Positions 1-38,373 of a stretch of 38,373 nt of DNA are shown piece by piece; the first letter of the stretch is position 1; every line of letters starts with the position of its first letter. This DNA is from Rhodospirillaceae bacterium BRH_c57 (lineage in GTDB: Bacteria > Pseudomonadota > Alphaproteobacteria > Rhodospirillales > Rhodospirillaceae): the NCBI GenBank assembly GCA_000961745.1, contig LAEA01000095.1:1-38373 (forward strand). The letters are read 5' to 3'. The notes beneath the pieces are model-generated. The model saw only the letters and a list, made by a program, of their open reading frames with translations, searched no databases and was not told the origin of the DNA. The position numbers and the translations under genes are program-made.

Positions 1-1
1 C

Positions 2-2149
2 GCGACGATTGGCGCCGGCACGACGACGTTTCACGCTTCGACGGCCGCCGCTGCGTCGGCTGCGGATCTGGCCGCCTTCGGAGGCGCTGGAGCCAACGTG
101 GGCGGCGCGGCCTCTGGTGTGGGCGGTGGCAGCCTTGGGGGCGCACTTCCTTACATTGGCTTGGCCTTGCAGCTTGGCGCCGCTTTCGCCAGCGGCGACG
201 TCAAACAGATGGTGGGCACGGGCGGCGGCATGGCGGCCGGGGCGGCGATTGGGTCCATCATCCCCGGCATCGGGACTGTGTTGGGCGCAGCCATCGGCGG
301 GATGCTGGGCAGTATGGGCGCGTCGTTTCTGGGCAGTGTCCCGGCGGGGGACAATGTCGTCGCCATCAACAGTTCCGGCGCCCACCGGGTGGAGGTGGGA
401 GACGAGGAAGGCCAGAGCGGCGACAAGATGTTGGCCCTGGGCGCCGCCATGCTGGACGGCCTGCGCGATGCAGGCGCGTCCTTCCGGGGCACCCTGCGGT
501 CTGACACGCACGTCGCCAGCCTGGGCTACACCGAAAAGTACGACGAGTGGTGGGTTGATGACAAAAAGATGGGCAGCGCCGAGGAAGCGGCCGAGGCGGC
601 CCTGACCAAGGGCCTGACCAACCCGGACCTGTGGGAGGGGATTTCCGACAACGTCGCCACGGCCATGCGTGCCAGCGTGGGCAAGGGCGCGGAAGAGGCC
701 CTCTCCAACATCACGTTCGCGGCTGGCTGGGATAATCTGCTGGGCACCATCGAAGCCTTGAACGAGGCCATTGCACCCGAGCCCATCGGCCAATACGCGG
801 CTGCCCTCAAGGACATCAATGCCCAGGTCGAGGCGCAGAAAACAGCCACCGAACAGGCCGCCGAGCGGGCGCGCGCGCTCGGCCTGTCGTTGAATGATGT
901 GGCTGCGGTGATGGAGGCCCTTGATGCCGCCGGGGCCAAGGCGGCCGGCCGCCTGCGCGATGAGTTCAACAAGGAGATCGGTGACCAGATCCTATCTATG
1001 ACTGACCCGACCGCGCTTGCCCTGCGCAACCTGGGAGACTCGTTTAAGGGGTTGCACCGTGAGGCTGTGGCAGTCGGTGGCGACATCGGCCAGCTCAACC
1101 GCCTCTACGCACTCCAGCGCGCGGAGCTTGAGGCGCAGCGCATGGCGACCCTGGAGGCCGACGTGACGCGGGCCTATGAGGCCGAGTCTCGGGCGCGGCA
1201 GGATTTGCGGGACGGGGCTTATGGTTTGGCCCAGTCGATGCGGGACCTGCGTCAGTCTCTGTTGCTGGACACCAACCTGTCGCCTCTGTCGGCGCCGGAG
1301 CGGTTGGCCGAGGCCAAGCGGCAGTATGACGAGACGTTGGCCGCCTCCCGCCTGGGGGACCTTCAGGCCGGGCAGCGGCTCACGCAGATCGGGCCGCAGT
1401 ACCTGGAGGCGCTCAAGTCCATCTACTCGACGGCGTCCGGCGAATACCGCGAGGGTTTCGACGGCGTGCAGTCCGACCTTCGGGACGTCGAGACGGTGGC
1501 CGAGCGTCATGTGCGGATCGCCGACGAACAACTCGGCGTCATGCGCGGGCAGATGGAAGCCTTGGGCCTCATCAACACCAGCGTGATCTCGCTGGCTGAT
1601 GCCCTGGCAGCGTATCAGGCTGCCGTGTCCACCCCTGTCGCTGGTGGTGGCGGAGCGAGCGCGCCAGTCGGCACGTTCGACGGCCTCCAGGGGCAGAACG
1701 CCACCGGGGGCGCGTCAATCGAGACGCGGGCAGCGGCATATCTGGCGGCCAACCCGGATGTCGCGGCGCACTACGGGGCCGGCAATCTGGCCGGGGCGCT
1801 GCAACATTTCAATCAGTACGGCCAGTTTGAAGGCCGCAGTTTTTCGTCCGGTGGCACCACCCGGCCGGGCGAGGTCGTCCGCGTCCACAACGAGGAACTT
1901 CTCTACACAGGCCCGACCACCCACGTCTTCAACCGACACGAGGCGCGGGACATCCTGTCCGGTGGGTCCAGCCGCACTGACATGCGCGGAACGGAAGCCC
2001 GCCTTGATCGGATTCTCGGCGCATTCGAACGCTTGATCGGCCTGTCGGCGCGGGCCGGAGAGGGCACCCTGGACCGTCTGGACCGGGTGGCCGATGCCGC
2101 CGAAGCCCAGGCGCAGGCCACAGCACAACAGAGGGCCGCAACAGCATGA
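2..2149 (+). CDS. Phage tail tape-measure-like protein, C-terminal part (5' end outside window)
   Basis: The reading frame is open from the first bases of the window, so the true start lies upstream; 715 residues are visible. Near the N-terminal side is a long Gly/Ala-rich hydrophobic stretch (about residues 60-120, with GIGTVLGAAIGGMLGSMGAS), as in tape-measure proteins. The middle (about 230-550) is Ala/Glu/Arg/Gln-rich and probably alpha-helical. Near residues 577-615 lies a segment starting AAAYLAANPDVAAHYG and ending QYGQFEGRSF, resembling a short repeat found in large secreted adhesins. Tape-measure proteins set tail length and are ejected with the DNA. The assignment rests on composition and on position before tail-tip genes, not on a diagnostic motif; another large tail protein is possible. 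The stop overlaps the next start (ATGA). Confidence 0.65.
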   Translation, partial: ATIGAGTTTFHASTAAAASAADLAAFGGAGANVGGAASGVGGGSLGGALPYIGLALQLGAAFASGDVKQMVGTGGGMAAGAAIGSIIPGIGTVLGAAIGGMLGSMGASFLGSVPAGDNVVAINSSGAHRVEVGDEEGQSGDKMLALGAAMLDGLRDAGASFRGTLRSDTHVASLGYTEKYDEWWVDDKKMGSAEEAAEAALTKGLTNPDLWEGISDNVATAMRASVGKGAEEALSNITFAAGWDNLLGTIEALNEAIAPEPIGQYAAALKDINAQVEAQKTATEQAAERARALGLSLNDVAAVMEALDAAGAKAAGRLRDEFNKEIGDQILSMTDPTALALRNLGDSFKGLHREAVAVGGDIGQLNRLYALQRAELEAQRMATLEADVTRAYEAESRARQDLRDGAYGLAQSMRDLRQSLLLDTNLSPLSAPERLAEAKRQYDETLAASRLGDLQAGQRLTQIGPQYLEALKSIYSTASGEYREGFDGVQSDLRDVETVAERHVRIADEQLGVMRGQMEALGLINTSVISLADALAAYQAAVSTPVAGGGGASAPVGTFDGLQGQNATGGASIETRAAAYLAANPDVAAHYGAGNLAGALQHFNQYGQFEGRSFSSGGTTRPGEVVRVHNEELLYTGPTTHVFNRHEARDILSGGSSRTDMRGTEARLDRILGAFERLIGLSARAGEGTLDRLDRVADAAEAQAQATAQQRAATA

Positions 2150-3702
2150 CTATCATCCTGGCCGAAATCACGGCCCATGATCCTGTGACCTCCACTGACC
2201 GGGTCGAGCGCGTGGGGTCGCAGGCCTACAACCACCCCACGGCGCCCGGCCACTACTGGGACCTCTTTGCCACGGGAACTGTCCCGTCCTTCATCCGGCG
2301 CGAGATTTTCCGCGACGGCATGACTTTCGGGGCGGGGACCAACGACTTCGGGGAGATCCGCCTTAACAATTTGGACGGCAAATACGACTGGCTGGCCGAC
2401 GCGTGGACGGACGGGCGTCCGGTGCGGGTGCTGATCGGCGGCAGCGATGCGGCCTATGACACCTTTACGGAGGTGTTCAACGGCGTGGTTGCGGCGGTCG
2501 AGGTGGACATTAAAGAGGTGGTCGTGCGCATCCACGACAGTTTTACCGAGGTCTTGGATCAGCCCCTGTCCGAGGCGGTCTATGCCGGCACCGGCGGGGT
2601 CGAGGGCGGCGACACCCTCAAGGACCAGGCGGTGGCCGTGGTTGTCGGTCCGGCCTTTAACATCCCGCTGGAGGTGACCGACGCCGCGCTCGGCGTGTGC
2701 GTGGCGTGCGATGCCGGGCCGCTCACCTTTGACGTGGTCAAGGTGCGCGGGGATGTCATCACACCCGGCGTGGCGCAGGCGTCGCTGGCGGCCCTGCTGT
2801 CCACGGCGCCGACGCCGGGGACGTATGACTGGTATCCGGGGACCGCGACCGAGCGGCCCACGGTGCGCTTCGGGTCGGCCATCGACGGGCAGGTCGCGGC
2901 CAACGTGACGACCGGGGCGACGGTAGCCGACCGCACGGCGGCCAAGGGATTTGAGGTCCTCGGCGCGCGGGCGGGAATTGTCTTTCGGGCGGCCGACCTG
3001 ACGGCGCTGGACCTTGCCAACGCCGCCGAGTGCGGCGGGTGGTGGCGCGGCACCGACAAGATCCGGCAGGCCCTCGATGACTTTGCGGCCACGGTGGGCG
3101 CGGGGTATTGGCAGGACGGCACCGGGGAATGGCGCGTCCAGCGCATCGAGGCCCCTGGAACGCCCGTGGCGACCTTTGCCAGTCTGACGTTGGACCGGCC
3201 TGGGGCGCTCAATGAGGGCGACATCCTCAGCATCAAGCCGCTGTTCACCGGGCGTGCGGAAGGCGGTCTCCAGCCGTGGGAGGTCACCCTGCGGTGTGCC
3301 CGCAACTACACCGTCCAGAGCAAGGACAGCTTGGCCGACGCCGCCGGCACGGCCGAGGAAAAGGACCGGCTCGCCACCGAGTGGCTTGAGGCCTCGACCG
3401 GCGAGGATGCGGCCGTTCGGGCCGCGCACCCGCTGTCCGTCCCGATGGTCATAGACACCCTGTTCGCCCATCGCGCCGATGCCGAGGACGAGGCGCACCG
3501 GCGCCGGGATCTTTATGCCGACCGGCGGCGGTTTTTGACGGGCGTCACCATGACCCCCGTGCTTACCGGCCTTGTGGACCTGGGCGTCACGGTGCGGGTC
3601 GAGCACCCGCGCCTGGGCCTGTCGGCCGGGCGCAATGTCCGCGTTCCGGGGATGCACCTCAACCTCTTGGCGTTGACCGCCGACATGACCGTGTGGGGGT
3701 GA
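2146..3702 (+). CDS. Phage tail-tip/baseplate-like structural protein, 518 aa
   Basis: Starts inside the ATGA overlap with the tape-measure-like gene, so it is translationally coupled to it. The protein has no signal peptide or membrane segment. It looks rich in beta structure, with repeated short Val/Thr/Gly strands and a Trp-rich segment (GGWWRGTDKIRQALDDF) near residues 298-314. A mixed helical C-terminal part (EDEAHRRRDLYADRRRF, about 446-462) precedes a beta-rich end. Size, order and the opening motif (ILAEITAHDP) suit a tail-hub or tail-tip protein located after the tape measure. I do not recognise a named family, so the specific role is inferred from gene order. Confidence 0.6.
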   Translation: MTIILAEITAHDPVTSTDRVERVGSQAYNHPTAPGHYWDLFATGTVPSFIRREIFRDGMTFGAGTNDFGEIRLNNLDGKYDWLADAWTDGRPVRVLIGGSDAAYDTFTEVFNGVVAAVEVDIKEVVVRIHDSFTEVLDQPLSEAVYAGTGGVEGGDTLKDQAVAVVVGPAFNIPLEVTDAALGVCVACDAGPLTFDVVKVRGDVITPGVAQASLAALLSTAPTPGTYDWYPGTATERPTVRFGSAIDGQVAANVTTGATVADRTAAKGFEVLGARAGIVFRAADLTALDLANAAECGGWWRGTDKIRQALDDFAATVGAGYWQDGTGEWRVQRIEAPGTPVATFASLTLDRPGALNEGDILSIKPLFTGRAEGGLQPWEVTLRCARNYTVQSKDSLADAAGTAEEKDRLATEWLEASTGEDAAVRAAHPLSVPMVIDTLFAHRADAEDEAHRRRDLYADRRRFLTGVTMTPVLTGLVDLGVTVRVEHPRLGLSAGRNVRVPGMHLNLLALTADMTVWG

Positions 3703-3703
3703 C

Positions 3704-4582
3704 ATGACCATCCAGACCATCCCGGCCCATAACGCCATCGTCGGTTTCCCGTCGTGGAGGACCAAGGCGGTGTGGAGCGCATCGACCGCCCATGCCCTGT
3801 ACCCGGCGGCCAACCTGGGCACCATGCCGCTGTCCTACCCCTGGCGTGGCGCGTCGCCCGCGCCGGAGGACAACGTCATCACGGCGACGTTCTCGCCCCG
3901 GCGGCGGGTCGATTTTGTCGCGCTGTGCCGCCACAACCTCAGCATCGGCAGCACCGTGACGGTCGAGTTGCTGGACACCACGACCGAGCCGGAAACGGTT
4001 CTGTCCACCGTCACCGTGCAGTCCTGGCCGGCGGTATTTACGGAGGACCAGGTTGACTGGGACGGGGGCCGCTGGTGGGACCGCACCTACACGGCCGAGG
4101 AAATCGCGGGCTACCCCTGGCATCTGCCGATCCGGCTGCCGGGGGCCTACTACGTGGACGCGGTGCGCATCAGGCCCGCCGACCCGCTCAATCCGGCGGG
4201 GTTTGTGCAGATCGGCGCCATCGAGGTTGGCGAGGCGCACCAGATTTTGCGGTCGTTCAGTTTCGGGGCGGAGTACGGATACCAGTCGCGCACCGAGAGC
4301 CAGGAGGCGGACGGCGGCACGATGACGTTCCGGCGCCGTCCCAAGCCGCGCGTGTTCGAGGGGGTCATCAGCCACCTTCCGCGCGATTCTGCGCTTGGCG
4401 TGTGGCTGGAAATGCGCCGGCAACTGGACATCGACGTGCCGTTTTTCTGGTGGCCCAACCCCGAAGACCCGGTCCACCAGTTGCGCAACGCCTATCCGGC
4501 CCGCTTTACCGCTTTGTCCCTGCATTCCTTCGTCTCCCCTGGTCGGGACGGCGTGCCGATCAGCCTTAAAGAGGTGATGTAA
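3704..4582 (+). CDS. Phage tail structural protein, 292 aa
   Basis: Begins one base after the previous stop. The protein is aromatic and beta-rich (Trp-rich at residues 112-141), consistent with a carbohydrate-binding-like or distal-tail fold. The middle (about 150-170, YYVDAVRIRPADPLNPAG) resembles the edge strands of discoidin-like jelly rolls. No signal peptide, membrane helix or enzyme motif is visible. Its place between the tail-hub-like protein and the fibre-like protein suggests a tail-tip component. No family is recognised, so the function is positional inference. Confidence 0.55.
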   Translation: MTIQTIPAHNAIVGFPSWRTKAVWSASTAHALYPAANLGTMPLSYPWRGASPAPEDNVITATFSPRRRVDFVALCRHNLSIGSTVTVELLDTTTEPETVLSTVTVQSWPAVFTEDQVDWDGGRWWDRTYTAEEIAGYPWHLPIRLPGAYYVDAVRIRPADPLNPAGFVQIGAIEVGEAHQILRSFSFGAEYGYQSRTESQEADGGTMTFRRRPKPRVFEGVISHLPRDSALGVWLEMRRQLDIDVPFFWWPNPEDPVHQLRNAYPARFTALSLHSFVSPGRDGVPISLKEVM

Positions 4583-4583
4583 C

Positions 4584-5414
4584 ATGGCGCTGACCACCGA
4601 AGAACAAGCCGCCGTTGACCGTCTGGCGGACTACAACGCCGGCCGGTACGACGCGACGACCAACCCCAACGGGTTCGGCGGTGACGGGTACCTGACCGAG
4701 ATCCCTGACGCCCTGAACGACACGGCGGCCGTCGCGGCTGCCGTGTCGCGCTTGGCGGGCGAGGCGAACACGAACGCGGGCACGGCCAACACCAAGGCGG
4801 GGGAGGCGGCGGACTCTGCCTTGTCGGCCGGGCTGTCTGCCAGGGCCGCGACGGACGCCCAGGTCCTGTCCGAGGCTTGGGCGACAGGCACGGAGCCGGG
4901 CGGGCCGGGCACGCGGTCGGCGCGGGAAGAAGCCATCCGGGCCGAGACCGCAGCGGACAGTATTGCCGGGTCCACGGTGCCAGACCCGGCGCCGGCGAAT
5001 GCGGGCCACCTTTACGGGTCAGACGGCACCAACGTCGTCCTCCTGGAGGGGGTGCCCGTGCCGACCCCAGCCGTGGGCAACACAGGGCTGTTCGCCCGCT
5101 CGACGGGCAGCGGTGTGGAGTGGGCGTCCCTGCCCGTCGTTGGCGGCACGCTGGTGACCGAGGCGGTGCAGCTTGTCGCGGGCCTTGCCTACACCATCAC
5201 CGCCCCGGCTGCGGTTACCTTGACACTTCCGCTGGCGCCTACCGCCGGCGCGGCCGTCCGTTTGATGGACGGCGAAAGCATCAGCACCAGCGTGGTCCAC
5301 ACGGTGGCGCGCAACGGTCATACCATCATGGGGCTGGCCGAGGACATGGTGTTGGACACCCCCGGCATTGACGTCACCATCTGGTTCAACGGCTCCGACT
5401 GGAGGCTTTTCTAA
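4584..5414 (+). CDS. Tail-fibre-like protein with Ala-rich shaft, 276 aa
   Basis: An AGAGGTG ribosome site lies just upstream, within the end of the previous gene. Residues about 45-130 are dominated by Ala, Ser, Glu and Thr in a near-heptad spacing (for example AVSRLAGEANTNAGTANTKA), as in the trimeric coiled-coil shafts of phage fibres. The C-terminal 100 residues are beta-rich with a Gly/Thr/Val pattern and end in IWFNGSDWRLF, a motif type common at the ends of fibre domains. It directly precedes the glycine-rich adhesin and overlaps it by one base, so the two may form one host-contact structure. Host receptor unknown. Confidence 0.65.
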   Translation: MALTTEEQAAVDRLADYNAGRYDATTNPNGFGGDGYLTEIPDALNDTAAVAAAVSRLAGEANTNAGTANTKAGEAADSALSAGLSARAATDAQVLSEAWATGTEPGGPGTRSAREEAIRAETAADSIAGSTVPDPAPANAGHLYGSDGTNVVLLEGVPVPTPAVGNTGLFARSTGSGVEWASLPVVGGTLVTEAVQLVAGLAYTITAPAAVTLTLPLAPTAGAAVRLMDGESISTSVVHTVARNGHTIMGLAEDMVLDTPGIDVTIWFNGSDWRLF

Positions 5415-6679
5415 TGTCTAACGTTTCCTCATTCCTGCGCAGTGGTCAGCATAAGAAACTCCGTTCCGTGTGGTTCACGACGGCGGGGTCGCACACGTTT
5501 ACCCTCCCTCTTGGTGCTGACCCTGAGATTGAAGTGCATGTGTTCGGGGGCGGTGGTGGCGGTGGGCGCTCCGATACCACGGGCAGCAAGTATTCCGCTG
5601 GTGGGGGCGCTGGTGGTGGCTACGCATCCGGCATCATCAACCTTGGTGCTGGCAACACCACCCCAACCCTCACAGTTGGTGCGGGGGGCGCGGGGTCGCT
5701 GTCTGCCGGAGTTGCTGGCTCATCTGGGGGTACGTCCAGCTATGGTACGCTGCTGTCAGCGACTGGGGGTGCTGGGGGCGCGGTTGCCAGCACGCACGCT
5801 ACTCCGGCTGCTGGGGGCACAGGCACGGTTGATGCCAGCGTGCTGTCCGGCATCACATTCGACGGTGGTGCGGGTGGTACGACCTTTGGGACGCTGGCGT
5901 CACACGCTTCGATGGGGGGCGGGGGTGGCAGTGGGTCGCCTTATGGCGATGGCGGCGCCGGGGGCAATGGTTCCAGCAGCGGCAGCGGCTCCTACCCCGG
6001 CGGCTCCGGCGGCGGTGGCGGCTGGCGTGGTCGCGGTGGGCACGGGGGCGAAAACACCGCCAATAGTTCAACCGGGCAGGGGACCGGAGGGGGTGGCGGT
6101 GCGCCCGGCGGCGCTGGGGGGGATGGTCTTGGCGGTGTCACCAGTTGCTCGGGGGGCAGCGGCGCAGGTGCGTATGGCCCAGGCCAGCCGGGACGGTCCA
6201 GCGGCCGGATTTCCGTGGGAGGGGCGGGTTATGTGCCTGGGTCGACCATCACCACAGCCACGACTGCGTCACTACTGACTCCCGTCCAGCCGCAGACCTT
6301 GCCCTTTGAGCATATCCTGAACCTGTCGGGGGGCGGCGGTAGCGGCGGAATTAGCCCATCGGGTTACCACGCCTTCGAGGCACAGTCAGGCTCTGCGGGG
6401 GGCGGTGGTGGCGGTGCCTCCAGCAGCACCAACCCTGGCAACGGCGGCCTAGGCGGTGGAGGGGGTGGGTCTTATGGCCCCGCCAACTTTGCCTACATTT
6501 GTGGCAATGGCGGATTTGGTGGGGGCGGGGGCGGTGGAGCCTACGCAGGTATGCGCCAATCAGGCAATGGCGGTAATGGTGGCGGCGGTGGTGGCGCGTC
6601 CTATGAGGTTAGCGGCGCGAACGCTGGCAAAGGCGGCGATGGCGGCGATGGCGCCATCATCATCTATTACTACGCATAA
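5414..6679 (+). CDS. Glycine-rich phage adhesin (probable receptor-binding tail protein), 421 aa
   Basis: The start overlaps the previous stop (TAATG). The N-terminal 45 residues (VWFTTAGSHTFTLPLGADPE, then a run of Gly) match the opening of glycine-rich domain proteins found in phage tails. From there to the end the protein is mostly Gly with Ser, Ala and Asn, in many short runs of 3-7 Gly broken by single polar or aromatic residues. In some phage tip adhesins such runs pack as polyglycine-II helices in a sandwich, and the loops between them contact the receptor. A similar fold is inferred here. The DNA is correspondingly repetitive (GGN runs), so slippage or recombination could shift host range. 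It ends in IIIYYYA. Confidence 0.75.
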   Translation: MSNVSSFLRSGQHKKLRSVWFTTAGSHTFTLPLGADPEIEVHVFGGGGGGGRSDTTGSKYSAGGGAGGGYASGIINLGAGNTTPTLTVGAGGAGSLSAGVAGSSGGTSSYGTLLSATGGAGGAVASTHATPAAGGTGTVDASVLSGITFDGGAGGTTFGTLASHASMGGGGGSGSPYGDGGAGGNGSSSGSGSYPGGSGGGGGWRGRGGHGGENTANSSTGQGTGGGGGAPGGAGGDGLGGVTSCSGGSGAGAYGPGQPGRSSGRISVGGAGYVPGSTITTATTASLLTPVQPQTLPFEHILNLSGGGGSGGISPSGYHAFEAQSGSAGGGGGGASSSTNPGNGGLGGGGGGSYGPANFAYICGNGGFGGGGGGGAYAGMRQSGNGGNGGGGGGASYEVSGANAGKGGDGGDGAIIIYYYA

Positions 6680-6691
6680 GGGAGAGCGACG

Positions 6692-7168
6692 ATGAAGAAG
6701 GCGTGGATTGAAAACGACCGCGTGCGTGACGTGTGCCCCGGCGACCCGGCCGCTCTGTATCACCCCGCCGTGGCGGCCTACTACACAACGGACGTCCCCG
6801 ACAACGCGGCGAACGGAGACGGGTGGGTTGATGGGGCGCTGGTGAAGCCGCCGGTGCCCGAGCCTGCGGCCCCGGTCGAGCCCGTCATCACCTACCAGAC
6901 CAAGCTGTCGCGGCCGGAGTTCAAGTTGCAGTTCACCGCGCCCGAGCGGCTGGCCATCCGGGCGGCACGGGCTTACACCGGCACAGAAGCCGCCCAGGTG
7001 AACCTGAAGGCGGCCCTGGATGACTTCTTTGATCTGATCGAAGATCCGGCGCTCACCGCCATCGACTTGGAATTGCCTGCTACCGTCGAGGGGGTGACGT
7101 TCCTCGCCACGGCCGGGTTGATCGCAGCCGAGCGGGTGCCGGTCATCCTGGCGGGTCTGCCCGAGTAG
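6692..7168 (+). CDS. Small protein following the adhesin, possible tail-fibre assembly factor, 158 aa
   Basis: A strong ribosome site (AAGGGAGAG) precedes the ATG. The first 50 residues read like a tail-associated protein (KKAWIENDRVRDVCPGDPAA, then HPAVAAYYTTDVPDNA). A Pro-rich linker (about 52-65, PPVPEPAAPVEPV) leads to a helical C-terminal domain (about 70-158). Small genes directly after a fibre or adhesin gene often encode assembly chaperones, and this is the main reason for the guess. No recognised family motif. A terminator follows at 7204-7226, so this gene ends the tail transcription unit. Confidence 0.5.
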   Translation: MKKAWIENDRVRDVCPGDPAALYHPAVAAYYTTDVPDNAANGDGWVDGALVKPPVPEPAAPVEPVITYQTKLSRPEFKLQFTAPERLAIRAARAYTGTEAAQVNLKAALDDFFDLIEDPALTAIDLELPATVEGVTFLATAGLIAAERVPVILAGLPE

Positions 7169-7203
7169 GCACCGCGACAAGAGTCCATCGAGCAGCCACC
7201 CCG

Positions 7204-7226
7204 CCCCGCCAGAGTGCGGGGTTTTT
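7204..7226 (+). terminator. Rho-independent terminator between tail and lysis genes
   Basis: A 6-bp GC stem (CCCCGC / GCGGGG) with a 6-nt loop is followed directly by five T. It lies 36 bases after the stop of the preceding gene. It sits right before an in-frame ATG at 7228, which argues that this ATG is not the holin start. Confidence 0.85.
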
Positions 7227-7251
7227 CATGCCCGCATCACGGAGGCCGCGC

Positions 7252-7590
7252 GTGCCCTTCTCACATCTTCCCGAGGCCGCTCGCGGCCTCCTGTCCGGGC
7301 TGGCTGGTCTGGCCGGGGTCATCCTGGCCGTCCTGTTCGGCCGTCTGGCGTGGCACACGGCCGAGGTCCAGCGCGGCAACCGCCGGTTCTGGTCCTGGTT
7401 GCTGGCCCTGGAGGGCCTGACGGTCGGGGTCCTGGTCGTCCTGGCCAAGGCCGCAAGCGACTACGCGGGCCTTGTCCCCGGTGGCTGGCAGGAGCTTGGC
7501 ATGGCCGCCGTTCTCGGCTGGCTGGGGCCGCGCGGGCTGGATGCTCTGTTGATGCCGTGGCTGCGGCGCAAAATCCCCAAGGAGGAGTAA
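7252..7590 (+). CDS. Putative phage holin, 112 aa
   Basis: Start chosen at GTG 7252 because GGAGG lies 7 bases upstream; the in-frame ATG at 7228 touches the terminator and has no ribosome site. The protein has about three hydrophobic segments: roughly residues 10-28 (LLSGLAGLAGVILAVLFG), 44-64 and 78-98. It ends in a charged tail (RRKIPKEE). Size, three helices and the charged tail fit class I holins that perforate the inner membrane. It sits directly before the lysozyme, which lacks its own export signal and would need such a hole. Holin families are diverse and no diagnostic motif is claimed. Confidence 0.7.
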   Translation: MPFSHLPEAARGLLSGLAGLAGVILAVLFGRLAWHTAEVQRGNRRFWSWLLALEGLTVGVLVVLAKAASDYAGLVPGGWQELGMAAVLGWLGPRGLDALLMPWLRRKIPKEE

Positions 7591-7596
7591 GACGCG

Positions 7597-8001
7597 ATGA
7601 CCCTAGAACCCCTGCTGGCCCACATCCGCGAGGCCGAAGGCTACAGCGCCACGCCCTACCGATGCCCGGCCGGAAAGCTGACCATCGGCTATGGCACCAA
7701 CATCGAATGGCTGGACCGCGAGGAAGCCGAATGGCTGCTGCGCCACCGCCTGGAAAAGGCCGTCGCCGAGGTCCACCGGCGCTGGCCCTGGGCGGACCGG
7801 CTGACCGAGGCGCGGCGGTCGGCCCTCTATGACATGGCCTACAACATGGGCGTTCCGGGCCTGTCCAATTTCCGCAAGATGCTTGCCGCGCTTGAGGTGG
7901 GCGACTACCAGACCGCCGCCGCCGAGGCCAAGGACTCGCGCTGGTATCGACAGGTCGGCCGGCGCGCTGTCCGGCTGGTGTCGATGATCGGGGAGGGGTG
8001 A
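7597..8001 (+). CDS. Phage lysozyme (endolysin), glycoside hydrolase family 24
   Basis: 134 residues, close to the compact form of T4-type lysozymes, which cleave the N-acetylmuramic acid to N-acetylglucosamine bond of peptidoglycan. The N-terminal catalytic block is REAEGYSATPYRCPAGKLTI followed by GYGTN. Glu14 and Thr29 align with the T4 residues Glu11 and Thr26. The residue matching T4 Asp20 is Cys23, so the triad follows the E-8-C-5-T pattern known in a subset of phage lysozymes. The C-terminal helical part carries ALYDMAYNMGVPGLSNF (about 76-92), another family hallmark. There is no signal peptide or N-terminal anchor. The ribosome site AAGGAGGAG lies within the end of the holin gene. 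Confidence 0.93.
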   Translation: MTLEPLLAHIREAEGYSATPYRCPAGKLTIGYGTNIEWLDREEAEWLLRHRLEKAVAEVHRRWPWADRLTEARRSALYDMAYNMGVPGLSNFRKMLAALEVGDYQTAAAEAKDSRWYRQVGRRAVRLVSMIGEG

Positions 8002-8006
8002 CGACC

Positions 8007-8219
8007 ATGCGCAAGGTGATGACTGTGGCCGCCGTTCTGGCGGCCTTTTCTTTGGGCGGGTGCGCGGCGGTCCCGGTGGTTGGGGCTGCTGCTGCCCTGG
8101 GCGTGCAGGTCTACTGCATGGGGGTCCACGACACGGGCAAGGCCTACCTCCGCGACCGCCTGACTGGCGGCGTGCAGGTGTTCGCCTGCGAGGACCATGC
8201 GACGGAGGGCGGGCGATGA
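8007..8219 (+). CDS. Small prophage lipoprotein, 70 aa
   Basis: Start chosen at ATG 8007, with GGAGG 10 bases upstream inside the lysozyme end; a GTG at 7998 is too close to that site. A signal peptide (MRKVMTVAAVLAAFSLGGC) ends in a lipobox (LGGC), giving a mature lipid-anchored protein of about 52 residues. Two further Cys occur in VQVYCMG and QVFACED. Its place after the lysozyme is where an outer-membrane spanin (Rz1-like) would sit, but it is not proline-rich and no inner-membrane partner is visible. A spanin role is therefore only a possibility. Confidence 0.65.
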   Translation: MRKVMTVAAVLAAFSLGGCAAVPVVGAAAALGVQVYCMGVHDTGKAYLRDRLTGGVQVFACEDHATEGGR

Positions 8220-8629
8220 CGTACCGGGGGGTGACCTATCCCGACCGCTTGGTGCTGGTCCACGTCCAGGGCGAGACGTGGGAGGTGGTGGCCGACTATC
8301 GCTGCCGTTGGGAGGGCGGGGAGATCACCGTTCCCGCCGGCACCAAGACCGACTTGGCGAGCGTGCCGCGCCTGTTCCGCTGGCTGGTCCCCGTGGTGGG
8401 GGACCAGAACGGCGCGGCGGTTGTGCATGATCGCTGCTACGAGGTGCAAACCATCCTGCCCCGCGCCGAGGCCGACGCCCTGTTCCTCGCCGGCATGAAG
8501 GCGGCGGGCGTCGGCTGGGCGCGGCGGTGGGCAATGTATGCCGCCGTCCGGGTGGGCGGCTGGGTGCCCTGGGGGCAGCGGGCGCGGGAGATCGAGCGGG
8601 AGCGGGCGGTGGGGGCGGTGCCTGGGTAG
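8216..8629 (+). CDS. DUF1353 family phage protein, 137 aa
   Basis: Overlaps the lipoprotein stop by ATGA. The segment GTKTDLASVPRLFRWLVP (about 42-59) followed by GAAVVHDRCYE (about 67-77) is the signature of the DUF1353 family. This family is common near phage lysis genes and has no settled function. The conserved Asp and His-Asp pairs suggest metal binding or hydrolysis, as has been suggested for the family, but nothing here proves it. A C-terminal Trp-rich segment (VGGWVPWGQRAREIERE) follows. It is the last prophage gene before the attachment site. Confidence 0.8.
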   Translation: MTYRGVTYPDRLVLVHVQGETWEVVADYRCRWEGGEITVPAGTKTDLASVPRLFRWLVPVVGDQNGAAVVHDRCYEVQTILPRAEADALFLAGMKAAGVGWARRWAMYAAVRVGGWVPWGQRAREIERERAVGAVPG

Positions 8630-8781
8630 GCTTGTTGGGGGGGCGGTGCCCTTAGAGGGCTCGCTGCGTTAGTGCGCACACTGTAGGCACATACGAATAG
8701 GCGCCCCGAGTCTCAGGCGTAAAAATTGGGAAATCACAGGGGGTTGATAGTAGGAAAAACAACAGCTTGGGCACCCGCCGC

Positions 8782-8831
8782 CCTCGTTTACACCGAGAGG
8801 GTCGGCGGTTCGAGCCCGTCACCGCCCACCA
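8782..8831 (+). other. Prophage attachment site: 3' fragment of a tRNA-Val(TAC) gene
   Basis: The stretch has the anticodon arm with loop TTTACAC (anticodon TAC at 8789-8791), the variable loop GGGTC, a paired T-arm (GGCGG, loop TTCGAGC, CCGTC), the 3' acceptor strand, discriminator A and an encoded CCA (8829-8831). The acceptor 5' strand and D-arm are missing. Upstream bases do not pair with the acceptor, and the outermost anticodon-stem pair is a C-A mismatch (8782/8798), as expected where phage DNA replaces the tRNA 5' half. Integration into the 3' end of tRNA genes is a classic tyrosine-integrase pattern. The rest of the gene should stand intact at the other end of the prophage. Confidence 0.88.
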
Positions 8832-8846
8832 AGGCACGCCATGCAG

Positions 8847-8879
8847 AAGGGGCGGCACCCACACAGGGTGCCGCCCCTT
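8847..8879. terminator. Perfect 14-bp hairpin after the tRNA fragment
   Basis: AAGGGGCGGCACCC and its exact complement flank a 5-nt loop (ACACA). It lies 15 bases after the tRNA CCA and 23 bases beyond the stop of the minus-strand gene 8903-9130, so it could end transcripts from both sides. There is no T-run on either strand, so it may act as a Rho-assisted terminator or an RNA 3'-end stabiliser. Before phage integration it would have been the native tRNA-Val terminator. Confidence 0.65.
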
Positions 8880-8902
8880 GGCATCTCTACTGGTGACATC
8901 CG

Positions 8903-9130
8903 CTATTCGGCGGGTTCGACGCGCGGTGCCTGGGTGTTGGCGATGAAGCGGCTCATCCACCAGGACAGCAGGCCGATGGCAACGGCGGCCACCGGAACCA
9001 GAGTCATCAGAACGTTCAGGTTCTCACCGGCGAACCGGGTGGTCGAGCCTTCGAGCGTGCTGGCCACGATGAACCAGATGGCGATCGGGGCGACCATGAA
9101 GGCGGCCAGTAGGTAGGGCAGGAAACGCAT
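8903..9130 (-). CDS. Small two-helix membrane protein of unknown function, 75 aa
   Basis: The ATG at 9130 has AAGGAG 7 bases upstream; longer in-frame starts do not. Two transmembrane helices are visible, about residues 3-25 (FLPYLLAAFMVAPIAIWFIV) and 38-60, joined by a short loop (TLEGSTTRFAGENLN). The C-terminal tail is charged (TQAPRVEPAE). It is the first complete chromosomal gene after the prophage and lies 163 bases downstream of slyX on the same strand. No family is recognised. Confidence 0.75.
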   Translation of the reverse strand: MRFLPYLLAAFMVAPIAIWFIVASTLEGSTTRFAGENLNVLMTLVPVAAVAIGLLSWWMSRFIANTQAPRVEPAE

Positions 9131-9293
9131 CAAACTCTCCTTGCGGGGCATCATGTGTGTGCATATGGCGACCCGCGTCGTGGCGGGGAACCGCGAAGAG
9201 AGTTGTAGGCATTTTAAGTGGAACCGCAACCCTCTGAGGTGTAGGGGTTTTCCTGACTAACAGGGTAGGGCGGGGGAGCGTGTCCTGCCGGTT

Positions 9294-9500
9294 CTAATAA
9301 TGGGGCGGCTTGTAGGCCTCGACCTGGGGTTCGACCGCCTGCATACGGTCATGCAGACCCCGCACGGTGCGGGTGAGCTTGTCGATCTCGTCCCACTGGC
9401 GGGCGATGACGTCGCTAAGGTCCTGATTGGCGACCTCTAGGTGGGCGACGTGGCTTTCCAACGCACTCAGACGTGCTTCCAGATCGGACAGGGCGGGCAT
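9294..9500 (-). CDS. slyX: SlyX family protein, 68 aa
   Basis: Length and pattern fit SlyX: a short coiled coil (LEARLSALESHVAHLEVANQ, residues 6-25, continuing to about 55) ending in the family-typical C-terminus YKPPHY. SlyX proteins are small, conserved and of unclear function. AGGAG lies upstream of the chosen ATG; the frame continues upstream to an in-frame ATG at 9578, but that extension has no SlyX similarity. It is divergent from the YeeE pair across a spacer holding a perfect palindrome. Confidence 0.88.
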   Translation of the reverse strand: MPALSDLEARLSALESHVAHLEVANQDLSDVIARQWDEIDKLTRTVRGLHDRMQAVEPQVEAYKPPHY

Positions 9501-9558
9501 GGGGTGTCGGCTCCTGAAAGGGGGATAATGCAATGTGGCACAGCAGTCCCACGCGCCA

Positions 9559-9572
9559 TTGACAATTGTCAA
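9559..9572. promoter_or_regulatory. Perfect 14-bp palindrome, candidate operator
   Basis: TTGACAATTGTCAA reads the same on both strands. It lies in the 151-bp divergent spacer, 58 bases upstream of slyX and 79 bases upstream of the YeeE/YedE pair. Each arm contains TTGACA, the -35 consensus, but I see no good -10 at the right distance on either strand. Symmetric AT-centred sites of this kind are typical of dimeric repressors (for example MarR- or ArsR-type). Which regulator binds is unknown. Confidence 0.5.
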
Positions 9573-9651
9573 CCGCACCGTCAGAAAGCGCGCATCTCAG
9601 AAAACGGATGTACGCCCCGGAGGTTGATCCGGTGGCTGGGGGAACACGGAA

Positions 9652-10077
9652 ATGGACGCATTCACGCCGATTTCGGCAGCCGTGGGGGGGCTTCTCATCG
9701 GTGCCGGGGCCGTTCTGCTCTTGCTGGGCAACGGGCGGATCATGGGCGTTAGCGGAATTCTGGAGGCGTTGCTCAAGGGCGACCGCACGCTGTGGCGGGT
9801 CGGCTTCATGGTCGGCATGCTGATTCCGGGCGTGGTGGCGGCTTTGGTCGTGGGGGTGCCGCTCGGCCAGTCTGGCATGTCCGTGCCGCTGCTGATCGGC
9901 GCTGGATTGCTGGTCGGGTTCGGGTCGCGCATGGGCAGTGGCTGCACCAGCGGCCACGGCATTTGCGGACTGGCGCGCTTTTCCAAACGGTCGTTGGTGG
10001 CGACCCTGGTGTTCTTTTCGGCCACAGCCGCCACCGTCTTCGTGATGCGGCATATGCTCGTCGGGGGGAACCTGTGA
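9652..10077 (+). CDS. YeeE/YedE family membrane protein, first half-transporter (sulfur compound uptake), 141 aa
   Basis: Four hydrophobic segments with the family hallmark GSRMGSGCTSGHGICGLARF near residues 91-110. Its Cys pair corresponds to the conserved cysteines of YeeE/YedE proteins, whose full-length TsuA members import thiosulfate. Here the transporter is split into two half-size genes (this one and the next, overlapping by one base, TGATG), as in the PmpA/PmpB type found in many proteobacteria. Substrate may be thiosulfate or a related sulfur compound; the exact one is not predictable. The upstream palindrome (9559-9572) may control it. Confidence 0.88.
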   Translation: MDAFTPISAAVGGLLIGAGAVLLLLGNGRIMGVSGILEALLKGDRTLWRVGFMVGMLIPGVVAALVVGVPLGQSGMSVPLLIGAGLLVGFGSRMGSGCTSGHGICGLARFSKRSLVATLVFFSATAATVFVMRHMLVGGNL

Positions 10078-10514
10078 TGCGGGGCATGATCTGTTCAGTG
10101 GCCGCCGGAGTGCTGTTTGGCAGCGGCCTGATCGTTGCCGGAATGACCAGTCCGGCCAAGGTGCTGGGCTTCTTTGACTTCGCCGGGGCATGGGACCCCA
10201 GCCTCGCGGTCGTGATGGCCGTGGGCCTGTTTACCGCGACCGTGGGCTACCGCCTCGCACAGCGGCGCGTCGCGCCGTGTTGGGCGTCGTCTTATGTTCT
10301 CCCCGAGCGGACCGAAATTGACCGCCGTTTGATGATCGGTTCGGCCATCTTCGGACTTGGGTGGGGACTTGTCGGATACTGCCCCGGACCAGCCCTGGTC
10401 GCCGGGGCTGCCGGAGCGTTGGACGCTGGCATCTTCGCCAGCGCCATGATCGGCGGTATGCTGGTCTGGCGCATGGTCGAACGAACGCTGGAAATACGCG
10501 CCGTTCAGGCGTGA
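10077..10514 (+). CDS. YeeE/YedE family membrane protein, second half-transporter, 145 aa
   Basis: Starts in the one-base overlap with the first half gene and is thus translationally coupled. It has about four hydrophobic segments. Diagnostic motifs are GVLFGSGLIVAGMTSPAKVL (about 11-30) and GWGLVGYCPGPALV (about 96-109), the latter with the conserved Cys. Paired with the preceding protein it would form the complete pore. The gene ends two bases before an R2-type palindromic repeat that probably serves as its transcript end. Confidence 0.88.
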   Translation: MRGMICSVAAGVLFGSGLIVAGMTSPAKVLGFFDFAGAWDPSLAVVMAVGLFTATVGYRLAQRRVAPCWASSYVLPERTEIDRRLMIGSAIFGLGWGLVGYCPGPALVAGAAGALDAGIFASAMIGGMLVWRMVERTLEIRAVQA

Positions 10515-10515
10515 A

Positions 10516-10570
10516 GGAAGGAACCGGGCTCTGCCCGAACCCGCCAGGAGCCACGGGCTCCTGGACCTCG
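10516..10570 (+). repeat. R2 palindromic repeat, copy 1, after the YeeE pair
   Basis: Two hairpins in a row: CGGGC-TCT-GCCCG, then CCAGGAGCC-ACG-GGCTCCTGG (10544-10564, 9 bp). An inverted copy of the same unit lies at 11047-11100, directly after frdD. In both places the unit follows a gene end in the same orientation relative to that gene. The second hairpin differs between copies by a paired change (GGAGCC/GGCTCC here, GGGGCC/GGCCCC there), which keeps the stem. A transcript-end role is inferred. Confidence 0.65.
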
Positions 10571-10647
10571 GGAATTGGCTTCACTAGGAAGCCGCGCGCA
10601 GCGCATTCATACCGTCCGCCCTATGAACTGACCCACTGGAAGAAGGT

Positions 10648-10719
10648 GGGCTGCCGCCCACGCCCGCTCGGGGTGAACCCCGAACCCCTTTTGTTTCTTT
10701 AAAGCGGTTTGCGTTTAAT
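10648..10719 (-). repeat. R1 palindromic repeat, left half of an interrupted copy (D)
   Basis: Matches the reverse complement of R1 copy A: GGGCTGCCGCCC, then hairpin TCGGGGT-GA-ACCCCGA, then the T-rich centre. Compared with copy A, that hairpin carries two compensating pair changes. The half ends in an arm (10698-10719) that pairs almost perfectly (20 of 22) with 10876-10897, where the other half resumes. About 155 bases containing copy C lie between them. The 10515-11116 stretch has no credible gene. Confidence 0.6.
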
Positions 10720-10748
10720 GTGAACCACGGCTTGGGCTTGTATATGTT

Positions 10749-10868
10749 GGGCTGCCGCCCAAGCCCGCTTGGGGCAAGCCCCAAACCCCATCTCATTTTT
10801 TAGAAGAAAAAGGGAGGTCTGGAGCGTAGCTCCAGGCTGGCGGCAGCCATCCGCGACAGCGGGTCACT
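10749..10868 (-). repeat. R1 palindromic repeat, full copy (C)
   Basis: Bounded by GGCTGCCGCC (10750-10759) and its complement (10839-10848). Inside are hairpins TTGGGGC-AA-GCCCCAA (10769-10784), an A/T-rich centre, and CTGGAGC-GTA-GCTCCAG (10819-10835). The order is the reverse complement of copy A at 34143-34270, and the similarity runs past the outer arm into TCCGCG-CAGCGG. It lies within the interrupted copy formed by D and E. Confidence 0.7.
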
Positions 10869-10875
10869 GCGTCAG

Positions 10876-10950
10876 ATTAAAAGCAAACCGCTTTAAGAAG
10901 AACAAGGAGGTTTGGAGCATCGCTCCAAATGGGTTCGGGCGATAGCCCGG
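10876..10950 (-). repeat. R1 palindromic repeat, right half of an interrupted copy (E)
   Basis: Starts with the arm complementary to 10698-10719 and continues with the R1 segment AAGAACAAGGAGGTTTGGAG and the hairpin TTTGGAGC-ATC-GCTCCAAA (10911-10929). In copies A and C this hairpin is CTGGAGC/GCTCCAG, so the C-G pair has become T-A on both sides. The outer end diverges from other copies (GGGC-GATA-GCCC instead of GGCGGCAGCC). Confidence 0.6.
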
Positions 10951-11046
10951 CCGCGCAAGCGACCATGAGGGGCGGTTCATGGGTCGGCTGGTATAAAGGC
11001 TGAGGGAATATCTGCCTGCGGCGCAAGGTGCGGGAACGCCTAAGTT

Positions 11047-11100
11047 TACGGGGTCAAGGGGCCGAGCGGCCCCTGGCGGGTACGGGCAGAGCCCGCCTTC
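11047..11100 (-). repeat. R2 palindromic repeat, copy 2, after frdD
   Basis: Reverse-orientation partner of 10516-10570. Contains GGGGCC-GAGC-GGCCCC (11058-11073) and CGGGC-AGA-GCCCG (11083-11095), starting 17 bases after the frdD stop in its transcription direction. Probably the 3' end of the frd transcript; there is no T-run, so it is not a textbook terminator. Confidence 0.6.
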
Positions 11101-11116
11101 CCCTAAAACCCGCACC

Positions 11117-11503
11117 TCACCAGAACGACAGCAGCGCCGCCAGGCACAGCAGGGTGAACACCATTCCGAAGCCGTAGCACAGGGCGGCGACGACCGAGCG
11201 TGATCCCGACGTGCGGGCGCCCAGGTCCTGGATGGTCATGCGGAACCGGTGGGCGGCGTGCCACAGGGGCAGCACCAGGACGCCGAACAGGATGATCTTG
11301 CCCAGCGGGTTGGCGGCAAAGGCGTAGACGCGGTCATAGGACAGCGCCTCGGCGTCGATCAGGCCCAGGGGCACGGCGATGCCGGTCACGAAGATCATCA
11401 CCGGCAGCATCAGGGCAGCCACCAGCCCACCTCCGGCAAAGGGGAACCACACCAGGGGCTTGTTGGCGCGGGTATAGGTCTTGCGTCCTGTCGTCTTGCT
11501 CAT
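11117..11503 (-). CDS. frdD: Fumarate reductase membrane anchor subunit D
   Basis: 128 residues with three transmembrane helices, in line with E. coli FrdD (119). The match is clear in WFPFAGGGLVAALMLPVMIF, then GIAVPLGLIDAEALSYDRV and LVLPLWHAAHRFRMTIQDL. With FrdC it anchors FrdAB in the inner membrane and forms the quinol site. The start at 11503 leaves 9 bases after an AAAGGA site; an ATG two codons earlier (11509) is also possible but only 3 bases from it. The gene is last in frdABCD and is followed by an R2 repeat. Confidence 0.93.
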   Translation of the reverse strand: MSKTTGRKTYTRANKPLVWFPFAGGGLVAALMLPVMIFVTGIAVPLGLIDAEALSYDRVYAFAANPLGKIILFGVLVLPLWHAAHRFRMTIQDLGARTSGSRSVVAALCYGFGMVFTLLCLAALLSFW

Positions 11504-11517
11504 GGCCATGGGTCCTT

Positions 11518-11904
11518 TCACCACAACACCGCGGCCAGCACGACGATGCTGGCCGCCGCCCAAATCACGTACTGCGCACCGATGATCGGGCCGGGCGGCA
11601 CGAAATGGTCGCCGCGCATGATCGGCGTGGTGCGCGGGGTCAGGGCGAACCAGGTGACGGTGTGGAAGGTGGCGAACACAAAGGCCAGCACATGGAAGAT
11701 GACCGACAGCGGGTGGCTGAGCACGCCCAGGAAGCTGCCCCAGGCGTCGGGCCCCTGGCTGAGCTGCCACAGGCCGACGATCAGGATGGCGACGTAGGCG
11801 CCGACGAAGAAGCTCGTCATCTCGCGCAGCATGTAGCGGATGTAGAACGGCTTTTCCAGCCACCAGGTGTTGGGCAGCGTGGGCTCGTAGGGTTTGCGGC
11901 TCAT
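11518..11904 (-). CDS. frdC: Fumarate reductase membrane anchor subunit C
   Basis: 128 residues, three membrane helices, close to enterobacterial FrdC: KPFYIRYMLREMTSFF matches the region with the quinone-site Glu (E29 in E. coli, E28 here). TFHTVTWFALTPRTTPIMRG matches the second helix end. The pair FrdC/FrdD defines the heme-free type D quinol:fumarate reductase. The start lies in an ATGA overlap with the frdB stop, so translation is coupled. Confidence 0.94.
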   Translation of the reverse strand: MSRKPYEPTLPNTWWLEKPFYIRYMLREMTSFFVGAYVAILIVGLWQLSQGPDAWGSFLGVLSHPLSVIFHVLAFVFATFHTVTWFALTPRTTPIMRGDHFVPPGPIIGAQYVIWAAASIVVLAAVLW

Positions 11905-12662
11905 CGTGCCTTCCTCCCCGGAATCAGGTGGTCCAAGGCCCAGTCGATGGAGCTTTCGATCTTCTGCTCCTGAATGGCGCCGGCCGGTTCAACGTCCTTG
12001 GGGCAGACTTCCGAACAGGCGGAGACGAAGGTGCATTCCCACACGCCGTATTCGCTGGCCGTCACGTCCTTGCGCAGGTCCTTGCCTTGGTCGCGGCTGT
12101 CCAGGTTGTAGCGGTGGGCCAGCGCCAGGGCGGCCGGGCCGATGAACCCCGGATTGAGCCCGACCTGCGGGCAGGCGGCGTAGCACAACAGGCAGTTGAT
12201 GCAACTGGTGTGATGCTTGAAACGCTTGAGTTGCTTGGGAAGCTGGATGAACGTCCCTTCTTCAACCGGCTTTTCGGTCGTGCGGATGATCCACGGCTTC
12301 ACGGCCTCCAGCTTCTCCATGAAGCTGTCCATGACGATCACCAGGTCCTTCTCGACCGGGAAGTTCTTCAGCGCCCCCACGGTGATGGTGCCCTTGCCGT
12401 CCTTGAGGTAGTCGCGCAGGAACGCCTTGCACGACAGGACCGGCTCGTTGTTGACCATCATGCCGCACGACCCGCAGACGGCCATGTGGCACGACCAGCG
12501 GAAGGTCAGCGATCCGTCGACGTTGTCCTTGACCCAGTTCAGGGCGTCCAGGACGACCCAGTCCTCCTGATAGGGGACCGAAAAGCTCTCGGCATGGGGG
12601 ACGTCGTCGCTTTCGGGGTTGTAGCGCAGGACCTCCAGCGTGAACGTGGTGGTGTCGCTCAT
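11901..12662 (-). CDS. frdB: Fumarate reductase iron-sulfur subunit
   Basis: 253 residues, close to E. coli FrdB (244). It passes electrons from quinol to FrdA through three clusters whose ligands are all present. The 2Fe-2S ligands are Cys58, 63, 66 and 78 ([13 protein letters not shown]). The 4Fe-4S ligands are Cys154, 157, 160 ([12 protein letters not shown]) and the paired late Cys. The 3Fe-4S ligands are drawn from Cys164, 210, 216 and 220. [17 protein letters not shown] is a further family block. The start is in the ATGA overlap with frdA and has a GGAGAGG site. Confidence 0.96.
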
Positions 12663-14410
12663 TTCGCCTCTCCGCCATAGACGCGTTCGGCCGGCTGTGA
12701 CCGGGTGATGACCACGTCGCGGTATTCGACGCGCGGCGCCTCGCCCTCCACCCGATGGGCCATGGAGTGCTTGAGGAACGCCGCATCATCGCGCGCCGGA
12801 TGATCGAGCCGCTGGTGCGACCCACGGGATTCGGTGCGTTGCAGGGCGGACAGGGCCATGGTTTCACCGATCTCGATCATGTTGCCCAGTTCGATGGCGC
12901 CGGTCAGGTCGGTGTTGTAGACGCCGCTCTTGTCGTCGATGGCGACGTTGGCGAAGCGGGTCTTCAGCACGGCGAGGGTTTCGACTGTGGCGCGCAGGCT
13001 GTCCTCGGTGCGGTAGATGCCGCAGCCGGTTTCCATGGTGTCGTTGAGCGCGGTGCGCAGGCCGACGACCGATTCCGTTCCCTTGGAGCGTTCCAGCAGG
13101 GCGACCACGCGCTTGCGGTGGCCGTCGGCCTGGGCGAGGGCATTGGTGTGGCTGGGCATCGGCACGCCGCGCGCATGGGCGGCGGCGTTGCGTCCGGCCA
13201 CGGCGCCGAACACCAGAAGCTCGGTCAGCGAGTTGGAGCCCAGGCGGTTGGCCCCGTTGATCGACACACAGGCGCATTCACCGGCGGCATAGAGGCCGGG
13301 GACCGGGGTGCCGGCCGTGATGTCGGTGTGGATGCCGCCCATGGTGTAATGGACCACCGGGCGCACCGGGATGGGGGCGTTGACCACGTCCACGCCGACG
13401 TAGGACAAGGCGAGATCGCGGATGAACGGCAGGCGCTCGGCGATCTTGGCCTCGCCCAGGTGGCGCAGGTCGAGGTGCATGACGTCACCCCATTTGCTGT
13501 CGATGCAGCGGCCCTTTTGCTGTTCCTGCCAGAACGCCTGGGACAGGCGGTCGCGCGGGCCAAGCTCCATGGCTTTCTTGCGCGGCCACGGGTCGGGCGG
13601 CCCCATGCCGTAGTCCTGGAGGTAGCGGTAGCCGTCCTTGTTGACCAGGATGCCGCCTTCGCCGCGCGCCGCTTCCGAGATCAGGATGCCGGTGCCGGGC
13701 AGGCCGGTCGGGTGGTACTGCACGAACTCCATGTCCTTGAGCGGCACGCCGGCCCGGAAGGCCATGGCCATGCCGTCGCCGGTCTTGATGGCGCCGTTGG
13801 TGGTGAACGGGAACACCCGTCCGGCCCCGCCGGTGCAGATGATGACCGAGCGGGCCAGGATGACCATGGGCTTGCCGCTGCGGATTTCATGGGCCAGCAC
13901 GCCGGCGATCCGGCCGTCCTCGATGAGGAGGTCGGTGGTGTAGACCTCGTCCAGGCGCTTGACCGACGGGTACTTCATGGAGGTCTGGAACAGGGTATGC
14001 AGCAGGTGGAAGCCGGTCTTGTCGGCGGCGTACCAGGTGCGTTCGATCTTCATGCCGCCGAACGGACGGACGGCGACCTTGCCGTCGGGCGTGCGGCTCC
14101 ACGGGCAGCCCCAGTGCTCGGTGCGGATCAGTTCTTTGGGGGCCTGGGCCACGAAGAAATCAACCGCGTCCTGGTCGCACAGCCAGTCACCGCCGGATAC
14201 CGTGTCGTTGAAGTGGTGGTCCAGGCTGTCCTCGGCCTTGGCCACGCCGGCCGCGCCGCCTTCGGCCGCCACGGTGTGGCTGCGCATTGGATAGACCTTG
14301 GACAGCAGGGTCACCGACAGGCTGGGGTCTGCCTCGGCGGCGGCGATGGCAGCGCGCAGTCCCGCTCCGCCGGCCCCGACGATGGCGATATCGGTTTCAA
14401 TCACATCCAT
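12659..14410 (-). CDS. frdA: Fumarate reductase flavoprotein subunit
   Basis: 583 residues against about 600 in E. coli. It reduces fumarate to succinate as the catalytic subunit of the membrane complex. Seen: FAD-binding [10 protein letters not shown] (12-21); [11 protein letters not shown] (42-52) with His45, the covalent flavin ligand in the family; [20 protein letters not shown]; the active-site region [30 protein letters not shown]; and [17 protein letters not shown]. The start is placed at 14410 because it aligns with FrdA N-termini and has AAGGGG upstream. A candidate promoter lies at 14453-14481. First gene of frdABCD, downstream of rquA on the same strand. Confidence 0.96.
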
Positions 14411-14452
14411 TAGCGAAGCGCCCCTTGCCCACGACATCAATGACGTGCGCCG

Positions 14453-14481
14453 ATCATAGACCATGACGGCGCAACAACCAA
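14453..14481 (-). promoter_or_regulatory. Candidate frdABCD promoter
   Basis: On the minus strand TTGGTT (14481-14476), a 17-base spacer and TATGAT (14458-14453) give a good -10 and a weak -35, with a start site near 14446, about 36 bases before frdA. An A/T-rich block (TTAAATCTTTCAAATCA) lies just upstream. I found no convincing FNR site, so oxygen control would have to act elsewhere or through a divergent site. frd could also be read through from rquA. Confidence 0.45.
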
Positions 14482-14542
14482 CCGATGCCGCGCTCGGATG
14501 AGGGGGGATTGCCTGTGATTTGAAAGATTTAACCGAAGTGCC

Positions 14543-15253
14543 TCAGAGGCGTTCGGCGACGACTTTCTGGTACATGCCGCCGAAGAAGGTTTCCTTGCGC
14601 CAAGCAAAGCCCTCGCTTTCGGACGCATACGATCTGATTTCGTGCGCCCACAGGGTGGTGGCGAACGGTTCCAGGGCGGCGAAGACGCCCGCCATCACCG
14701 GGCGGAGCGGGTGCAGGGCCGATGGGCGGTGGTAATCGACGAACACCACCTTGCCGCCGCGCCGCACGCTGCCGAGCAAGGCATCGACGATGCGGCCCTT
14801 GTAGTCCTCGGGAACTTCGTGCAGCAGGAAGAAGCAGGTCACCGCGTCGTAGGGGCCACGGCCGGACTCGGCGGCGTCCCATAACTCGACCGAGGCCTGC
14901 GGCACATCGGACAGTTTGCGGCGGGTCAGCGAGACCTGGATCGGCGCGATGTCGCTGACGTCCAGGTGCCCCGCCGCGCCCAGCGTGGCGGCGACATCGG
15001 CCGAGAAGGTGCCGTAGACGCAGGCCGGCTGGAGGACCCGCCAGCCGGGCCGCAACTCCGCCGTCACGCTGCGGATGAGGCGGCGCGCGTTGCCCCACAG
15101 GATGGCCGTCACTACCGGCTGGCGGTCGAACACCGCGCAGCCCAGCTTGCTCAGGTATGCCCAGGTGTAGGTTTCGCTGAGATAGGCCGGGATGGTTGGC
15201 GTTTGGGCCGGACGAGGGGGCTCGGCCAACAAGGCGCTGTCGCGGCGGCTCAT
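14543..15253 (-). CDS. rquA: Rhodoquinone biosynthesis protein RquA (SAM-dependent methyltransferase fold)
   Basis: 236 residues. RquA converts ubiquinone to rhodoquinone by replacing a methoxy group with an amino group, using S-adenosylmethionine as amino donor; it is related to UbiE/UbiG but is not a methylase. Features that I recognise from the family: PAYLSETYTWAYLS (22-35) and FDRQPVVTAILWGN (42-55). The SAM motif I is VLQPACVYGTFS (73-84) rather than the usual GCGxG form. FFLLHEVPEDYKGR (141-154), VDYHRPSALHPLR (172-184) and ALEPFATTLWAHEI (193-206) follow. A GGAG site precedes the ATG. The gene lies directly upstream of frdABCD, whose enzyme needs a low-potential quinol, and 26 bases after the COQ10-like gene. 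Identification is by motif memory, without a search. Confidence 0.85.
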   Translation of the reverse strand: MSRRDSALLAEPPRPAQTPTIPAYLSETYTWAYLSKLGCAVFDRQPVVTAILWGNARRLIRSVTAELRPGWRVLQPACVYGTFSADVAATLGAAGHLDVSDIAPIQVSLTRRKLSDVPQASVELWDAAESGRGPYDAVTCFFLLHEVPEDYKGRIVDALLGSVRRGGKVVFVDYHRPSALHPLRPVMAGVFAALEPFATTLWAHEIRSYASESEGFAWRKETFFGGMYQKVVAERL

Positions 15254-15279
15254 GTCATTGCGCTCCAGGGCTTACGGCT

Positions 15280-15738
15280 TCAGCAGTCATGGCTGGTGTT
15301 GGCAGGGGGGCCGTACATGCGGTGCGCACGGTCCTCGAAGGCGGTGATCATGCGGTCCACCGAGTCCCGCGACAGCAGCATCCCCAGTGCCGAAAGCGCC
15401 CGCGACCGCAACTCGAACGTCACGTCCAGGGTAATGAGGCAGCCACCATCGTCGGCCACGTCGAACGTCCACAGAAGCTCGAACTGGCGAAATGGCGCTT
15501 GGCTCGACTGTACCCGAATGGCATTGGGTGCCGACAACTGCGTATGGGTCGTAAAGGTATGGCGTACCGGCCCCAGGCGGACGACCTGGTCGGTGTCGTA
15601 GCCGTCATCCTTGGTGTTGCGCACCCGCACGGCCTGCCATGTCGGAAGGAACTCCGGGTAGCGCTGCACGTCGGCCACCAGATCGAACATGCGATGCGGC
15701 GGGTAATAGACTTCCCGCTTCACGGTCGTCGTCGGCAC
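15280..15738 (-). CDS. COQ10/RatA-type START-domain protein, probable quinone-binding chaperone
   Basis: 152 residues with the family pattern TTVKREVYYPPHRMFDLVAD (N-terminal strand and helix), then VQRYPEFLPTWQAVRV, then an antiparallel beta sheet ending in VTFELRSRALSALGMLLSRD and a long C-terminal helix (DRMITAFEDRAHRMYGPP). COQ10-type proteins have a lipid-binding START fold and bind ubiquinone, helping its function in the respiratory chain. A GTG start at 15738 is preferred because GAGGGGGAA lies upstream; the frame stays open much further but without similarity. First gene of the row COQ10-like, rquA, frdABCD. The context suggests it handles rhodoquinone, which is inference. Confidence 0.85.
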   Translation of the reverse strand: MPTTTVKREVYYPPHRMFDLVADVQRYPEFLPTWQAVRVRNTKDDGYDTDQVVRLGPVRHTFTTHTQLSAPNAIRVQSSQAPFRQFELLWTFDVADDGGCLITLDVTFELRSRALSALGMLLSRDSVDRMITAFEDRAHRMYGPPANTSHDC

Positions 15739-16062
15739 GACTTCCCCCTCACGATATCGGAAACCATGGTCGTTCCTTCGCTGGGGGCACCCCCTTGGCG
15801 CGGGAACCCCGCACCTTATGTAATGCCCGAACGCGGATGTCCAGCCTGCGTATGCCGCCGCCATGGCGGGCCGGTGCTTGGGTGGGGTGTTGACCCGTGG
15901 GGGCGCGGCCAACCCGTTCTGGGGGTTAGGAATGAAAGCCCGGCGCACCCTGCTGCCGGGTATCATCGCTTGACTTGACGGGACTCTGGGGATTACATCA
16001 CGGCGGTTTTCGTGCGGGGGACCCGTCCCGTCGCGTCTGGAGCAAGGCGCTTTTCGCGCGGC
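15739..16062. other. Divergent spacer between the quinone/frd genes and the nuo promoter
   Basis: No credible gene. On the minus strand a weak promoter candidate is TGGACA (15843-15838), a 15-base spacer and TACATA (15822-15817), which would start about 72 bases before the COQ10-like GTG. The hairpin GGGGG-CA-CCCCC (15782-15793) lies in that leader. On the plus strand two overlapping TTGAC boxes (15970-15980) lack a good -10. Confidence 0.4.
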
Positions 16063-16091
16063 TTGACGCCGGTTCCCGACTACCCTATGAA
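16063..16091 (+). promoter_or_regulatory. Candidate nuo operon promoter
   Basis: TTGACG (16063-16068), a 17-base spacer and TATGAA (16086-16091) form a strong sigma-70-type promoter facing nuoA, whose ATG is at 16251. The transcript would start near 16098 with a leader of about 150 bases. A perfect 18-bp palindrome begins directly after the -10 box. Confidence 0.6.
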
Positions 16092-16109
16092 CCCACCCGG
16101 CCGGGTGGG
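16092..16109. promoter_or_regulatory. Perfect 18-bp palindrome at the nuo transcript start
   Basis: CCCACCCGGCCGGGTGGG is identical on both strands and starts one base after the -10 box. It could be an operator for a dimeric repressor, or, if transcribed, a short GC hairpin at the 5' end of the nuo mRNA that protects it. Sequence alone does not separate the two. Confidence 0.45.
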
Positions 16110-16250
16110 GCCGGGGCGGGAGTCGGAGGACGGACCGCCGCAGACCGAAACACGCCGTGGCTCCCGTCAAGGGAACCCGTAACGAGGGCAGGAAGGGTCG
16201 GGCGACGGCAGTCGCGCCCACCGCCGAGTCAGGAGGTTGGAGCTCATCCC

Positions 16251-16616
16251 ATGGAGGACCTGCTGCGCGAATACCTGCCGATCCTGATATTCCTCGGGAT
16301 CGCAATCGCAATTTCCGGGATAGCCATCCTGGCGTCCTACATCGTCGCCCCGCAGCATCCGGATTCGGAAAAGGACTCGGCCTACGAGTGCGGCTTCGAG
16401 GCCTTTGACGACGCCCGCGCCCGGTTCGACGTGCGGTACTATCTGGTGGCGATCCTGTTCATCATCTTTGATCTGGAAGTCGCCTTCCTGTTCCCGTGGG
16501 CGGTCAGCCTGGCCGACATCGGGGCGTTCGGGTTCTGGTCGATGATGGCGTTCCTCGGGATCCTGACCATCGGCTTCGTCTACGAATGGAAGAAGGGAGC
16601 CCTGGAATGGGAGTGA
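16251..16616 (+). CDS. nuoA: NADH:quinone oxidoreductase subunit A
   Basis: 121 residues, three transmembrane helices. Seen: a first helix ([20 protein letters not shown]), the conserved loop [20 protein letters not shown] (about 39-58) with its Cys47 in the quinone-linked loop, and the motif [20 protein letters not shown]. NuoA borders the quinone channel of complex I with NuoH. Ribosome sites AGGAGG and GGAG lie upstream. First gene of the 14-gene operon; overlaps nuoB by 10 bases. Confidence 0.97.
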
Positions 16617-17161
16617 GCAGCGGAAGCATTCACAACCCCGCCCAGCCTCTGCCGCCGGGTCCGGAGCAGGATGCCCTCCTCAAAGGAGTGGGGCAGGAGC
16701 TTCAGGAAAAGGGGTTCATCCTGTCCACGGTGGACGGTCTGGCCAACTGGGCCCGCACCGGATCGCTGTGGCCCATGACGTTCGGCCTGGCCTGCTGCGC
16801 CGTGGAAATGATCCACGCCTACATGCCGCGCTACGACCTGGACCGCATGGGCGTCGTGCCGCGACCCAGCCCGCGCCAGTCCGACGTGATGATCGTCGCC
16901 GGCACGGTGTGCAACAAGATGGCCCCGGCCGTGCGCAAGGTCTATGACCAGATGGCCGAGCCGCGCTGGGTGATCTCGATGGGCTCGTGCGCCAACGGCG
17001 GCGGCTACTACCACTATTCGTACTCTGTGCTGCGCGGAGTTGACCGGATCGTTCCGGTTGACGTCTACGTTCCGGGGTGCCCGCCGACCGCAGAGGCGCT
17101 GGTCTACGGCATCATGCAGTTGCAGAAGAAGATTCGGCGGACGGGTTCGCTCCGCCGCTAG
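16607..17161 (+). CDS. nuoB: NADH:quinone oxidoreductase subunit B
   Basis: 184 residues. Holds cluster N2, which hands electrons to quinone. The four ligands are present: the tandem Cys63-Cys64 ([10 protein letters not shown]), Cys128 ([10 protein letters not shown]) and Cys158 ([11 protein letters not shown]). The ATG overlaps the end of nuoA, so translation is probably coupled. A poorly conserved N-terminal leader of about 35 residues is usual for alphaproteobacteria and mitochondria. Confidence 0.97.
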
Positions 17162-17184
17162 TCGAACCGCCTCGGGGAAGGGAC

Positions 17185-17832
17185 ATGGCACTCACGGAAG
17201 AACAGGTCGAGGCGCTGCGTGACTTGGCCGAGCATGTCGCGGCCATCTTGCCGAACGACATCGTGCGGTCGGAGACGCGGAACCAGGAACTGGCGATCAC
17301 CATCCTGCGCGGCAGCCTCATCAAGGTGCTGAGCACGTTGCGTGACGACTCCAACTGCCTGTTCCGGCAGCTGGTCGACATCACCGCCGTGGACTACCCC
17401 GAGCGCGAAGAGCGTTTCGAGTTGGTCTACAACCTGCTGTCCATGAAGCACAACCAGCGCATCCGCGTGAAGCTGACCACTGACGAATCGACTCCGGTGG
17501 CCACCGCCACCACCGTCTTCTCGACCGCCGGCTGGTTCGAGCGCGAAGTGTGGGACATGTACGGTGTGTATTTCACCGACCATCCCGACCTGCGCCGCCT
17601 GCTGACCGACTATGGGTTCGAGGGGCATCCGCTGCGCAAGGACTTCCCGCTGACCGGCTATGTCGAGATGCGGTACGACGAGGAGCAGAAGCGCGTCGTC
17701 TACGGTCCCGTGCAGCTCAAGCAGGACTTCCGGTCCTGGGATTTCCTCAGTCCGTGGGAAGGCCCGCTGCCGGGCGACGAGAAGGCCGGGGTTGTTCAGG
17801 TCGGGGCGCCGAAGGCGGGGGATAAGGGCTGA
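17185..17832 (+). CDS. nuoC: NADH:quinone oxidoreductase subunit C
   Basis: 215 residues, a separate NuoC rather than the fused NuoCD of E. coli. Signature: [20 protein letters not shown] followed by [20 protein letters not shown], then [16 protein letters not shown]. It belongs to the peripheral arm next to NuoD and holds no cofactor. GGGGAAGGGA lies before the ATG, and the stop overlaps the nuoD start (TGATG). Confidence 0.97.
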
Positions 17833-19016
17833 TGGCCGAAAATCAGATCAAGAACCTCAACATCAACTTCGGTCCGCAGCATCCGGCGGCTCACGGCGTG
17901 CTGCGCCTGGTGCTGGAACTGGACGGCGAAGTGGTGGAACGGGCCGATCCGCATGTCGGGCTGCTGCATCGCGGCACCGAGAAGCTGATCGAGTACAAGA
18001 CCTACCTTCAGGCCATTCCGTACTTCGACCGCCTGGACTACTGCTCGCCGGTCAACATGGAGCACTCCTTCGTGCTCGGTGTGGAAAAGCTGCTGGGCGT
18101 CGAGGCGCCCGAGCGCGGCAAGATCATCCGCGTCCTGTTCGCCGAGATGGTCCGCATCGGAAACCACCTGCTGAACGTGCCGTCCTACGCCATGGACGTC
18201 GGCGCCATGACGCCGATGCTGTGGGGCTTTGAGGAACGCGAGAAGATCTTCGAGTTCTGCGAGGCCGTGTGCGGCGCCCGGATGCACATGAACTACTTCC
18301 GTTTCGGCGGCGTGAACCAGGACGTGCCCGACCATCTGGTCGGCGCCATGCGCAAGTGGGCCAACGAGTTCCCGAACTACGTCCGCGACATGGAAACCAT
18401 GTTGACCAACAACCGCATCTTCAAGCAGCGGACGGTCGACATCGGCATCGTGACGGTGGACGAGGCCCTCGACTGGGGCTTCACCGGGCCGAACCTGCGC
18501 GCCTGTGGCCTCGCCTGGGACCTGCGCAAGTCGCAGCCCTACGACGCTTACGAGGACATGGACTTCGACGTGCCGGTGGGCGCCACGGGCGACTGCTATG
18601 ACCGCTATCTGGTGCGGGTCGAGGAAATGTTGCAGTCCGTCCGCATCATCCACCAGTGCCTGGACAAGCTTGACAAGGTCAAGGGCCCGGTGCGTGTGGA
18701 CAACCGCAAGGTCTCGCCCCCGCGCCGTGGCGAGATGAAGAAGTCGATGGAAGCGCTCATTCATCACTTCAAGCTCTATACCGAAGGTGTGCATGTTCCG
18801 GCCGGCGAGACTTACACGGCGACCGAGGCCCCCAAGGGCGAGTTCGCGGTGTACATCGTGTCCGACGGCACCAACCGGCCATACAAGTGCAAGATCCGCT
18901 CGCCGGGGTATGTGCATCTCCAGGCCATGGAGATGATGTCGAAGGGCCACATGCTGGCCGACATCCCCGCCATCATCGGGTCCATTGACGTCGTTTTCGG
19001 GGAGATCGACCGATGA
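17832..19016 (+). CDS. nuoD: NADH:quinone oxidoreductase subunit D
   Basis: 394 residues, the usual length for separate NuoD. It forms the quinone head-group pocket with NuoB. Seen: [20 protein letters not shown] near the N-terminus with the conserved His, [20 protein letters not shown], and [17 protein letters not shown] with the conserved Tyr. The remainder follows the NiFe-hydrogenase large-subunit fold and ends with [13 protein letters not shown]. In an organism with rhodoquinone this subunit would work with two different quinones; no obvious change in the pocket motifs is visible. Confidence 0.97.
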
Positions 19017-19612
19017 GCAGCCATGCTCCCGATCCCAACGTGCCTGAGCCCGCTTCGTTCGCCTTCACCGAGGCGAACATGGTGGAGGCCACCAAGATCA
19101 TCGCCAAGTATCCTGCGGGCCGTCAGCGCAGCGCCGTGATGCCGCTGCTCGACATCGCCCAGCGTCAGGAAGGCTGGCTGTCGCGCACCGCCATGGATTA
19201 CGTCGCCGACCTGCTGTCGGTGCCGCCCATCCGGGTGTACGAGGTGGCAACCTTCTACACGATGTACCGCCTGCGCCCGACCGGGAAGCACCACATCGAG
19301 CTGTGCACCAATATCGCGTGCTGGCTGCGCGGGTCCGACGACGTCAAGCGCGCGGCCGAGGACGTGTTCGGCGTGCCGTTCGGGTCGTCCAACGACGACG
19401 TCACCCTCGAAGAGGTCGAGTGCGCCGGGGCCTGCGTCAACGCGCCGGTCGTGGCCTACAAGGACGACTATTACGAGGACCTGACCTACGACACCGCCAA
19501 GGCGCTGTTCCAGGCCATGAAGGACGGCAAGCCGCTGACCCCCGGCTCGCAGATCGGCCGCCAGACTTCCTGCCCGGAAGGTGGCCCGACCACTCTGAAG
19601 GAGTCAGCCTGA
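19013..19612 (+). CDS. nuoE: NADH:quinone oxidoreductase subunit E
   Basis: 199 residues, thioredoxin-like 2Fe-2S protein carrying cluster N1a. The four ligands are Cys98 and Cys103 ([12 protein letters not shown]) and Cys137 and Cys141 ([11 protein letters not shown]). The helical N-terminal part includes [20 protein letters not shown]. It lies in an ATGA overlap with nuoD and overlaps nuoF by one base. Part of the NADH dehydrogenase module with NuoF and NuoG. Confidence 0.97.
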
Positions 19613-20910
19613 TGCTTCAGGATCGGGATCGCATCTTCACCAACCTCTACGGTTTCCACGACCCGTTCCTCAAAGGGGCGCAGGCGCGTGGCGACTGGGA
19701 CCGCACGAAGGAATTCCTCGGCAACGGCCAGGAGTGGATCATCGAGCAGGTCAAGGAATCCGGGATGCGCGGGCGCGGCGGCGCCGGCTTCCCCACCGGC
19801 ATGAAGTGGTCCTTCATGCCCAAGGAAGTGGGCGAGCGGCCGCATTACCTCGTAGTCAACGCCGACGAGGGCGAGCCGGGCACCTGCAAGGACCGCGACA
19901 TCATGCGCCACGACCCGCACAAGCTGGTCGAAGGCTGCCTGATCGCGTCCTACTCCATGCGGGCGCACACCTGCTACATCTACGTTCGCGGCGAGTTCTA
20001 CCGCGAAACAGAAGCCCTTCAGCGCGCCATCGACGAGGCCTATGACGCCGGCCTCATCGGCAAGAACGCCTGCGGCTCGGGGTTCGATTTCGACCTCTAC
20101 ATCCACCGCGGCATGGGTGCCTACATCTGCGGCGAGGAAACCGCGCTCATCAACTCCATCGAGGGCAAAAAGGGCCAGCCCCGCCTGAAGCCGCCGTTCC
20201 CGGCCGGCGTCGGCGTCTACGGCTGCCCGACCACGGTGAACAACGTGGAGTCCATCGCGGCGGTTCCGACCATTCTGCGCCGTGGTGCCTCGTGGTTCGC
20301 CGATCTTGGGCGGCCCAAGAACTCGGGCACCAAGCTGTTCTGCATTTCCGGCCATGTGAACAAGCCGTGCAATGTGGAAGAGGAAATGGGCATCCCGCTG
20401 CGCGAACTGATCGAAAAACATGCCGGTGGCGTGCGCGGCGGCTGGGACAATCTGCTGGCCATCATTCCCGGCGGGTCGTCGGTGCCGATGCTGCCCAAGT
20501 CGATCTGCGACACCGTGCTGATGGATTTCGACTCGCTGCGTGAAGTGCAGTCGGGCCTGGGCACGGCGGCGGTGATCGTGATGGACAAGTCGACCGATCT
20601 GGTCCGTGCCATCACCCGCCTCGCCAAGTTCTACACTCATGAAAGCTGCGGCCAATGCACGCCGTGCCGCGAAGGCACAGGCTGGATGTGGCGCGTCATG
20701 GAGCGTATGAGCCAGGGCAAGGCGTCGGTCGAGGAAATCGACATGCTGTTCGACGTCAGCAAGCAGATCGAGGGGCACACCATTTGTGCCCTCGGTGACG
20801 CGGCGGCTTGGCCGATCCAGGGCCTCATCCGTCACTTCCGCCCGGAAATGGAAGCCCGCCTCCTGGGCGCGACGTCCACAGGCACCACCCAGTCTCGCGC
20901 CGCCGAGTAA
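19612..20910 (+). CDS. nuoF: NADH:quinone oxidoreductase subunit F (NADH- and FMN-binding)
   Basis: 432 residues. NADH gives its electrons to FMN here. Seen: [17 protein letters not shown] and [18 protein letters not shown] for FMN/NADH binding, then [20 protein letters not shown]. The N3 cluster ligands are Cys346, 349, 352 ([13 protein letters not shown]) and Cys392 (TICALGD). The start is in a one-base overlap with nuoE, fixing the frame although it is open further upstream. Confidence 0.97.
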
Positions 20911-20927
20911 GCAGAGGACGGATCTAA

Positions 20928-23006
20928 ATGCCCAAGCTGACTATCGACGGCATCGAGGTCGAGGTTCCCGCCGGCAGCACGGTGCTGCAGGCGGCCGAAT
21001 CCATCGGCATCGAAATTCCGCGCTTCTGCTATCACGAACGCCTGTCCATCGCCGGCAACTGCCGCATGTGTCTGGTCGAAGTGTCGCCCGGCCCGCCGAA
21101 ACCCGCTGCATCGTGTGCCTTGCCGGTGGCCGAGGGCATGATCGTCAAGACCGACTCGCCTCTGGCGGTGAAGGCGCGCAAGGGGGTGATGGAGTTCCTG
21201 CTCATCAACCACCCGCTGGACTGCCCCATCTGCGACCAGGGCGGCGAGTGCGACCTTCAGGATCAGGCGCTGGCCTTCGGCTACGACCGCTCGCGCTACA
21301 ACGAGCCCAAGCGCGCCGTCGAAGAGAAGTACATGGGGCCGTTGGTCTCGACCGAGATGACGCGCTGCATCCACTGCACGCGCTGCATCCGCTTCGCCAC
21401 CGAGGTTGCCGGGGTGCCCGAACTGGGCGCCGTGGGCCGTGGCGAGCACATGGAAGTCACCACCTACGTCGAACGGGCCATCGACAGCGAGCTGTCGGGC
21501 AACCTTGTTGACCTGTGCCCGGTGGGCGCGCTGACCAACAAGGCCTATGCCTACATCGCCCGTCCGTGGGAACTGAAGAAGACCGAGAGCATCGACGTGT
21601 TCGACGCCGTCGGCACCAACATCCGCATCGACAGCCGGGGCGGCGAGGTCCTGCGCGTCCTGCCGCGCATCAACGAGGACGTCAACGAGGAGTGGTTGGC
21701 CGACAAGGGCCGCTACGCCATCGACGGCCTGAAACGCCAGCGCCTCGACCGGCCGTATGTCCGCAAGGACGGCCGCTTGCAGCCCGCCACCTGGGCCGAA
21801 GCCTTTGGCGCCATTGCCGAGCGGGTGAAGGGTGCGTCCGGGGCCAGCATGGCCGCCCTCGCCGGCGACATGGCCTGCGCCGAGTCCATGGTGCTGCTGC
21901 GGGATCTGATGAGCTCGCTGGGGTCGCGCAGCCTGGACTGCCGCCAGGACGGCGCGGCGTTCGATGTGACGCAGCGCGAGAGCTACCTGTTCAACAGCGG
22001 CATCGCCGGCATCGACGAGGCCGACGCCCTGCTCATCGTGGGCTCCAACCCGCGTTGGGAAGCCCCGGTCATCAACGCCCGTATCCGCAAGCGCTATCTG
22101 CGCGGCGGTTTCAAGGTGGCGATGATTGGCGAGCCGCGCGACCTGACCTACAAGCATGAAAACCTCGGGGCAGGGGTGGACGTGTTGCGTCAGGTGGCTG
22201 CCGGAACGCACCCCTTTGCCGAGGTGCTGAAGGTCGCCGAGCGTCCGATGATCATCCTGGGCATGGGTGCCCTGACCCGTCCCGATGGGGCGGCGGTGCT
22301 GGCGCTGGCCAATACGCTGGCCACTGATCTGGGCGTGGTCAAGGACGGCTGGAACGGCTTCAACGTGTTGCACACCGCCGCAGCGCGCGTCGGCGGCCTC
22401 GAAGCCGGCTTCGTGCCAGGTCCGAACGGCCGCGACCTGGAGGGTATCCTCAAGGGCTGCGAGAGCGGGGCGGTGGACTTCGTCTACCTGCTCGGCGCCG
22501 ACGAAATCCCGATGGCCCGCCTGGGCAAGGCCTTCGTAGTCTACCAGGGCAGCCACGGCGACGCCGGGGCGATGCGGGCCGACGTGGTGCTGCCGGGGGC
22601 GGCCTACACGGAAAAGGACGCCACCTACGTCAACACCGAGGGCCGCTGCCAGCGCACCCACCGCGCGGTGTTCCCGCCCGGTGACGCGCGCGAGGATTGG
22701 GCCATTCTGCGCGCCCTGTCCGAGGTGCTGGGCCACAAGCTGCCCCAGGACAGCCTGGCGCAGGTGCGTGACCGCCTCGCCTCGGTCAGCGCGGTCTTCG
22801 ACGATGACACCGCCGTTCCGGTCAGCGCCTGGGGGACTTTCGGGGAGCCGGGCGGCGAGCCGGGGGAACTGGCCGATGCGCCGTTCGAAAGCGTCATCAC
22901 CACTTATTACATGACCGACCCGATCAGCCGGGCCTCGCGCACCATGGCCGAGTGCACGGAAGTTTACGGCAAGGGCAACCAGCAGCGGACGGGGACCAAT
23001 GGCTGA
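20928..23006 (+). CDS. nuoG: NADH:quinone oxidoreductase subunit G
   Basis: 692 residues, the short mitochondrial-like form. N-terminal ferredoxin domain: N1b ligands Cys34, 45, 48 and 63. Then His95, Cys99, 102 and 108 ([18 protein letters not shown]), the His-Cys3 set of N5. Then the N4 Cys ([10 protein letters not shown]) and a later Cys in [10 protein letters not shown]. The C-terminal part has the molybdopterin-oxidoreductase fold without cofactor, with [20 protein letters not shown]. Separated from nuoF by 17 bases; overlaps nuoH by 8. Confidence 0.97.
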
Positions 23007-24015
23007 GCTTTGGGATGGCTATGTCTGGCCGGGCGTCATCATCGTCGCCAAGATCGTGCTCATCGTCGGGCCGCTGCTGCTTGCGGTGGCCTACCTGACG
23101 CTTCTTGAGCGCAAGGTCATCGGCGCCATGCAGATGCGCCGCGGCCCCAACGTGGTGGGCCCGTTCGGCCTGCTGCAGCCGATCGCCGACGGCGTGAAGC
23201 TGTTCCTCAAGGAAACCGTCATTCCGACGGGGGCCAGCCGGGCCGTGTTCATCATGGCCCCGATGCTGACCTTCTTTCTGGCGCTGATCGCCTGGTCGGT
23301 CATTCCGGTCGGGGCGGGTATCGTGCTGGCCGACATCAACGTCGGCGTGCTGTACCTGTTCGCCATCAGTTCGCTGGGCGTGTACGGCATCATCATGGCC
23401 GGTTGGGCGTCCAACTCGCGCTATGCCTTCCTGGGCGCCATGCGCTCGGCGGCGCAGATGGTGTCGTATGAAGTGTCCATGGGTTTCGTCATCATCTCGG
23501 TCCTGCTGACCGTGGGGTCGTTGAACCTGTCGGACATCGTGATGGCGCAGACCAATCTGTGGTTTGTCATCATGCACCTGCCGATGGCCGTGGTGTTCTT
23601 CATCTCGGCGCTGGCCGAGACCAACCGCCACCCGTTCGATCTTCCCGAGGCCGAAGCCGAACTGGTGTCGGGCTACAACGTCGAATACTCGGCCATGACC
23701 TTCGCCCTGTTCTTCCTGGGCGAATACGCCAACATGATCCTGATGAGCGGCATGACCGTGGTGCTGTTCCTGGGCGGTTGGCTGCCGCCGCTGGACATCG
23801 CGCCGCTGAACTGGCTGCCGGGTCCGGTGTGGTTCATCCTCAAGGTCGTGGCGCTGCTGTTCGTGTTCATCTGGTGCCGTGCCGCGTTCCCGCGCTACCG
23901 CTACGACCAGCTCATGCGGCTGGGCTGGAAGGTGTTCCTGCCGTTCTCGCTGGGCTGGCTCGTCCTGACCGCCGCGGTGCTGCAGTTCACCGGCCTGTCG
24001 CCGATCATGTCCTAA
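22999..24015 (+). CDS. nuoH: NADH:quinone oxidoreductase subunit H
   Basis: 338 residues, about eight membrane helices. It builds the membrane side of the quinone chamber and the first half-channel. Seen: [40 protein letters not shown], and the highly conserved loop [20 protein letters not shown] with its acidic residues lining the path to quinone. [15 protein letters not shown] near the end is a further hallmark. Overlaps nuoG by 8 bases. Confidence 0.97.
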
Positions 24016-24028
24016 GGGAGCGCAGAAG

Positions 24029-24517
24029 ATGTCCTTCATCGACCGCACCGTTCGCTCCTTCCTTCTGGCCGAGTTGCTGCAGGGGATGAGTCTGACCTTC
24101 CGCTATATGTTCAAGCCGAAGGTCACCATCAACTACCCGATGGAGAAGGGGCCGCTGAGCCCCCGGTTCCGCGGGGAGCACGCCCTGCGCCGCTACCCCA
24201 ACGGCGAGGAACGCTGCATCGCGTGCAAGCTGTGCGAAGCGGTCTGCCCGGCGCTGGCCATCACCATTGAGGCCGAGCCGCGCGACGATGGTTCGCGCCG
24301 CACCACGCGTTACGACATCGACATGACCAAGTGCATCTACTGCGGCCTGTGCCAGGAGGCCTGCCCGGTGGACGCCATCGTCGAGGGTCCGAACTTCGAG
24401 TTCGCCACCGAAACCCGCGAGGAACTGCTCTACAACAAGGAAAAGCTGCTGGCCAATGGCGAGCGGTGGGAGCTGGAACTGGCGGCGCGCATTGAACTCG
24501 ATGCCCCGTACCGTTGA
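24029..24517 (+). CDS. nuoI: NADH:quinone oxidoreductase subunit I
   Basis: 162 residues with two 4Fe-4S sites (N6a, N6b) linking the N5 side to N2. Ligands: Cys63, 66, 69, 73 ([12 protein letters not shown]) and Cys102, 105, 108, 112 ([12 protein letters not shown]). A ribosome site (GGGAGCG) lies upstream. After it comes a 75-base gap before nuoJ, the longest in the operon, which holds a 16-codon open frame (see findings). Confidence 0.97.
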
Positions 24518-24592
24518 CGTCATCCTGAAGATCGAAGGCGAGACCATGTTTGAAACGAGGGACACGGCCGGCCAGGCCGGCAAGGGGGACGC

Positions 24593-25201
24593 ATGATCAT
24601 CCAGGGCCTTGCCTTCTACCTGTTCGCCATCATTGCCGTGGCATCCGCCGTCATGGTGATCACCGCGCGCAATCCCGTGCATTCGGTGTTGTGGCTTATT
24701 CTGACCTTCTTCAACGCCTCCGGGCTGTTCCTGCTGCTGGGCGCCGAGTTCCTGGCCATGATCCTGATCGTGGTCTATGTCGGTGCGGTGGCCGTGCTGT
24801 TCCTGTTCGTGGTCATGATGCTGGACCTCAACACGGTGACCCTGCGCGAGGGCATGACCGAATACCTGCCCATCGGCCTCACGGTCGGCCTGGTGCTGTT
24901 CGCCGAACTGGCCGTGCTGTTCGGCGGCTGGGTGTTCTCTGGAACGGTCGAGGTGTCGCGGGCGTCGCCGACGCCGGCACTCAGTGAAATGACCAACACC
25001 GAGGCGCTCGGCGCCCTGGTCTACACCGACTACGTCTACCTGTTCCAGGCTTCGGGTCTGGTCCTGCTGGTGGCCATGATCGGCACCATTCTGCTGACCC
25101 ACCGGGTGCGTCCCGGCGTGCGCAAGCAGAAGATCGCCGACCAGTTGGCCCGTGGCCGGACCGTGGAACTGAAGAAAGTTCAGAACCGGGGGGGCATCTG
25201 A
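24593..25201 (+). CDS. nuoJ: NADH:quinone oxidoreductase subunit J
   Basis: 202 residues, five membrane helices. Seen: [20 protein letters not shown] and [20 protein letters not shown], the latter with the conserved pi-bulge helix region. NuoJ lines the central proton path between NuoH and NuoK. AAGGGGG lies before the ATG. The C-terminal tail is basic ([18 protein letters not shown]). Overlaps nuoK by one base. Confidence 0.96.
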
Positions 25202-25512
25202 TGCTTGAGATAGGCCTTGCGCACTATCTGACGGTCTCGGCGATCCTGTTCACGCTCGGCGTGGTGGGCATCTTCCTGAACCGGAAGAACGTCATCATCA
25301 TTCTGATGTCGATCGAACTGATGTTGCTGGCCGTGAACGTCAACATGGTTGCGTTCTCGTCCTTCCTGAACGACCTGGTCGGCCAGGTCTTCACCATGTT
25401 CATCCTCACCGTCGCAGCGGCGGAAGCGGCTATCGGTCTTGCTATTCTGGTTGTGTTCTTCCGCAACCGTGGCTCGATCGCCGTCGAGGACATCAACCAG
25501 ATGAAGGGCTGA
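25201..25512 (+). CDS. nuoK: NADH:quinone oxidoreductase subunit K
   Basis: 103 residues, three helices, standard size. Conserved: [20 protein letters not shown] with the functional Glu in the second helix and [20 protein letters not shown] with the Glu in the third. These acidic residues take part in proton transfer. Starts in a one-base overlap with nuoJ. Confidence 0.97.
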
Positions 25513-25522
25513 GGGACCGCAC

Positions 25523-27457
25523 ATGTACGTCGCAGCCATCTTCCTGCCGCTGATCGCCTCGATCGTAGCCGGCCTGTTCCGCCACGTGGTCGGCGACCGC
25601 GGTGCGCAGATCATCACCACGCTGTCGGTGTTCGCTTCGGCGGCCATGGCAGTCGTGATCTTCTTCGAGGTCGCCCTCGGGAAAAACCCGGTCACCATCA
25701 CACTGTTCAGCTGGATCGTGTCGGGTGAATTCGACGTGTCCTGGGCCCTGAAGTTCGACACCTTGACCGCCGTCATGGTCCTGGTGGTGACTTCGGTGTC
25801 GTCCATGGTGCACCTGTACTCGTGGGGCTACATGTCCCACGACAAGTCGATCCCCCGGTTCATGGCGTACCTGTCCCTGTTCACCTTCATGATGCTCATG
25901 CTGGTGACGGCCGACAACCTGGTGCAGATGTTCTTCGGCTGGGAAGGCGTGGGCCTTGCGTCCTACCTCCTGATCGGCTTCTGGTACGAGAAGAAGACCG
26001 CCAACGCCGCCGCCATGAAGGCCTTCGTGGTCAACCGCGTAGGTGACTTCGGGTTCGCGCTCGGCATCTTCGGCATCTTCGTGCTGTTCGGCACCGTCCA
26101 CCTGGACACCATCTTCCAGATGGCGCCGGAATACGCCGATGCCTCGGTCGTGTTCTTCGGTATCGAATGGCACGCCATGACCATCATCTGCCTGCTGCTG
26201 TTCGTCGGCGCCATGGGCAAGTCCGCCCAGCTCGGCCTGCACACCTGGCTGCCCGACGCCATGGAGGGCCCGACCCCGGTGTCGGCGCTCATCCATGCCG
26301 CGACCATGGTGACGGCCGGGGTGTTCATGGTGGCGCGCATGTCGCCGCTGTACGAACTGGCGCCGGTGGCCCTGGCCACGGTGGCGATTGTCGGCGCCCT
26401 GACAGCCTTCTTTGCCGCCACCGTCGGTTGCGTGCAGAACGACATCAAGCGCATCATCGCCTACTCGACCTGCTCGCAGCTTGGCTACATGTTCTTTGCC
26501 ATCGGCGTGTCGGCCTATCAGGCGGCGATCTTCCACCTGCTGACCCACGCCTTCTTCAAGGCGCTGCTGTTCCTGGGTGCCGGGTCCGTCATCCATGCCA
26601 TGTCCGACGAGCAGGACATCCGCAAGATGGGCGGCATCTGGAAGCACGTGAAGCTGACCTACGCCATGATGTGGATTGGCTCCCTGGCGCTGGCCGGTGT
26701 GCCGTTCTTTGCCGGCTACTACTCCAAGGACATGATCCTTGAATCGGCCTTCGCGGCCGGGGGCGGGGTGGGGTACTTCGCCTTCACGCTGGGTATCGCG
26801 GCCGCGTTCATGACGGCGTTCTACTCCTGGCGCCTGCTGCTGCTGACCTTCCATGGCAAGCCGCGCGCCGACGAGTACGTGATGAGCCACATCCACGAGA
26901 GCCCGCCGGTCATGACCGTGCCGCTCATCCTGCTGTCCATCGGCGCCATCTTCTCGGGCTGGCTGGGCTACGAACTGTTCGTCGGCGACGCCGATGTGCG
27001 GTCCGAGTTCTGGGGTGCAGCGATCTACCTGCTGCCGGGCCGCGACACCATCGATGCGGCGCATCACATCCCGACCTGGGCGGTCCTGCTGCCGCTGGTC
27101 GTCACCGCCGCCGGCATCGCGCTTGCCTACGTGTTCTATGTGCTGGCGCCCAGCCTGCCGGGCAAGCTGGCCGGGGCGTTCCGTCCGGTCTACCTGTTCA
27201 TGCTGAACAAGTGGTACTTCGACGAACTGTACGACCGCATCTTCGTGCGGCCGTCCATGGCTCTCGGGCGTGCCCTGTGGAAGGGCGGTGACGGTGCGGT
27301 GATCGACGGTGTGGGTCCCGACGGCGTGGCGGCGGCAACGCGCGACATCGCCCGGCGGGTTGGCCTGATGCAGTCCGGCCTGCTCTACCACTACGCCTTC
27401 GCCATGATCATCGGCGTGGCGGTCTTCGTGACCTGGTACATGATCAACGCGGGATAA
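25523..27457 (+). CDS. nuoL: NADH:quinone oxidoreductase subunit L
   Basis: 644 residues, the distal antiporter-like proton pump with its long lateral helix in the C-terminal third. Seen: [20 protein letters not shown] with the key Glu, [20 protein letters not shown] with the key Lys, [19 protein letters not shown], and the second Lys region [26 protein letters not shown] lies upstream. Overlaps nuoM by one base. Confidence 0.97.
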
Positions 27458-28980
27458 TGACGATGACCGATCTTCCATTGCTTTCCATCGTCACGTTCCT
27501 GCCGCTGGTCGGGGCCGCCTTCATCCTGCTGGTGCGGGGTGAAGAGGCCGTGGTCGCCCGCAACGCCCGCAACGTGGCGCTGCTGACCTCCGCCGCGACG
27601 TTCCTGCTCAGCCTGGGCGTGTGGGCCGGGTTCGACAACTCGACCGCTGACTTCCAGTTTGTCGAGCAGGCCGCGTGGATGCCCCAGTGGGGCATCAACT
27701 ACCACATGGGCGTGGATGGCATTTCCATGCTGTTCGTCATCCTCGCCACCTTCCTGACCCCGCTATGCATCCTGTCCGCCTGGGAAGCCGTGCAGAAGCG
27801 GGTCAAGGAATACATGGTCGCCTTCCTGATCCTTGAAACCTTCATGATCGGGATGTTCTGCGCGCTGGACTACGTCCTGTTCTACGTCTTCTTTGAAGGC
27901 GTGCTGATCCCGATGTTCCTGATCATCGGGGTGTGGGGCGGGGCGCGCCGCGTCTATGCGGCCTTCAAGTTCTTCCTCTATACCCTGGCGGGCTCGGTCC
28001 TGATGCTGTTGGCCATCATGGCCATGTACTTCGAGGCTGGGACCACCGACATTCCGACCCTGATGCAGACACCGTTCCCTTATGCCATGCAGATCTGGCT
28101 GTGGCTGGCCCTGTTCGCGTCGTTCGCCGTCAAGGTGCCGATGTGGCCGGTCCACACCTGGCTGCCCGACGCCCACGTCGAGGCGCCGACCGCAGGGTCG
28201 GTCATCCTGGCCGGCGTGCTGCTGAAGATGGGCGCCTACGGGTTCCTACGCTTCTCCGTGCCGATGCTGCCCGAGGCGACCGCCTACTTCACGCCGATGG
28301 TCTATGTGCTGTCGGTGGTGGCGGTGATCTACACCTCGCTGGTCGCGCTGGTGCAGGAAGACATGAAGAAGCTGATCGCCTATTCGTCGGTCGCCCACAT
28401 GGGCTTCGTGACCATCGGCATCTTCGCGCTGAACCAGCAGGCCATGGAAGGCGCCATCTTCCAGATGCTGTCCCATGGCGTGGTGTCCGGGGCGCTGTTC
28501 CTGTGCGTCGGCGTGGTTTACGACCGCCTGCACACCCGCGATATCAGCCGCTATGGTGGTCTGGCCACCAACATGCCGAACTACGCCCTGGTGTTCCTGC
28601 TGTTCACCATGGGTGCGGTCGGCCTGCCGGCCACCTCGGGCTTCGTTGGCGAGTTCCTGATCCTGACCGGCGCCTTCAAGGCCAACTCCTGGGTCGCCTT
28701 TTTTGCCGCCACCGGCCTTATTCTGGGCGCCGCCTACATGCTCTACCTGTATTGGCGGGTGGTGTACGGCAAGCTGGAGAAGGAGGACGTCAAGGCCATG
28801 CTCGACCTCAGCCCGCGGGAGATTGCGGTGTTCGTGCCGCTCATTCTGGTGGTGCTGTGGATGGGCATCTATCCGAACAGCTTCCTCGAACCGATGCATG
28901 CTTCGGTCAGCAATCTGATCGAGAACTACCAGGCCGCCATGAGTGTCGTCGATGACGGCACAGCGCTGGCCAACCGTTAG
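27457..28980 (+). CDS. nuoM: NADH:quinone oxidoreductase subunit M
   Basis: 507 residues, antiporter-like pump. Seen: [20 protein letters not shown] with the key Glu, [20 protein letters not shown] with the key Lys, [20 protein letters not shown] and [20 protein letters not shown]. Two starts are possible, ATG 27457 (one-base overlap with nuoL) or ATG 27463; family N-termini fit either. Confidence 0.97.
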
Positions 28981-29003
28981 GCCGAGGGAAGGGGATACAG
29001 ACG

Positions 29004-30440
29004 ATGACTGCGCTTGGTAACATCGCGCCGGCCGCTCCCGAGGTTTTCATGGCGATCGCGGGCATGGCCCTGCTGATGATCGGTGTGTTCCAGAAGGGTG
29101 ACGCCACCAAACTCGTCGGCTGGTTGGCCGTTGGCGTTCTGGTGGTGGCGGGTTTCCTGGTCCTGATGGCGGCACCGGAGACGGTGACGGCCTTCAACGG
29201 CCAGTTCATCAGCGACCGCTTCGCCATCTTCGCCAAGGTCCTGGTGCTGGGAGCGTCGGCTCTCAGCCTGGTGCTGGCCATGGTGTGGCTGGCCCAGGAG
29301 GACATGAAGCGCTACGAGTTCTCGGTCCTGGTGGTGTTCGCCACCCTGGGCATGATGATGATGGTTTCGGCCAACAACCTCATGGCCCTGTACCTTGGCC
29401 TGGAACTGCAGTCGCTGGCCCTCTACGTCATGGCCGCCTTCAAGCGCGACAGCGTGCGGTCCACCGAGGCTGGCCTGAAGTATTTCGTGCTGGGGTCCGT
29501 GGCGTCGGGGCTGCTGCTTTACGGCGCCTCGCTGATCTACGGGTTCTCCGGCTCCACGTCGTTCCCGGTCCTGGCCGAGGTGTTGAGCCATGGCACGCCC
29601 ACCGGCGTGATCGTCGGCCTGGTGTTCGTGATGGCGGGTCTGGCGTTCAAGGTCTCGGCTGTACCGTTCCACATGTGGACGCCCGATGTGTACGAGGGCG
29701 CGCCGACCCCGGTTACCGCGTTCTTTGCCGTGGCGCCCAAGATCGCCGCCCTGGCGCTGTTTGTGCGCGTCATGATGGGGCCGTTCGCTGATCTGGTTGA
29801 CCAGTGGCAGCAGGTGATCGTGCTGATCGCCATCCTGTCCATGCTGGTCGGCGCGTTCGGGGCCATCCTGCAAAGCAACATCAAGCGCCTGATGGCCTAT
29901 TCGTCGATTGGTCACATGGGCTTTGCGTTGATGGGGCTGGCGGCGGCGTCGCCCAATGGCGTGCGCGGGCTGCTGATCTACCTCGCCATCTACATCTTCA
30001 TGAACATCGGTACCTTTGCGATCATCCTGTCCATGCGCCAGAAGGGCCGTGCGGTCGAGGGTGTGGCCGACCTGGCCGGTCTGTCGCGGACCATGCCCGG
30101 CATGGCGACTGCTTTGACCATCTTCATGTTCTCGATGGCCGGCATTCCGCCGCTGGCCGGGTTCTTCGCCAAGTTCTATGTGTTCATGGCGGCCATCGAA
30201 GCCGGCTTCTTCACCATGGCCGTGATCGGTGTGCTGTCGTCGGCGGTCGGTGCGTACTACTACCTGCGCATCGTCAAGGTCATGTGGTTCGACGAGCCGG
30301 TCGATACGTTCGACCGCCCGGCGATGACCAATCAGGTCGTGCTGTGGGGCTCGGCGGCGATGATGTTCGTCCTGTTCATCTGGGCGGCGCCGCTCATCGC
30401 TGGCGCGCAGATGGCCGCCCTGAGCCTGTTCCCCGGCTGA
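29004..30440 (+). CDS. nuoN: NADH:quinone oxidoreductase subunit N
   Basis: 478 residues, third antiporter-like pump and last nuo gene. Seen: [20 protein letters not shown] with the key Glu, [20 protein letters not shown] with the key Lys, [20 protein letters not shown] and [25 protein letters not shown] lies before the ATG. The stop overlaps the birA start, tying the following genes to the operon. Confidence 0.97.
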
Positions 30441-31207
30441 TGGCGACCCACCACCCCACCAACCCCGACTGCGAGGCGCTACCCGGTGGGTGGCGCCTCG
30501 TCGCGCTTTCCGAGGTGGACAGCACCAACGAAGAGGTGCGCCGTCGTGCCCTGACAGACCCCGACGAGGGGCTGGCCGTAATGGCTGCCGTGCAGACGGC
30601 CGGACGTGGCCGGCGCGGGCGGACCTGGGTGAGCCCGCCGGGCAACCTGTATTTGTCCGTCCGCCTGAACCAGGGGCCAAGCCTTGCTGCCACGGCGCAA
30701 CTGTCGTTCGTCGCCGCCGTGGCCCTGGCCGACGCCCTGGCTGAGGCTGCGCCCCACGTGGCGGTGCGCTTCAAGTGGCCCAACGACCTGCTGATCGGCG
30801 GCGCCAAGGTGTCGGGCATCCTGCTCGAAACCGATGGCCCGTCCATCATCCTGGGGATCGGGGTCAACGTGGCGTGGGCGCCGGACGCCATCCAGACCAC
30901 CTATCCGGCGACCAGCCTCAAGTTCGAGGGCGCCGTGGTGCCGCCCGAGGAACTGGCCAAGGCCTTCCTGCGCCACCTGCAAAGCTGTGTCGCCCAGTGG
31001 CACTTCCGGGGTTTTGAGGTGTTCCGCGCGGCGTGGCTGGAGCGCGCCCAAGGGCTGGGGCAGGGGATCGTGGCCCGGCTGCAAAGCGGCGAAGACGTGC
31101 AGGGTATCTTTGTGGACCTTGACGTGGATGGGGCACTCGTGGTGGATGTGGCAGGCGCGGGTCGGCGGCGCATTCTTGCCGGCGATATATTCTTTGCGGC
31201 TTCCTAG
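30440..31207 (+). CDS. birA: Biotin--[acetyl-CoA-carboxylase] ligase, catalytic form without DNA-binding domain
   Basis: 255 residues. Attaches biotin to carboxylases through biotinyl-AMP. Seen: [15 protein letters not shown], the biotin/ATP loop GRGRRGRTW (55-63), KWPNDLL (112-118) and KVSGILLE (123-130), then a C-terminal small beta domain. There is no N-terminal helix-turn-helix, so it cannot act as a BirA-type repressor. Placement after nuoN with a one-base overlap, followed by coaX, is common in alphaproteobacteria. Confidence 0.94.
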
Positions 31208-31236
31208 ATTTTCCCCCACCGGCGGAGCCAGTTAAC

Positions 31237-32010
31237 ATGCTTTTGGCCATCGACTCGGGCAACACCAACATTGTCTTCGCCGTGTATGACGGCGAGACGG
31301 TGCGCGGTGAATGGCGGTCTTCGACCCGCTCCGACCGCACCGCCGACGAATACGGCGTGTGGCTGTCCCAGTTGATGAGCTTCGAAGGCATCCAGCGCGA
31401 CGACATTGATGCCGCCATTCTGGCCACCGTGGTCCCGGCCAATGTGTTCACCCTCAAGACCCTGTGCCGGCGTTATTTCGGTACCGAGCCGCTGGTCGTG
31501 GGGGAGCCTGGCGTGGACCTCGGCCTGGAAATCCGCATGGACCGACCCGAGGAGGTCGGCGCCGACCGGCTGGTCAACGCGGTGGCCGCGCACACCCAAT
31601 ATAAAAGCGCGCTGATCATCATCGACTTTGGCACGGCGACCACGTTCGATGTGGTCGATGCCGAGGGCAATTACCTCGGCGGCTGCATCTGCCCAGGCAT
31701 CAACCTGTCCCTGGAGGCCCTGCACATGGCCGCGGCCCAGTTGCCGCGCGTTGCCGTCGGGCGGCCGACCCAGGTGATCGGCAAGGCGACCGTGCCGGCC
31801 ATGAAGAGCGGCATCTACTGGGGCTACGTCGGCTTGATCGAAGGCCTCGTACGCCGCATATGCGAAGAATTCGGCGGTCCGATGACGGTGGTTGCCACCG
31901 GCGGGCTTGCCCCCCTGTTTTCTGAGGCGACAGACGCCATTCACCACCTCGATCAGGACCTGACCCTGCGGGGTCTCCTGGAAATCCACCGTAGAAACAC
32001 GAGCGCATGA
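31237..32010 (+). CDS. coaX: Type III pantothenate kinase
   Basis: 257 residues. Phosphorylates pantothenate in the first step of coenzyme A synthesis. ASKHA-fold motifs: [14 protein letters not shown] with Asp6, [15 protein letters not shown] with Asp110, and [14 protein letters not shown] with Asp130, then [27 protein letters not shown] precedes the ATG. The stop overlaps the rnj start (ATGA). Confidence 0.95.
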
Positions 32011-33704
32011 CAGACATCCGACTTCCCCTGGTACGAAACGCCCCTCCCGATGCCGTCTGGTTCCTGCCCTTGGGCGGGACCGGTGAGATTGGCATGAACC
32101 TTAACGTCTATGGCTGCGACGGAAAATGGATCGCCGTCGATATGGGGGTGACCTTCGGGGATGACAGCATCCCCGGTGTCGATGTCGTCATGGCCGACCC
32201 CCTGTTCCTGGAGGAACAGGCCGAAAACCTCCTGGCCATCGTCATCACCCACGCCCATGAAGACCATCTGGGCGCGGTCGGCTACCTGTGGCCGGACCTG
32301 CGGGTGCCGGTCTACGCGACGCCGTTCGCCGCCGCCTTCCTGGGCTACAAGCTCAAGGAAGAACGGCTGGAAAAGGAGGTGCCGGTCAACGTGGTACCCC
32401 TGGGCGGCCGCATCGAGATCGGGCCGTTCGACATCGAGTTTGTGTCGATGACCCATTCCATCCCTGAACCCAACCTGCTGGTCATCCGCACCCGGCATGG
32501 CACCATCGTCCACACCGGCGACTGGAAGCTGGATCCCGAGCCGCTGATCGGCGAGGAAGCCGATACCAAGCGCCTGCGCGAAATCGGCGACGAGGGCGTT
32601 CTGGCGGTCATCAGTGACAGCACCAACATCCTCAACAAGGGCCACTCCGGGTCCGAAGGCGAGGTGCGGCGCAGTCTGGTCGAGGAGTTCAAGAAGTATC
32701 CTGACGGCAAGATCGCCGTGGCGTGCTTCGCCTCCAACGTCGCCCGCGTCGAGTCCGTCGCCCACGCCGCCCATGCCAACGGCCGCAAGGTGGTGCTGGT
32801 CGGGCGGTCCCTGTGGCGCATCCTGGAGACCTCCCGCAAGGCCGGATACCTGGAAGCCGCCGGCCCGTTCCTGGAGGCCGAGGACGCCAAGCATCTGACC
32901 GACCGCCAGATCTGCTACATCTGCACGGGCAGCCAGGGTGAGCCGCGCGCGGCCCTCAACCGGATCGCCTGGGGCCATCATCCCTATGTGGACCTGGGGA
33001 AGGGGGACGTGTGCTTCTTCTCGTCGCGGGTCATTCCCGGCAACGAAAAGTCGATCTTCCGCCTGCACAACCAGTTGGTCCGCAACGGCGTGCAGCTCAT
33101 CACCGACCGCGAGGCCTTCATCCACGTGTCCGGTCATCCGGCGCAGGAAGAAGTGGCCGAGCTGTACCGCCTGCTGCGTCCGCGCATCGTCATCCCGGTG
33201 CACGGCGAGGCTCGCCATCTTCAGGAGCACAGCGACTTCGCCCTGAACATGGGCGTGCCGTTCACCAAGATCGTGACCAACGGGCAGGCCGTCCACCTGC
33301 ACGCCGATGGTCCGAAGCTGGTGGGCGAGGCGCCCATTGGCCGCCTGACCCTTGAGGGTGACCGCATCGTGCCGCTCGACAGTCCCATCCTGCGTGACCG
33401 CAAGCGCATGGTGGAGAACGGCGCCGCCGTCGTCACCCTGGTGATGAACGGCAAGGGCGGTCTGGTGCAGGACCCGCTGGTCACCACCCACGGCCTGTTC
33501 AACCCCGAGCACGAGGATGACGACGACACCGACGCCCTTCTCGTGGCCGTGGTGCGGTCGGCCGTGTCGCGCCTCGACTCGCGTGAGCGCAAGGACGACG
33601 CCGCCGTGCGCGAAATGGTCCGCCGGGCCATCCGCAAGGCCTTCCACACCGACCAGAAGCGCAAGCCGCTGACCGACGTTCACCTGGTCCGGCTTAGTAG
33701 TTAG
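32007..33704 (+). CDS. rnj: Ribonuclease J
   Basis: 565 residues. Metallo-beta-lactamase/beta-CASP ribonuclease that processes and degrades mRNA and rRNA, with 5'-exonuclease and endonuclease activity in the family. Zinc site: [15 protein letters not shown] with His82, His84, Asp86, His87; later [51 protein letters not shown]; and the C-terminal [20 protein letters not shown] and [12 protein letters not shown] motifs. RNase J is common in alphaproteobacteria alongside RNase E. Coupled to coaX by ATGA. Confidence 0.95.
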
Positions 33705-33730
33705 ATCCCACTAGTAGAGAGACGCACAGC

Positions 33731-34135
33731 ATGATCGGACGCCTTAATCACGTCGCCATCGCCGTTCCCGACCTGGAGGCCGCCTCGGCCACCTACCGCC
33801 AGGTTCTTGGTGCCAAGGTGTCCGATCCGCTGCCGCAGCCGGATCACGGGGTCACGGTGGTGTTCATCGAATTGGACAACACTAAGATCGAACTGCTCCA
33901 TCCGATGGGCGAGACGTCGCCGATCCAGGGGTTCCTGGACAAGAACCCGTCGGGCGGCATCCACCATGTGTGCTACGAGGTCGATGACATCCTGGCTGCG
34001 CGGGACAAGCTCAAGGCCGAGGGCGTACGCGTCCTGGGCAACGGCGAGCCCAAGATCGGCGCCCACGGCAAGCCGGTCCTGTTCCTGCACCCCAAGGACT
34101 TCACTGGCACGCTGGTGGAACTGGAGCAGGCGTAA
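33731..34135 (+). CDS. mce: Methylmalonyl-CoA epimerase
   Basis: 134 residues, glyoxalase/VOC fold. Interconverts (S)- and (R)-methylmalonyl-CoA between propionyl-CoA carboxylase and methylmalonyl-CoA mutase. Seen: IGRLNHVAIAVPDLEAA with His7, VFIELDNTKIELLHP, SGGIHHVCYEVDDI with His78/79, and GTLVELEQA with Glu130; these are the expected metal-ligand positions. Last gene of the long operon, 26 bases after rnj, followed by R1 repeat copy A. The pathway could run toward succinate, or in reverse toward propionate when fumarate is the electron sink. Confidence 0.95.
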   Translation: MIGRLNHVAIAVPDLEAASATYRQVLGAKVSDPLPQPDHGVTVVFIELDNTKIELLHPMGETSPIQGFLDKNPSGGIHHVCYEVDDILAARDKLKAEGVRVLGNGEPKIGAHGKPVLFLHPKDFTGTLVELEQA

Positions 34136-34142
34136 AGCGTGG

Positions 34143-34270
34143 TCCGCTGACGCGGAGGGCTGCCGCCAGCCTGGAGCGATGCTCCAGACCTCCCTTGTTT
34201 TCTTGAAGAAGAAAAGGGGGGTTGGGGCCTGCCCCAAGCAGTCGGGCGGCAGCCCGTCCGCGCCAGCGGA
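34143..34270 (+). repeat. R1 palindromic repeat, full copy (A), after mce
   Basis: Outer arms of about 25 bases (34143-34167 and 34245-34270) pair almost perfectly: TCCGCTGACGCGGA-GGGCTGCCGCC against its complement with one mismatch and one bulge. Inside are three hairpins: CTGGAGC-GAT-GCTCCAG (34171-34187), TTTTCTT-GAAG-AAGAAAA (34198-34215) and TTGGGGC-CT-GCCCCAA (34222-34237). On paper the whole folds into a stem with three arms. It starts 7 bases after the mce stop. Fills most of the mce-tag spacer. Confidence 0.75.
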
Positions 34271-34361
34271 ATCCTGTGCTTCAAGTCTTTCCCCATAGTC
34301 TTGTATCCTCGTGGCCGGGCCTGTCCCGGCCATGATTCGTTTTGGGGGAGGAGAGGACGCC

Positions 34362-34943
34362 ATGAATTGGTACTGCGACGTCGCACCCGGCCATGACCTG
34401 CACGGTCCTTATCATGACGACGAATACGGGTTCCCGGTGCGTGATGACCGGGTGCTGTTCGAGCGGTTGTGCCTGGAGATATTCCAGGCGGGGCTGTCGT
34501 GGGAATTGATTCTGCGCCGCCGGCCGGGTCTGAACGCCGCCTTCCACGATTTCGACATCGACACGGTGGCGGCCTATGGGGACGACGACGTGGCGCGGTT
34601 GCTGGGCGACGCGCGGATCATCCGCAACCGCTTGAAGGTGGCCGCGATCATCGGCAATGCGCGCCGTGTTCAGACTTTACGGGACGAGTTCGGGCGGGGC
34701 GAGGTCGGCGGGTTTGCCGCGTGGCTTGATGCCCACCATCCGCTGACCTTGAAGCAGTGGGTGAAGGTGTTCCGCAAGACCTTCGCGTTCACCGGCCCTG
34801 AGGTGGTCAACGAGTTCCTGATGAGCATCGGCATGCTGCCGGGCGGCCACCGCGCCGATTGCCCGGTGCAGGTGCGCCTGACCCCGCTGCGGCCACCGTG
34901 GATGACTGCGCAGGAGGCAGGGTTTGACTATTCAGGAGGGTGA
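34362..34943 (+). CDS. tag: DNA-3-methyladenine glycosylase I
   Basis: 193 residues (E. coli Tag 187). Excises 3-methyladenine from alkylated DNA. Seen: YHDDEYGFPVRDDRVLFERL, CLEIFQAGLSWELILRRRPG and FDIDTVAAYGDDDVARLLGD. Zinc ligands are all in place: Cys5, His18 and the late pair GHRADC (His and Cys four apart), as in E. coli Cys4/His17/His175/Cys179. Start chosen at 34362 for GGAGGAGAGG upstream and alignment to Tag. A textbook terminator follows. Confidence 0.95.
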   Translation: MNWYCDVAPGHDLHGPYHDDEYGFPVRDDRVLFERLCLEIFQAGLSWELILRRRPGLNAAFHDFDIDTVAAYGDDDVARLLGDARIIRNRLKVAAIIGNARRVQTLRDEFGRGEVGGFAAWLDAHHPLTLKQWVKVFRKTFAFTGPEVVNEFLMSIGMLPGGHRADCPVQVRLTPLRPPWMTAQEAGFDYSGG

Positions 34944-34961
34944 GGGGCCCACAAATCGAAA

Positions 34962-34996
34962 GAGCGGAACCCTTGGGGGCTCCGCTCATTTCTTTT
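34962..34996 (+). terminator. Rho-independent terminator of tag
   Basis: GAGCGGA-CCC pairs with GGG-TCCGCTC around a short loop and is followed by ATTTCTTTT. It begins 18 bases after the tag stop. Confidence 0.85.
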
Positions 34997-35299
34997 GAAC
35001 CGGCGTTTCGCCGTTGTCGCGGCCCTGGATGTCTCCCGGCGCGTGCCGCTTGTGCGGCTTCCTCCCTAAACCTGGGTTCCATCAGATGGATAACCCGTCT
35101 TTCCTTGGGTGTCCGTACGATATGCGTTGTCGGCATTCATGTCACGCAAAAAATACATGGCTCGATCAGATTTGTGACAGAAAAACGACAGGTATCGGAA
35201 AATCGTCAACTCCCTCGGAAGCGTGTGCGATGATACTACCTAGAACTTGCGGTTTAAGGCAGCGGACGGACGGATAGGCGCGGCGGGAAAACGGTCATC
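34997..35299. other. Gene-free stretch upstream of the secreted-protein gene
   Basis: No credible gene: short open frames have no ribosome site or protein-like composition. The part 35140-35260 is clearly lower in GC than its surroundings (for example CGCAAAAAATACATGG) and is the likely promoter region of the gene at 35300. I see only weak -10-like sequences (GATACT near 35232). Confidence 0.4.
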
Positions 35300-35776
35300 A
35301 TGCACTATACTTCATGGGGTACTGCTTTGGGGGTCGCTCTGGCGGTGCTGGCCAGTCCTGCCGCAGCCGAGTCTCAAAAGGATGAGACGGTGGCTGTCGT
35401 GGTCGACGGGCGCACCTGCCTCGGCCTGACCGAGGTGTCGGACGCGCGCGGGGTTGCCCCTGCGGACGGGGGAGCCTACCGTCCTGGTACGGATGTCCGC
35501 GGCCGTGCCGTGGTCCCGGCTGAAGGACCGGGTGGTGGTCCTGACTGGTCGGGTCTGGCCGACACCCTAAAGATCAATGTCGAAGTGGATCTGGCGGAGC
35601 GTTATGGCACCGCCCTGCCATCGGGCAGCACATTGCCCCTTGGAACCATCGAATTGCGCGACGGCCGTGCCTGGTTCAACGGCCAGCCTCTTGCTGGGCA
35701 CGACCGCGAAGCCTTGTGGCAGGCCTGCTGGCGCCTCGGCGTCTTGCAGCGCAAGGCCGATCAGCCAAAGCCTTGA
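35300..35776 (+). CDS. Secreted protein of unknown function, 158 aa
   Basis: A signal peptide covers about residues 1-23 (WGTALGVALAVLASPAAA, cleavage likely at AAA-ES). The mature part of about 135 residues is Gly/Asp-rich with two Cys (Cys40 in GRTCLGLTEV and Cys143 in WQACWRLGVLQ) that could pair in the periplasm. The end is Lys/Pro-rich (RKADQPKP). There is no membrane helix, lipobox or known domain. The ribosome site is weak (GGGAAAAC). A truncated R1 repeat copy follows 5 bases after the stop. Confidence 0.75.
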   Translation: MHYTSWGTALGVALAVLASPAAAESQKDETVAVVVDGRTCLGLTEVSDARGVAPADGGAYRPGTDVRGRAVVPAEGPGGGPDWSGLADTLKINVEVDLAERYGTALPSGSTLPLGTIELRDGRAWFNGQPLAGHDREALWQACWRLGVLQRKADQPKP

Positions 35777-35781
35777 GTGAA

Positions 35782-35858
35782 CTCCAGACCTCCTTTGTTT
35801 TCTTGAAGAAGAAAAAGGGATTTGGGGTTTGCCCCAAGCGGGTTTGGGCGGCAGCCCA
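35782..35858 (+). repeat. R1 palindromic repeat, partial copy (B)
   Basis: Identical in order to copy A from CTCCAGACCTCC onward: hairpin TTTTCTT-GAAG-AAGAAAA, hairpin TTGGGGT-TT-GCCCCAA (one G-T wobble replacing C-G), then GGGCGGCAGCCC. The left arm and first hairpin half are missing. It lies between convergent genes (secreted protein and EAL protein). Confidence 0.7.
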
Positions 35859-35907
35859 AGATGCACGAGAGCAGGCGATGGTTCACGGTAGGTGTAAGTC
35901 GCGCCGA

Positions 35908-37572
35908 CTAAACCGTCGCCGTCTCCGGCCGGGCCTTCAGGGTGAACTCGGAGACATCCGGCATGGGGCGGCCGAAGAAGTAGCCTTGACCGTACTGTAC
36001 TCCGACGTCGCGCAGCAGCCACATGGTCCGCGCGTCCTCGACCATTTCACCGATGGTCTGGATGCCCATGTCCTGGCACAGGGTGGCGATGGCCTTCAGG
36101 AACGGTTTGCCGTGGCGGGTCTTGAAGGCGTCGAGAATATAGCTGCCGTCGATCTTGACGTAATCGACCTGAAGGGCCTTGAGGTACTGGAAGGCGGCCG
36201 CTCCGGCGCCGAAATCGTCGATGGAGATTTGGCAGCCGAAGGAGCGCAGTTTTTGCAGAACCCGGTTGGCCCGATCCAGGTCGCGCAGTTCGGCGGACTC
36301 GGTCACCTCGAACATCAGGCGCGGCAGGATGTCGCGACTTTCTACTAGTAGAAGAAGAAGCTGCTGCACAAAACCATCGCTGCTCAGCGACCGGCCCGAC
36401 AGGTTGACCGCGACCTCGGCCTTGCGGCGCAGGAGAGTGCTGGCCCGCAGTGTCTCGATGGCCTTGCGGACGACCAGAAGGTCAAGCTCGTTGACCACAC
36501 CGAAATCTTCGGCAAATCCGATGAAATGGGCAGGCAAGAACAGCCGGTCGCCCTGCATCATGCGGGCCAGAGCTTCGTAGTGGTGGACCTGCCAGGCGCG
36601 CAGATCGACGATCGGCTGGTAGACCAGCACGAAGTTGTCCGACGCGATGGTCTGGCGGAACGCGTTGACCTTGACCAGGGTTTCGTCCAGCGCGGCGCTG
36701 TAGCTTTCGGTCAGTGATTGCACGGCAAAGCTCTCGCCGCCCTGCTGCACATACTGATTGATGGTGTAGACCAGGGCCTTGCTGAGGTCCTCCTGCGACA
36801 GCGTCCCGCGATCCAGGTGCAAGGTCGATGCCTTGACCTCGATGCCGCCGGAGGCGTCAAACAGGGACGCAATTTCCGAGATCCGGGACTCCATCTGGCC
36901 GGGCGCCAGGGTCTTGTCGTGGATGATGCCGAAGCGGTTGTTCTCCAGCACGCCGATGGAGTTCCCGCCGACCGACCATGCCCGCAGGTAAGACTCGACG
37001 CCGTGCACGAATTTTTCCGCAGTCTCGGGATCGAGGCGTTCGTCCAGGCGGGCATCGGCCAGATCGATGAGGGTCATCTGGACTTCTTCGCCGAACTGCT
37101 GCGCCTCCTTCATGCGGCGTTCGGCCATGATGGCGAAGTCGGCGCTGTTTCGGGCCACGGCTTCGCCCTCGTCGGGGCGGTCCGCACTGCCAGCAGAGCC
37201 ATGCGCGCGGCTGACCGTCAGGTAGCGTTGGTTCGGCCGCTCGGGGAAGGCGATGCCGGACACCATGCCGCGAAAGGCGGCGTGGCCGGGCGGCCGGAAG
37301 GTCACGCTCACGCGGTCCAGGCGGCCGGCACTGGCGATGCGGCGCAGCAATTCATCGACCAGGACTTGTTCGCCGATGTCGATCAGGTCATACAGCGGGC
37401 GGCCGACCATCGATCCGGCGTCCATGCCGAAGAGGGCTCCGGTGGTGCCGGCGGCATAGAGAATGACGCCGTCTTTGTTCAATTCGATCAGTACTTCCGC
37501 ACCGGCGAAGGCGAAGGCAATGAAGCGGTCACGCTGTTCCTTCAGCCGAGCCGTCTGGGCGTCCTGAACCAA
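35908..37572 (-). CDS. PAS / degenerate GGDEF / EAL cyclic-di-GMP phosphodiesterase
   Basis: 554 residues from a TTG start at 37572 chosen for GGGGGAAG upstream; a GTG at 37635 is an alternative without a ribosome site. N-terminal sensor-like domain (about 15-110, FIAFAFAGAEVLIELNKDGV) fits a PAS fold. The middle (about 170-280) resembles a GGDEF domain lacking its catalytic motif (VLENNRFGII). The EAL domain looks active: HYEALARM (about 333), AVNLSGRSL, MFEVTESAEL, ISIDDFGAGAAAFQYLK (about 450), VDYVKIDGSYI, QTIGEMVEDA, GYFFGRPMP. Likely hydrolyses c-di-GMP, affecting motility or attachment. No membrane helices, so cytosolic. Confidence 0.88.
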   Translation of the reverse strand: MVQDAQTARLKEQRDRFIAFAFAGAEVLIELNKDGVILYAAGTTGALFGMDAGSMVGRPLYDLIDIGEQVLVDELLRRIASAGRLDRVSVTFRPPGHAAFRGMVSGIAFPERPNQRYLTVSRAHGSAGSADRPDEGEAVARNSADFAIMAERRMKEAQQFGEEVQMTLIDLADARLDERLDPETAEKFVHGVESYLRAWSVGGNSIGVLENNRFGIIHDKTLAPGQMESRISEIASLFDASGGIEVKASTLHLDRGTLSQEDLSKALVYTINQYVQQGGESFAVQSLTESYSAALDETLVKVNAFRQTIASDNFVLVYQPIVDLRAWQVHHYEALARMMQGDRLFLPAHFIGFAEDFGVVNELDLLVVRKAIETLRASTLLRRKAEVAVNLSGRSLSSDGFVQQLLLLLVESRDILPRLMFEVTESAELRDLDRANRVLQKLRSFGCQISIDDFGAGAAAFQYLKALQVDYVKIDGSYILDAFKTRHGKPFLKAIATLCQDMGIQTIGEMVEDARTMWLLRDVGVQYGQGYFFGRPMPDVSEFTLKARPETATV

Positions 37573-37781
37573 ACCGCTTCCCCCGCGAACGCCAAACTTG
37601 TCTGGGCAGATTAAACGGCCCGGTGTCCTCCGCACAAGGGGCCGTCCGCACAGGGGGCCGTCGGTACTATATGGTCCCCCGTGTTTCCCCGTTCGTGCGG
37701 TTTCCCGTGCATGTGCGGGATGTCAAAAGTATGGTTCAAGGGCCGCCTCCAAAGAGCCCCATTCCCCAAGAGTACCAACAA

Positions 37782-38373
37782 ATGTCTCGCCAGCCGTTCT
37801 CCACGCCGTCGCCCTGGACCGTTCTGGTCGTCACTACGGCGATCCAGGCGATGGTGTCCCTGATTGCCCTGGCGCCGCCCGTGTTTGCCACGGAGGCGGC
37901 GCGGGACATGGGCCTGGATGCGCGCCTGATCGGGTTCTACACGTCGCTGGTCTATCTGGGGGCGATGCTGACCTCGCTCCCGGCCGGTAGTGTGGTGCAA
38001 AGGTTCGGGGCGTTGCGGGTCAGCCAGATGTGCCTTGTCCTGGGGGCCGTCGGGCTCGGCCTGCTGGCCTGGGGCGTGCCGGGGCTGGTCCTGGCCGCCG
38101 CCCTGGTGGTCGGGTTCGGGTATGGCCCAATCACCCCGGCCAGTTCCCATGTCCTGGCCCGCACCACGCCGCCGGAGCGGCGGGGGCTGGTGTTTTCGCT
38201 CAAGCAGACCGGGGTTCCGCTGGGTGGGTTCCTGGCTGGCGCCGTGGTTCCGGTCCTGGTGCTCGGGGTGGGGTGGCAGGGCGCCGCCCTGGTCATCGGG
38301 CTGGCCGGGGTGGTTCTCGCGGTCGCCGCCCAGCCGCTGAGGGCCGCCCTTGACGCCGACCGCAAGGCCGGTG
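37782..38373 (+). CDS. Major facilitator superfamily transporter, N-terminal part (cut by window end)
   Basis: 197 residues are visible, about six transmembrane helices. Between helices 2 and 3 is GSVVQRFGALRVSQM, the loop-2 region of MFS proteins. VLVVTTAIQAMVSLIALAPP forms helix 1 and the frame runs off the window. The family exports or imports small molecules; substrate unknown. Divergent from the EAL gene across 209 bases, which contain a tandem near-repeat (CCGCACAAGGGGCCGTC / CCGCACAGGGGGCCGTC, around 37631-37666). The ribosome site is weak (AAGAG). Confidence 0.85.
   Translation, partial: MSRQPFSTPSPWTVLVVTTAIQAMVSLIALAPPVFATEAARDMGLDARLIGFYTSLVYLGAMLTSLPAGSVVQRFGALRVSQMCLVLGAVGLGLLAWGVPGLVLAAALVVGFGYGPITPASSHVLARTTPPERRGLVFSLKQTGVPLGGFLAGAVVPVLVLGVGWQGAALVIGLAGVVLAVAAQPLRAALDADRKAG

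Follow-up and report, generated by a model that had tools for sequence, protein, structure and literature searches.

A dispersed hairpin-string element at gene 3′ ends in Rhodospirillaceae bacterium BRH_c57, a possible mobile two-way terminator

Many bacteria are known to have small repeats between the ends of their genes, and an old question is whether they are tolerated junk or working gene ends. In the pneumococcus, SPRITE is a terminator-like small repeat that is enriched between convergent genes and near 3′ ends, and its co-option as a terminator has been suggested; for a second pneumococcal repeat, RUP, movement by IS630-Spn1 has been hypothesised (PMC3049150). Br-REP1 of Bradyrhizobium consists of three palindromes located in the overlapping 3′-UTRs of convergent genes, and its central stem-loop occurs at about 200 sites (PMC5082802). 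REPs are also known beside gene 3′ ends (PMC3733652, PMC1525189). The GTAG and CGTC REPs are palindromes of 20–40 bp carrying a tag; GTAG REPs are tied to RAYT transposases, and CGTC REPs are defined by a stem of 8–9 bp with A/T pairs in the first and second position (PMC3733652). A review of prokaryotic MITEs treats terminator formation by such elements as conceivable (PMC10969869).

Here we describe a hairpin-string element, copy A, in a window of 38,373 nucleotides (contig LAEA01000095.1 of assembly GCA_000961745.1) from Rhodospirillaceae bacterium BRH_c57, together with the repeat family to which it belongs. Its parts and its surroundings are listed in Table 1.

Fold of copy A and covariation of its hairpins

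Copy A is an imperfect palindrome of 128 nt, in which 34143–34167 differs from the reverse complement of 34245–34270 by one mismatch and one extra base. The predicted RNA fold of the + strand has a minimum free energy of −90.7 kcal/mol (z −8.62, equalled by 0/200 shuffles) and consists of a closing stem and three hairpins with 7, 9+6 and 5 pairs. The minus strand folds almost as strongly (−90.4 kcal/mol, z −8.58 against 200 shuffles), with a longer stem in which the three arms are not reproduced. A preliminary description, made from the letters of the window alone, had placed an inverted repeat of about 25 bases around three 7-bp hairpins, some 128 bases in all, just after mce. The arm comparison and the fold bear out the repeat and its extent, the element does start 7 nt past the mce stop codon, and the three arms exist on the + strand, with pair numbers other than 7 each. 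The fold is also stable beyond shuffled controls, as that description had proposed to check, with 0/200 shuffles matching it and z about −8.6 on both strands. Because copy A is 75% identical to its own reverse complement (DNA comparison) and its strands fold about equally, an RNA and a cruciform are inseparable by sequence. No encoded protein is visible in copy A, the scan for tRNA and tmRNA found none and thus no such origin for it, and no Rfam family reached its gathering score anywhere in the window.

Table 1. Coordinates of copy A, its parts and the neighbouring or related features in the window
Feature	Position	Strand	Basis or remark
mce-like gene (Glyoxalase_4, Pfam glyoxalase fold)	33731..34135	+	stop codon 7 nt before copy A
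mce stop codon TAA + AGCGTGG; first bases fit the family terminal repeat (TA AAGCG), possible remnant	34133..34142	+	sequence
Copy A, hairpin-string element, A type, TCCGC palindrome at each end	34143..34270		fold z, 58-copy family, R1
H1, palindrome TCCGCTGACGCGGA	34143..34156		covariation helix 1
H3, first-arm hairpin CTGGAGC-GAT-GCTCCAG, terminator-like on +	34171..34187		covariation helix 2
H4, central U-rich / A-rich hairpin, source of the U-rich tract for both strands	34193..34217		covariation helix 3
H5, third-arm hairpin TTGGGGCCTGCCCCAA, terminator-like on −	34222..34237		covariation helix 4
H6, hairpin TCGGGC-GGCA-GCCCGT, competitor of the closing stem	34242..34257		covariation helix 5
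Right-hand TCCGC palindrome, A type only	34257..34270		seen in 11/58 copies
tag-like gene (Adenine_glyco)	34362..34943	+	downstream of copy A
Copy B, left part altered	35741..35860	+	R1 E 5e-22
192-nt full-length copy (B type), terminal repeats at both ends, inside another copy, TA duplicated	10702..10893	−	sequence, empty-site reconstruction
Host copy (D type) split by the 192-nt insertion; bounds from match to L047	10641..10961	−	joined flanks

The covariance model R1 was built from 43 copies (alignment A1), with 15 of the 58 copies known from this genome left out as truncated or rearranged; copy A, which R1 matches at 34141–34258 (E 2.7e-28), is itself among the 43. The local hairpins covary in two genera. 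Across H1, H3, H4, H5 and H6 (31 pairs in the 43 copies), 93.9% of cells are paired, 11 pairs show two-sided change, and two-sided cells number 64 where shuffles give 26. On any of five measures the observed value is reached by 0/500 shuffles, and slid controls drop to 42–58% paired; H4 is the weaker one, with 84.7% of its cells paired. In a second genus (G017, 20 copies), the hairpins have 57 two-sided cells against 21 in shuffles and a covariation score of 0.271 against 0.143, each reached by 0/500 shuffles, and two measures do not rise above shuffles, namely pairs with two-sided change (94/500) and further pair types (500/500). These covariation counts are inflated by the kinship of the copies, and compensatory changes could also arise from DNA-level correction of palindromes.

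The inner closing stem (10 pairs, 43 copies) has a single two-sided cell, with 108–163 of 500 shuffles reaching its values, and the corresponding stem of G017 shows no covariation (389–483/500 shuffles). The test covered the inner pairs in two genera, and with counts at shuffle level in both, it does not support the closing stem as the conserved structure. Its outer part in copy A depends on the right-hand TCCGC palindrome, present in 11/58 copies. The cloverleaf with a long closing stem in the preliminary description consequently holds for the sequence of copy A and lacks covariation in the tested inner stem of the family, and the covariance model from genomic copies that it had proposed as a check favours the local hairpins and not the inner closing stem. 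Its broader claim of a structured element is supported by the strong fold, the covarying hairpins and the dispersed copies.

A dispersed family with transposon ends, and the mce–tag locus

Copies of the element are dispersed through the genome (3.9 Mb, 274 contigs, 81.7% complete), in which a DNA search gave at least 65 matches on both strands, the best 40 of 138 candidates being scored. A 21-base central motif (≤3 mismatches) has 47 matches, some sites counting on both strands, against 0 for a reversed control, and a wider H1 motif has 94 matches (≤2 mismatches, both strands) against 3; 58 distinct copies were counted in the fetched stretches. In a direct DNA search, 8 of 61 genomes gave matches, its own included, and 0/24 of those from other families of the order. 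R1 finds matches in at least 8 of 41 genomes, again its own included, which are 8 of the 25 from its own GTDB family and belong to eight different genera; under strict filters, with at most 89 candidates scored per genome, there were none among the 16 genomes of other families. In G011, one of these eight, R1 has just one weak match, and deeper scoring at E ≤ 0.001, both strands counted, gave 141 matches in G015, 45 in G030 and 30 in G009. A pattern scan also reached two MAGs labelled Rhodospirillales bacterium, ES-bin-250 and ES-bin-283. As side observations, four G030 copies (L153, L154, L155 and L156) have an additional long inverted repeat within the U-rich centre, and copy B overlaps the end of the ORF at 35300–35776, the stop and last codons of which seem by eye to be derived from the element.

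One transposition event is recorded in the window. Removing 10702–10893 together with one TA restores the match to intact copies over the junction (92% over 127 nt with the copy L047), and the TA target duplication belongs to this one event, that is to the nested copy rather than to copy A. The end of the nested copy is identical in 27/27 bases to sequence just past a copy of a PF13358 (IS630-type) transposase (L066), where no corresponding left end was found. At 5 of 7 other PF13358 loci there is a weaker end match of 17–20/27 starting TAGAGCG, where the best unrelated matches reach 15–17. The convergent gap that holds the nested copy, 10515–11116 (602 nt), is a mosaic of a B-type copy within a D-type copy, and at its edges there are weak R1 matches and a further inverted pair, 10525–10552 / 11068–11095 (93% complementary), which is perhaps a third nested element.

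End pairs scoring above 99% of shuffles occur in 2/58 copies here, 11/20 in G015, 2/20 in G017 and 2/10 in G030, and in 0/4 in G009, where 4 of its 10 copies were tested. Some G015 ends start TAGAGCAGCG, similar by eye to the IS630 ends of the BRH_c57 genome. An end pair in G017 (L135, L144) is a terminal repeat of 36 nt that does not resemble the IS630 ends, around the same core type, a sequence pattern that suggests exchange of transposon ends. Thirteen copies in BRH_c57 carry a left terminal repeat scoring at least 16, and in 5 of the 13 (L008, L017, L034, L036 and L043) its first bases coincide with the upstream stop codon at an offset of 0 or 1 base. On copy A no terminal inverted repeats are significant against shuffles; the terminal-repeat (TIR) score at its mce stop is 13, equal to the 95% shuffle threshold of 13 and not significant. 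The family behaves as an IS630-type MITE, being short, non-coding and dispersed, with a full-length copy of 192 nt, and copy A is best explained as a decayed member of this family of non-autonomous small transposons of MITE type with IS630-like ends and a TA target.

At the locus of copy A, mce was found in 14/14 relatives asked and a tag-like gene is present on the mce locus in 9/14. In 5/14 (L169, L176, L179, L180 and L181) tag lies within about 60 nt of mce or touches it, so that copy A occupies a gene pair that is compact in several relatives; in 3 relatives other sequence lies between the two. The mce–tag gap of G006 (L172, a different genus) has a hairpin-string element at 1950–2029 with a weak R1 match (E 1e-5), which could have inserted independently or be shared by old descent. 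In L175 of G015, what looks by eye like the truncated left end of a G015-type element follows soon after mce, outside the R1 matches. Were all transcription to stop at copy A, expression of tag would depend on a promoter of its own.

Placement at gene 3′ ends and terminator-like sites on both strands

The element lies at gene 3′ ends and, in its own genome, is enriched between convergent genes. Genes were called by codon usage, with a simple ORF caller that had this window as its sole training sequence. With both neighbours called for 55 of the 58 copies, 34 are convergent, 12 + 7 tandem and 2 divergent; the other 3 have an uncalled neighbour, and two gaps are counted twice (one with the window's nested pair, one with two copies in L016). 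In a background of 427 kb, 50/304 gaps (16%) are convergent and 49/304 divergent, and convergent and divergent gaps hold 16% and 31% of intergenic bases. The binomial p for 34/55, with the two gaps counted twice, is 4e-14 against an expectation of 16.4% and 4e-11 against 20.7%. An R1 survey of the same 427 kb, the contigs of which were picked mainly by length or known matches and are a non-random sample, gave 15 strong copies, of which the 14 placed are 11 convergent, 3 tandem and 0 divergent (strands merged, and counted without the interrupted host copy at 10646–10703, E 5.7e-9, whose gap was already included). Among gaps of at least 100 nt in this survey, a copy is held by 11/35 convergent, 3/98 tandem and 0/44 divergent ones. 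Where the left gene runs toward the element (47 copies, own genome), the median distance from stop codon to core is 25 nt, and in 21/34 convergent rows at most 60 nt remains on either side of the core.

In four relatives, 60 copies were taken from the best-scoring matches listed, and the 54 callable ones (six have an uncalled neighbour) are 22 convergent, 32 tandem and 0 divergent. Convergent copies number 12/19 in G015, 6/9 in G009, 3/16 in G017 and 1/10 in G030, and the gene-orientation background above is that of the BRH_c57 genome; the low shares in G017 and G030 mean that the convergent preference is not general. A bias to 3′ ends alone would also be expected from selection against insertions in promoters.

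By a rule of hairpin, spacer and U-rich tract, copy A has TGGAGCGATGCTCCA, next GACCTCCCTTGTTTT, on the + strand and TTGGGGCAGGCCCCAA, next CCCCCCTTTTCTT, on the minus strand. Copy A is absent from the sites listed by a standard terminator scan, and its U-tract does not directly follow the GC-rich hairpin; the spacer between them exceeds the canonical length, and the site emerges only when a longer spacer is allowed. What the scan does list is a + site at 34309–34335 and minus sites at 34987–34962 and 35837–35822, the last within copy B. The site at 34309–34335, downstream of copy A and upstream of tag, is a separate terminator-like hairpin.

Under a strict rule (U-tract ≤2 nt from the stem, site within 100 nt of a gene 3′ end), sites occur at 18/68 gene 3′ ends in element-bearing convergent gaps and at 7/82 in element-free ones (Fisher p 0.004), compared with 3/68 when sequence outside the core alone is used and 21/1500 random stretches. 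By the same rule, canonical terminators look rare in this GC-rich genome, given the 7/82 element-free convergent gene ends. A relaxed rule (hairpin, spacer of 0–8 nt and ≥6 T of 8, within 130 nt) finds sites at 47/68 element-bearing ends against 3/82 element-free ends and 16/1000 random stretches; its spacer was chosen after the element was seen, and copies related to one another do not count as independent. A GC hairpin followed after a short spacer by a U-rich tract is present on both strands in 34/43 aligned copies of the own genome, in 16/20 copies of G017, 6/10 of G030, 5/20 of G015 and 3/10 of G009, with 7/690 in flank controls of the four relatives. In G015 and G009 it is the + strand site that is usually missing (5/20 and 3/10). 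The preliminary description had not reported the mobility of the element, its placement at gene 3′ ends or the terminator-like sites on both strands.

Readings of the element and comparison with described repeats

From its sequence features, we favour reading the element as a mobile two-way terminator or mRNA 3′-end element, with a probability of roughly 0.55. Its cargo would be a string of short GC-rich hairpins, almost the same on both strands and with a U-rich/A-rich centre, which may form the 3′ end of mRNAs coming from either side. A polymerase arriving from the left would transcribe H3, the spacer ACCTCC and a U-rich tract, and for one arriving from the right the order would be H5, C-rich spacer, U-rich tract. 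Transcripts from either side would then end, or be trimmed to a stable hairpin, within the element, and neighbouring convergent genes would be spared mutual read-through. Insertions near stop codons might be tolerated because the inserted DNA brings an end signal with it and rebuilds the stop codon when landing in its TA. More tentatively, and as a possibility that we hold less probable than the reading itself, selection may keep the hairpin cargo of a transposable two-way terminator across seven or eight genera while the ends are lost or exchanged, so that the family would supply the 3′ ends of many convergent pairs and rewire them by hopping into stop codons.

The foremost rival, doubtful and yet the best of the alternatives, is a neutral or parasitic MITE, the hairpins of which are a palindromic by-product and for which gene 3′ ends are the least harmful landing sites. 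The IS630-like ends, the TA duplication and the nesting agree with it, as do the 0/54 divergent copies among those callable in the four relatives, which pure promoter avoidance predicts. Pneumococcal repeats and IS elements are equally biased to convergent gaps, which their authors say may indicate mobile, parasitic entities (PMC3049150). Against a by-product, two-sided changes maintain the hairpins in two genera while the ends decay or differ (2/58 above 99% of shuffles), and 11 of the 35 roomy convergent gaps in the surveyed stretches are occupied. The two answers to the old question can be told apart in this family, since its design is two-way, a transposition has left its footprint, an end matches that of an IS, and relatives from several genera carry other ends; the separating question is whether the cargo is still functional after the ends decay. 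If the element terminates transcription, it shows mobile DNA handing out gene ends in a GC-rich genome.

An improbable alternative is a REP-like cruciform at the DNA level, which between convergent genes would bind a DNA protein or relax positive supercoiling. REPs have been described between convergent genes (PMC1525189, PMC3733652), and strand symmetry (75%) and nearly equal fold energies of the two strands are consistent with a cruciform, but a large cruciform would use the inner closing stem, which is without covariation, and the hairpin, spacer and U-rich tract on both strands would be superfluous for protein binding. The structured regulatory or trans-acting cloverleaf RNA of the preliminary description is very improbable, for copy A does fold strongly, but there is no Rfam match at gathering scores, the tested closing stem does not covary, and the copies are many, dispersed and strand-symmetric.

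Two REP classes were tried and rejected as an assignment for the element. A RAYT-driven (GTAG) REP is not favoured by the 0 matches to PF01797 (Y1_Tnp) in a genome 81.7% complete, and the TCCGC palindrome has a stem of 5 bp where the CGTC REP definition gives 8–9 bp (PMC3733652). The GTAG and CGTC REPs are nevertheless alike in being palindromic, intergenic and often near gene 3′ ends (PMC3733652).

With the two-way terminator or mRNA 3′-end element as the preferred reading, the closest functional analogue is SPRITE, which is dispersed, terminator-like and convergent-enriched. As described in the sections of PMC3049150 drawn on here, SPRITE has one 18-bp duplex and one U-rich tract, is AT-rich and has no significant similarity to IS ends, whereas the hairpin-string family is GC-rich, resembles a terminator on each strand in most copies aligned from this genome, and is IS630-like at the ends of some. 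RUP is the closest in mobilisation, being MITE-like and linked to the IS630 group as the hairpin-string family is; it differs in being AT-rich and in having terminal repeats that pair with each other in the fold, and a two-way terminator design is not among the features reported in those sections (PMC3049150). Br-REP1 resembles the family as an alphaproteobacterial dispersed element of three palindromes and differs in its sequence, and the portions of PMC5082802 used here report neither TIRs nor a TA duplication nor an IS link. In mostly open-access literature, largely at the level of titles and abstracts, we recognised no description of this family or of its two-way design with IS630-like ends. 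The kind of element is already known, with SPRITE, REPs and RUP as its published close analogues.
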